Shown here: positions 1 to 64,000 of the stretch, piece by piece
Layout of the letters: each line of letters opens with the position of its first letter
Position numbering within the stretch: position 1 is the first letter of the stretch
Source of the DNA: Lasiosphaeris hirsuta
Lineage: Eukaryota > Ascomycota > Sordariomycetes > Sordariales > Lasiosphaeriaceae
Reading direction: 5' to 3'
Assembly (NCBI GenBank): GCA_030549175.1
Contig: JAUKUA010000002.1
Span: 4,092,001 to 4,156,000, forward strand
Length of the DNA: 64,000 nucleotides
Position numbers and translations under genes: made by a program
Notes under the pieces: model-generated
Told to the model about the DNA's origin: nothing
Databases searched by the model: none
What the model saw: the letters and a program-made list of their open reading frames with translations, nothing else

Positions 1-1703
1 GCTCATGGATATCCACCACCCATCGCCTCATCCACACCGCTGCAGCTTTTGGGATGTGAACACCACTAGAAAGATATTGCTTCTCTAGCCTTCAAAATGA
101 CATAAACATTACCCTTGAGCCTTAATCAGCAAGGGAGCCTCCGTAGCAGCACTGAGGTACATGATCAAAAGCCACGAGAAAGTAAAGCCGACCACGACTG
201 ACCGCGAAGCAGTTCACGAAGCAGCAGCCAAATGAGCCAGGAGATATTCAGGGAGCAAACATCCATACATACGCCCGTATGTGTACACTTGCCGCCGCCA
301 CCTTCAGGGCCTCGGTACTATCAGCCACCGACGAATCTGGAGATGATGCTTCGTCTGACGAGCCAAATACGGCCGAAAACGGTCATGCATTTTTGTTCCC
401 GTATCATGCTCTAGGTGCTAGACGAGAGGTGCGTTTGGGAGGAGGATCGATTCAGGATGCCTGCCACTAGGAAGAGTGTCTTGGCATGTATCAGTCCCCA
501 GATAGCACCGCGTAAATATCAAGACATTTTGGCCTCCCATCTGTCAACCACCCATAAAGCATCTCAAATACATGCTCCCACGCTCACCACGCCTCCCAAA
601 ACCTTGCCGTCGACCTCGTCCACACGAGCAGTCTAACGGCCTCAACCCACGACTCTACACTAGACCTACCTCCCTCCCCACCTTCAAACGAAGATATATC
701 CACTATCCCCATCCTCATTTCCCATGTCCATAATCTCCCCCATCCCTACCGTGCTCCAAACCCAGGCCGAATCCGGGCCAAATGGCGACGTTATACGGGC
801 CCTGCATGCGATGCCCCGTGCGGCTGAGAAAAAAACGCAGGGGAAAAAAACGGCGGAAACGCCCATTTGTCGTGGCGCATCGGGGGAGGGGGCGTGATCG
901 ATCTAGGGCTGAATTCCCCCACAGGGGTCACACGGTTACAGTCTAAACGGAACGAGCATCTGATTCAAATCTCACCTCTTCCCCCTAGGCTGCCATTCAA
1001 GAAGATCCTCTTTCTCCTCCTTTTCATCACTCCGAGGTGTTTGCACCTTTCATAATTTTCGGCGATCGTCACAGCATCACCAATTGTTACAACGTTGATC
1101 AAGCCTTCTCAAAGGTGGGTAGCCGCAGCATTTCATTACCAGTCCGAACACCCCTCATCTATCCCACCACAGCTCATGATGTAAAGCTCATTATTATTTA
1201 TCATTACTCCCGGTCATCCAACCAATCCCCAGGTCTTCCAAGTCTTTGTCCCCATCCGTTCCCCTTTCCCAGTCCTCACACCGTGTGTATGCAAGCCGAT
1301 TAACCAAATTATGCCACCGCCAGAGCACTGGGGAGAAGAATGCCCCAGTGGCAAAACGAATGTTGCCGCGCCATGCTATGTAAAACCTTTAACGAGGGGG
1401 GTATGCTCAGTTTGCCCAGCCAAATCCAATGGTGGATGCCGATCGTGATTCCGAAATCATGTCCATTGCGCCGAGTATGAGCAGTCGTCAAGCGAGAGAG
1501 AGACGTCAAAAGGGAATCGATATCGATGCTAGTAACGATGATACCGTTCAATCGTTCAGAATCGAGATGTTGGGGGGTTCGCAGTCGACCGGGAGAGCAT
1601 TGAAGACCTTGTTTCCCGAACAAGGCCCTCGCTATTAGGATCATCCGCAGTCTAGGCTGCGAACTGACCAGAGCCAGCGAAACGACGATACCAAGTCGCC
1701 GTC
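1..1703. other. Gene-free left edge
   Basis: I see no supportable gene here. The short open frames are low-complexity, lack family motifs and overlap one another in several frames. The part next to 1704 probably holds the 3' UTR of the AUR1 gene, which ends there on the minus strand. A gene whose exons lie mostly left of the window cannot be excluded. Confidence 0.5.
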
Positions 1704-3241
1704 TCACCTGACTACAACAACCTCGCTCAACTCGCTCTCCAGCGCGACTCTCTCCCCATTCCACACATCACCCTGAGGCATTAGTCCGATAATGCTGTGG
1801 TGTCGAAACTCGTCATCTGGCGTGGTCGGACTCAGAATGCCGGGGGAGCTGGCACTGCTTCCTGAGACAGTCTCCCCACGACTCATCGACTCGAAACTCG
1901 AGCTGCTCCCAAGAGTCCACTCATCACTGTCGCCGTCGATACCCCGCCTTTCAAGCAGACCAAGGCCATACGCATTGGTATTGCCGTATCCGTACCCATT
2001 CTCCTCGTCTCCCGTCTTGGTCCGATCGCCAAACTCGACATATTCGTACTCCCACCGTGTGCTCTTGTCGACTTGAGGCCTCGGTAGCCATCGAACTCGC
2101 GAGATGTAGTACGCCACAGCCGCGATCAACGCACCACCAACAAGGTCGATGGCGTAGTGGTGGTTGAGGTACATGGTGGCCCACCAAATCCAGCCGACAT
2201 ACAAGATGAAAAAGGTCCGGAATCGTGGGAAGCAGTACTGCATAAACAGGGCCTCGACGACGGCGTTGCCGGCGTGCAAGCTCGGGAAAGCGCCGAAGGG
2301 AACAGGGGCTGTTGTGAAGCTCGTTGTGTACATGTCGGCACCAAAAAGCTCGTCAATGCGCGCCAGCCCAGCCGGCGACCCCTCCATACCGTAATGGGCC
2401 GGCTCAAGCCCGTGCGCCTTCTCGTACCAGGGAGGCGTGCAAGGGAAGATGAGCTGGATTGTTACGCCGAGCATGCACATGTAGCCGAAGGCACGGGCGA
2501 AGACGGGGGTCGTACCGGGGGCAGCGAATAGGAAGAGAACAGCGCTGCAGATGGCGGGAGCCGCAAAATGGCCGATGCCGTACGGAAGCCATGCGAGGAT
2601 ATCGAGGATCGGATGGACATGAGCCGAGAGGATATTCGACAAGTTGGCACCATAGAGCACGTTCTCGAGCGCGGGGAGGACTTTAACCCAGATGTGGGGT
2701 CGATACTCGGGGGCGATGAAGCTGTTGGGCGAATGACGTGTCAGTAATCAAGGTCACGGTGCGGAAGAACAACGGTTTCTCCCCCAGCAGTCCAGCAACT
2801 AACTTACCGGCTCGAGAAGAAATACAGGAGGTACGTCCATATCGGGAGCGAAGGCAGGAAGAACTGTTGTGTGATAGGCATAAGGAGTAGCACCGCCATG
2901 GAAACCAGGGCGCCTGTCTTGATGAGTGAGCCGGGTGGTAGGATGCACAGCGAGAATATGATATATCCAAATAGTAGTACGTATTGGAGGTCGTAGACCT
3001 GCCATTTCCGCTCGCGCAAGGTTTTTAGACTCTCAAGCGCATTGAAGGATGTCTGAAGACGGGTCACACTGTCGAGATGTGGGCCAGTATTGGATTTGAT
3101 CTTTTGCAGGTTGCGTAACCTCCGACTGGGTCGGTACTTGTGAGGGATCGGGTTGAGCTTCGCGAGGTTGAGAGAGCCGGGCCAGGCGAAGAGCAGCATC
3201 TTCCCTTTCGGCTGGTTGAGAACGGCCGTGAATTCTTGCAT
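1704..3241 (-). CDS. AUR1: Inositol phosphorylceramide synthase catalytic subunit (AUR1)
   Basis: Transfers phosphoinositol from phosphatidylinositol to ceramide in the Golgi, the fungus-specific step of sphingolipid synthesis and the target of aureobasidin A. There are two exons, 2808-3241 and 1704-2721, with an 86 bp GT-AG intron; the spliced frame is 483 aa. The protein has several hydrophobic segments and a PAP2-type active site: the CTPPWY segment, SLHAG with His294, and YLNHHYAIDLVGG with His333 and Asp337. As I remember yeast Aur1, its catalytic His255/His294/Asp298 are all offset by the same 39 residues. A roughly 120-residue acidic, Ser-rich cytosolic tail follows the last membrane segment. 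The start is the ATG at 3241 (MQEFTAV); a longer frame would need TTG. Identity is very secure; the exact start is less so. Confidence 0.95.
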
Positions 3242-6200
3242 TGCAGACAAAACGAGCCAGCCCCCGTGGGACAGAGCAGGAAGACGAGATATTAGGAGGA
3301 GCCCCGATAAGCCCGTCTAGGGATTGGGGGAGTAGGAGAAGAAGGTCGAGGACGAAGCGGCGGCGGACACGGAGGAAAAGTACGGAGGAGGTGGCTCGGC
3401 AGGGAATGCGAGAGTCGGATCCGGCGGTGCTATCGTCGTTGCATACGCATGTCGTCGATTGTCTACTGGATTATGTATGTGTAGTGCTACTACTGAGTAG
3501 ATGCCCACCACTTTACGTCGGTGTCGGTGTCGAATGTTTGTGTTCGAGTTGGTGAAGCAGAGAAATGTCGTGACCGAGGGACTAGGACGTGGTACCGTCG
3601 AGGCGGAAGTGGGTACGTGTGGGTGTGGGTGGCGACTGCGGCTTTCATATGCAACACTCGGGTGACGAAGAGATCAAAATGACGCTGGGGTGCGAGTGCT
3701 GCCAAGCCCACCTGCACTAACTGAATAATAATCAATCAGAGGAGGGGTCTAGGATGGACACACGGAGTCTACAGAAGGCCGACATCTACCCGCCGAGGAA
3801 CGCCTGCCTAGTCTTAGGTTGCCCAGTCGCCCTAGTCAGCGCTGGCTGCGGAGACAGCGGAAGCGGGTTGTTCGAGTGCTGCTGGGCGCTGGCTTGGCTG
3901 TGGCCCGGTGATGGTGCCCCTGCACGGTCGCTTGCAGCGCATGTCGTTCAGGGCAGCAAGGGCAGCCCCTCCTCCCGTCCTTCAACCTTATTGTGCAGCT
4001 AGCGGGTGAATATGTCAGGAATATGCAGCTAATGAGCCACCAACCGAAGCATCACACGACAAAAGCCCACATTGGGATGCGATCGCATTTTCTTCTAGAT
4101 GCATATCGGCAAAGCAGATGAGTGCTCATTCGAGTGGTTAGCTTCTTGGTGTCTTAGGCCCTGCAGAGCGACGCTGGCGTGTCCGTCTCCAGTTTGAAGG
4201 GTCTGGAACACGGCAAGCAGCACCGGCACTTGATGCCTTCCAATGGATAAGGCCTGGGATGGACATAGATCCTCGATAATCAGACAATGCCACCCATCAA
4301 CTTTCCGAGTCCGAGGCCAGCACCGCAAAGATATCAAGGTACCGCTACACATGCCATGTCGCGCGGCAAAGGACCCCAAGCCGCTAAGTGGCGTCATCCC
4401 CGTTAGGTCACATCAGGGAGATCCGTGTTATCCGGGGGAATCGAAGCCAAGGTTCGGTTCGCTAAAGGCGTTGTGAATGGCTTGCGATCCTCATGGGTGC
4501 CGCCCCCTGCCATCGTCTTTTATCAATCACCAAGATGCTCCTTGAACGCTGCTTGTAGTGGATAACCTGCTGTATTCACTCTTGAATTAAAGCCAAATGC
4601 TATAAGAAACATTTCTGTATCCGCGATCTGAAAATGATAGCGACAGAAATCATCAGCGAAGACAGAGAGCATCGGTATCATTCCGCTTCGCCATGACTCA
4701 GCGTCATCGCCCATTTCTTTGCTGGTTTCAATTCGACGATTCATGGTGGGGTACGGAGTATTCAATCGCGCCGCGCGAACATCGCTAGTGGACCTTTGAT
4801 AGGTACTGGCATTTACGTCTTCAGCAATCGACCAATGCCTGTCTCAGGAACCAACTGGAGTGTGACCGACTGACTGGAAAGGTTTGTAATATTGAATCCG
4901 CTTGCGGCAATGGAAGCGTAGCGGAAACGTCCGCCAACCGGAAACCTCGAGATTGCTATTGCTGCTAGCAGTAATGGTAAGGCTCAAAATGGGTCGACTA
5001 TATCTCCAGCAATGGGCTTCCCGGGGTTTCGCTAAATATCTCACCCCAAGGCAATCTTGGGCGAGGGCGTCAGTCCTTGCGTCGCTCCCTTTTGCTGTGG
5101 TTGCTGTGGAGCTGCTTGCGGTCCTCCAGTGTTGAAGTGGGTGGAATTTCAGGCGGGAGACCGGCACCTGTTCAGAGCTGCGTGGTCTAATCCCGAACGC
5201 GAAAGGCTTTGCGAAGATGTACCGGAACCTGGCGCCTCACCACTGACCGATTCGGTGTTCTGCAGCACATCACACACTTCTGATTTCTGTTCGTGGCCGT
5301 AAGATGCGTACTCAAGTACCAAGCATTTGTTTTAGACACTGCGGTATGGTGCCTCCCCCTCCCCCCCCCTTCCCCCCCGCATTAAACATCAGACACAATC
5401 GATACCAAAGGGGGATGAAAACGAAACGGCAACCGGTTGATCTGATCTGCTCGTCATAACGACCCCGGAAACCGGCAAAAGATGTCCAGGCCAGGCGAAG
5501 GGTCATAGCACACACCCCGTTAGACGAATAACCCAGAACTCATCGCTGTGCTGTCTTGATGGGATCCGATCAAGAGACCACAACGCCAGCAGGAATGCAG
5601 AAATGCAGCAGAATGAATGGCACAGGGCGCCCGCTGCCTTGGCGCGATATGTAAAGCACATGAGCAGGACTAGCCAACTAGCATGTGAGATTTCGCAGCC
5701 ACATGACGGCCCTCGCTGCAGCGGCCAGCGGCCACTGAAAATCTCGACCTTGGTTCAAAGCCATCATGCCATTCGCTCCTGGTGGACATCCAATGATCTC
5801 AGAGGCTGCCGCCGGAAGCTGCGGATGCGAACCACGCAACAACGTCGCAGTGGACTCGCCGTTTTCTCTCCGCGAATTGCCTCCACAAAGCGAAACGAAA
5901 AAATTGCTTTCCTCTCTTCATTTTGCCTCGAGCTCAAGCTCCACACTGAGATGGCCTCGACCCTTGGATTAGGAAACTCTTTTCGAAGAGTTTTTGCTTC
6001 CTTTCTCTTCAGACCTCCCATGAGCCTACTGAAAATATTTCAAGGTCGAGGGGAACTAACCAGCCCTGGAGAAACCCCCCTTTCTCATCGGAGGGGAACC
6101 TATCCAAGCAGGCCTGTCCTGGGCGATCTCCGAGCCTCCCGACGACGCCGTGTGAGCCCATCTGGTTTGGTGAAGGCCTGTCCTGATCGGGTTCTGTGCT

Positions 6201-7796
6201 CCTGTAGTGCGGTTGGGTGGCATTCGGACTCTCGGAGTCGGGTCCTTCATTGACAGCGCGGACTAAAAACCCCGACAAGCCATCCCGCTGCCTTCCATCC
6301 CATCCTCTCCCCCTCCCACTAAAACCAGGAGCCCGATGCGCGCATCGACCCTCCATGCCCGGCCGCTGTCCCGCTAGCCATGTGTGAATTTTTGGCGCTT
6401 GCTAGCGCGCGGGTGAACCGTCATGGATATTTCGTCCATGCGTTCGGCCGCCACCAGTGACTCGCCAGACGCTGTGTCATCGTGAGTGGACGAGCGAGGT
6501 GGTCTGACTGCAGATGGCTTGATGCGGCGCTGGTAACCAACCTCCTCAACCCGGGCGAGATATGCGATGCGCCTGATTAATTCCCAGGCGACGACCAGCA
6601 ACTGGCTGACGGCGATATCTACAAGACGCAGCTTTCGTATGAACTCGTCTATTGCAGAGAATATTGCGCCTCTGTGTCGTTTGTGAGGGCATCGCGATGT
6701 TTAGGACTCATCATGAGGTAGACATATTTGAGTTTTATATCTTACCAAGAGAAGAATTCATAGTTTATGAGTATACGCAATAACACATGATGTGGACCAC
6801 AATCCATACTTGCGCAGTAGTTTGTCATCGACCAGTTGTCCAGCCTGGGCTAATATACGACTACCCCCGAATAGCCAACATGAGCCGCTGAAACGAAACA
6901 GAATCCACCTTCGCCTGGGTGTTTTATCGCTGTGCCCGATAGAATGCCGCACCGGCTGGGAAAACAGTGATCATCCCAACTCGATGGGTAATATTTGTAC
7001 GACGCATACCACCCGATGGATCCAAGCAACTCAGAAGTGTAACATATCCTACCAACGAATAGCACAACCCACTTCTCCCAGGATCTCTAGACTCAAAACC
7101 ACACATAGTTTCTCTCTCTCTCTCTATATATATATATATAATAACAAGCTGTCCTCGCTCCATCCGGTCTCACAACCCCTTGAAACCCCAAACCAAATCA
7201 CCAGCCGCAACCCACGGTTTAAATAAACGGGAGCAAACAAAGGTATCATATCATTCGACCGTACCGCTATAGATAACTCGCCCCATTACACGCCCTAGAC
7301 ACTTTGCATCTACAATTGCAGCCCAATCTCAATATACACAGCGTGATAGCAACAACCCTCTCCCCTCGCCAATCCACCCGTCTGTTTCTTTTGTATATTT
7401 TTCCTTTGCATAAAGAAAAAAAGGGGGGGGGCGGGCCGTACTACGGTAAAGGTTGCAAAGCCTCCCATCACGGTGGCTCGGAAGGTAAAGGAACAGGGAG
7501 GGGACATGTTGTCTGAAGATGCAAAGATAGTGAGAGTAAGAAGACGAAAAATAGAAAAACACAATCCATTCCGTCGCCTATTGAACCGCAGTGACTCTTT
7601 CTCTTTCCCTCCATTTCGTGTCGTCCCGATCGTGACCATCACTCATGCCGTCTGGACCAGCCTGGCCTCAGGTATAAACTCCCTCCCACCCAATCACCGA
7701 CGCTTCCGCCCGCTCTGCCGCTTTACGGGGATTGGCCCTTTCGCTTTGCGGCTGCTTTAGTATCATTTACCGCCCACTGCATTACCACCCCTGACC
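3242..7796. other. 4.5 kb gene-free region
   Basis: The right part lies 3' of the CaMK gene and the left part is the AUR1 upstream region. No frame carries recognisable motifs. The longest, 5603-6253 (+), has a basic, random-looking composition. A frame at 4523-4765 (-) looks slightly more protein-like but matches nothing I know. A TC/TA microsatellite lies at 7111-7142. It could hold a decayed element or an unannotated noncoding RNA. Confidence 0.5.
7111..7142. repeat. (TC)n-(TA)n compound microsatellite
   Basis: A run of TC dinucleotides (about 7111-7125) passes directly into TA dinucleotides (to about 7142). It lies in noncoding sequence 3' of the kinase gene. Length polymorphism would be expected. 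Confidence 0.9.
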
Positions 7797-9186
7797 CTAC
7801 CGCCTCCCCAGCCCATTCCACAGCCCTTTACTCGTCTCCACGACCCGGTTCGCTTCGCTCCCAGGCCTCAAGCTCGCTGGCACCGGCGGGGCATCGTCCA
7901 TAGCGACGTCCCCGTCCGCACTACCGCGGTCCGATTGTTCCGGCTGCGTGGCATAGCCGCTGTCCTTGCCCTGGCCAGCCTCCCTGCCGCCCTCCTCCTT
8001 CTGCGCACCGGCACCCATGGGCGGCGACATTGGGATAGGCGGGCTCGCGCCCGGACTAGCAAGGCCGCCGGCCCCGTTGTTGCGACCGGGTTCGCGGCTC
8101 TTGATGCCGTTCATGAACTGGCCTTCGCGCAGCTTGTTAATAGCGCGGACCGTGTCGATAGCGGCGTGGAGCGTGCGGCGCGCGTTGAAGTTCTTCTTGA
8201 CAGTAGGGAGCAGGTTCTGACCCTTATCAGCATCAGCACCGCCTGCGGCCGCGACGCGCGCCCATCCGGCGACGAATGGATGTTGTAGGGCCTCGTGCGC
8301 CGTCATGCGCTTGGCCGGGTCGATAGTCAAGCAGCGCCGGATAAAGTCCTTTGCGCTATCCGACACGCCGCGCCAGTACTCAAGCGGGGTGAAGCTGTAG
8401 TCGGCGTTGAGGATGGCCTGCATCTCCTCAAAGTCTGAGTCGCGGTCGAAGGGCGTGTAGCCGCACAGCAAGAAGTAGGTGATGACGCCCAGCGCCCACA
8501 GGTCGACGGGCTTGCCATGGCCCGTCTTCTTGAAAATCTCTGGCGCCATGTAGCCTGGCGTGCCGCAGGTTGTTGTGAGCACGTGGAACTGCTCCTCGTC
8601 CATGATGCGGCTCAGGCCAAAGTCAGCAATCAGCAAGTCGGCATTGTCCTCGGGCGTGCGGAAGAGTAGATTCTCGGGCTTGAGGTCGCGGTGCACTATT
8701 CCGTGATCATGCAAGTACGCGACCGCCGACAGCGTGGCGCGGATCAGATCAGCCGCGTCCGATTCGTAGTATGACCCCTTGCGGCAGATACGGTCGAACA
8801 ACTCGCCACCCAGTGCCAGGTCCGTAACCAGGTACAGGTTGTTCATAGTCTCAAAATAGTCGACAAGCGTCAGGATGTTCTGGTGACCCATCGACACCTT
8901 CTTCAACACAGCGATCTCGTTTCGTACCTAGGAGGCGCAAAGCACAACGTCAGCTTGGATCATGACTGCGACACGCCTACTCTCCCGAAGGTATATGTAC
9001 CATATGCTCTCTGCCTGCCATCAACCTCTTGTTGATCACCTTGGCAGCGTAGTAGCGCCCCGTATCAATATGGACACACTCCTTGACGACCGAGTATGAG
9101 CCCGCGCCCAACGTTTTCCCAACCTTGTAGCGACATGGTTGAATCTGCGGTTGCGGTCGGTCGCCGCCGTTGGCTGCCGTGGTCAT
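7797..9186 (-). CDS. Ca2+/calmodulin-dependent protein kinase (CaMK1/cmkA type)
   Basis: Ser/Thr kinase activated by Ca2+/calmodulin. Two exons, 9001-9186 and 7797-8927, with a 73 bp GT-AG intron between HM and VRNEIAV; 438 aa. The kinase landmarks are complete: glycine loop TLGAGSYSVV (25-34), AAK with Lys49, HRDLKPEN with catalytic Asp143, DFG with Asp164, and APE (190-192). The activation loop contains TTTCGTPGYMAPE. After the catalytic domain the basic segment NFNARRTLHAAIDTVRAINK is a plausible autoinhibitory/calmodulin-binding helix. The tail is a Gly/Pro/Ser-rich, probably disordered region. The start is the ATG at 9186. The sequence closely resembles the Neurospora/Aspergillus CaMK family as I remember it. 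Confidence 0.95.
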
Positions 9187-9933
9187 GATGGCGGGTATCG
9201 CTGGTACGTTTGGGGGCAGTGGGTGGCTGATAGAGCAATAAAACGGTGCGAGGGCTGGTCTAGTGCGGCTCTACAAGCCCAGTGGCTCAGACAGACTCGA
9301 GTCAGGCACAAGGCGCAACTCGTCAGACGGATTCGGGCGCGGGAGGGAGGGCCTTGCGGTAGTCACCGATAAATAAGCCGTTAGGTTCCAAGTTCCAAGG
9401 CGTAGTAATAAGTCAATATGAGGGGCCCCGGCGCGAGGTCGACACGAGGGAGGTTGTCAAAGGTCTTTCAGATTTTCAAGCAGTCAGCCGCAGCGCGGTG
9501 TCTCTATGTTCAGCTGTGCCCCTCTCGACGAGAGCCAATCACAGCATGTCCGCTCCATGCCCCGCCTTCTCCGACGTTCTCGACCCAATCACTACGGCCA
9601 CTCCCTAGGGTATCTCCAGTTGCTATCCGTCGGCCCGGTCCAGACGCCGGGCACGGGCCCGGCAACCGGCAACGGCCACAGGCACATCATTTCTGCCCCA
9701 AACATTCCAGAGTCTCTTCCAGGGCGGCTCCTCCCTCCTGTGAGTCCAAATCAAAACGAAGCCAAACTAAGCCAGCAAGCGAACAATAGCCCCACTGCTT
9801 CTTCGAACGGCGTTCGCCTCCTATTACCCCCCACTACTGCATAGAAGGCACAGCAGCAAGGCAAAAAAAGGATGGAGTGGCGAATGTCGTCTGGTTTTGG
9901 GACTCAAATTTGCAGAGGGAGAGCGGTTGTACT
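9187..9933. other. Intergenic: CaMK upstream region and KRE33 3' flank
   Basis: Both flanking genes are on the minus strand, so this holds the CaMK promoter/5' UTR and the end of the KRE33 transcript. The open frames on the plus strand are shadows without motifs. Confidence 0.6.
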
Positions 9934-12900
9934 TCACCTCTTCTTGTCATGCTTCTTCCCCTTCTTGGGCTTCTTGTGCTTCTTATCTTCCGCATTGTCC
10001 CGCTTGTCGGCTGGTTCAGGGCTGGCCTTCCGCTTCGCCTTCTGAGTCTTGACGCTCACTAGCGGGTTGCCTTTGCCACTCTTGGCCGCCTTCAGCACCT
10101 GCTTCTCTGCGTCCTCCCACTGTGTACTTCCGCCATCGATCTCGTACCTGACTTGTGTTAGTTCCTTATTTGCTCATAATAGTCGTGCTTCTTACTGATC
10201 TAGTGGTAGGGAGTCGATGAGCTCCCTCTGCTTTTGCCGGAGCTCCCTAACCGCCTCATCACCCTCCTCCATAAGCTCATCCTCCAAGTTCGCATCGAGT
10301 GCCACAAACTTGTTGTCGATAATTTCGTCATCATGGGCTCCTGATGCATTTTCAACACCAACACCGATTGCTCTCGCGTCTGGCATCTCAGCTTCGATCG
10401 ATTCGGAGACAAGCGATGCGAGATGTGTCGTTATCCTCCGCATGGTCTTCATGAAGATGGCAAGGAGCTGCGAGGGGGGGAGCGAAAGCTCCGCAGCAAT
10501 TATGTCTACCTCCTTGTGCTGCAGGCCAATCGCGAGAAGGATAGCCTGATGCAGGCCACTCAGCTTGATGCTAGACTTCAGACGGCCGGCGAAGTAAAGA
10601 CTAGCAATCGTCGGGATAAGATCTAGTACAACGTGGTAATCTAACATGCCGTTGGCGTAAGACTCGAGGCGCTTGTGGTCAAACGGTGTGAACAACTTGT
10701 CGAGATCGGCCTTGGTAAGCTCGCTGGATTCATTGGCCGGATCCAGCTGCGCACCCAAGGTGGCAGAGTCCTCAATTCTCAACGCGAGGATGGAGGGGAA
10801 GTCGCGGAATCGGTAGGACAAGAGGGACAGGAAGCGGCGGTGGAAGTCGTTGGCGAAAGCGCCGAGCCAAGTTCGATCGCTTTCCTCCTTGAGAGGTCGC
10901 AACATCACGCAGGTGTGCTCGCCGGTAAGATCATTCGCTGTTTGTCTCTGCAACGCCATTAGTATCATTCTGGCGAAGTTAGGCTTGTGGGTGGCCAACA
11001 TACCAAATAAACCGGTGAAAACGAAGCCCGCTTCCAGAACTTGTGAAGGGGTGTAGTGAGGCCATAACTGACGCCCACGTAGTCAAGCCTCTCTGGCCGA
11101 CGTTCGGCGAGCTTGGCGAAGAGAGGAGGCAACTCATTCATATCACGGATCTTGATATCGTCGAAGAGACTGGCCTCTGCGAGCTCGGTATCTGTTACTC
11201 GGGGGATACTTGGCTGTGACAAGATCCCCACATCTTCCGAGAGGTTTGCAAACTTGCCCTCGTAGTAGTTGACAAGGAGTTCGAGCGCCTTCGAACCGTA
11301 TCCCATCGATATATAGTCGGGATTGGTGGCTATTCGAACCACACGGGCTCCAGACAGAGAAGCAAACTCGTCGTCCTGGAACTGCTGGCTGACAAGCCAG
11401 GGGATCAGATCACCAGCGGGCTGCTGGCCTCTGCTTAGGCTGCTGAGGATGCTTTGTCTGCTAATCTTTCCTTCCAGGGAAATTTGGATGACACACAGGG
11501 GCTCGGGCAGTCGGCCCTCAACAATAGGAGCAGTAAGGACAAAAAGCTCGTGCGCAGGCGCATCGCTCATCAGTTGCAGGTCATTGGGCGAATTCTTGTA
11601 ATGGCTGGCAACATATAGCGCCACCATTTGCTGTAAGAACTTCTCCGACACTGGGTGAAACGAGAAAAGTGTGTCCCGGTTAACGTGAAGCAGCTCACAT
11701 TGCGAAGGATCCTGTTACCAATGTTAGCTTACGCAATATCAACAACCGCAAATACGCGAATCCAAAGGCTGCCGAGGAAGGAAGTACTGACCGGACATCC
11801 TTGTGTGTTGAGCTTGGATCTTGGGAGCGTTGCGTCGAGGCACAGAAGAGTGTTCAGCCACTTCTCAACCGCATCACCCTGAGCGTAACGGATTGGCTCA
11901 GAAAGAGTGATTTCCTTCAGAGAGCGCCCACCGTTGAAGCTCGAATCCTTAGCTTCCTTGCCACTAGATCGGTCCACTTCAATCGCACCATTAGCACCGG
12001 CGCCCACTCTAGACTGCTCTCTGAGCTGTTTGATGAGCTTTAGCGATAGCGAACGCCCAGTTCCTTCATATCCGCTGATGGTGGATGCCATGAAGACCAG
12101 GTAAGGCCCCATCAACTTCCGTACCAACGCTGTGTTATAGTGTGTTAGCAGCCTCCTGAAGCAGCCTTTAAGACTCAAATTGTAGAGAGAAAGTGCCATA
12201 TGGCTACAAGTACGTACGCAATGGGATAGCCGCTGCCTCGTCGATAACAACTAGCTCTGCTTGGCCGAGAATGTGAGCATCCTGAGGACGGAAGTACTGG
12301 ATTGTTTGTCGATGGTTCCTGTGAATGTTCACTCTAACGATGGCCTTGTTGAAATCAGGGTTTGTTGATTGAATGATAGAGTAATCGGCATGGTCCTTGT
12401 AGTCCAGTGCATCGAATCCCTTGAATACAAACTCGAACAGGGTCTTCAAGTTCTCAGGAGAAGGCGATGTAATGAAAATATTGCTGTAGCCATAAGCCAC
12501 AGCAGATGCAATCGCAAGGCCCACTATAAGACTCAAAGTTAGCTCGCTGTGTCTGCAAACTCCTTGCTTCAGTAGTGCTCACTAGCTGCCGATTTACCAC
12601 GACCACGAGCCGCAGTAAGCGTGACTGTATTGCGAAGGGTCTTCTCCGCAATAGCGTCCACAAATGTGAGCAATGCTTTTGCCTGGTCGGTCGTGCGTGC
12701 CAGTTGGACAAGAGATCCAATCGGCTGAGTGTCGGCGAGGGAGTCTTTCACATTCTGAAGCTCATTTTGTGCAGGAGTTGCAGGCTCATCCTTTGATGGC
12801 AGAGGCAACGGTTTGACACCCTTTCCACCAGATATAGGAAGAACATTCAACTCGTCGTCGATGACCAGGCATGATTCGCAGCTGCCCAAGGAGAGGATAA

Positions 12901-13665
12901 AACGCTCGTTGAATCTTGCGGTAACATCATCGTGGGCTTCGGTCCTGTATCGGGAATGGACGTCCATAGATAGGGTATAGAGTTGTTTCAAGCTGTTCAT
13001 GCCCTTCAACAGAAGAATAACCAAGCCTCCGCCCTCGACTGTTTCGATGGTCCGGGCTAGGATGTTGGGGGTTACGGCCTCGAAATCTTGAAGAATGCAC
13101 TGCTATCGATCAGTAGCCAAACCAGGGAAATACGGAAAGCATCCAGGAGCACGAGATAGCAGCCTCACCATGCCGTATGTGTTGCCCAAGATCTTATCCG
13201 TCTCCTTGTAGTAGGTGTACCGAATATCATTGAGCGAGATGAAGAGTTCGAAGGGGTCTTCCGAGTTAGCCTCCCGTGTGCCACGCTTTATCTCCTTCTT
13301 GATCTTGTTTTCTCTCTTTTTACGGTGACTGGTGAAGCCGAGGAGCTTGCTCTTGTAAGCCCAAAGGACTGACTTGTTCTGTCGCAGGTTCTGTTGGGAC
13401 ATGATGTGATACACTAAGGTCGAGTGTTAGAAGCCGCCTGAAGTGAGGTAGGGCTAACAACCCGGGGCGCATGCTTACAGTGGACAATGGCATCTTTGGA
13501 GTGATCGCCAACAACAACGAAAAAGCTTCGCTTCTTTTCTTGGAGGCCATTGCGCATCAGCGCGGGGATGCGCGAATCTCTGGACAAGACATAGGTGTGA
13601 GCGAGGAAACGGCAAATAGGACCAGAAAACTGTGGGTTTACTTACACCGTCTTCTGTTGTGACAT
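9934..13665 (-). CDS. KRE33: RNA cytidine acetyltransferase (KRE33/NAT10)
   Basis: ATP-dependent enzyme that makes N4-acetylcytidine in 18S rRNA and tRNA and is needed for small-subunit biogenesis in the nucleolus. I assembled nine exons: 13646-13665, 13479-13579, 13169-13413, 12583-13099, 12218-12523, 11792-12129, 11004-11711, 10196-10947 and 9934-10147. They sum to 3201 nt, 1066 aa, close to the yeast length. Order of parts: N-terminal domain with SFFVVVGDHSKDAIVH, helicase P-loop AARGRGKSAA near residue 290, VVIDEAAAIPLPLV (Walker B region), GNAT acetyltransferase core with RVVRIATNPDYISMGYGSKA (about 640-665), a tRNA-binding-like domain, and a Lys-rich nucleolar tail ending KKGKKHDKKR. 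All eight introns are GT-AG, 48-88 bp except one of 99 bp; one donor is the less usual GTCAGT. The first exon codes only seven residues. Confidence 0.95.
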
Positions 13666-14521
13666 TATTACGATTGCTGCTAGTCCTGGCGACTAAACAA
13701 CTATTGATTGTTCAGTTGATGAAGGCACTGTGAGCGGCTTCTGCTACGAGGGGCCCAAAAATTTACAGCGAAAGCAGCGATTGGATTTTATTCTGCCAGG
13801 CGGTGTGATGGAGCTTTGGGTTGAATTAAGCTTGCAGCTAGCAAGGATCTTCACAGCTCGGCACCTTGTTCTCATACGCCACAATTGCATCCCCCACACT
13901 CTCGTGGAGTTCAGACGATTCGGTGCAGGACCGGGCTACTTGGCTTCCTCTACACTCTGGCCCTTGTTTATTAATTTAAGTGCAATTTCAAAGCTCTGAA
14001 AAGAAGAGAAGTCTATCTTGCTGAAGCTATCCATGCCTTGAAGAAGTGAGAAATTGCCTCTCCCATAAAATAAGACATATGCTACCTTTCATCTTCGCTT
14101 TTCCAGATGCTAGGTAATTATAACTTTGGACCCCAAAAAGGTGATTTGAAGGCCTCAAAGTACATTCCTAGGTCAGGAGGGGGGCATACTCGCAGGTACC
14201 ACACTCTCACAGAAAACCCTCCACTCGGCCCAGCATGCTCCGAGGGCCGGAGGTATGCCATTCAATATACTTTCCACTCGGGCAAATGCAGATAGCACGG
14301 GGTCTGACTTTAAGTGTTATCATTAACTATCAGCTTTTCGATAGGCACAATTCTTGTTTGGGCTTGAACACCTGGTTGGAAGGCTACCAGAAGAAGGGAA
14401 TGTCAAGTCCAGCCCACTACTCGAAATTTGGCCCATCCCCTGGCGGAATTTGGAGTCAGGGAATTTATGGCTCTCCAGTCCCTGTTCATTAATTGCCAAC
14501 TGCCAATGGCAAACTTCAACT
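13666..14521. other. Intergenic: KRE33 upstream region
   Basis: Holds the KRE33 promoter and the 3' flank of the release-factor-like gene, both on the minus strand. No convincing gene. A stretch near 14140-14165 (AAGGCCTCAAAGTAC) slightly resembles the interior of the inverted-repeat element at 22149, but there are no terminal repeats, so I do not call it a copy. Confidence 0.5.
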
Positions 14522-15234
14522 TCAGTTTTCGGCCGTCCCTCCCTTTCTAGACATTTTCTTTGAGCCTTGTTGCTTTTTCAACTTGATTCGCACCTCGGTT
14601 GCAGTTTTCTTACTGTCAAGGTATTAGACTTGCACCGACGACTGAGCAAAGGGTATCACTTACAGCGCCTCATACTTCCTGGCTTTGTCGGGGCTCGTTT
14701 CCCCTGGCACTGTGCTTTTGTATAGGGTCTGGAGCTCCTCAAAGAGCTTTTGGTGATTTTCGTCGGTATTGGCAGCTCGGCTCCTTTGTGTCTGTGCTTG
14801 GATGCTGATGCAGTCATTGCGTTTAGAGTAGTACTTGGATGAACGAACACCAGGATGGAGAAGTGTTGGTAGCATCCCTAGTAATTGCGAAATAGGCCAG
14901 GTGGTTGTCGCTTTTGTCTCTGTCCTGCTCATGTCAATCAGTTTTTACACTTTGGTTAACCATGATGGGCTACAAACTTGTTTACGTGCTGTCCACCTGG
15001 CCCGCTTGACCTTGAAAAAGAGGTGTTGCCTGGTGGAATACTGTTTGGCTGGAATGACTGGTGCCATTTCCGCGCTTCCGCTAATTCTTCGGGGTCCAAT
15101 CCCGTCTCAAAGGCTTGATGTCTTATGGACCGTTGAAGAGACACCAACGGGCTCTGGCTCACAGGCTGAGCGTAGTATCCAACGACCTGGCCGAGTCGAA
15201 AGCCGCAGCGTCGTTGAATGATGGGAGTCATCAT
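14522..15234 (-). CDS. Mitochondrial GGQ peptidyl-tRNA hydrolase / release-factor-like protein (Pth4/ICT1 type)
   Basis: Class I release-factor domain protein expected to hydrolyse peptidyl-tRNA on stalled mitochondrial ribosomes. Three exons, 14978-15234, 14664-14924 and 14522-14612, give 609 nt, 202 aa. The catalytic signature SSGPGGQHVNKTETKA is split by the first intron just after the GGQ loop (donor GTTTGT), and splicing restores it. The N-terminus is basic and lacks acidic residues for about 40 residues, fitting a mitochondrial presequence. The C-terminus is the Lys/Arg-rich tail typical of ICT1-like proteins (KKTATEVRIKLKKQQGSKK). There is no codon-recognition domain, which separates it from true mtRF1. 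I cannot decide between the yeast Pth3 and Pth4 branches; Pth4 (YOL114C) seems closer. Two adjacent ATGs (15234, 15231) could serve as the start. It is divergent from the NAB3-like gene. Confidence 0.85.
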
Positions 15235-16024
15235 ATTGGCACACCTTCATGAAAACGAATCGGGCACTAGGTTGATGTCCATACCTGACCTGGTAGCCAG
15301 GTCAATGGGCCTGGGAACCTAGCTGGCACGCGAACGGAGCAGGTTGTCGGCCATTGCAGTTGGCAGACGATTTTGGTGGTTGGCGTTCGGCCCAGCTAAG
15401 GTAGGCATTTTCCCATAATCAATTGGATGAGCCGCTAGACCAACCACAGCCTGTCTTTCGCGCCACTCCCTTGTTCTGGTCCGAGCGCCCATGGTGGGGG
15501 ATTAACATCGTGGCTCAGATCGCTGGTCTTTTTTCCTGAGCTTTGGGAAAGGTTCCATTCCATTCAATCGAGAAATTTTCTTCGGGTCAGCCTTGCAGTA
15601 CCTATTTCCGCATCGGCTCCTGCCCACAGACGTTTTCTTACTGCCTGTCCTGTCCTTGCAGCGTCTTCCGCTGGCTACTTCCTTTCACTCGTCAAATTGT
15701 ATTTCGCATCCAGGCCTGGCGCATTCCCAGCGCCCTCAAACCGAGGTGGCCTCGATCCGACCACCATCCCACATTCTACCTTTTCTTCTTCTCGACACAA
15801 GAGTTGTTCAAGTCGGCACCAACATTTCCTGGATCTTTCGGCCACCCTGGTCGAGCCTTGAATTTCCTCTGCCCAGTGTGACGCCACGGCTGGATACTTG
15901 ACTAACCTTCGATTGCGCAAGCGACGTGACACGCGCTTCCACCTCTTCACTTTGCCCACATCGAGCAATCACGGCTCCTACCAAAGCAGGTGTTGGCAAT
16001 CATACCAGACGGGCGGCGCGTTGG
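15235..16024. promoter_or_regulatory. Divergent promoter region (Pth4-like / NAB3-like)
   Basis: A 790 bp gap between two genes pointing away from each other, so it should carry both promoters and 5' UTRs. Pyrimidine-rich stretches occur at about 15560-15800. No coding signal of its own. Confidence 0.5.
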
Positions 16025-18905
16025 ATGATAGATCAAGTATCCAATTTTCTGGCCCCCGTTGCCAGCCTCAGCGCTCACCCTCCAGCGCCCTTCCCCGACT
16101 CTTCTTCGGCACCCAATAACCCCGCTGCTCCATCAGACCCCGCGCCCGCGCAGCACGCTTCCGCCGCCATGGAGCCCAGCCAAGAGCCGACTGAGATCTC
16201 CGACACCATAGTAGTTGGCGGTGATTACTCTGACGACTCCCTAGTTGACAGCGACGACAGCTTTGGGTATGGCGAGGACGAAGAGGGACAGGCGCACGAG
16301 AACGAAGCAGATTCTATCAACGATGACTATGCGAGAACCTTTGATTCGCCGGCAAATCGGGATCAGAATGAGGCTGATGAGGCTCAGCCAGATGTATCAA
16401 AGGCCTCAGAATCCATGAATAGTTCATCTGCACCTGACACTTTGAAGCGCCCGTCCCTACCCACTTCTTTTCTTCACTCTTCATCGCCGCTCCCGGGCTT
16501 GCCCCGCACCAACGGCTCGGCTCAGGCCTTCTCCGCGCCTTCTGAGTCGATCGACTCTACCTCTTCTCCGAGTCCGGGCCCTTCCGAGCCCGTGTCTGCC
16601 GGTTCAAACGGCAGCCCATCCATTGCGCCAGACACGGCATCCGCTGAGGAGCAGCCCGCTGGGAGTGCCGCACCTGCTCGCGATGCTCATGCTCGAGATG
16701 CTCACGATACTCAAGATGCTGCCGCCACCGCTGAAGCTGAAGCTGCCACGCCTTCTCCCACGTCGGACAATGAAGATAATGCCGCTGTTGACATTCAGAA
16801 GCTGGTAGACAGCATCACTGCTAGAGCTGAGGCCACCTCCTCGGTTACCGCTCTAGCACCACCACCAGCGCAAGCCACATCCCCAGTTACGTCGAAAAAT
16901 GTCTCGGCTACACTGAACGTATCTCATTCTGCCTCTCTCCCCCCTAAGCCCTCTGTTTCCCATCAGCCGCCTAGCCACTTGCCCGCCATCCCGCAGGCCC
17001 ATTCATTCCAATCCAGAGCTTCCAATGCCCTTGCATCCCCGGTATCGCCGATGCCGGCACCCGGACCTATGGCGCAGCGCTCATCGTATCTGTCCGCTGG
17101 CGCCCCTGGCACTACAAATGAAGCCTTTTCAACGTTGCCTCCACCGCCACCCTCTGCATTTAACGCCCCTCATTCTCAAAGCCTTACTTCACCACCAGTT
17201 GCCCAACCTATGCCATCTCACGAACCAGCCATCCAGCTGGCATGGGAGACTTTTCTTACAGACGAGAAGCGCTATACCTCTGAGGGAAAGTGGGACAAGT
17301 TCCCCGACGGCTCTCGCATTTTTATCGGCAAGTATTGCCTTGGCTCTAAAGTACATGCACACCCGCTAACTGCATTTATAGGAAACTTGTCTAGCGATCG
17401 GGTTTCAAAGCGTGAAGTATTCGACGTTTTCCAAAGATTTGGCCGCTTAGCGCAGATATCATTGAAGAGTGCATATGGCTTCGTTCAGTACCATACCGTG
17501 GCTGAGAGCCAAGTAGCCATGCAAAACGCCCAAGGCATTGAACTTGGTCAACGCAAAATTCGTAGGTATCCCAGCAGCGGAATGACGCGCCCTTTCCAGA
17601 TGCAGTCCGGGCTAACGATTGATAGATCTTGAAATTTCACGGTCACAGAAGAAAAAGATCAAAGAGGAGCGTGTCAGAGAGGAGCGGGTCAAGGAGGAGC
17701 GGGATGCCTCTCCAGACCGGCGGAACCAGCGTGGTGAGCGTGGTGAGCGTGGTGAGCGCGGTGAGCGTGGTGGCCGTGGCGGTACCGATCGCTATGATGG
17801 GAGAGAATCATCGTGGCGACGAGACGATTACCGACCTGTTCGCTCCCCCTCCCCACGCCGTGGCGACGGCCGCCGTAACAACCGGGATCCTTTCTTTCCT
17901 CCGGATGCTTCCTTTGATCGCCGGCGGTCTCGCTCGCCTGTGCGCATGGTGGATGCCTACCGCCGCAGAAGTCCCAGTCCACAGCGCCGCGCACCATCTG
18001 ATGCAGGCCTTGATATTCCTCGTCGGTATGGAAGCGATGTCCCAGATGTCCAGATACTTCTTCTGCAAGAAGTGTCAAGGGAGTTTGTTGCCTGGGTTCA
18101 GAAGGTTTTTCAGGCCAAAGGTCTCAGGACCGATGTCATGTTCCTCAACCCTCGCTTTCCGCGCGACGCCCTGGTGCAGCGACAAGTCCTGGAGGGCGTT
18201 CATGCCATAGTTGACCTCGGCATTGCTGCTCAAGCTACTGGCCGGATTTCGATCCAGGTCTTCATTCGATCCGGCGGTGCTAGTGCCCGCTTTGAGGAGT
18301 ACTTGGATGTTGATCCGACAGTGGCAGCCGAGCTCGTGCTTCAAAAGAAGGCCAGCTCAGTCCAACCTCAGCCAGCTTACCCCTACAGCCACAATTACCT
18401 CCCCGATGCTCCTCCAGCTGCGACTTATGGCCACCAGTATCCTCCTCAGGCTTCCGCGCCGCCCCAACACTTTCAACAGTCACATATTCAGCAGTCACAT
18501 GCTCAGCAACCTCAAGCTCCTGCACAGGACCTGGCAAACATGGTTGGCCAACTTGACAACAACTCGCTACAGGCCCTCATTGCTTCTCTCCAGACCCCGC
18601 AGGTTGCTCCATCTCATCACCAGGGGGCGCAAATGGGCATGCAGCCAGCGCAAGCCCCACAAATTGACATCAACGCCCTCCTTAACAGCCTTGGGGGCGC
18701 CGGTACGAGCCAGCCGACTCCAGCTCAGGGGTATAGTGGTATGGCCAATTATGGATCCGCCCCCTCATACATGCAACATGGAGCCATTGCTGCACCCCCT
18801 GCCGCTGCTGTGTCGAATGGAGCGACGGGAATGGGGCTTGCCGGGAACGATACTGCTCAGCAAGTCCGGACGATTATGGAGCAGTTGAAGCGAGCTACGC
18901 AGTAG
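16025..18905 (+). CDS. NAB3-like nuclear RRM RNA-binding protein
   Basis: Single-RRM protein of the Nab3 type, which in yeast works with Nrd1 in termination and decay of noncoding RNAs. Exons 16025-17327, 17382-17561 and 17626-18905 sum to 2763 nt, 920 aa. A long acidic, Ser/Pro-rich N-terminal region is followed by an RRM at about 430-500 with RNP2 RIFIGNL and RNP1-like KSAYGFVQY. Then come a charged KEER/RGERGERGE segment, an RS-type stretch (RRRSRSPVR), and a folded domain starting SDVPDVQILLLQEVSREFVAWV that resembles an anticodon-binding-like fold seen in Nab3/NCOA5 relatives. A Q/P-rich tail ends with a helix (AQQVRTIMEQLKRATQ). The first intron is GC-AG and 54 bp. The start is uncertain: 16025 is the first in-frame ATG but has weak context, while 16169 (GCCGCCATGG) has much better context and would give 872 aa. 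Function by analogy only. Confidence 0.85.
17730..17780 (+). repeat. Tandem 9-bp coding repeat (RGE)n
   Basis: The unit CGTGGTGAG is repeated four times (one with a T-to-C change), then a degenerate fifth copy. It encodes RGERGERGERGE and runs into RGGRGG inside the NAB3-like protein. Such repeats can vary in copy number without shifting the frame. Confidence 0.85.
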
Positions 18906-20224
18906 GAAGCGGCAATGAAGTTTTACGCCGCGGGATTGCAGTTTAATGGCGTGGTCTCTGGGTAGTACCATTTTGGTCCTACCAAAAATAACAGGAATCC
19001 AACAAGCCGAGCCAGAATGGCACGGCCAAGACGGCGAGAATAGCGGTTTTACTCATCATACCAGGCTGAGAATTTGCTTACATAATCATCATGGTAACGT
19101 TGCTACTGTGCTGGGCGTCGTTCAGCAATGTCGAAATATTGCCTGGGTGGCATGGCATCATTTACTTGGCTCTTGTGCAGCTGGCATTGATTCAGTTAGC
19201 TTCAATGGTCCTGTCGGCACACTCATGTTGGGATATCTGTCGGATAAGAGGCGACATAAGACGTTGAGAACGCCGGGACAACAAACGTTCAATATAAGAT
19301 GCCGAGAACGCCGAGACAGCAATTTTTTAATAGCTGTCAGTCTGTCGGATGGCGGATTTAATACGACAAAACAGTGGTATCGAGGCCGCTGGTGCCGGAT
19401 ATCCAGATTAGGAGCTGAAACTGTCGGATTACGAAGGTCTCGTGGCCGATGCATCTAATCTCGAGACTGTCGGATGTCTATATCAGGTGTGGGTCTCTCG
19501 GGGAACGAGGGGCAGAGAAAGACAGCCGGCGTGCTGAGATTCCCCGATTTTGCGGGTATGCTCCCGGAATGGTTTGAGAACAAAGGATGTCAAAGACAAC
19601 CAACGCCGGCGACTATTGCCGAACGGATTCGCACTGATGGATTCCCATGTACACGGTCAAAGAGGCTTTCATATGGGTTACTGGACTGGCTAGTCAGTCA
19701 TATTGGCAGACAGTGAGCATACAGGTCAGAGAGATACCTAGATAAAGAAAGAAATCGTGTTTTTGTAACAGGGAGGGGCGTTGCTTCGTGATGAGGATGT
19801 GACATGGGCTTCGTGTCTTGTCGACTGGTGTTGTTCGAGATGGTTGTCATCAAGGGGCTGTTGGACTACAAAGAATAATGATGGCAGGAATTCTCATAGC
19901 ATGTGATGTAAGGGAGGCACTCCAGGGTAGAAAGAACAGCATCTCGGTGGTTGCGGTAAGGTGTGATGATGCACGGCGACAAACGACCACTGGGATCTTA
20001 AACAAACTATCTAAAGACATGTTGAGGCTCAAAAACCAAGATGGAACGCACAAAATGGGCGACTGTCCACAGGCGAATTGAACTAAGTTAGACTGTGATT
20101 ACAACTAATGATACATTTTCACCCCACAGGTTTACCACGAACCCTACCTACTAGGTAGTATGCAAGTCTACACGAGAGATTTAGATATACATATATCGTA
20201 CAGGACAGCCCTTCTCTTTTCCTA
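18906..20224. other. Convergent intergenic region
   Basis: Lies between the 3' ends of the NAB3-like and LETM1-like genes, so no promoter is required. Frames here are open for up to 170 codons (18946-19458) but show no motif or plausible composition. It contains the dispersed CTGTCGGAT repeat at 19237-19475. Confidence 0.5.
19237..19475. repeat. Dispersed 9-mer CTGTCGGAT, four copies
   Basis: Exact copies begin at 19237, 19342, 19421 and 19467, all in the same orientation, with a near copy (CTGTCGGCA) at 19211. The spacing is irregular (105, 79, 46 bp). The surrounding sequence is not obviously duplicated, so this is not a simple tandem repeat. Confidence 0.7.
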
Positions 20225-21265
20225 CTAGTTGCTAATCTCCATGGCCTCGAATAGTTTTTTGGAACGGATATCCGACCACGCCTCACGGGGGACCAAGGCT
20301 AGCGTGTGCATCCTGACATGCTTGTGCCGTTGATCATCCACCTCATTTATCATCTCCAACCATTCTGCCAACGTCCTCCTCAACTCCTTATCGCCTCTCC
20401 CCGAGACAGAAATCGCCCGTGCCACACACGCCAGCTTCACCTCCTCAGGAATCAGCGCCTCCACGCCGCCGGCCTGCCCCAGGAGGTAATTATCCTCGAC
20501 CAGGTAAGTGCAGTGGGGCTGCAGCTTTGCCAAGCTGAACATTGTTGGTGGGCTGAAGGGGAGGCGGCCCCAGAGTGACGAGATGACTCCAAATGCCTGG
20601 GCCACAGACGCGACAGCAAAGGCGCTATTGTGGGCCTTGCCCTCCTTCACGTTGTTTAGGTAGCGCAGCCGCGTGGAATCAGCCTGGCGCTCCACCTTCT
20701 CGGCCTGTTTCGGGATGCGGCAGGTGGCGGGGACGAGGGAGGGCACCGCGAGCACGATCAGGGGGGTGAATTCCCCGCAGACGAGCAGCAGGAAGGCGAA
20801 GAGGGGCAGCCGGCGGATGTCGTGGGCCCATCGGCGGCGGAGCAGGAAGTAGGCACGGGTGCCGGGCTCGATGATCGGGTCAGAGGCCTTCTTCGGGTAA
20901 AGGAGTCGGTGGTTGGTGTAGATTTGCTTCAGGCCGTTTTTGTAGAAGGTCAGGTAGGCTTTGCCTGTGTGGAAGAGGTGTGAGAAGGTCGAGGTTTCGG
21001 GCTTGCGCTCGGGCAGATCCAGAGGCGGTGGCCGGGTCGTCGGGGGCGGGTTGGCGGCATCTTGTAATGTGGAAGCTACCGTTTTGCCAAGTGGTTTGGT
21101 AGGAGAGAAGGGCGAGGGGCGGCGTTGTGAAGAGTAGTAGCGCAGAGGGCTGATATGTGTGAGGAATCGTGCCGATGGAAACTGGAGACGTGTTGCCGAC
21201 GACGAGAGGGCTCGGCCCGGTGACACACATAGGCGCAGTATGCCGAGAGTCACGTCTTGTCTCAT
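20225..21265 (-). CDS. LETM1-domain mitochondrial inner-membrane protein
   Basis: Single-exon gene, 346 aa. The first ~45 residues are rich in Arg/Ser with almost no acids (RLCVSPGRALSSSATRLQF), a likely mitochondrial presequence. Around 155-185 there is one hydrophobic segment with a Pro kink (LPLFAFLLLVCGEFTPLIVLAVPSLVP), which is the hallmark of the LETM1 family, followed by a LETM1-type ribosome-binding-like domain to the C-terminus. LETM1/Mdm38 proteins take part in K+/H+ homeostasis and in exporting mitochondrially made proteins. This one is shorter than Mdm38 and lacks a coiled-coil extension, so it is a LETM1-like paralogue rather than certain Mdm38. I chose the ATG at 21265; the open frame extends upstream only with a TTG start. 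Confidence 0.8.
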   Translation of the reverse strand: MRQDVTLGILRLCVSPGRALSSSATRLQFPSARFLTHISPLRYYSSQRRPSPFSPTKPLGKTVASTLQDAANPPPTTRPPPLDLPERKPETSTFSHLFHTGKAYLTFYKNGLKQIYTNHRLLYPKKASDPIIEPGTRAYFLLRRRWAHDIRRLPLFAFLLLVCGEFTPLIVLAVPSLVPATCRIPKQAEKVERQADSTRLRYLNNVKEGKAHNSAFAVASVAQAFGVISSLWGRLPFSPPTMFSLAKLQPHCTYLVEDNYLLGQAGGVEALIPEEVKLACVARAISVSGRGDKELRRTLAEWLEMINEVDDQRHKHVRMHTLALVPREAWSDIRSKKLFEAMEISN

Positions 21266-21554
21266 TGCATTGGTTGGTGAGTGGGTGGGTGGTGTTTGAC
21301 ACTGCAGCACAGCCAAAGCCGGAACTCATGGCAGGCAATTTTGCAGAATTCCGTGAAGTTGGTACCTGAATCATTACGTCATCACAAGGGTTAGGGGACA
21401 CGGTGTGGGCCCGCGTCACCCGCACCCCGAATTGCTGATGAAACTAGTGTATCCGTATCCATAGGGCGCCGCAGTTCTTCTCTCAATGCCGACGGAAGTC
21501 ACTGAACATCCACCCTCCATCCCAAATGTCCCCAGTTGCCTCGGTATCCGCACG

Positions 21555-21900
21555 TTATTCTAAATCCACAACGGCAGTGCACTCAATCTCAACCCTGGCA
21601 TTTCGGGGAAGCTGGTAAACTGCAACACATGCTCGACACTGCCCATTCCCTTCATCAGCGGGAGCGGGTCTCGAGGCTTGGGAACCGAAAGCCAGCAACG
21701 CACATACTGGCTTAGAGCTCCACGTAAAGAACTCATCACAGGCTTCGTTCATGGCGGCAAAGTCATCCATGGTAGTCAGAAATGTGCTCACTTTGAGCAC
21801 ATTTCGCAGCTTGCTTCTAGCTTCCTCGAGAACGGTCGAGATGTTCTTCAACGCTTGTCTGTGTCGGCAGCTGCCATGGTGATTACTCCAACAAAAACTG
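21555..21900 (-). pseudogene. RidA (YjgF/YER057c) family remnant, 5' half missing
   Basis: RidA proteins deaminate reactive enamine/imine intermediates. The 3' half is clear: QALKNISTVLEEARSKLRNV, then VSTFLTTMDDFAAMNEACDEFF, then after a 69 bp GT-AG intron (donor GTATGT near 21714) CRACVAVYQLP and VEIECTAVVDLE plus a stop. The Arg in CRACVAV that binds substrate is kept. The first ~50 residues of the fold, with the YSQA and SGQ motifs, cannot be found in any frame just upstream, which is AT-rich and broken by stops. A weak YYSKSQ-like trace sits in a different frame near 21930. I therefore read it as a truncated or decayed copy. It could still be a working gene if an upstream exon escaped me. 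An inverted-repeat element begins about 250 bp upstream. Confidence 0.55.
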
Positions 21901-22148
21901 GGACCGAACTGATGATCCACAGATGTCTTGGGACTTGGAGTAGTATTTACTCCATGAGTACTCTGCCTCAAAACCTCTCTCATTATAAATACAACTACAG
22001 GGCGTGATTTCTTGCAACTTAAAGGCGTGATGCTGCATCACTTGCACCTCTTGTGATGACCAAATTCCCAGTGATGACAAACATAAGCTTGATTGATGTG
22101 CCTTCAGTTGCTCAAGCCGGGAGATCGAATTGCCGACGAGCGGAATAT

Positions 22149-22417
22149 CCAACCTTTGTTTGTTAGCGCGGGACTTCTTTGTTAAAGCTCGTGGACATCT
22201 CAAATGGCATATTTGGTATCCCATAAGGCCTCTCCAGTGTGGGAAAGGCCTCTCAAAGTACCAATTGTACCATTTGAGATGCTATAAAGGCCCTATTGAA
22301 AACCAAATATGCCTTTCGAAAGGCTTGAATGCCATTTTTCATCGATAATGGCCCTGTTCGGGCTTCAATATCCTTCTTGGCGGGAGTGTTCCGCGCTAAC
22401 AAACAGACCATGGTTGG
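22149..22417. mobile_element. MITE-like inverted-repeat element, copy A
   Basis: About 269 bp. The left end is CCAACC followed by TTTGTTTGTTAGCGCGGGAC. The right end read backwards is CCAACC, ATGG, TCTGTTTGTTAGCGCGGAAC, so the two ends match with one 4-5 base gap. It has no coding capacity. Inside are two perfect 12-nt inverted pairs (22196-22207 with 22270-22281, and 22206-22217 with 22302-22313) and a direct repeat AAGGCCTCTC at 22225 and 22245. It shares the core TATGCCTTTCGAA with copy C and a related one with copy B. Target-site duplication is unclear. It sits between the RidA remnant and the ferric reductase promoter. Confidence 0.8.
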
Positions 22418-22982
22418 GGTGTAAGTCGTTGGCCCGGGTTTGAGGAACGGCCCGCCATGGGCTGCCAGCCTGGCAGAGCGTGGAGCGAGCTGAGCGGTCA
22501 GGCAAGGGCCGCCGGCTGAGAGCCAATCAAGCTTCTTCGCACCTGCTGGGGGTAATGGGTACCTATATTACAGGGTTCAAGAGTTAAGAGAACCACAGTA
22601 ACCCCGTGGAGAATAACATATTGCACTAACAGCAATTATTGATTCTGGCGGTATCCATTTCCACTCGAAGGCGTAGCCCGGATCCCACGCCCCAAGACGC
22701 GACCGGAAATTCAACGGTGAGCTCAACTGCTGACATTGTGGGCGTTTTGGACACTTTGACCAGTCTGGGCTTTGAGCATCTCTTGTCAAGTTCACCATCC
22801 CGCCAATTCTCAAGGGCAGCACCGCAGCCAGGCCCGTTGAGACAGCATCACTTCTTGCCAGCTGTGCGCTGAGCAATCCAGGACGCCCTATTGGTCGACA
22901 ATTGTTGACCTGCCTCGACGCTCTCTCGAGCTTCAACTCTTGTTCCCGACCTTCGCTGCGCTTAGTGTTTACACGTGACACG
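22418..22982. promoter_or_regulatory. Ferric reductase upstream region
   Basis: Separates the inverted-repeat element from the ferric reductase start and should contain its promoter. No coding signal. I looked for GATA-type sites of the iron regulator SRE/SreA but cannot claim a convincing cluster. Confidence 0.4.
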
Positions 22983-24897
22983 ATGGGTTGGCCTTACCAC
23001 TTCATCAACCTCTCTGAGGCCGAGAAGCTCGTCCGTCGAGAGGCACTTGACAGTTATGCTATTTATGCCCAGCTCTCGGCCCTGCTTCCTATCGCCGTTG
23101 CCCTGCTGTATAGAACTGCAAGCTGGGCTCTGAAATCATCGGGCCGCCAAGGCTCCTACTCTGAGGTTCCCAGCTCTCCCATTCTCAAGTCCCAACGGTC
23201 GAGCTCTCAGGGGGGATGGGCTCTACGTACTCAGAAGCTGCAGTGGTGGCTGGGCGAGGACTTTGTGCCAGGCGGAAAGTTGGGCCAGCGAGACCGTATG
23301 TCCATCCCTTAAACAACTGAGACTGCTACGATATTTGGCAAAACCAAGATAACTAACTGTGTGGATCAGAATGGGTCATTGGTGTCTTTTGGGCCTTCTG
23401 GATGGTGTCGCTGAGTGTCCTAGGCACTGGGGATGGTGAGCAACTGCCTTGATATCACCGACTCTTGCTGTCATCTAATGGTCTCTAGATTACCTGCACG
23501 TAACTAAGCGATTCGGCATGGTTGCTGCGTCGCAGTATCCGATCCAATATCTACTAGCACTCAAGTCTCTGAATCCTTACGCCTTTGTGTTCCGTTCTTC
23601 TCATGAGCATATCAACCGCTACCACCGCGTACTGGGGCGCGTCATCACCCTGTTGCTAGTTCTCCATTGGGCCTTTTACATGAACTTTTTCGCACAGAAC
23701 GGTCTCTTGCCTAGGCGCATGTCTGACCCCGTGGTGAGGGCTGGCGTCGTATCCTTCCTGAGCTTGAACATTCTCAACACCACCGCCCTTCGCCCTATGC
23801 GCAAATTCTCGTATCGACTGTTCTTCATAGTCCATTTGGTCGTGGCGTTCGTCATGCCCGTCCTCCTATCCTTCCACGCCAAGCCTGCGAGAAAATTCAT
23901 GGCCGAGGCCTTGGTTGTTTTCATCGCTGATCTGGCCTCCCGGAAATTCGATACGGTCACGGCGCACGCCTCGCTTGAGTCCATCCCAGGCACCAGCTTG
24001 GTCAAGATTACGGCCTCAGTCCCACATCCCAAGATCAACCGCTTCCGCACTCAACCCGGCTCGCACATCTACCTCAGCATCCCCGCTGGAGTACGCAGGT
24101 CCGCTAACGTGGCCTCCATCTCCCACCTCCTCTTCGAGTTCCTCTTCAACCCCTTTACCGTCGCCGCCGTCGATGAAGAAAACGGCGACCTGACTTTCGT
24201 CGCCCGCCACCGCAGCGGGCCCATGACAACGGCTCTCGCCCGTCTCGCCGGCGGCACCAAACTCCCAGATGCCGCCCCAACCACTTCGTCTTCGACCAAT
24301 GACCCCCAAGAGAAGATCCCCATCTATATCGAAGGCCCGTATGGCGTAGCCGCTGGCTTCCCGCAATTCTCCGGGGGCGACTTTGACCGCGTGCTACTCG
24401 TCGCCGGCGGCATCGGCGCCACCTTTACCGTACCCCTTTACCGTTCCATCATCCGCGAAAACCCCACCGCGCGCGTGCAGATGGTCTGGGCGGTGCGCGG
24501 CGCCGGAGACGCCACGTGGGCCGTCACGGGCCGCGACGACTCCCAAGAGGCCGGGATCCTGAACGATGAGAATGTCCACATCTTCCTGACAGGAGATGTC
24601 GCGGCGCCCGCGGCGAACACGGGGAGCACGAGCGGGAGTCGGAATGGGGAGGAAGAGGTGGAGATGAGCTCCCTGCAACGCGACCGCCGGCGCAACAAGT
24701 TTACCGCGCAGCACAATCGCAAGAGGCCCGATCTGAAGAAGATTGTGGATGACGTGTTCAAGCATGGGTCTGAGGAAAGGGTTGCCGTGCTAGTCTGCGG
24801 ACCGGCCGGGATGGCTAGGGAGCTGAGGGCGCATGTGGGTGTGTGGGTTGGGAAAGGAAGGACGGCGTGGTGGCATAACGAGGGTTTTGGATTTTAG
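22983..24897 (+). CDS. Ferric-chelate reductase (FRE family) transmembrane flavocytochrome
   Basis: Moves electrons from NADPH through FAD and two haems across the membrane to reduce Fe3+ or Cu2+. Exons 22983-23295, 23370-23435 and 23489-24897 sum to 1788 nt, 595 aa. An N-terminal membrane segment (YAQLSALLPIAVALLY) precedes the ferric reductase domain. The bis-haem histidines pair with equal spacing: His172/His186 and His242/His256. The FAD-binding motif usually written HPFT is NPFTVA here, a variant I believe occurs in a filamentous-fungal branch. The NADPH site has GGIGATFTVPLY, and the C-terminus has the expected CGPAGM and final aromatic residues (EGFGF). A charged insertion (about 500-545) interrupts the nucleotide domain. 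The metal substrate and membrane (plasma or vacuolar) are not determined by sequence. Confidence 0.9.
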
Positions 24898-25223
24898 AGG
24901 GCGAGAGAGCGAAAGGGTTGGTTGGATATGGTGATAGACTTGGACGGGGCTTGGGCCAGGCATAATTGGGTGAGAGTGGTCGCCTCCGGTTGATAGCGCT
25001 GCTTAGATTTAAAAACCGATACATCTATATATTTCATATCCCTATTACCAATGCTTTGGGCCACATTCTGTGATCTGACCTTCGCCGTCCCGTTCCATTC
25101 TTTGGATAGCCGTACAATCATGTATAAATAGACAAAGTCACAGGAACGCCGGAGAGACATTGCACGCCGTTAATCCAAGCCGTTAAGCATCATACATGCT
25201 CGCTTCATCGAGTGTCGTGTCGT
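24898..25223. other. Convergent intergenic region
   Basis: A 326 bp gap between two 3' ends (ferric reductase and VanZ-like). Nothing beyond expected 3' UTR and polyadenylation sequence is visible. Confidence 0.5.
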
Positions 25224-25995
25224 TCAATCAGCGCGTTTCTTGGTATCTCCATGGGCGCCATTCACTTCAGTGTCCTTGCCAGCTCCTACAGAGGCCCCTC
25301 CTATGTCGCCCAGGTCGTCTTCATCCCAGGCATCAACGGCGTTCTCATCCCAGTTATCTACCTCTTGTTCCAGCGTTATCACCCGCTCCACACTTCCGGC
25401 AGTGGTAGTTTCACCCGCCGTTATGCCCTCCTCATGTTCTACCGACCCAATCCCCACACTCTCCCCCAGCTCAAGGTCTTCCTCTCCAGTATCCTCGCCG
25501 GGGACGGTGCTGTATTGCTTGCGCGAGCGCTTGCGCTCCAGCATACGCTTGTGGTACCACGAGCAGAGGCCAAGAGCGGCGAGTGAGCCGACGACGTTGG
25601 CAACTAGGGTAAAGACGTCGAACGCGCGGCCCTCGAGCCCGATGGCCTGCAGGAACTCGGAGCCGATGCCGAGCCCGACGGTGCATACGATGAGGGTGAA
25701 GTTGAGAGTGCGCCGCCTGTTGGTATCGATGATCCAGTAGAAGGCGACGGTGAGGAGGAAGAATGTTAAAAGGTGCAGCGCTTTGTCGTCGTTGGCGAAG
25801 GCGTCGACAGCGACTGGGGAGAGGCCGGCATACCCGGCGAGGAGGAGGAGGAGGGTGAAGACCCCTGGAATAGGTCAGTTTCGGGAGGGAAGGGGCTCCG
25901 AGTCTTGGTTGATAGTGAGGGCTATTCTGCCCTTCTACCTGTGGGTAAGAGTTGGAAAGGTGCAACGAACCTGCAAAGGGAAGGCGTATCCTCAT
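25224..25995 (-). CDS. VanZ-like four-helix membrane protein
   Basis: Two exons, 25971-25995 (eight residues, MRIRLPFA) and 25224-25864, separated by a 106 bp GT-AG intron; 221 aa. Four hydrophobic helices are evident: VFTLLLLLAGYAGLSPV, LHLLTFFLLTVAFYWII, LNFTLIVCTVGLGIGSEFLQ and FDVFTLVANVVGSLAALGL. The order, the His in helix 2 (KALHLLTF), the EFLQ motif and the FDVFTLVAN start of helix 4 fit the VanZ-like family, named after a bacterial teicoplanin-resistance accessory protein. In fungi the function is unknown. An acidic soluble tail of about 90 residues follows. The start is supported by the frame across the intron. It is divergent from SPT7. Confidence 0.8.
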
Positions 25996-27099
25996 GATGT
26001 ACCAACTTTCTCTTGAGCTTCCGTGATCCAGATGGCGTAGGTGCGGACCATTAAAGCCGTTGGGCGGAACTTGTCGTCATGGTAGCGCTTAGGTGTTTTG
26101 TTCTTTCATTGCTTTTTGTCGCAGGATCTAGGATGGAGTAGGTCGTGGCTGAGTGATGGAGGAGCAGAAGAATGGACACTGGGCTCTTCTGCGAGGCTGG
26201 GCTTCAAGGACAGGCCCCAGAGCTCCAGGGCAGGTAGGGGAATTGTGGCGCGTGTGGTGAGAGGAGCTGGGGCGGTGGGGCTGAGGCATCGCCTGACGGA
26301 GCTGCCCCGCCCCAGTCCACGGGTCCAACAATGGGGAAGGTGGGGCTTGCGCTGCTGGATTCAACGCTTTCACTTGTGAAGAAGCGCAACACTCAAAATG
26401 ACGGAGCCAGTGCTTTACCAACCTCAGCCAAAATAGTCATCAATTGTCTACGTTTCAAACCCGAGCTTCAACTGGTCGATTGACGCGCCATCAACCCATC
26501 TGTGTTAAAAGCATTTATTCAACGCCGCACAGTGCGCAATTCCTCGTTCCTTTAAAAAAAAAAGTTGTCCAGAAGCAGGCAGGCCCAGATCACGTGACAC
26601 ACGCCATCCCCGAACTGCGACCTGCGTCGCTACCATCGCAGCATCACCAAGAGACGTATTCTATTATTGAATTCATAATTATCCATTTCGAGGTCAAGGG
26701 AGCAGATAGCAGGCGCAGACTACAACTCGGATATAAAGCCTAGCAGCTTGGCGACGTTGCGGACGCAGAGGCGACCAGTATCAAGGAGGTGCAGCGAGGT
26801 ACCAGCGCCATTCAAATCGACGAGCAAAATTGCCCCTTGTCCAGAAACGGCACGAGCCTGCCTCTAAACTTGACCTCACGTCCAACTCACCCCGAAATCA
26901 GCCATCACGGCATCCATCGCGACGCCATCGCATCAATCGCGATCGTCCCCAAACATCGCTGACCATCTCTCTCGACGTCGCTCTTTCCACCCATGTGACC
27001 TTGACGCCCTCGATTGCCCTGGTGTCGGCTGAGAACGAGCGCATCTCCAGCGCATGGCGACGGGCCGACAACGTCATTTCTAGGCAGTCCGGACCCAAG
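25996..27099. promoter_or_regulatory. Divergent promoter (VanZ-like / SPT7) with upstream ATGs
   Basis: A 1.1 kb gap between divergent genes. Close to the SPT7 start there is an ATG directly followed by TGA (26993-26998), and a nine-codon upstream frame at 27054-27083 (ATGGCGACG to TAG). If the leader starts upstream of these, both could lower SPT7 translation. The transcription start is not known. Confidence 0.5.
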
Positions 27100-30000
27100 A
27101 TGTCCATCACCAACGGCCAGCATGCCTGGCCTCCGCCCACCGTCGCCCATTCCAATGGATCACGGTTCAATCACGTCGTCGATGATGGCCCACCACGAAC
27201 TCAAACCCCCATCGACCCTCCGATGGCGTTGATGCCTGAGGCATCCGATCTCGACGATGACCACCGCCGCGCTCACTTCTCTGACCTCTACCGCAGGAGT
27301 GAGAGCCGCATCGCGCTTTTGTTCGCCGACGACGGCGGCTACAACTACGACGCCATCAATGCACTCAAGCGACCCCCGACCCCACCCGCGCCCCTGCTCC
27401 CTCCCACCACAGACCACGCGCCGATCCAGGAGCCGCCCCGCAAGAGGGCTAAGCGCGTCATCGACGAAGATGATTATGGCGACGACGATGAAGATGAAGA
27501 TGACGATGATGATGACACGCAACCCTCAAACCCCTTCCCGTCGAAACACGCCAACGCCAATGCCGCCGCGGCCAAGACCCTCCTGTCGCCATCCAAGTCC
27601 GGGAGCTCACCCATGCAGTCGGTCTCGTCGCCGGGAAAACACGGAGACAAGACAAGGGACGATGGATCGCGCATACAGGCTAAGTCGTCAGAAGACGCGC
27701 GCAAAGAGCTTGAGGAGGCGCGCAATGCGACCGAGGAGGCTGCGAAGCGCAGCTTCCACACATTAATCCATACCCTAGAGCACGATCGGACCGCTATGCT
27801 TGAGCAGCAGCAGCTTGAGGAGTCAGAAAAGCAGCTACAGGCCGAGATGGACAAGACTGTCACCCACAACACAAGCCAGGGTTCGGGTCAGAACCACGGC
27901 TCGCTCAGTAACGCGAATCTCGGCGCATCAAGCCTCACTTTAAAGCATCTCATTGCAAGGATAGATTTGAAGCGCGATCAAGTTCGAGCATCTGACGCCG
28001 AACTTCGCTCACTTATGAACGAAGTTCGTAAGAATCGGAGCAAGTGGGCAAGCGAAGAGAATGTTGGCCAGGAGGAGCTTTACGAGGCACTTGAAAAGGT
28101 GCTAAGCGAGCTTAAGGCACACACGGAGTATTCGACTCCCTTCTTGAACAGGGTGAACAAGAGGGACGCGCCCGATTACTACAACTGTAAGCGCAAGTTA
28201 AATGACACCTCCTTTCCCAATCCTCGCTAACCGTCCTTCAGTTATCAAGCAGCCCATGGACTTGGGCACTATGACCAAGAAACTCAAGGGCCTACAATAC
28301 AAGTCAAAGGCGGAATTTGTCACCGACCTCAACCTCATATGGGACAATTGCCTCAAATATAACCAAGATATGGGCCATCCTCTGCGCCGCATGGCCAATG
28401 GCATGAGGAAAGAGGCAGAGAAGCTCATTCCCCTCATACCCGACCTTGTTATCAGGCCCAGGGCTGAGGTTGAGGCCGAGGAACGCCGAAAACAGAACGG
28501 AGGGGACGACGACGGTGGTGATGACAGTGACGACGAGCCAATTATGTCCTCTCGCGGTCGCAAAGGTGCTACCAAAGGAGCCAACAAATCACGGAAAGCT
28601 CCCTCGGATGAAAAAGAAGATACCCCAAACATCGAGCAGAAGCCAGTTCTACAGCTTAACGGGCTCCTTGCTAAATCCCATCGAGAAGGCTCCGAGATTG
28701 ACGGTAGCAACGGCTTTGCAACGCCACCTATCGGATCTATCACTCCCAGTGGAATGAACGGCCACTCTGGTGTCAGCAACGTTGATGCTATGGACATTGA
28801 CGGACCGTCATTGAACGGCATAGCCCTAGGCCAAGCCCTTGGCGAAGCCGCTGAGCAGGCTTTTGAGGATGAAGAGTACAAAATCTGGAAACAAGTAACC
28901 AAAAAGTCCCGGGCTCTTATTGCCAAGGAGCGCTATCAGCTATTTGCCGGTAATAAGCTTAACATCGATGAGCCTGCGTTATTGAGAACTAAAGCTGGAA
29001 TGCGCCGCTATCTCAAATCCCAAAGAGAGGCGGAGGCAAGTTCCCTGTCTGACCCGTCAGGTCAGAAAGAAGGGGTAGAGACATTAGCAGAGGGAATGGA
29101 CGACGACGTTGATCGCACGGTTCCCGACTACTACGAGCCCCTAACCGTCATTCCCGATATTCCTCCTAAGCTTCAGTGGATTGAGGATGGCGAAGGGCAG
29201 GTCATCAACCAACATGAAGACATGCTCCGACTCGTCCCTCCAGGCCATTTTATCTCGCCATCTAGCCAGTTGACTAAGAGGTTCGACGCCAACATCCGGC
29301 AAATGCAGGAGACGCGGAAACTTTGCTCAAAGATCAGCGTCATAAAGCAGATGCAAATACAGACCCAGGTAGGTCGTCCTACCAATGTGGCTGGACAATC
29401 GCAATGGCTAACAATATCCAGGTGTACACTAATCAATTCCCCAAATATAATCCCGAGCCATTCGTTGAAGCGGATGTTGAGCCGCATTTCCTCGCCGGGG
29501 AGGGTCCCGTCATGGCGCCGGAGGTCTGCAGGTCAGCCATGCAGCGCTCCGTGGCGAAGATCTTCTACAACGCCGGTTTCGAGGAGTTGCAGCCCTCGGC
29601 TCTGGAAACAATCACAGACATCGCCGGGGACTACTTCCAGAAGTTGGTCAAGACCTTTAATATTTACCGCGAGGCCGAGAAGAAGCCGGCCACAGGAGTA
29701 TGGGCCGAAAGGGGGGCCAGGTTTCAACCCCGCTTCACTCCTGAGGAAATACTTCTTCACACGTTGAGCGAAAACGGCCTCGACGTCGAGGCGCTAGAAA
29801 TCTACGCCAAGGACGACGTAGATCGTTTGAGCTCTAAGCTCAATGTGATCCATGAGCGAATGAAGGCCCATCTAGCCGACCTTCTTCGTCCCGCACTCAA
29901 TGACGGCGGTGCCGACGGCTCCGGTGCATTCAACGACGGCAGCGAACAGTTTGTTGGTGGAGATTTTGCTGAAGAGCTTGGTGAAGACTTCTTCGGCTTC

Positions 30001-30615
30001 AAGGCCCTCGGTTTGGACAAGGAGATGGGCCTGGAAATGCTTTCTGTGCCGCTCCACCTCCTCCAGTCCAGAGTGCGCAATCAGTACCAAATGCAAACCC
30101 AGACCACTGGGCAGACAACCTCGGATCTCTTCGAAGCACTGCCCCTCCCCGAGTCTGTTACCAAGGAGAATATACAAGAGCAAATCGGACTGGTTAAGAA
30201 CTTCTTCCTCGCCAAGCTTCACGCTAATAACGACCAGCCTCTGGTGGAGGATGAGGATTTGCCTGTCAAGCAGCGACGACCTCGCCCTCGACTGGGACCC
30301 ACCGGCAAGATTGTGTCTCCCCAGAAGCGGCCACCAAAGGAGCAGATTGCCATGGCGAAGAAAAAGAAGAAGCTTGAATCTGGGCTGGCACAAGTGACAG
30401 ATGGCAAGGGTGTCAACGCCTCCCCTGAGAAGGGTGGCACACCGTCCAAGAAGCTCAAGAGCGCCGGCCTCGTGAATGGCGCTGGCCCCAGTAGCCTCAA
30501 CCTAGCACCATCAATGGAGAGAGTTGAGAGTATGCAAAGTCAGACCAATGCTAGTCAGACGGATAAGGACGACGGTGTGGGGATGATGAGCCCTAAGAGT
30601 CTTGAGCAGAGATGA
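27100..30615 (+). CDS. SPT7: SAGA complex subunit SPT7 (bromodomain, histone-fold)
   Basis: Scaffold subunit of the SAGA histone acetyltransferase coactivator in the nucleus. Exons 27100-28186, 28242-29368 and 29422-30615 give 3408 nt, 1135 aa. N-terminal region: a basic KRAKR patch followed by a long Asp/Glu run. A bromodomain lies at roughly 305-420: the first intron splits DYYN|FIKQPMDL, and [11 protein letters not shown] carries the acetyl-lysine Asn. The middle has the Spt7-specific block [17 protein letters not shown] bromodomain-associated histone fold starts near 770 ([26 protein letters not shown]), the partner of Ada1 in yeast. The C-terminus is Lys-rich. The start is the ATG at 27100 with good context (AAGATG); the frame is open upstream but has no other ATG. 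Confidence 0.93.
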
Positions 30616-33223
30616 TGACAGCAGTATGGGCCGGACCGTTACGGGATATTTCTTTGAGGAAAAAAGCTCAGCCTCCCATTCAGAGCCGAGGTTTGCAAAA
30701 CCGTTTCAACTACTTTTGAGGCCGCCTTTCTCCCGCGTGATGAGAATGACCTCGTGGCGTGTCGTGGCGCAACTTTGCACATGGGGGCCAACATTCTTAT
30801 CAATGGTTTCAAATCATGCGACATTTCACAGCACGATATTCTGCGACAAATGAACGAGCATGGTGTTCGTTCAGTGGATGGGAGTACATATGCACAACGG
30901 TTTCGGCTCGGCTCGGCTTGCTGCAGGTGGAACATGTCGCACCCTATCGCCCGCTGCTGCAGTGCAAGCACGCACGCACGACGAAAAAAAAAAGAAAGCA
31001 AACAAGGCCATCCCGGCGGGGGATATATCAAGACCCCTCCCTGGCTTGGGCTTCCGCCTCGAAAACTGGGTGTGGTATTCACGGCTATGCTCCCTCGTCC
31101 TACCGCCCCTTTGGCGTTCTGCCATGCCGATAATTCTACGGGAGACTTGACTTCGGCGCGGGACCAATTAATGGTTGGTGTGAGTGGGACACGGGACTGG
31201 CGTGTGTGCCCCCCGAGGACGAAAACGAACCATACTCCTGCCCAGGACGTATCGCATGCCTATTCCGCCGGTCTGTTTTATGTTTTCAAATAGTGTACAA
31301 AAGCTCACTACGGTGTCTTTTATTCTTTTCTAAACCGGGGATATTCGATCCCAGCGAGACTTGGCTTGGTTCGAGTATACTTTTCACTCTTCGGTTTTTT
31401 TCTTTCCTTTCCTTTCTTTTCCTTTGTATTCTCCCTTGCGTTATATACGGGATACCGCATCGTGGCTTTTTTCAGCAGTTGGGAGGCAAAAAATACTTTG
31501 TCGCGATTTTAGGGAAGGCGTTTGGAGAGGTATTTACTTTCTTTTTCTCCTTCTAATCATGGGGGCAATTGGGGAACAACAGGACAAGTACATAGGTAAA
31601 TGGGGTGATGGGACGAATAAGGGTGGAGGCTGGGAGGTACCATATGATTTTTTTATTTTTTTTTGGGGGATGACTACAACTACCCATTTTGTGTGATGTT
31701 TATTTGTTTATTACTACTTGCTACCTTAAGTGGGCGGGAGGGTTTGCGACGGCAGTTTCGTGAAGCTGTGCAGAATTACTCTATATTTATTTGGCTTTTC
31801 TGAAGCGGCGATGACATCCAGCGCTTTGTGACGTGCAGCTATTGCGAGTCTCTCATTGGGTTGATCGGGAGATACCTAGTAATAATTCCTTTATTATGGC
31901 TTTTCTTTACTTGCTTGCCTATGGGGTCTTGTTTGCCCTCGGAGCGGATCAACATTTCCAGGTACTCGTCATTCTTTGTTTTCATGCCCTTCTCTCCGTT
32001 CAGATATAGGCGGTTCCTCGGGGTGAGGTTGCGACAAAGGACGCTCGAGGTGGGGGAGCTTGAAGCTGGAGAGGAGTCGTGGTGGCAGGAATGGGCAGGT
32101 CGTGAGGGTCGGTGAGAGCACCGGCCTACGAGATGGCTCAGCGGGGGAGCGGCTGGTCAGCTTGGCCTGGAACTTCGGGATAGCGAGTAATCGAGGCCGC
32201 AGGAAAACCGAACATATAGCGGTCCGGCGCTAAATCAAAGACTTGAGTGAGCTGTTTGCTTGTCCGGGATTCTGGAAATGTGAGAGTATTTTTTTACCCT
32301 GCAATGCATGATAAGTTGGCCCTGAGGCGAGGGAGAATATCTCCAACCATGGGGCTCCCTAGAGCCCACCCCATAGCCCGACTTTCTTCAAACACAGTGC
32401 CCGAACCTCCTCCCCGGGTTCTTCTGAGCTTCTTATGGACTTCGAGTAACTACCCGGGTTCCCCGAAACCCATCTAGGTAGCCATTTCCACGTACATAGA
32501 ATCCTAGTTTAAGGATGGCGCTCAGGGCGGTACTTCATATGCTACATGGGTACAAGACCCTCCTTGACTCTCTTCCAATCTGGGAGACAGCATTAACGCA
32601 TAAACAAACAATAAAATCACAACATGGCTCCCTAACCCGAAATACTACTACTGCTCTACCTAGACTATCAGGGCATTAGCAAGTGATTCCCAGCATTAGG
32701 GAGCCCCAGCGCCTACGGATACCCACGGAACCCCAGTAATGCCTCAGATATACATCCCATCAAGTAACAACCCACCCGGAATTTCCCTGTGGATTACAGG
32801 GATGATAACCATGGGAGACCTGGGCTTTCAAGCTTGCGGCACAATAATCACCAGCAGACTACCTGACAATGGCTCGGAGGTATCACGTCACTGTCACGTC
32901 CGAATACAGCTAGTACATCAGTTTGCCTATTTCGACCAACTGTGTTGAAGCAGCCGCTCTAAGCAAGTATTATGTACGTACAAAAGCCAAATTCCTGGTA
33001 CCGAAAGTGGTAAGTTGATGACCAAACCCCCAATTTTGCAACGCCTGATGAAATGCCTGCAAAATGGCGATTTTCCGATTCTCATGTTTTCCCGTGCCTA
33101 TTCCCTCGTTGAGATCGTAATGCAAAGCTGAAACCGACACCCCGGCCCATCTACATATTGTTGAACATGTAACACTCAGCTCTATCGCAGTAACCCCATT
33201 ATTTAACTCACACTATTGTCCGC
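30616..33223. other. 2.6 kb convergent gene-free region
   Basis: Lies between the 3' ends of SPT7 and SHMT, so it needs no promoter for either, which makes the length notable. It contains pyrimidine-rich (31380-31430) and T-rich (about 31645-31665) stretches. The longer open frames (30639-31082, 30754-31293, 31206-31556) look random and overlap each other. It might hold long 3' UTRs, an antisense or noncoding RNA, or an old decayed insertion. Confidence 0.5.
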
Positions 33224-34867
33224 TCAAATTCCAGCATCCGTTCTCCAGCCCTCGACGGGAAGGGGGAAGGTCTGTGACCAGGCAGAGATCTCCTTCTTCA
33301 GCTCGGCGATGCGAGGAACCTCGCCGCTAGCAACCTTGGCCTTGAAGTCCTTTTGCTTGTTGGCCTCTTTGGGGAGCGCCGCCTGCACCTCCTTGCAGAT
33401 CTTGATGCTCTCATCGATGTACAAAGCCACCTTCTCGAAATCGGCCTCACCGAAGCCGCGGCTAGTCATAGCCGGGGTTCCAATGCGCAGACCACCGGGG
33501 GTAAGAGCGCTCTTGTCACCGGGGACGCTGTTCTTGTTGCAAGCAATGTTGATCTGCTCGAGAACGGCCTCGACACGGGCACCGTCGAGAGCCAAGGGGC
33601 GTAGGTCAACGAGAACCATGTGGGAGTCGGTGCCGTCGGACACAAGCTTGAGGCCGAGCTCCTTGAACTTATTCTCAAGCGCCTTTGCGTTCTTCACAAC
33701 CTGCTGTTGGTATTCCTTGAAGTCGGGGGTAGCAGCCTGTTTAAGGGCGACAGCAAGCGCAGTGATGGTGTGGTTGTGGGGGCCACCCTGGTGGCCGGGG
33801 AAGACCGAGAAGTTGATCTTGTCTTCCAAGTCATAAAGCGTCTCCTTTCCGGTCTTGGCGTCTGTGGACCGGACGCCCTTGCGGAAGAAGATCATGGCAC
33901 CGCGAGGGCCACGAAGGGACTTGTGGGTGGTGGTGGTGACAACGTCGGCGTAGAGGAAAGGCGTGGGGATGACCTCGGCGGCAACGAGGCCCGAGATGTG
34001 AGCAATGTCCACAACAAGGAAGGCACCGACAAGGTCGGCGATCTTGCGCATACGGGCATAGTCGATCAGACGGCAGTAAGCAGAGGTGCCGGCAACGAGG
34101 ATCTTGGGGCGGAACAGAACGATGTTCTTCTCAAGTTGATCATAGTCAATGATGCCGGTGTTGAGGTCAACGCGGTATGGCATGGTCTCGAAGTAGGTTG
34201 AGACAGCGGAGATCCTAGACAGGGCTAGTTAGACGACACAGTTCTGATATGAGGGTTTGATGTAACACTTGCTTCCGCTGAGGGGTCTGGTAGCCGTGGC
34301 TGAGATGGCCACCGTGAGGGAGATCCAGACCCATAAGTCTGCCGTGAGGGGGCATGATGGCCTGGTATACCTGGAGATTGGCAGGGCTGCCGCTCAGGCA
34401 CTGGACATTGACGCCCCACTTGGCGGGGTCAAGATGGAATGCCTCGAGAGCACGTCTCTGGCAGAGGAGCTCGATCTCGTCGATGTGTTGGTTTCCGCCA
34501 TAGTAACGTGCACCGGGGTAACCCTCTGAGTACTTGTTGGACATGGGAGAGCCGAGGGCGTCAAAAACGGCGCGGGATGTAACATTCTCGGAGGCGATGA
34601 GGATGATGGACTCGCGCTGGCGCTGGATCTCTCTTTTCTGGGGACAAAGGTCAGCATTCGACGTCCGCTGTGATCAATTGGTGGAGAAGACATACCATGA
34701 TCTCGGCAACCTCAGGGTCCGAGTCGATCAAGGGCTTCTCGAGGAGCTATGGGCGGTGAGTCAGAAAACAACGGATCATAATCTTGGGACGGACAACTAT
34801 CACAACAAACCTCTTTGTGGGTCTCAGAGAGCGCATATGTCGCACCATTGTTGCCATTGGGAGCCAT
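33224..34867 (-). CDS. Serine hydroxymethyltransferase, cytosolic type
   Basis: PLP enzyme converting serine and tetrahydrofolate to glycine and methylene-THF, the main one-carbon entry point. Four exons: 34811-34867, 34696-34746, 34273-34637 and 33224-34214; 1464 nt, 487 aa. The first residues ([19 protein letters not shown]) have no basic presequence, so the cytosolic form is likely. Conserved parts: [37 protein letters not shown], and [16 protein letters not shown] with PLP-binding Lys256, then [14 protein letters not shown]. The third intron is GC-AG (34215-34272, donor GCAAGT); only that choice restores the conserved [19 protein letters not shown]. The first two introns are ordinary GT-AG. 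Confidence 0.96.
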
Positions 34868-36641
34868 GATGTCTGTGATTTTATGGGAGTCGGATGTATA
34901 AGAGGATGTATTCGTGGGATGAGGAGTAGGAGAGCAAGAAAAAGCGCTTTGAGGAGGAACGAGGACTAATACTTGAGTAGGAGGGCGACTGCGGGGCACG
35001 AGAAATTTCACAACCCCCACTGAAAAAAGCGAAGCATCACTGCGGGGCAGGCAGGGAGCTGAGAGCTCCCCCGGAATCGGGGGATAAAACTAGGGAGTGC
35101 AAATAGCGGGGTTTCTTTGAGTTCGAACAACTCTGCGTTCTCGAGCCAGTCAGGGAAACTCCGGCTCCTGGAAATCTCCTGTTGTTTGTTGTCTCTACTG
35201 CAGGCCTACTGATCTGCTGCATTACACTACGATCACATAATGAGACATTGCAAAGCTCTTGGTGCCAAGCAACGGCACTTGAGGGCCGTTGAGGTTCCTG
35301 CTCTGAGAACTCGATTGTCATGGCTGAGCTCCCACGTAGCTGGCCGGCATCGGTCGCGGAAGCAGGGTCTAGACGTGGGATGCCAGTCCAGCTCCTCGGG
35401 ACACGATCTATAAGACCATCTGCAGTAAGGAAAAGCCGCAGAACTCGACCCATGAGCTCGGACGGAACATGAACCAGAGAAGCTTGATGACTCAGGTTTG
35501 CACCGGCCTTGCGACCACTTGTGGCGAGAGGGTTCTCGATTGAGTTTCAGAAGATACAGCGGACAAGACTGGAGCTTCGCCTAAGTCAACCTTTCCCATT
35601 GCCCAAGTGTGCAAAGCATCACCGGCTGAGATGACGAACTTTGTATGTACTTGCGAGCTACTTGCAATCAATCGGGCGCAATTTACTTGCTCCCAGTAGT
35701 CTTGTTGATAGGAGACTTTTGAGCGCTAGTATATACCAATACAGAGACGAGAGGTCGGACAGACCTCCCATAAACCGAATTCAATATCAATTTCATGGGT
35801 TCGCCGTCCCCGAATCCTACACGGTTTCAGGTAATAAGTGCGAACTATCGCACCCAAAGCCCGTGACCTTCCTCTTTCTGTGGCTTGGTCCTAACCCTGG
35901 AGGGTAATCGTACCGCCTGCACAATCCGTGAGGGCAAGGCGCGATCACTGGGGACGTGGACACGGTGAGGGCAGGTGACCTCGCTTAGGCTGCGAGGTGA
36001 CGCTCTATTACCAGCGCAGAATATACCTTTGGGTACTTAACCAGCCCGGATCAGTTATAGAAAAACCCAATTCACCCAGATGGGGGTCGCCGGTTGGACC
36101 ATTAGTGTGGTGGCTAGAAGGTAAGCCTCTCAGACTAAACTCAACGTCTCGTCGCAAAAGGCTGACCGCAAACTTAGCTTCCATCCGGAGCTGTCCAGGT
36201 GCACAAACCCACTGGTTTCATCCAGGCAACCAGGCAAGGTACCACAGAGTCAGCAAAGTCTTGGCTATTAAATTACCCAATCAAATCTCACGCACACGAC
36301 AGGCCCTTTCCCCGCGCCACGTTAACGCACTGAGAGGGTACGAATCCGTCGCCTCACCTGCGTCATTAGGTTGCCAGGCACAACAGATCAGCGGGCCACT
36401 CAGTAACGAGCACGGCTTGTCAGGCCTCTCTCCACAACCGCCCGCACCTGCCTGTCCCGACCTCTCTCCACCCGCTCTCACCTTATCGCCCCGTCTTCCC
36501 TCTCCTCCCCCCATCAATCGCTCAACCACCTGCATCGCTTTTTCCATCATCAACAACAACATCATCACCCGCAGTTGATATCATACTCTCATTTGAACTG
36601 TATTTCCTTTACCCCAAGAGTCCTCGCACGAGCCGCCCAGC
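34868..36641. promoter_or_regulatory. Divergent promoter region (SHMT / PEP4)
   Basis: 1.8 kb between divergent genes. I see no gene: the longest frames (35037-35453 minus, 35997-36578 plus) lack motifs. The stretch directly before PEP4 (36420-36600) is strongly pyrimidine-rich, as is common in fungal promoters and leaders. Confidence 0.5.
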
Positions 36642-37962
<1,321 letters not shown>

Positions 37963-38930
37963 AGTTCTTCGGCCAAGAAGTTGACCTGAGTGAGGGAGGC
38001 GTGGGAGCACTAGCCGCCTAGGGGAACAGTAATCGGGAGGGGCGGCATTGTATTTCTTGTGCGGTTATATCATCGGGTATCGCAGTACTTGTCTGTGTCG
38101 GGTCTCTGTTTGCGTGCTGCTGCTTGTTGAGTGAATTTGGGGTTGTGGCTTACATCACGACCGCCTCTATTGAGTTTTTGGAGCCTATCGCTTCGATACT
38201 GGACAAGCCCGACGGCTTAAGTTTTCCTTGTATAAAATAAGATTAATCACGGCTTCTACCGAGCTTCCTGTCCAATATGTGCCGTGTGTCTGTAGCCCAA
38301 AGAAGAAGGATAGCAGCGCTGAAAAGCAGATGGGAGCGAAGGGCTTCATGTGTGGTGCAGCTGTGTAAGCTAAATCCGGTCGCTTGAATGGATTGAAGGC
38401 ATGAAACGGCCCTGGAATGCAGTGCCTCGTGCACGGCAGGCTTGCATAAGCCGTGCACGTGACCACTCACACATCTGACTGTCCCACTATTTTCCCAAAA
38501 AGGGGCTAGCGCAGATTAGCCTCGCGCTGGCTTTTCGCAGCCAACTTGGTGAAGTGAACGTCGGCACTCTGTCTTTCCTCTCAGCACACAACGCTAGTTA
38601 TTCAGGAAATGATCCTAGGACGCACGTTGCTGAGCAGGGCTGGCTTTTAATCAACCTCTGGCATTGTCTGACGGGCTCATGTGGCGGTTTTGGATGATTT
38701 CCTAGCACTGGACGTGCTGACCCGCCGATGAACAAAGTTTTTGGAGTTGGTACCAGCAGCAACCTCCCTTCGCGAACGCGAATCGCGCGACAAAGCCAGC
38801 TAAGGAACCACCACCATCCCACCACCGCACAACCGCACAACCACGCCGCGAGCCCCCTCCCCACCTCTCAACCCTCCAACCCACGGTTCCGGCCTCCGGC
38901 CTTGACAACCCATCGCATTCCGACCCGATC
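37963..38930. other. Intergenic between PEP4 and the Q/H-rich gene
   Basis: Both neighbours are on the plus strand; the region carries the PEP4 3' UTR and the next promoter. Nothing else is visible. The minus-strand frame at 38702-39382 is a shadow. Confidence 0.5.
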
Positions 38931-41900
38931 ATGGCCTCGCCTACTGTCGCTGCGCCCCCGGTGAACGGCGCTGCAGCATTGTCGCGTTCAGACTCGCCAG
39001 CCTCAACCAATTCCTCCATCAAGCGGAAGCGCGATGCAAGCGACGACGGCGACGCAGACCTTGAGCGCCACGAACCAAGCAAGCCTACCGTCAATGGAGT
39101 GCACAAATTCCCCGACCAAAACCCATTGATCCACGACTTCTTTGATGTTTTGCAAAGGTATGCGCGGCCCTCATCAATTGCCTTCATCGCCCCTCCACCC
39201 ATCCCGGGTCTGCCATCGCTGACAACCATTCCCCTAGCTACGACACTGGCGCTACCAGCCTTCTCAAGCGAGCATTGCCCGATTCCTTCTCTGATAGCGA
39301 GCCTTTGGCGAAGCGGACAAAATCTGAAGATGACAGCAAGCCCATCACCATTGCCGAGAAGATAACCCAGGATGCCTACCACATCCTAGACGACCTATTC
39401 TCTGATGTCGCTCAGGCTGTCAAGGCCCAGCTCAAAGAGCTTGAGGCCACTGTCCCCGAGACTAACCCTACCGCCAACGACGAAGCTATCGCCAATGTCG
39501 TCGCCTTCCGGACAAAAGCGTTTGATCTCTACAGAAGAGAGCTGGCATACCCCAATCTCCCTCGGCCACTCAAGCCCGGAGTACTGCGGGAGCCGCTCCC
39601 GCCAAGCGCATATGGAGGCGTCGTTCTCAGTACCGTGGCGCTAGCCCCCACAATGAAGCCATTGTTCTCTAGCCTCCAGAATGCCTCAACCCCAGACGGT
39701 GTGATTAAGCCGATCGGAGAGAACGCGTTGCCAAATGTCGTCACTACCACCCAAGTCCTGCCGGAAAACGTGGTCACAGGTGACAAGAGCACCCGCATTC
39801 CCACTCTGGGAGAGTTGTTTCCATCCCCCAGGAATCTCCCGCCTTTGCAGCCTCCAAAGGCGCCGAAAAACACGACGAAGAGCAATGTACTTACCTTTTA
39901 TCATCCGGAATTAACGGAGAAGTCAAAATATCGGTCAGGTACCTATTTCTCACAAAACATTTCTACGGGACATTGGCTGGATTATAGCAATGCGACGCCA
40001 ACTATGCACGCGAAGACAAGGCAGCGTGAGCGCGCCCAGAGTTTAGCGGGGCATAAGCCGTCGTCCACTGAGCTTGAAATGTCGGAAATGGAGGCCCTGT
40101 TCCGCGGCGCATTCTCGACATTCGCGCCTTCTAAGGATGATTCAGCTGCAATAATCCCTTCCCGCCAAGTTAGCCGAATTTGGTGGCAGCGCGTTGGTAG
40201 GCGGAATTTCGAGAAGCTCACCGATATGGATGCTTCTGAGGACGACAGCGGCGATACAGCGGCTGCCGATTCGACGACTACTGCAGTAGAATTTGATGAG
40301 GAGCAGGTCAAGAGCATCATCGAGAATTGGGATGAGAGCGCAATTGATCCAGCTCTGTCAGACCCGTCAAGCATGGATGGGGTCTTTGCCAAGAAGAGTG
40401 ACGAGGAGAAGGACACTGACGACCTTCTCGAGGAAGTCTCGGACATGATCGAGACTCTTGCCTCTTATCAGCGCAACCGCAACCTTACCTTACCAACCAG
40501 TCAGGACCGTTACTCGGCGGATCCCGTCAATGGCGACATGCTTCGAAACGGTAACCTTTCCCATCAACCAACCGAAGAAGAGGCGGAGGCATACAAGATG
40601 CTCAAGACACAGTTGAAATTGATTGTCAATACCCTGCCTCCTTATGCAGTTGCCCGACTCAACTCGGATAGGCTTGCAGAGCTCAATGTCAGCACGAGGA
40701 TTGAGATTCGCACCGACGAGTACAAAGGTGTCATGGAAGAGGACGAGCCAGCACGTCTTGCGCGGCAGGCGGCGCAAGCAGCAGCCAGCTCAAGTCAGCG
40801 TCAACATCGGGTCTCCAGCGTCCCCGCGGCTAGCCCATATCCCAATCAGCATGCACAGTATCCTGGGCATTTTACGCCAAGTGCTCGCCCGATCGCTCAA
40901 CAATACCCACAGACACCAGTCCGCCCCCAGGTACCGAACATGTATCAGCGGCCGCCGTCCACCGTTCCCCTACCCCAGCAACACCAAAGTCATCAGCGCC
41001 CGCAACCGCCTCCGACCCAATACAGGCCGCAGCAAAATAGTTTTGGCGGGTACGCGCCACAACTCGCCAAGGCGCAAACGCCATATGGGCATTCTAACAT
41101 GGTACCGTATGCTGCCAGTCCTACCCAGCCGCGAATGCAGCAACAACCCAATTACAACATGGGACCGGCTCCGGCGCAGAACCAGCGATACCCGCCCAAC
41201 TATCCAAGTGGCTATCAGCAACCACATCAGCAACCGCATCAGCAAATTCATCCTCAACACGTGCAGCATCCTCCACACTTGCAGCATGCTCAACACTCCC
41301 CACACCCTCAGCATACCCCCCACCATGCTCCGATCCCCCAGCAAGTGCAGCAACATCCCCAGCAGCATGCACCTCAGCATATGCAGCAACATGCACAACA
41401 TCCTCAGCACCCCCAACAGCAAGGCTACTCGCCGTATGCAAATGGCGGACAGATGCCGCGGACTATGTCTCCACAAGTCCCACCGCCGCTCGGGTACGGC
41501 CAATCCCCAACGCCACCCCAACAACATCATCAAATGGCCCGTCCGTACCCAAGCCCGGGGATGCCCCCCAATCCGGTGCAGCAGCGTCCGGGTCAGTACA
41601 TGGGCCCCGGCCCTCAGCCTGGGATGATACAAGGCGGAGGTCGACCACCCAACCTAACCGGCTACGCCACCGTGATGCCCGAAGTTCAGCAGCGGCAAGT
41701 GATGGAACAGGCCAGAGCACGGGCTGATGCAGAACAGAGGGTTAGCGGCCACATGGGCAAAGTGCAGGGTGAGGTAGTGGGGTTGGCCGGGATTGGCCTG
41801 GGCGGTACCTATGATGTTCACAAGATTGCTGCTGCTAAGGCCATGCAAATGGGGAACAACGGGATGTCGCCCAGCCCCAAAATGTCGATGCACGGCGGGC

Positions 41901-42139
41901 CAAGCCCTGTCAACGGCGGCCCGCAACCATCCCCTAGTCCCCTAATGGCGCAGCATGGGCAGCACGGCATGCCGAGTCCTATGCAGGGTCAAATACACCA
42001 CCGGCAGAGCCCAGTTCCGCTCCCGGTTCAAGGCCAGCATTCTCAACATGCGCAACTTCAGCAGCAGCAGCAGCAGCATGGAGTACCGAGCCCTTTGATG
42101 GCGCAGGCGCAGATGCAGGGATTTAAGCCTCAGGCGTGA
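38931..42139 (+). CDS. Uncharacterised conserved nuclear-type protein with Q/H/P-rich tail
   Basis: I do not recognise a named family with confidence; it recalls an uncharacterised Pezizomycotina family (possibly DUF7877). Exons 38931-39157 and 39238-42139 give 3129 nt, 1042 aa. The first ~50 residues are Ser/Ala-rich with a KRKR basic patch (possible nuclear signal). A folded part of about 400 residues follows: helix-rich ITQDAYHILDDLFSDVAQAVKAQLKELE, then TYFSQNISTGHWLDYSNATP and a predicted acidic-helical region ending near residue 460. The rest is low complexity: Pro/Gln, then a striking His/Gln tract (about 41215-41430), then Gly/Met/Pro-Ser repeats of the type PSPLMAQ and a Gln run near the end. 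Such tails are typical of chromatin and transcription factors, but no DNA-binding domain is seen. A short conserved helix (VMPEVQQRQVMEQARARADAEQR) sits inside the tail. Confidence 0.85.
41215..41430 (+). repeat. His/Gln-coding low-complexity tract
   Basis: CAG/CAA/CAT/CAC codons dominate this part of the uncharacterised gene, coding alternations such as QQPHQQPHQQIHPQ. Synonymous codons are mixed, so it is not a pure trinucleotide repeat, which suggests selection on the protein composition rather than recent slippage. Confidence 0.85.
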
Positions 42140-43387
42140 GTTGGCTAGGAACATGGTTATGATCAAGTCAGGAGGCAAATTGCGTCAGGAAAGGGTGATG
42201 CCGTGAGCTGGAGGGGTGGGCAGGGGAATATACCTTTGTACAATGAATTCGATATCCGACAGACAGGCCAACTATTGACGGGGTTGGGGGGAAGTAATGA
42301 GTCGGCGTTTTATTTCTTTTCGAAGTCTCTGTCGTTCGCAACTGCCAGCATCGAAATGAAGAAGATAGTGGGAAATGGGATATGGGGCGTGATAGGGAGA
42401 GAGGTGGGGAGGCGGTTGGATCTTTATTGTTCTTGCAGACAGAGCCCTGCTTAGGGACTGGGGGGTGCTATAGTTTATCGACCTGGACTAGAGCAGTACT
42501 GAGGTGCGTTGACTAGGTCTGGCTTGTTTCTCTTTGAAGATCGATGGGAGGAGGTGCATGGGGACCTTTCTTTCCGTGCCCTGCCTGATCCAAGCAGGGG
42601 TGAGTAGGTCGAGGGGATAGGGGGTTTGCTTGTTTTGATTCGTTGCAGTCAATGCGGAATAAAAGCGAAGAGAGGTTGGCTTGAAGCTGGTGGCGGCAAC
42701 AATAGACTTTGTTGTATTTTACCTGCGTTATCCTGGTGTCTGTATCATTCGGTCTTCTTGATTTAGGTGACATGTAAAGGTGGACGTGGCAGTACTGGCT
42801 TCTTCCGTTGGGATGATTGGCGGGTGGTTATGTCTTTTTATAGTTATGGGAATAAGATAATTTATGTTGGATGTGGTATGCTTGGCGTGAAGCGAGTTGT
42901 GCCTACGAGTTGTGGCCAAGGCTCAATTAGGTCACGGTATATACAAAGACATGGCAATGCGGGTCGGTTCCAAAGGATGGGCATGTACTTGATAAAAGGA
43001 TAAAATATTGGTAGAAATCATCTGGCCGTTGAGATGACAACCTACATATATCAGGGATGTTGACTTTCACTTCGAGACCAAACAAGGCGGACAAACAGAC
43101 ATGGGAGGACGCATGTAACAAGGCATGAAAACATGCTCCTAGGAAGGCAACGAGGGGCATAAGTTCGAAGTCGAGAGAACAGGAAAGGAGAAGAAGTATT
43201 GGTCTTCGCGTTTCTCCAAAACAACTGTTTTCTTCATCGGTGCTACATATCTCTGCAGGTGCAAGTGCGTTCAATATGGTACGGGGATAAAATAAATTTA
43301 AACTACTTGCGCATCACATACCCGAGGCAAGGCTTTGAAGTTATCAGCTACACGAGCCCGGTCATATCCGAGCGCTGATTGCATTTA
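42140..43387. other. Convergent intergenic region
   Basis: Lies between the 3' end of the Q/H-rich gene and the inverted-repeat element downstream of the RMD1-like gene. Short frames only, no motif. Confidence 0.5.
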
Positions 43388-43669
43388 TACAATCCAGTCC
43401 TGGTTTGTTAGCGCGTGACACTCTCCCTAAGAGAGGTACTAAAGCCCCGATAAAGCCTTTGCAGCACAAGAAAAGGCATCTTTGGTATTTTAGAAGGCCT
43501 TTACAGGATGTAATGAAACCCCAAATGTGGTATTTACAGCATAAGGAAAGGCGCTCGAGAATACCAAACATATCTCTTTCGAAAGCCTTTCTGGACAGGG
43601 CTTCAATGTCTTTTTTGGGGCCTTGAGGGGGTGGTCACACGCTAACAAACAAGCCAGTGTTGGATTGTA
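43388..43669. mobile_element. MITE-like inverted-repeat element, copy B (best preserved ends)
   Basis: 282 bp. Left end: TACAATCCAG, TCCTGG, then TTTGTTAGCGCGTGAC. Right end read backwards: TACAATCCAA, CACTGG, CTTG, then TTTGTTAGCGTGTGAC. The arms of about 32 and 36 bases match except for one 4-base gap and a few changes. Outermost TA at each end would fit a TA target duplication (Tc1/mariner-like), but that is inference. The interior has TATCTCTTTCGAAAG, related to the core of copies A and C, and no open frame of interest. It begins about 65 bp downstream of the RMD1-like stop codon and may overlap its 3' UTR. Confidence 0.85.
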
Positions 43670-43735
43670 CTGAGCTGGGTATCTTTTCACCATCTATCTA
43701 TACTTAGACTTTATTAAACCACGAAAAAAACAAGC

Positions 43736-45058
43736 CTACTTGCCTCCGCTGTTCACCTGCGAACTCGGTGGAGAGGCTGTGATCTTGCGCAGTTCTGCGA
43801 GTAGTTCCTCCTGAAACACGTCGTACTTCTCCATGTACAACCTCCGAAGCTCAAAGCAAACCTCGATGGAGATCAAAATGATGATAATCCACTCGAGCCG
43901 TGTGCTGTGCGCCTCGCTCGAATTCTTCTCGCTGATATTGAGGACGTCCTGAGCTACGCTGACAACCTCCTGCGCATACGTCATCTTGTCGTTGAGCGTC
44001 TTGATGCGCACTCCAACGTCAAGGGCCTTGCCAATCTTGGCATAGTAGGTCTCTAGCTTCTCTTCGCTATCCCAGAAGATGTCGGGCAGGGCATCTGTGA
44101 GGTCGTTGTAGTGATTCAACTGGCTACGAAGATTCAGCAGCTCGCCTGTCTTCTGCAGTATCAAGTCGCGCGACAGAGGCGACTGTAGGCCTCGTGACAG
44201 CTGATCGGGGATGTATCGGGTGCTCTCAAGGTAGCGGGTGAGCGAGCTCTCAAGTACGGCGAGCTTGGTACTCCTGGCCAGGCCAGACGAGAAGGCGATC
44301 TTGGCTAGCGTCGTGTCCATGCGGTCGCCGGCCTCAGCCTCGCGCCGTGTGCCCAGCACCACAACATCGCCGCTCACGCGGCTCTGCTCTTGCTCGGGGT
44401 CCTCTACGTAATCGAGGTCCTCAACTTCCTTGTCGGCGACAAAGGGGCTCTCGGCGGCCGGCAATAGGTACTGCGTAGCCAGTGTGTTGACGATGTTGCT
44501 CGGCAGCGCCCACGTCACAACGGTTCCAGAGGGGAATACGAATATGTCGCCGTGGTTCAGGCCCCGCGCGTGCACCACCTCAGTTGGCTCAAAGCCGGTA
44601 GCGTCGGGGTCGAGCTTGAAGTTATGCTGAGCGAGGATTGATGCGACGGCGTCCATGTCGAAGGACTCGGCCACGCAGATGGCGCTGATGGTGGAGCTAC
44701 CATCTGCTGTGTCTATCGATGTGGGCGTTTTGGAAGGAACTCCCTTCTGGGCGACGATAGCTACACGATGCAGCGAGTTCTTCAGCGACGGCTTGCGCTT
44801 GTTCTGCGCCGATCGGGCCTCATTGCTGATTTTGGTGTCGGTCGCTGCCTTGCCCTTGGCAGTGCCAGTGCCGTTGCTTGCCGGAAGGTTGCGGGAGGGC
44901 GGCAGGGAGCCGTCTGGCATCAGAAAGACATTGGACGAGAAAAAGTTGCGGCGACGAGGAAGATAGGCCGGCGCAGTTCGGTGGAAGTGGCGGAGGGCGA
45001 GGGGTCGTGTGAAGCCGCGAGATGCTGGGCCCAGCGATGGCAGCAGAGACTTCATCAT
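43736..45058 (-). CDS. RMD1/RMND1-type DUF155 mitochondrial protein (Mrx10-like)
   Basis: Single-exon gene, 440 aa. The N-terminus (MMKSLLPSLGPASRGFTRPLALRHFHR, continuing basic to RRRNFF) is a good mitochondrial presequence. The DUF155 domain follows, with AICVAESFDMDAVASIL, HGDIFVFPSGTVVTWALP and IAFSSGLARSTKLAVLES, then a helical region and one C-terminal membrane helix (RLEWIIIILISIEVCFELRRL). Yeast Mrx10 and human RMND1 are inner-membrane proteins tied to mitochondrial translation; Rmd1/Rmd8 are the extramitochondrial paralogues. The presequence favours the Mrx10/RMND1 branch. I start at the ATG at 45058; a longer frame has only a TTG start. The gene is bracketed by two same-orientation inverted-repeat elements. 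Confidence 0.9.
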   Translation of the reverse strand: MMKSLLPSLGPASRGFTRPLALRHFHRTAPAYLPRRRNFFSSNVFLMPDGSLPPSRNLPASNGTGTAKGKAATDTKISNEARSAQNKRKPSLKNSLHRVAIVAQKGVPSKTPTSIDTADGSSTISAICVAESFDMDAVASILAQHNFKLDPDATGFEPTEVVHARGLNHGDIFVFPSGTVVTWALPSNIVNTLATQYLLPAAESPFVADKEVEDLDYVEDPEQEQSRVSGDVVVLGTRREAEAGDRMDTTLAKIAFSSGLARSTKLAVLESSLTRYLESTRYIPDQLSRGLQSPLSRDLILQKTGELLNLRSQLNHYNDLTDALPDIFWDSEEKLETYYAKIGKALDVGVRIKTLNDKMTYAQEVVSVAQDVLNISEKNSSEAHSTRLEWIIIILISIEVCFELRRLYMEKYDVFQEELLAELRKITASPPSSQVNSGGK

Positions 45059-45440
45059 GTCGATGCCATTTATTGCAAGTTGTTGCACGACCGGCGGCTG
45101 TGCCTTTTTGGCAAGACTCGTAGATGTGGACGTGCACGCTTTTCGTAGTGGGTTCAACCCCGTTCAATCGCAAATTTGGTCAACCCCATCCGCGTTATAT
45201 CGCGAACTTAATTTTGGTCAGCCCCATCTGCTCGTTCAATCACAGGGTCCAATCGTACTTGACTACTAATGACGTATCCCCTGAGCCCTTCCTTACATCA
45301 CACCCAGCTCATTCGTTTTGTCAACCACAACCTCATGTCTTTGGGGTAACTATTTAGCTGCTTCCGAACTTCATTTTTATATACATACATACCAATGGTC
45401 TTTAAAATACCAAATACGCCTTCCTCGATGCTCTAGATGC
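45059..45440. other. RMD1-like upstream region with an element fragment
   Basis: Holds the RMD1-like promoter. A near-direct repeat, TTTGGTCAACCCCATC and TTTGGTCAGCCCCATC, lies at about 45175 and 45213. From about 45400 to 45440 the sequence AAAATACCAAATACGCCTT resembles the interior of element copy A (AAAACCAAATATGCCTT at 22299), suggesting a broken older copy next to copy C. Confidence 0.45.
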
Positions 45441-45661
45441 TACAATACCGACAACTTAACCCTAGCTTGTCTGTTCGCGCGGGACTCTCAGAGAAGGAAA
45501 GGCCTTCCTTATTGATGCTAGGAAGGCCTTGATCAAATCCATATATGCCTTTCGAAATGCCAGAATGCCGTTTTTTTACGATGGAACGGCCTTGTCGAGG
45601 CTTCACATCTCTCTTGGCTAGAGTAATTCGGCGCTAATAAATAAACCAGGGTTGGAGTGTG
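45441..45661. mobile_element. MITE-like inverted-repeat element, copy C
   Basis: About 221 bp. Left end: AACCCTAGCTTGTCTGTTCG then CGCGGGAC. Right end read backwards: CACACTCCAACCCTGG, TTTATTTATTAGCGC. Ends are more diverged than in copy B but recognisable, and the core TATGCCTTTCGAAATGCC is nearly identical to copy A. Shorter than A and B, so it may carry an internal deletion. It ends about 360 bp before the TIP20 start, inside the divergent RMD1-like/TIP20 promoter region. The exact left boundary is uncertain. Confidence 0.7.
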
Positions 45662-46019
45662 CACTCCAGCCACTTGTCTTCAAACCTGCTCGGATGCATC
45701 GCAATACCACTCATATAGCTAAGGCGAGAAGGGCTCTGGGACTGGGAATATGTAAAAGGGCTTTAGGATATCGGGTGTATCTCCTCAAAACAACAGAAGT
45801 CGTTTCTGATATTGACGATGGATTTTTTAGTGCTTCAACATCTCTTCAAATGTTATCCGAGAACAAATATATCACTAACAAGGATTGGTTGGGAGCTTGG
45901 ACCGCTTTATGGGTACGTACCAACCCCACAACGGCACCGTCACCGTCAACCACGATGGAGCCAATCTGACACTGGACTGCACACATGCCCGCCCTGACCT
46001 GGGAGGAAGCAAGAGCAAG
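45662..46019. promoter_or_regulatory. TIP20 upstream region
   Basis: 358 bp between element copy C and the chosen TIP20 start; it must contain the core promoter and leader unless the element itself supplies part of it. The frame of TIP20 stays open upstream, with an in-frame ATG at 45909. Confidence 0.4.
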
Positions 46020-48476
46020 ATGGAGGCAACCGCCGTGGACCACGATATCCGCGTCGAGGACTATCTCGACGACAAGCTGCAGTCGACAGCAGACTTTGAG
46101 CACTTGGACGATTTACTGAGCAACGTCGAGTACCAGCGCAGCCAGCTGCAGTCCCAGCTCGACGATGCCACGCGCGAGCTAGAGGAAGCCCGCCGCTCGG
46201 CTGGCGACCGCCAGGCCGCCCTCGCCCGCCAGATTGACGACTTCGAGGAGCTGCAGCACAGCATCGATGTCCGTCTCCAGATCGTCGCCGCATCTGACGC
46301 CCCCGACGAGGCCATTCGCCGGCTCGAACAGCCCATGAAGAGGCTGCACCGGGTCGACCTCGCCCTTCGCTACCTAGTTCTCCTGCAAGATGTCGAGAGA
46401 CTGCGCCAGGCCGCCCGCGCCAGTTTACCACAGAGCCCCAAAGCTGCGCTCGAGCCATACGCCAAGTTGAAGCAACTATCCCTACAGCTCAAACACCTCC
46501 AGGGCCCGGCCGATGACGCTGCCGTTCATCTCGTCGCATATGTTGAATCGGTGACCAAGACGCTGTGGGATGAGATGAAAAAGACCATGTCGGATGAGCT
46601 GGAAGCTGTCCTGGTCAAGCGCGGCTGGCCGAGTATTGACCCAGACTCCGACGCGGACGACGAATGGCTCTTGTGCTTTGAGAAGCTGGTCGACCTACAA
46701 GTCCCAGAAGTTCTCTATTCTCCAGGCGTCGTTGCCCTCCTTCCCGTGGACGTCATGGCACAAATTTTTGTTAAAGAGTTCCGATTTCACTTTATGAGCG
46801 ACAAGGCCACGAGCAGCCCACAGGCGATTGGCGCCCACTGCTTCCCTTGGTTCGTGGCTCTGATTGAGAAGTGGGAAGACTTCTTTCGAGACAACTTCGG
46901 GCCTGCTCTCGCCACAAAGTTCGGTCACACGGCCGTCTCCCGCAAGATGGTCTACATGGACCCCGTCTGTGCGTTCATAACCTCGATGCTACCCATCATG
47001 AGGGAGAAGATTGCATCTGTCATGGCGGAGGCGGTTAATGACCCTGCTCTCCTAAGCAGCCTCATGGTACAACTCATGACGTTCGATGAGAATATCAGGT
47101 CGGGCTTCAATTATGATGGCGGAGACGCGGAAAATGGTTGGGGTGGCTTGACCTCTGAAGTGCTGAGTGTGCACTTTGACACATGGCTACAGGCCGAGAA
47201 GAGGTTCGCACTAGAGAGATACCAGACAATCATGACCGCCCAAGATGCCAATAACATCGACTATGATTTCGCCGGCCCTGGCAAGACCAAGCCCACATAC
47301 GCTGCCTCCCGCGTTACAGACCTGCTCAGATCGGTCACAGGGCAGTATGAGGGGATCAAGAGGTTCTCCCACAAGCTGCGCTTTCTTATAGACATCCAGC
47401 TTAGCATTCTGGATGAATACCATGACCAACTGAGGGGAAGGCTCGAAACGTACCTCGGTCTTACCTCGACTGTCGGCAGAGTATTTGGCGTGACGGAGGA
47501 GCAGCTGGCTGCCCTAGAAGGGACAGGGGCCCTTGAGATACTCTGTAAGGTGTACGGCAGCACAGACCACATCGTCAATATCCTAAGGGATTGGAGCAAC
47601 GAAGAGGTAAGAAGTACATCTACTTTTCACCCGGGGCGTCGCTGACCTTCGGAATCAGTTTTTCGTGACACTCTGGGAGCGGCTCCAGACCAGGGCCAAA
47701 GCAAGCGAAGACCAGAGCAACCTAGCCGGAGGGATGAGCTACGAGCAGGTAAAAGATCGCACATCTGCGGCCGTGGGAACTGAAGAGGATGACGGTGTCC
47801 TCTTTGACGAGACGATTGCGGCGTACAGTGCTCGGAGGAAACGCGCCGAGGAGTTCCTTTCTGAGGCTCTGATTAAAGACCACCGCAAAGCTTTCAAAGC
47901 GTACCTCCAGCGACCACAGTGGAGCACCATCGCTGAAGACCCTTCCCCGGCTGACGCGTACCAGCTCGCGGTTACCTCCGAGCTGGACGAGCCCTTGAGG
48001 GTGAGAAAGCATCTTCAGTTTTTGGGTGTCTGGAACATCTGCTAATCCGAGGACAGATTCTCAAGCGAGATTTCGATTTTCTCTCTCGAACTCTCGGGAC
48101 GGCTGTGTTCCGCCGTGTCTGGCGCTCGGCGCTCGAGAGGCTAAACAATATGCTTTGGAGCGATGTGATGATGAGCCACAAGTTTACGGCGTCAGGTGCT
48201 GCCCAGTTCCTGCAGGACTTGCGGGCCATCTCGTCTCTTATCGAGCGTTACATTCCCGATGGCTCAAGCTCACTTGGTAGTCTGAGTGATGCGCTGCAGC
48301 TCCTCAATCTCCCCGTAGAAGCCGGGCAAGGCGCGGTCTCGCTCAGGCAGATCACCGATATGGTCTTTACTGACAACACGGAGGCCAAAAAGGCCATGGA
48401 TCAGCTGGAAATCGATACCTTGACCCCTGCTAACGCCAGGCAGATTTTGCAGCGCAGGGTTGAAAATGCCGAGTAA
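46020..48476 (+). CDS. TIP20: Dsl1-complex tethering subunit TIP20 / RINT-1 family
   Basis: Subunit of the ER-bound Dsl1 tether that captures COPI vesicles returning from the Golgi. Exons 46020-47606, 47659-48000 and 48057-48476 give 2349 nt, 782 aa. An N-terminal coiled coil (FEHLDDLLSNVEYQRSQLQS onward, about 25-85) is followed by an all-helical rod typical of CATCHR tethers. RINT-1/TIP20 signatures include FVKEFRFHFMSDKATSS, HCFPWFVALIEKWEDFF and, near the end, LWSDVMMSHKFTASGAAQFLQDL. Length fits the family (700-800 aa). The ATG at 46020 begins MEATAVDHDIRVEDYL; an in-frame ATG at 45909 would add 37 residues of unclear merit. It is convergent with the YMC1-like gene 241 bp away. Confidence 0.92.
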
Positions 48477-48717
48477 AAAGTCGAGGCGGGGGAATCCTAC
48501 ATAGTCACCATTATTTACAAAAACATGAAATCTCGCTTATATACGTCCTCTGGGCACTCGGGTCCAGCAACTCGGCCCTTCTTTGAATCATGCAAAATCC
48601 GTTGAAGGATTCTGCATACCATTCGGGTTTCACCATCCAAGTGGCTTCGACTAAGCCGTTCGACGTGCATTACCTACGTCTCCGACTTTCATAGCTCACC
48701 GCAATCCGACCACGACC

Positions 48718-49719
48718 TTAGTTAATGGCCCGCATCGTCGCCTCCACCACGGCAAATGTGCCCGCGCTCACGGGCATGGCACGCAGCAACGTCGGGCCAA
48801 TGCCCTTCCAGAACCCCCTTGCGCCCTCGGCGCGGAACGTCTGGGCGAAGCAATCGCGCATCGTCTTGTAGCGCTGGTCCTTGCCGAACCCATCGGTCTG
48901 CATCTTGCTCTTGACGACATCAAACGGATAACTAGCGAGCCACAGGGCCTCACCAGCCAGGCCACCATAGAACGCAACCTTGTACGCCGGCACCTGCTTC
49001 CGGTCGACCTTATTCCTCGCCGCGTCGGCGTTCATGAGCCACTCAAACGCCAGGAACCACACGCCGTACGCCTGCGCCTCGCGGATCACGGTGACGGCCT
49101 CGCCGCGGTACAGCCCGCCGAGCACGCCGCCCTGCGCCGACAGCTTGCGCACGCAATCCAGCGGGCCCGCGTACAGCCGGCCGGCGCCGTGCGGCTGCGT
49201 CTGCAGCCGGATGCGCACGTGCTCGATGGGCCCCGAGATGACGCTGTTGGCGACGCCCGCGAAGGCGCCCGCCGCGTAGTACTGGCCGTAGCCGAGGTTG
49301 TGCACGCCCGGGATGAAGGCCGGGTTGGCGGCCGCGTTGCGCTGCTCGAGCCAGCGCCGCGCCGCGTGGAAGGCGCCGAACTGGATCGACACGCACGCGC
49401 CGATGCCCAGCAGCGGCGTCAGCGTTCCCTTGTAGAAGGCTAGCGGCCCTTCGTGCTTCCAGATGGAGGTGGCGGCGGAGATGGCGTTCGGGTACGTGTT
49501 GGAGGTTTGCAGCCTGACTTTGACGATGTCGAAGGGCTGCCCTGCGAGGGGGGGTTAGTTGTGAGGGTTCATGGGGATGGGGGTGGTGCGGGATGGGTTA
49601 CCGATTAGCACCTGGGCGATGCCGCCAACGGCGCCGGAGAAGAGGTCTTTGGACGCCTGCACGACACTGCCGCCGCCTTGGCCCTCGTGTGTGTCGATGT
49701 CGGCTGCGGTATCGGCCAT
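48718..49719 (-). CDS. Mitochondrial carrier, YMC1/YMC2 type
   Basis: Solute carrier of the inner mitochondrial membrane. Exons 49602-49719 and 48718-49541 give 942 nt, 313 aa. Three tandem carrier repeats have the expected signatures: QPFDIVKVRLQ, GPIEHVRIRLQ and YPFDVVKSKMQ, each followed by the aromatic/glycine half (GPLAFYKGTLTPL, GLYRGEAVTVIRE, GFWKGIGPTLLRA). The Glu in the second signature and the block GTLTPLLGIGACVSIQFG resemble yeast Ymc1/Ymc2 as I remember them; these have been linked to glycine or glutamate import, so the substrate is uncertain. The intron splits the first signature (IG|QPFD) and is 60 bp. Confidence 0.92.
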
Positions 49720-50537
49720 TGTTGCGGTCGCCGGTCTCGGGTTTTGTGTATCTTTGTGTGGTGGAACTGCTGCCGTTGCTGCTAGTTGCCCCGCCCCCAC
49801 ACTCTGGCAAGCCCAGCCGCTTTTCCTAGCTCCTGAGGATGAAACCGGAAAATTTTTATGCTGTGCGTTTTGGTAAGTCGGGCCAGAGTATTTACCAATG
49901 GGCAAGGGCGGTTAGTAGATTGTGGGTGAGTGAGTGAAAGTGGGTGAGAGTAAGTTGAGTTGAAAGCTGATCCACGCTGGCTGCAGAGACCCTCAAGGTG
50001 CATCGAATTGACCGCCCCGGCCCAAACTTGCGTGGTGGGGCAGCTTTTTGGGTTGCTGGGTCGTTGGCACCAATTGCGTGCTTCTCCATGCTTCAATTGC
50101 TGCATAACACCGGGGTTGATGTGGGGTTTATTTGCATATCATGAGGGTTCTGCTGGGAAGGAAAAGCATCACTTGGCTGAGGCAATGATGGCTTTGAGCA
50201 CGCAATGCGATGATATTTGTTGACTCGACCTGGTCGTTGCTGGACATGAGTCCCATGGTGAGAATAGTGTCACCCATCTTATAAAATATTAAATGTTTCT
50301 GCGTAGCTAATCTATCCTTCATTGGATCCTGAGGCTCTCGCTCTCCAATCTGCAGGCATATATGTTCCATGCAGATGTGCTGTTGCAAGACCACACCCCT
50401 GAGGGGCATTTGAAGTCGGAATGTCACAGCAACACCAAGATTGTGACATGATTCTTCCTCTGATAACAAGCCCCACGTCCACATTAATCTCCAGTTTCAG
50501 CCTCCAGTAAAATACCCAACTACTTATGAGTCCCATC
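49720..50537. other. Intergenic between the carrier and COG3
   Basis: Both neighbours are on the minus strand, so this is the carrier promoter and the COG3 3' flank. No gene is visible. Confidence 0.5.
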
Positions 50538-53114
50538 CTACCCCCTTCCCTTCTTCCCCGTAGCCGCCGCCTCACTCAGTGCCGCCGCATCAATCTGAAT
50601 CGCCTCCTTCAGCTTTCCCACCACCTCGGGTTGGTTCAAAAACGCCCGCTCCAGCATCTCCTCCAGCTCCCTCTCCACCTTCGCCAAGTTCTTGTTGCCC
50701 CCTAGCTTCGTCTTCGCCCGTGCGTCATTCACCGCCGTCGCCCAGCGCCTTGTAAAGGCATAAATACTCTGCCTCAGCTGCTCATCGAGCTGCTCGCTCG
50801 CGTCTTGGACGTCCGACGGATGACCGCCCTCCCCGCCGGGAGCAGCAGCCGTGGGCGCCGGGGTGCCCGTTCGGGATGTTGCAGCTGCCCAATAGGATGA
50901 GCCCGGAATGTAGGTGGTGAAGCTGCTGAGCAGACCAATCAGATTCTGCGGGCTGCGCAGCGTGTCCCAGATCTGGCCGGCGCCGGCGCCACCCTGACTA
51001 TGGATATCGCCGATTTCGAGGGTCAGGAGCTCGTTCTTCAGCATGAGCAGATTCTTGATCATGAAAAGATCGGGGTCGGTGCCGTTCTTGGTTGACTTGA
51101 TGCGCGCCTCGGCACGGTGGAGGGAGGCTATTGTTTCCTTGACGATTTTAAAAACGACTGGGCTGTTGCGTTGCTGAATTGTACCGTTAGCTCGTCGTTG
51201 AGGTGGAGGAGGGGGTGAGGGGACCTACACATCGCTCCTTGGGCATCGATTGATCAAACATGCCGAGAAGCTCGACTGCTCGCCGTACCGCCGGGAAGGC
51301 ATTAGAGGATGCGTCCCCGTTGGCTACCGGTCCAATCTTGAGAGCCTCTGGTGAGATGATGGCCCTGGAGATGGACTTGGCTATCTCTGCTTCGAAAAAG
51401 GCGTCGGTGAAGGTCCATAGGTGCTCGGTCAACAGTCTCGCTGTTAGTTCCCGGCAGTGGCTGGTAAATGGGGTTTCGTCTTCGTCGTGTTCAAGGAGAA
51501 GGTACTCGTTGGTGAGCCAAGCGACTAGGTTACAAACGGTCCGCAAGTCACTACTCTGAAGAACCCACTGAAGGTTGCTGGCGACGGGTGCAATATTTGT
51601 GCCAGTCACGAGCGTCCGTTGGTGAGACTGGAGTGCAGTGAATGCGGAGCTCGGGTCGGTGGAGTACTGCGGCTCGACGGCGAACAGTTTTCGGAAGAGT
51701 GAGCCTTCACTGTACGACCGTTCGAAGCATTGCTTTACAAAGTTTCTCGAAGCTGTTTCTATGGCGGCCGATGACCCCGTGGCCTCTGTCTTGAAGATCT
51801 GGTAATCTTGCTGGGTGATCGGCTTGAGATCGCGGTCCCTGACTCCTAGATATGCCTGAAAAAGGTTGTTTGCTGTATTTGAATAGTTGTCAAAGTTGGA
51901 CCCGGATATAGAGTGGCCATTCTGGTCATAGGCACTCCGTACTACCCTTTGGACGTTCGGGATCATAGAGTAAGATTCCATGAGCATCTCTTCGAATCGG
52001 CCATAGGCTAACGCATGACGTGCCGACTCTGATCGAGTTGCGGTGATTTGCCGAGATATCTCGACCGATACCTTTTCTAGGCGGTTCGTAAAGCCAACCT
52101 CGAGAAGATGCAGCGCCTTGGTAAGCAGTGACTGGTAGCGCGCAAGATATGGCTCTGCATCCCGGTATGTGGGCTATCTCAGGATTAGTCATAGGATATG
52201 TTTTGTGAAGGCGCAGGTAATATGGTAGACAAACATTTTTACTCATGAATGCTATGCATGATTCTAGGTTGACCAACATCTCCCCAAAGGCATCATCATC
52301 GACTAGCCGGCTTGCGCCTGGCGCATTGAGACGACGAGTAACACTCTCGAGATAGGCGTAATAGTGCAGGTCGGTGCCAACCTCGTCAGCAAGCGTTTGC
52401 AGGCGCTTCTCTTCTGACAACAGGTCATCGCACTGCGACTGGAATGACTGAGTTTGGTCCTCAACAGCGCAGAAGGACTGGCAGAGAGATTCGAGCACTT
52501 TTAGGGCGCTATTCGCATCGTCAACCAGGGTGCCGAGATGTCGCTCGGTCATGGCTAGCTGGTCATGGTATAGCCTTTATGCCCAGGGTCAGCGGCGCGA
52601 AGGGGAAGCTTCATGAAGATATCCTACGTACAGGTACTCTTGCTGGCTCGCTAGCAACAGCTCCCGCTCCAGAGCATCGTTAAGGATATGGTCTTCAGTC
52701 GATGGATCGGCTTGGGGTTCTGGAAGCGCGAGAGCCTCCCAAGTGCCATTGCCCCGCCTCCTCCTGCGCTTTGTCTTGGGCTCGGTCTTTGAGAGCTGGG
52801 ACTTCACAATTTCGTACAAGTCCGAATATGACTTTGCCCTCCGGGTGAGGGTGGCTTGCGGGGGGGAGTTGACATCTTCAAGCTCCTCGAAGAGTGCGGG
52901 GAGTGTGCTAGCCGAGTCGGTGTGTTCAGCAGTGCCCTGACCAAGATGCAATGTCAGCGCCGCCTCTGCCTCTCAAGTGCATCCTGTATATGTTGCGTAC
53001 ATTTGGCTGCTGCAACAGTGACTCCTTTCGCCGGTGGCCGGGATTCTGGGCGCCGGGGACTGGCCGGCGCTGCTGGAAGTCGGGCACGAAGCTGTACCAG
53101 GAATCTTCGTACAT
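50538..53114 (-). CDS. COG3: Conserved oligomeric Golgi complex subunit COG3 (Sec34)
   Basis: Lobe A subunit of the COG tether for retrograde traffic within the Golgi. Five exons: 53001-53114, 52632-52936, 52235-52574, 51229-52173 and 50538-51173; 2340 nt, 779 aa. A short N-terminus (MYEDSWYSFVPDFQQRR) leads to a basic patch (KTKRRRRRGNG) and then the Sec34 domain: QQEYLLYHDQLAMTERHLGTL, FCAVEDQTQSFQSQCDDLLSEEKRL and VGTDLHYYAYLESVTRRLNAP. The rest is all-helical. Late in the protein, an Ala/Pro/Gly-rich loop interrupts the last helices. All four introns are GT-AG (55-64 bp). It is divergent from the FMP25-like gene. Confidence 0.94.
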
Positions 53115-53599
53115 TGTCGCAGTGCTGTGGGCAATTGGCGACACCCTATAACCAGTAGGGGTTCGGGTGAGTGGGGTGATGGCGCTGGCACATCCGGCGT
53201 TGCTGCTGTCGCTCGCTGTCGCTGTCGTTGGCGGCGGCGAGTACCTATATAGATCAGCTGTTCCGTTCCGACAGCGCCGCCTGACAACGGCCCGGCTTTG
53301 CTGCGTTCCCCACTAGGTACCACTACGGCTCCGTACAGTGCGAGTAACACGCACAAAGTTTTGAGCACAGACCACTGCTAGCTGCGAAGACGCTAAGCTC
53401 TTGGGATTCTGACGACGACTAAGCAGGGTTTGGCCTACAAAGGAGCTCACTAGTAACGATCCTTCTCACATCGAGGTGACCTCACCATTTGTATGACCCT
53501 TTGCAGACCTCATAGCTCGATTCCTCGACTAGTCAGCGACCGTTGGCCAGGGGATGAACAAACCATCATAGGAATTGCACTACTGTGAACACAGCACCA
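53115..53599. promoter_or_regulatory. Divergent COG3/FMP25 promoter with a short upstream ORF
   Basis: A 485 bp gap shared by two divergent genes. A five-codon upstream frame (ATGAACAAACCATCATAG, 53554-53571) ends 28 bp before the FMP25 start, so any normal leader would contain it. Confidence 0.5.
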
Positions 53600-55426
53600 A
53601 TGGCAACCCCCATGCGACTAGCCTCACGCCGCCTGTCGCCGCGGCACATCGCGAGCAGGAGCAGGAACATCTCGCTGTGGGTGCGATACCTCAGCTCAGG
53701 CCGCCCGTTCCCAAATCCAGGCATACCCAAGTTCAACACAGCTGAAGAGCCATCTCGCCCACCCTTCGTTGCTCTTTTCGCATTAGCTGCCGTTTCCGGG
53801 GCGACCGTCTTGAGCCTCCCGTTTATTCTCCCGTTTATCATCACACCCGATGGGATAGCAGGGAAAGAAGTCGAAACTGTCCCGATTCTAATCGAGGAGC
53901 CTCGCAAGCGAGCTGCTTCCAAGGAGGAGAGCCGCGAGATAGTGAGCGGGCAGCACGTCCAGGTCAAGAAAAGCTGGGAGCGCCCAGGTGTCTACGCATG
54001 GGGCTCCAACGCTGGGAAGGTCGCCGCCCCGGATTCGAACGAGCCCGTGATCAAGACGCCCAGACGAATTCCCTACTTCGATGGTCAGCTCTTGCGGGAT
54101 ATGAAGCTTGACCGCGACTTTGGTGTAGCTATCACCGAAAAGGGTGACCTGGTGCAATGGGGCGCTGCCTTCGACAAGAACCACACGGCCCCTGTCGTCA
54201 CACTGAAGGGCAAGGACCTCACTAAATTGGCCATCTCGCGCGACCGAATCATCGCTCTCTCTTCCAACGGATCCGTCTACTCCCTTCCAGTCGCCGGCGC
54301 GGACCAATTCTCTCGTGAGAAGCCCGCTAACTCGTCTTGGTTTCCATTCTGGTCTGAGGCATCACCCCTGACTTACCGGGTCCTAAAGCCCCAGAATATG
54401 GGTTGGGGGGAGAAGATTATCAATGTCAAAAGCGGACTGGAGCACTCTCTATTCCTGACATCCAAGGGCCGTGTCTATTCCGCAGCCTCGAGCACCGAAA
54501 GCTTCCCCGCTAAGGGCCAACTCGGCATCGCTGGTCTGACCTGGAAAACAAGGCCGGAGGGGCCCTTTGATCAACCTCATGAGATTGGAGCGCTGAGTGG
54601 CTTCAAAATCAAATCTATTGCTACTGGCGACTTTCACTCACTGGTCCTTGACGATGGGGGACGGGTGTTCGCGTTCGGCGATAACTCGACCGGCCAGTTA
54701 GGATTCGAGCCCGAGCCTAGCGTCGCCTACGCCGACATTCCTTTGCTGCTTCCGGTCACCAAGCTTTACAGCGGGACCAACATGTTACCCAAAGTAACCT
54801 CCATTGCTGCTGGTGGATCCAACAGTTTCTTCACAGTTGATGCGACCAAGGTTCAGAGCCGGAAAGGAGGTGACGAGGTTGTTCCTGCATGGGATCTAGG
54901 AAGGGTCGTCTCGGAAACATGGGCCTGTGGCGAAGGCATCAAGGGTAGTCTTGGGACTGGCAAGTGGACGCATATATCGAGCGCCCCTACCAAAATCAAG
55001 GCACTCTCAGGCCTCAACGAGTACGATGAGAAAGCTAACAGCGTCGTTCCGATCCGCCTCTCCCACCTCTCGGTCGGTAGCTTACACGCATGCGCCATCC
55101 TCGATAATGCAACGCACGTTGATGCCTCTAGCCGAACGTCGAGTAACGACACAAACTTTGGGGCGGATGTAATGTTTTGGGGGTTTAATGAATGGTATCA
55201 GCTAGGTACAGGAAAGCGGAGTAACCTCAATACTCCGACCTACCTGGGCCCCCTGGACGGCGTACCGACCGATGCGGATCTGATTAGGAAGCCGGAATCG
55301 AACCGATTCCAGATCACACCGAGAAAGACGGTGCGCCTCGGTGAAGGAGGCTCGGGTAGGACTGCGAGCGTGGAGCAGCGGGTTGAATGCGGGCGAAATG
55401 TCTCTGCTGTCTACTCGGGCACATGA
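53600..55426 (+). CDS. FMP25-like mitochondrial RCC1-repeat protein
   Basis: Single-exon gene, 608 aa. The N-terminus (MATPMRLASRRLSPRHIASR) is a mitochondrial presequence. One membrane helix follows at about 60-85 (ALFALAAVSGATVLSLPFILPF), then RCC1-type beta-propeller blades: GVYAWGSNAGKV, GDLVQWGAAFDK, SGLEHSLFLTSKGRVY, GDFHSLVLDDGGRVFAFGDNSTGQLG, TWACGEGIKGSLGTG, and FWGFNEWYQLGTGKRSN. This layout matches yeast Fmp25, required for assembly of respiratory complex III. The open frame starts earlier only with GTG; I take the ATG at 53600, with another ATG at 53612. No intron is needed. Confidence 0.9.
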   Translation: MATPMRLASRRLSPRHIASRSRNISLWVRYLSSGRPFPNPGIPKFNTAEEPSRPPFVALFALAAVSGATVLSLPFILPFIITPDGIAGKEVETVPILIEEPRKRAASKEESREIVSGQHVQVKKSWERPGVYAWGSNAGKVAAPDSNEPVIKTPRRIPYFDGQLLRDMKLDRDFGVAITEKGDLVQWGAAFDKNHTAPVVTLKGKDLTKLAISRDRIIALSSNGSVYSLPVAGADQFSREKPANSSWFPFWSEASPLTYRVLKPQNMGWGEKIINVKSGLEHSLFLTSKGRVYSAASSTESFPAKGQLGIAGLTWKTRPEGPFDQPHEIGALSGFKIKSIATGDFHSLVLDDGGRVFAFGDNSTGQLGFEPEPSVAYADIPLLLPVTKLYSGTNMLPKVTSIAAGGSNSFFTVDATKVQSRKGGDEVVPAWDLGRVVSETWACGEGIKGSLGTGKWTHISSAPTKIKALSGLNEYDEKANSVVPIRLSHLSVGSLHACAILDNATHVDASSRTSSNDTNFGADVMFWGFNEWYQLGTGKRSNLNTPTYLGPLDGVPTDADLIRKPESNRFQITPRKTVRLGEGGSGRTASVEQRVECGRNVSAVYSGT

Positions 55427-57008
55427 GAAGGGTCGAGGCGGGACCGCTGCATGATATGAGGGGCACGCGTGGTGTATGGTTTGCGTGTGCCCACTCGTTT
55501 CGTGTTGGTCGAGTGTTTTGTGTCCTGAATTATGTATAGGACCAATAAGGGCGGACAGACCGCGCCCCGATTGTGGATTTGTGTACAGATATATGTATGT
55601 ATGCACATGTACGATTAGATGCTGCCGCCACAGGTAAAATAGGTCCGCTCATCTCCAAAATGATGCAACTTCATCCATGACTGGTTTGCTTACTGGTGTC
55701 TGAGATGACATATATATCACGGTCCGGTTTTGGACAGCCTCGGAGATTGTATGGGGGGTACGTTACCCTAAGTGGCATCCCGGTTGTCACAAGCTCGAGC
55801 AGGCGATGATGTGGTTTCGAGGAAGCCGGATATTTTTTGCACTATTTTGGGCAAAAGCTGTGCTGCGCTGGACCCAAGCAAATAAATGGGGAGACGAGGC
55901 TCCCATTGTTGGCCGGCGTGGTTGGCCAACAGCGTGTGGGTTCTCCCCAACAACGGCTCTCGATAAGCTCTCATAGGCTCTTTCGTAGACCTCTCCCCCT
56001 GGCGCCACATGTTCCCCTTTCACAAAACCTGGGAGCCCCCTTACAAAGAACGCACAAGGGATGTGCGGGACCAGCGTTTCGCAGGGCTGAGGGCAAAAAG
56101 GTAGGATCAGGTACTCGGGGAAAAAGGGGCATCCAATGCCAGGTGGTCATCTGCGAACTCCCCTTGCTTACGGCTTGCTCTTCTTGAAACGGCCTCGAAT
56201 AGATTCGAGAGTCAAAATGCCTTGGGCACGTGTGACTTAGTACCCTAGTCAGCTGGAAGGTACGTAGGTGCTAGGTAAGGGAGGTACCTGTCTCCCGCAC
56301 TTTGCAGCGGATCCAACACCGGGGATTTAGGGGGCACGGTCTCCGCCTCAGCGGTTGGCACCTAAGCTTTTCCTAGCGCCCTCGTCTCCAACTTTTCTCC
56401 CATCCCGCGACGGGAATCCTCAGGGTCCGGACAGCACTGAGGTCAAACGTCACCACCCGTCTCCCCGTGCTGCAAGGTAACTACAACTCTGCAAAGGTGA
56501 ACTGCAGCCGCCTGCATGCCGCCTCCCTCACCGTTTCACCCCGCCAAAGAAACTTCAACCTGGAGCAAGTGCGCACTTCAGACTTTTGCCCATAACTACG
56601 ACCCATGTCACAACCCTCAACACACAACCATCTGCCCTCCCTCTCGCCATCTGACCTAGTCCTCCTTTGACCTGTGGCCCTCGTGTGCTTCTGTGCATTG
56701 GATGACTAGGCGTGCCTCGAAGATTCGCTGCCAGCGCGGGCTGCTTTTGAATAGTTTACTCACCCTCACTACCTCAAGGGCTCCCCGTTCCCGGCTCTAT
56801 TTAATCGTCGCAGAAAAGACCCCTCCTTCTCAAACCCCAAAGGCCCGACCCTTCTGCCAGCAGCTCGACTGACCATCTTCGACCCCTCCTGGCGAGACGT
56901 ACTATCACGAGTTATTTTATCATCGACATCGTGCTCAACTCCCTCTCTAGCACTGCTCTAGTCCGCAGCACGGCTCTCGTTTCGCGGCACCCGCATTCCT
57001 CGGCAAAG
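55427..57008. other. Intergenic: FMP25 3' flank and PTP promoter
   Basis: 1.6 kb between two plus-strand genes; no gene seen. A TATA-like TATTTAA lies at 56798-56804, about 205 bp before the PTP start. An upstream ATG frame at 56702-56872 spans that box, so it would be in the mRNA only if transcription starts farther upstream. Confidence 0.45.
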
Positions 57009-58767
57009 ATGGACCACTTTCCTCGCTTTAGGCGCAAGAAGGATGTGCCCGCGCCGACAATCATAACCCCCGGCACCGGCACCAACATTACGGGCAAAAC
57101 GACGCCGCCCCCCGGTGATCTTCATCCTGTCGCCCCCGTGCGCCCAGCACAGAAACTGAGCCCTTTCAGGGTCTTCCACCGCTCAGTGGGCAAGCGGGCT
57201 CGCGACTCTCCGCCGGCCTCGTTGCCACACTCGCCGGCAGCCGCCGCTACCATAGCGCCCGACGGTATCGCTGACCGTCCCGTCTCCCCGTTGTCGCTGA
57301 AGACACCTTCCAAGATCCCTGCCTTCCTGGATCTGAGCGTGCAGGGTGAGTCTTCTTATGTTAATTATCATGCAGCTGGCCAGATGGCCGCTCCTTCTTG
57401 TGTACTAGAGGACTAACCATGCCCAAACCAACGCTTCAGAGATCGAAAACAAGTTCGCCGACCTGGTTTGGCTTGAGCGAGATCGTGTTTCGCAGTCGGT
57501 CGTCAACCCTTCGCCCGATTTCCGCTGGGCGCGCGTATCCGGACCGTACCTCAAGACACTCGATCGCTACATGAACATCCAACCATGGCATAACAATCGC
57601 ATAAAGCTACGAGTTCCTGAGGGAAAAATTGACTACATCAATGCCTCGCCCATCGTGCTTACGCCGTCACCACGCCCAGCGACCGATTCCCGTCCTGGCC
57701 AACCTAGAGAGCCTGATCGTTACATCGCTATGCAAGGTCCCAAGGCATCGTCGATTGACCACGTGTGGCGCATGGTTGTCGAGCAACTTGAGAGCCCTAG
57801 CGTGATTGTCATGTTGACCGAGACACATGAGGGACCTATGGAGAAATGCGCACCATACTTCCCTCGTTCTAAGGAGGATTCCCCGCTGGAGATCAACAAA
57901 CGCGACGAGTTTGGCGATGGCTTCCGGGCTACTGTTCGATGCGAAGGCCTTGAGGAGACACCAGCAGGCGCTGCAATCGAGCTGCGTAAGATGGTTATCC
58001 AAGTACACTCACGCGCTCGCTCCCGGGTGGCAGAGAACGAGGGCAGTATCCCGGGTGGACGAAACAGCAGCGCATCAACCCCTGTCGAGGTCGATGCCAT
58101 TGAGAAGGCTCATCACGACTTCGACGTTGAGATGAAATCCCCAGGCGGGATCGTATCTGGACCCACTAGCCAGCCCCCTCTGTCCAACGGCTCCACCAGC
58201 ACAACCTCTCTGATAGAGGAGCAAGGGGATCCTATCATCTTGGAGGAACGTATTGTCTGGCACTTTTTGTACAAAAAGTGGCCTGATTTTGGTGTGCCCG
58301 CACTCGCTGATCTCGAGAGCTTCTTCACGCTCATGAGACTCTCGCGTGGGAAGAATGCAAGCCCGAATAACCCGCGCATCGTGCACTGCAGTGCAGGAGT
58401 GGGCCGGAGCGGTACATTTATCGCCCTCGAGCATCTAATCCGTGAGCTTGATGCTGGTGTGTTGGAACACTATGACGAGCGGATGGCGACGCCGGCCCGG
58501 GGAAGCTTGGAAGGCCCCGGCGGGAGCGTGACTACTTCGCCAATATCGGCATCCATCGTAGAGGAGGAGGGCGAAGATTTAATCTACTCAACGGTCAACC
58601 AGCTGCGGGAGCAGCGGCGGACCATGGTTCAGGCCGAGAGTCAGTACATCTTCATCTACCAGGTGCTCAGGAAGCTGTGGCAGGACAAGTACGGCCAAGG
58701 AAGCGAAGCTGCCGGCGAGCCGGCTGCGAAGAGATTAGAGGTCGACCCTTTTGTGGAGGGATCATAG
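57009..58767 (+). CDS. Classical protein tyrosine phosphatase (Ptp1/Pyp1 type)
   Basis: Cysteine-dependent tyrosine phosphatase; fungal relatives (yeast Ptp1/Ptp2/Ptp3, fission yeast Pyp1) often dampen stress MAP kinases. Exons 57009-57345 and 57440-58767 give 1665 nt, 554 aa. The N-terminal ~105 residues are basic, Pro/Ser-rich and probably disordered. The catalytic domain has LDRYMNIQPWHNNRIKL (the pTyr-recognition region), DYINASPI, DRYIAMQGP, WPDFGVP with general acid Asp395, the P-loop VHCSAGVGRSGTF with nucleophile Cys429, and the Q-loop LREQRRTMVQAESQY. An insertion of about 80 residues rich in Ser/Thr/Gly sits between the central sheet and the WPD loop, and a smaller one after the P-loop. 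The ATG at 57009 (AAAGATGG) is the first in frame. Confidence 0.93.
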
Positions 58768-60217
58768 GTGTATATCCGAGCCTCGGAGGATGCTCGATGC
58801 AGTTGAGGTGGAAAAGAGGTCCAGAGAGGCACTACACGCATATATACAGCCTTGGCATACATGTGGGTTTAGGGATATGGCTCTGGCATTGCGTTTTTCT
58901 GGCGTTTGCCTTTTCTCTTCGTTTCAGTCTTCTTCTCCTCTTACTGCATATCTGTTTAGCCTCTTGGCCAGCCTCAGGAGTATGGATTTGTGAAGGGGGG
59001 GGGAAGGGGGGTTGATATGCGGTTCTGAAGGGAGAGGGGGCTTGTGGAAACAAGATCGTTGAGTCCGATACTGGATGCGGTTAGTTTAGATACCCGATTG
59101 CTAGTTTATTCTCTTCTTGTTGGTTTTAATTTTGTCTCTTTGTGCTCTGCATATCAAGGGCGTTTATCAGGTCACCTAGGGGGTCAGCATGGCGGATGGT
59201 TGGGGGGATGGCAGAAAAGATCACGGGAGCATAATTCGGCTTTCTTTGTTAAGCCACTTATTTGAGTTTCTTTCGCATGTCTTCTTCCACGTTGTGTTTA
59301 AAACCGTATTTCTGCATTGGCTCGCCCGGTGGATAGGTTAGGAGGAGGGCAACTCTAGCCTACTCCCATGTAACCGATAGTGGTCCCAGGTCAGACGCAG
59401 ACTTATCGCGTAGTGTACCATTGATTGTATTACCTATCTACCCACTCTCCCACTGCAGCATTTGGCACGTTCATTCGTCTACGGTCTAGCCAGGGGTGAT
59501 AGGCCACAATCCCACCAGTTCAACATCATTGCTTGTTTTTGCTACCACCTGCCCCATTCACCGTGCTGGTCCCCCTATCGCGCCGAATGGCTGGTTGGGC
59601 ACGGGCATGGTGGACACGTGTTGGTTGTGATATGGGACCAGTACTCTTTTACCCCGTTCGGCCTGGTGCTAGCACGCTCAGAGTGGTAGGGGGTCCCCCT
59701 TGGGAAGGATTCTTGTCGGGCCGCCAGATCTGCGGATGACGGGCCCGGGTTTGAAAGTCGACGCTACGCTACACCACGCTACGCCACGCGCCCCAATAAG
59801 CACGGTGGGAGGAAAGACGGTTCGCCTTGGTACCTATGGGGATGGGCCGCTGGGCGGTAGATGGGACGGATGGCTTCTTTCTATCCATTGTCTCAACCCT
59901 AATGCACACACTAAAGTAATCCCGGCATGAGTAGATGATGGGGGCTTCGTGGAATGAGAGGAGTGGTGCTAGCACCACCAAGTCCGGTTCCCGACGGCGC
60001 GCAGAGGCCGTGATCCCCTAGTTTTGCCTTGTGTCTTGGCGAGGAGACAGGCAGACACTTGTGTTCCTCTCACAGGCTAGTGCCGGAAGCTTTTCCTTGG
60101 GAGGGACTGGGTAGGGAACCTCGGCGACACAGGATGGGCAATCAAGGGTAAAAACGGCATCTCGTGTGACCGAGGTCTTTGACTCTTATGATGGGAATCC
60201 ATCTCCTGGCGGCGCTG

Positions 60218-60233
60218 GCGCGCGCGCGCGCGC
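60218..60233. repeat. (GC)8 dinucleotide tract
   Basis: Eight alternating GC units in noncoding sequence. Such alternating purine-pyrimidine runs can adopt Z-DNA in supercoiled DNA. Confidence 0.9.
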
Positions 60234-60424
60234 AAGCAGCAACCCGCACTGCTTATTCGGTCAGCCGTCTTGGCTCGTTAAGGGGGAGCTGTTGCGGATG
60301 GATGGACGGCGATGCGCCCGATCCCAACCCTGTTCGGACGTAGACAGACAGGCATTGGGGGCGACTGCAGATAGTAATCTTGCAACTTGCTACCGCCAAG
60401 ATAATAAACGGGCGTTGGGAACCG

Positions 60425-60448
60425 AAAAAAAAAAAAAAAAAAAAAAAA
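60425..60448. repeat. 24-nt poly(A) run
   Basis: Uninterrupted A24. It is not preceded by an obvious retroposed gene copy or LINE 3' end, so I do not read it as a retroposon tail. It is a likely length-variable site. Confidence 0.9.
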
Positions 60449-63400
60449 CTCTTCTAGAAGGCAAGATACCGGATGAAGACGAGACGGGAAAAACGCACTG
60501 ACGAGGTTCCTAGTGTAGTGCCGTTTAAGTTGCTAGCGCCATCGCGTCAAGCCGTGGTTTTGCCACGAGGGCCAATATACTTTCCTTACATGAACCCATC
60601 CATGGCCATCCTAGCAGGTGACTCTTGTATAGTGGGTATAGAGAGAGCTTGTATGGGAAATGAGTCTCTCCTGCCAACCCCAGGCCGAGGGGAAGAGAAC
60701 GTAGACATGTAACAAGGGGGTGTGAAAGGCAGGATGGGTTAGGGTGATGTCGGACCGTTGTGGCTAAAACCGTTGACTCTTCTGATACTGGGCGTAATTA
60801 GCTGGTCAACGCTAGTGCTCTCGCTGTCGCTGACAACGTAGTGGGGGGAGGCTACCAGAGGGCTGGTTTCGAAATTGGCCCTCTTCCATGATACTATTTT
60901 GCAAGGACGACGTTGCGGCCGAGAGCGAAATGCAAGACACCGAGGCGGCCGGTCTGCCTCGTGGGTAATACTGCCAGGTAATAAGGCCGGGGGCTAGAAT
61001 TAGGGCCGTTTTTGTATTTCCGCTGGACGGTGAACATCCCGTCAACCGCGTGGCTGCCATGTGCTCACGATTTAGACGGTATGCACACTTTGAACGGCGA
61101 CACGGGGCGACGGGGACCGGCCTGTGACTGCCACACAAAGGTAAGCCCCTGCGGCATCGAAAGCAATGAGGTTTGCTTCCCCGAGGTTCATCGAAAATGA
61201 ACCGGGGGCAACGAAGGCATTCGTTACTAAATGACTCGCATATCCCAGAGCTGGAATGAGAGGGAGCACCGTCGGTCGGATGTGGGACATCCTGATCGCC
61301 AAATCCCGGGGAGTCGGTCAGACTTTTTGTCGAGCAGCGCCAGGTCCCGTCCGTGCAGAGAGGGGCGCGGATCTTCCTAGCACGTCGCCAGTCCTGGCGC
61401 GGTGTCCTGGGGTGCCCCCCGGTGTGCCTGGGGTGGGCGTAAAACGCGCATTTCTTCCGCATCTTCGCACGTGGGTTGTCCAAGGTCCGCGGTGTTGCCA
61501 TTGACGCACAGCAGGCAGTCAGGTCGACCCTGGTAGTAATGCCTTTTTTGCCCTGCCCTTTCGATATCTTCTGCTGCCCGGCTCCGAGAACGGCTGCGGG
61601 CTCGGGCAACGAGGGTTACGGCCACGTCAAATGCGATGCTATCGCCGAAAACCGTGGTGTGCCATGTAGCACCGAGAGAGAATCCAAGGAGGCATCAATG
61701 AGAAAGTACGTAACGGTTGACCAAGTGGCGCACCTCGCGGGTGGGTGTTGAAGGGGGGGAGAGAGAATGTTGCGGGGTGCATATTTCGCCTGCAGCAGTC
61801 TCCTGCAGTCCCGCGCAGCAGCTGGAGGGCTGCCGTTGAAGGCTGGCGCTGAAGAAGTGTCTCTCTCCCGGGACGAGGCCCGGCTTGGGCCGCACCATGC
61901 CCGACTTATTCGATTCCCGCCAATAGCCTGCCTCGACCAACTCCAAACACCCCCCGCCTAATTTCGTGAGTGCTGGTTGAGACTGAGAGAGAGTCGCCGT
62001 GTCCCAACGCTCGGGCATGCACTCAATCAGAGAGATTAGCAGAGCTCTCGCAGGGCAACCAGCGCAACTAGAGAGGCCAGAAACCGAGTAAAGAAGTGGC
62101 CCGATGTCCTCTGTCCCGTGTGGGACTTCCTCAATGGAGCTGGGGTGACATTGCCCTCGTCTCAGGTTCCCCCCATGCCGACTCTGCTATGCGACAGGCC
62201 AACCCGCTCTGCCGCAGTCCGAGATCCCAAGCAAGCACCACAAGCTCCCCCTCACTCCTCCTCACCACCCCCCCCCCCTTGCTCCCATCATGGATTTGGA
62301 TCACGGTCGGGGGGGTCCAAATTTGGCAAAGCTGCACGAGCTGGCACCCACATCGGCTCTTCTCGAAGCATTCTTAAAGAGGACGCCATCAGCCCTGCTA
62401 ATTAGCGAATTCACACATTCCGCACCTGCTGCTCTGTCTTTAGTGTTTTGGCCCTGTATTACGTCCTGCGGTCTCTTTTCTCCAGATTGACGCAGCGCAC
62501 GCAGTAGCCGAACCCAATCCGCATCCTCGCACACCAGAGCCAGCTGGCACTCACGCCCATCGGGGGCTCAGGGGCTTCGGGCTTCGCGATCAACAAGGGG
62601 GAGACACAAACGTCGGCCAAGCGGGACTCGGACTCTGACAAAAACAAAGCAACGAAAAAATGGCACGCGACGTTCCGGTCCTGGGTTGACGAAGTCTTCG
62701 TCTGTCTAGCTGTTCCCCAAGCTTTGCATTCCACCCGGCGTGCCTCCAAAGCAACAGACGGCAGAGTTTCTCCTTCGCAGCTAGTCTTGCCGTCTCTACC
62801 CTCCAAACAGAGCTAGGGGTCGAACAGGGCCAAAGTCAAACAGGCCCATTCCCTGCCCAACAACATTGAACGAAAACAAACCGGCGGCAGCGAGGCCGAT
62901 TTCTGCCATCCCGACTACCGGCCTGGCTCTCCGAGGAGGAGTCGGCTCCAGAATTGGGACCAAGCCGCCGGGGCAGACACGGTTGCTTACGCGCTGCGAC
63001 CACCGACCACCGACCAGCAACCTTCTCTCACTCCGTATCTCCCGTCGCCTCCCAGGTCTTGTGTCCCGTGTCCCGCGTCCGGCACCCACGCAGTCACGAT
63101 TGGGACTGGGCTGCATCTTGGGACTGCTGCATCTGGCGCGGTCCGCAGGCCATCGTGGCCAATCGCGACGGAAGCCGGCGATCGATCGTGATCGTGGGCG
63201 ACAGCCTGAGAAGGCAGAGGACTTGAGGACTTGAAGACGAGTTTGATTTGATTCCGCGGCTTTCGCGGATCTCGGATAAGATAAACCACGATAAACCATG
63301 ACGTCGATTGTAAGTTGAACCCCCCGTTCCCGCCTGCCCCCCCCCCGTGCCTGCGCGCTGCAACGAGCTGCAACAATGAATGGCCAAGATGGTCTGGGCC

Positions 63401-63717
63401 AGCCCGTCAATCGGCCACTTGCTACTGCTTTTGCGCTGTGCGCTTTCCCCCATCCCGCGCCTTCACGCCTCACACGTCCCAGCAATGCAACCCAACGCAC
63501 TCACCGCCGTTGACCCCTCGTCGCTCCTCTCTCCCCTTTGGCTGCTTTTTCCTCAACCCCCCACGCTGGTTGCTGCTCCAGACCACTCCCAGCCCAGCGT
63601 CCTTTGAGCGCCCTCGGGGCTCCAATGGCTCCTACTCAGCGCTCGGCATCACCCAACAGTCGTGTGTTCCGGTTAGTCCGCGGCGCTACGATAGACTTTC
63701 AGTGCTGAAGTCAGCTC

Positions 63718-63752
63718 AGCCCAGCCCAGCCCAGCCCAGCCCGGCCCAGCCG
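63718..63752. repeat. (CAGCC)7 pentanucleotide repeat
   Basis: Seven CAGCC units with one A-to-G change in the sixth. It lies about 170 bp upstream of the possible start codon at 63925, so it could be part of a promoter or leader. Confidence 0.9.
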
Positions 63753-63924
63753 CTCTCCACGTGCTCGTGTTTCATTGATATTACCTATCTGAGATGGCCC
63801 TGGCGCGACTGCTCGCCGTCAGACTCAGTCATAGACACAAACACTCTTGCCGCTCTGCGCTTTCTCGTCCCTTTTGCCATTTTCTGCATCCGCCGCAACC
63901 TGGAAGTTGCTGGGCCCTGCGATT

Positions 63925-64000
63925 ATGGCTACCATATCTGAGCTCTTCCATCCCGTCGCTGGCCGTTATCATCGTCGCGCAACACCCCCTAAAGCGGCTC
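63925..64000 (+). CDS. Possible 5' end of a gene running off the window
   Basis: ATG with a favourable context (A at -3, G at +4) opens a frame (MATISELFHPVAGRYHRRAT) that stays open to the edge, only 25 codons. No family is recognisable. Support is the start context and the long gene-poor stretch before it, so this is a weak call. Confidence 0.25.
   Translation, partial: MATISELFHPVAGRYHRRATPPKAA

Follow-up and report, generated by a model that had tools for sequence, protein, structure and literature searches.

Stowaway-type MITEs of plants belong with Tc1/mariner, insert at TA, form hairpins, carry no coding sequence and are dispersed. The closest described fungal system is mimp of Fusarium, reported as a non-coding MITE of 180-220 bp with ends of about 27 bp that resemble those of a Tc1-like element; mimp1 is reported to be mobilised by impalaE, and some strains lack an intact partner (PMC3599309, PMC5579170). 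From Sclerotinia, Tc1-mariner MITEs of 481-813 bp are on record (PMC4188875). Here we describe short inverted-repeat elements of Lasiosphaeris hirsuta, starting from the window, by which we mean the whole stretch of 64,000 nucleotides that was analysed (contig C7, 4092001-4156000, in an assembly of 44.4 Mb and 14 contigs). Positions in the window are counted from its first base, those elsewhere are given as contig:position, and numbers with L denote loci taken from the genome.

Three copies in the window

A sequence-only reading of the window had proposed that three stretches, here copies A, B and C (Table 1), form one repeat family, and this part of it stands. The core TTTGTTTGTTAGCGCG, with up to two mismatches allowed, has four matches in the window against 0.03 expected, far above chance, and they fall at the left and right ends of copies A and B. 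When 48 elements recovered from the genome were compared with the window (E ≤1e-3), the only matches were the stretches of A, B and C and a poly-A run at 60425.

Table 1. Family copies and their terminal inverted repeats, in window positions.
Feature	Position	Strand	Remarks
MITE copy A	22143..22423	+	281 bp; flanking TA kept at right, left TA = GA; end fit
Copy A, left terminal inverted repeat	22143..22178	+	
Copy A, right terminal inverted repeat	22388..22423	-	
MITE copy B	43388..43669	.	282 bp; TA on either side; full-length imperfect palindrome
Copy B, left terminal inverted repeat	43388..43419	+	without one 4-base unit
Copy B, right terminal inverted repeat	43634..43669	-	
MITE copy C	45450..45661 (or from 45441)	+	212 bp; nearer to A than to B, orientation that of A
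Copy C, right terminal inverted repeat	45626..45661	-	

Several particulars of that reading need amendment. The bounds it gave for copy B are exact, those it gave for copy A (22149-22417) are replaced by the end fit, and copy C starts at 45450 by the same fit, or at 45441 as first proposed if TACAATACC there is a disturbed outer end. The core ascribed to all copies is found at the ends of A and B and not in C, where each end departs from it by three mismatches (by eye), and of the interior motif said to be shared, A and C alone have the exact form TATGCCTTTCGAA, B carrying TATCTCTTTCGAA instead. The ends of copy B do differ by one 4-base gap but are not otherwise identical, as they are also separated by four substitutions (28 of 32 aligned bases the same, by eye). 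Copies A and C share one orientation and, at 72% in 181 aligned columns, resemble each other more than either resembles B. A shared orientation for B is not established, because B is palindromic (62% in 308 columns when aligned with its reverse), aligns to A in both orientations and aligns best to C in reverse.

As originally stated, the copies have no coding capacity of note, their longest open stretches being 67, 82 and 61 codons. Copy B folds as one long hairpin (MFE -109.7 kcal/mol, z -7.2), as does copy A (z -8.3); the folding of copy C is weaker (z -2.7), two of 200 shuffles being as good. Copies B and C flank a DUF155 gene (43736-45157, minus strand), the near edge of B lying 66 bases beyond its stop codon and C lying between this gene and a RINT1/TIP1 gene (45885-47645). 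The DUF155 protein is 88% identical to its homologue in Lasiosphaeria hispida, and its next named matches come from other Sordariales.

Dispersal and insertion at TA

Many further copies lie elsewhere in the genome, and the similarity of the ends exceeds chance both by the core count in the window and by reversed controls. The family ends read TACAATCCAACCCTGGTTTGTTTGTTAGCGCGNGAC; their 17-base core GTTTGTTAGCGCGNGAC (up to one mismatch) occurs at 161 genome sites and a 32-base end (up to three mismatches) at 126, and either pattern, when reversed, occurs at none. Among the matches listed (100 of the 161 core sites and 100 of the 126 full-end sites), the sites fall on nine of the 14 contigs; a degenerate core pattern has 91 exact sites, all of them listed. 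Genome searches with copy B and copy A gave at least 88 and at least 71 matches, which are lower bounds because only part of the candidates was scored (40 of 84 and 40 of 61, respectively), and in which one copy may yield several matches.

From loci L001-L072 we paired 48 two-ended elements of 108-449 bp (median 257), 47 of which contributed the 94 ends of the end alignment, the 108-bp pair at C10:2934780 being excluded for its weak ends (scores 15 and 10). Since the patterns detect 15 of 46 and 18 of 46 ends of elements that were found by similarity, the family would comprise very roughly 250 or 160 copies. On that estimate the occurrence of three copies in 64 kb has P 0.006 or 0.002, values that are no test because the window was picked out by those copies. 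At L057:2525-2870, another family end starts about 16 bases past the right end of the element C8:5346380-5346678.

The inverted ends are about 36 bp long. The consensus of the 94 ends is TACAATCCAACCCTGGTTTGTTTGTTAGCGCGGGAC, with its leading T conserved at 87% and the A at 91%, and in the six bases outside these ends the commonest base reaches just 28-38%. In a fit that included TA, 38 of the 48 elements have TA at the left, 38 at the right and 32 at both ends. Because the consensus used for this first placing itself included TA, the ends were refitted without it, upon which TA stands before 72 of 96 ends, with 30 of the 48 elements having it on both sides; in the window at large, TA has a frequency of 3.6%. 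At the next two bases outward no pair is comparably enriched, the commonest being present at 13 of 96 ends.

A nested pair of elements provides a view of the insertion itself. The element C1:6865954-6866197 sits in the end of an older family copy at a depth of 12-13 bases (L022, about 1433-1948), and when it is removed with one TA kept, the outer copy aligns gap-free over the junction to other copies. The copy restored in this way matches C10:2889428-2889710 at 73% over 285 columns, and its median score against the 94 ends is 15 with one TA, compared with 12 with none and 13 with two. The nested pair points directly to insertion with duplication of TA, in a single case and within one genome. 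Joined flanks of the 31 further elements with TA at both ends gave no empty paralogous site. All 62 flank matches returned, in a search that passes over simple repeats and very common words, lie at their own places, so the tested sites are in single-copy DNA as far as this search shows.

The TA target of Tc1/mariner type, which had been suggested from copy B only, can therefore be extended to the family as a whole, on the 30 of 48 elements with TA at both ends and the nested insertion. The elements are short (below about 500 bp), have inverted ends and many dispersed copies, and in the window copies are without transposase or coding capacity; the copies, the ends and the TA boundary together support the initial description of them as MITE-like and non-autonomous.

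Tc1-like DD34E elements and their ends

Transposase matches in the genome number 123 for DDE_1 and 71 for DDE_3, in lists that overlap, with some places in both. Many contain TAG and TAA stops, and at least one stop was seen in 117 of the 123 DDE_1 matches (by eye). Most of the stops are TAG or TAA and few are TGA, a bias compatible with repeat-induced point mutation; some may stem from introns that were read through.

Two elements with a DDE_3 match carry an open frame: L081 (C10:924202-925687, L081:403-1888; 1486 bp), with 377 amino acids from an ATG, and L082 (C12:664660-666150, L082:461-1951; 1491 bp), with 361 from the TTG at which the frame is listed. Their DNA is 98% identical. The L081 protein has D191, D278 and E313, and the 34 residues that separate D278 from E313 give the DD34E spacing. 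Among relatives of solved structure, Sleeping Beauty ranks first (E 1.8e-15), and homologues are named from Podospora, Cladorrhinum, Triangularia and others. A third element, L083 (C8:100790-102236, L083:491-1937), is a decayed relative, with 44-57% protein identity over three stretches and the same kind of end. Among the ten transposase loci and twelve relatives that were read for ends, GTTAGCG-type ends occur only at L081, L082 and L083, and two additional places of transposase relatives have none. The loci L088, L089, L090 and L092 form another Tc1-like group, about 1.36-1.38 kb long, with inverted ends CAAGCGGKTGMMAAAATAA and 26-27% identity to the L081 protein.

The ends of the DD34E elements are TACACCTCCCCCGGGGTAATGAATGTTAGCGTGGAAC (right, identical in L081 and L082) and TACACCTCCGC[CA][GA]GGGTAATAAAAGTTA[GA]CG. 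The MITE end was represented by three variants, and against each of them none of 5000 shuffles, made with the first two bases held fixed, equalled the right end shared by L081 and L082 (37 identical bases). For the left end of L081, 0 to 7 of 5000 shuffles were as good, and for the ends of L083, between 5 and 112 were; L082's left end, disturbed by a small insertion, was left out of the comparison. As controls, one end from each of ten other transposons scored at chance, with at least 539 of 5000 shuffles as good; three of these ten begin with TA, and the rest were cut at the start of the inverted repeat, their exact boundary being unsettled. Beyond the ends, the MITEs and the DD34E elements share short matches only (E 0.006 to 0.05) and have nothing clear in common. 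We read the likeness of the two kinds of end as pointing to a shared lineage of ends, which falls short of proving that L081 or L082 moved the MITEs.

The DD34E-type end, with up to three mismatches, has six sites in the genome, five of them at L081, L082 and L083; at this stringency no MITEs bearing that end were therefore seen. The lone sixth site, C11:1646977-1647007, has no partner at the stringency used. Among the sites listed and the 16 of 25 places of DD34E relatives that were read, no element that encodes a transposase was found to have the ends of the MITEs themselves. Four places considered as autonomous candidates were set aside: at C10:4788900-4793700 and C8:384500-390700 the open frames, when read, resemble ordinary genes between separate MITE ends; at C10:789200-794400 the element around a DDE_1 match has different ends; and C8:2384300-2385200 is a 449-bp MITE copy. 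In viral contigs, eight stretches fit a peptide pattern but none codes for a transposase relative; these contigs hold no exact match to the MITE end pattern.

Across 195 pairs of MITEs aligned over more than 60% of the shorter member, identity has a median of 74% and a maximum of 90%. Set against the 98% of L081 and L082, this divergence indicates that the family is old, and it looks inactive. C-to-T changes at CpA in the MITE ends (0.086) are not in excess of A-to-G changes (0.088); the ends thus do not visibly bear the signature usual for repeat-induced point mutation, although heavily mutated ends would escape the search. C-to-T reaches 0.247 at CpT and, for the other strand, 0.149 at GpG, mostly where two end variants coexist. 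By the standard of Neurospora, MITEs would be too short for repeat-induced point mutation.

Origin of the family and its relation to known systems

Our preferred reading, which we hold to be very probable, is that these are old, dispersed, non-coding MITEs with Tc1/mariner-type insertion at TA, moved by a DD34E transposase, the family's own autonomous form having been lost, decayed or not found. In this model, the MITEs would have arisen by internal deletion or end capture from a parent element of the DD34E lineage. A DD34E transposase would bind the MITE ends, cut the element out and join it into a TA elsewhere. Amplification presumably ended long ago, and the autonomous form of the parent lineage may since have been lost or have decayed, or may not have been found here.

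A different enzyme could have done this work. DDE_1 is the most numerous transposase family seen (123 matches, against 71 for DDE_3), and by eye a DDE_1 match lies within about 2 kb of three MITE-type end sites among those listed (C1:409644, C10:789369 and C10:4419855), as might be expected had the MITEs belonged to a pogo/Fot1-type lineage and come to resemble the DD34E ends by convergence. However, a hand estimate puts the chance expectation at about two such pairs, at the one of the three places that was read (C10:789200-794400) the DDE_1 match belongs to an element whose 49-base inverted arms are unlike the MITE end, and four DDE_1-type ends (L073-L076) score at chance against the MITE end, so that we consider this origin very improbable. 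It is somewhat easier to imagine, though still unlikely, that L081 and L082 or their recent ancestors moved the MITEs in trans despite their different ends, in place of a lost cognate element: they alone among the loci read combine an open frame with the shared inner block GTTAGCGYGGAAC and the same start, and their 98% identity speaks for recent movement. Yet the MITE copies, with their median of 74% and best pair of 90%, are much older than L081 and L082, and no intermediate end type was seen, the DD34E-type end being confined to the three elements and the lone site.

The strong folding of copies A and B would also suit elements that are not mobile at all, such as a conserved structural or regulatory hairpin family, introns or RNA genes. 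The sharp TA boundary, the flanks found only at their own places for 31 of 31 sites and the element inside an element form an insertion pattern, and window positions 20000-48000 hold nothing that passes the gathering score of any Rfam family; we find a non-mobile origin scarcely credible. Within the preferred reading of old MITEs moved by a DD34E transposase, it is possible, if doubtful, that the MITEs are relicts that outlived their own transposon, perhaps spared repeat-induced point mutation by their size, and that a sister DD34E lineage with two open-frame copies might move them. Larger transposase genes in the same genome are full of stop codons.

These results add to the record of a Sordariales genome one MITE family, together with a lineage of Tc1-like DD34E elements whose ends match in part. 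The two form a natural pair on which to test how far transposon ends may drift before recognition by the transposase stops, and the same pair asks whether small size protects MITEs from repeat-induced mutation. For annotation, the family accounts for hairpins without coding capacity that lie next to genes, the DUF155 gene of the window among them.

A literature search with the letters of the ends returned nothing related, by title. In the literature on fungal MITEs and Sordariales transposons we found no like family from Sordariales by title or start of abstract, and we claim absence from print no further than that. The published mimp end pattern (PMC5579170) matches none of the 94 ends, nothing in loci L001-L096 and nothing in the window. 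With that pattern absent and the kind already described, the family looks new, and its kind is well known and comparable with mimp/impala.

The comparison with Stowaway, by description and not by sequence, holds for the TA target, the hairpins, the dispersal and the lack of coding, and differs in the plant hosts of the latter. Fungal Tc1-like DD34E transposons are the likely source of the enzyme; they encode a transposase, whereas the MITEs do not, and the ends of the two are alike in shared blocks only. The family departs from mimp in length (108-449 bp compared with 180-220 bp) and in its ends (about 36 bp compared with about 27 bp), and, unlike mimp1 with impalaE, for which mobilisation is reported, it is known from sequence alone. 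It shares with mimp/impala a fungal host, short non-coding elements and inverted ends that, in the present family in part, resemble those of a Tc1/mariner element.
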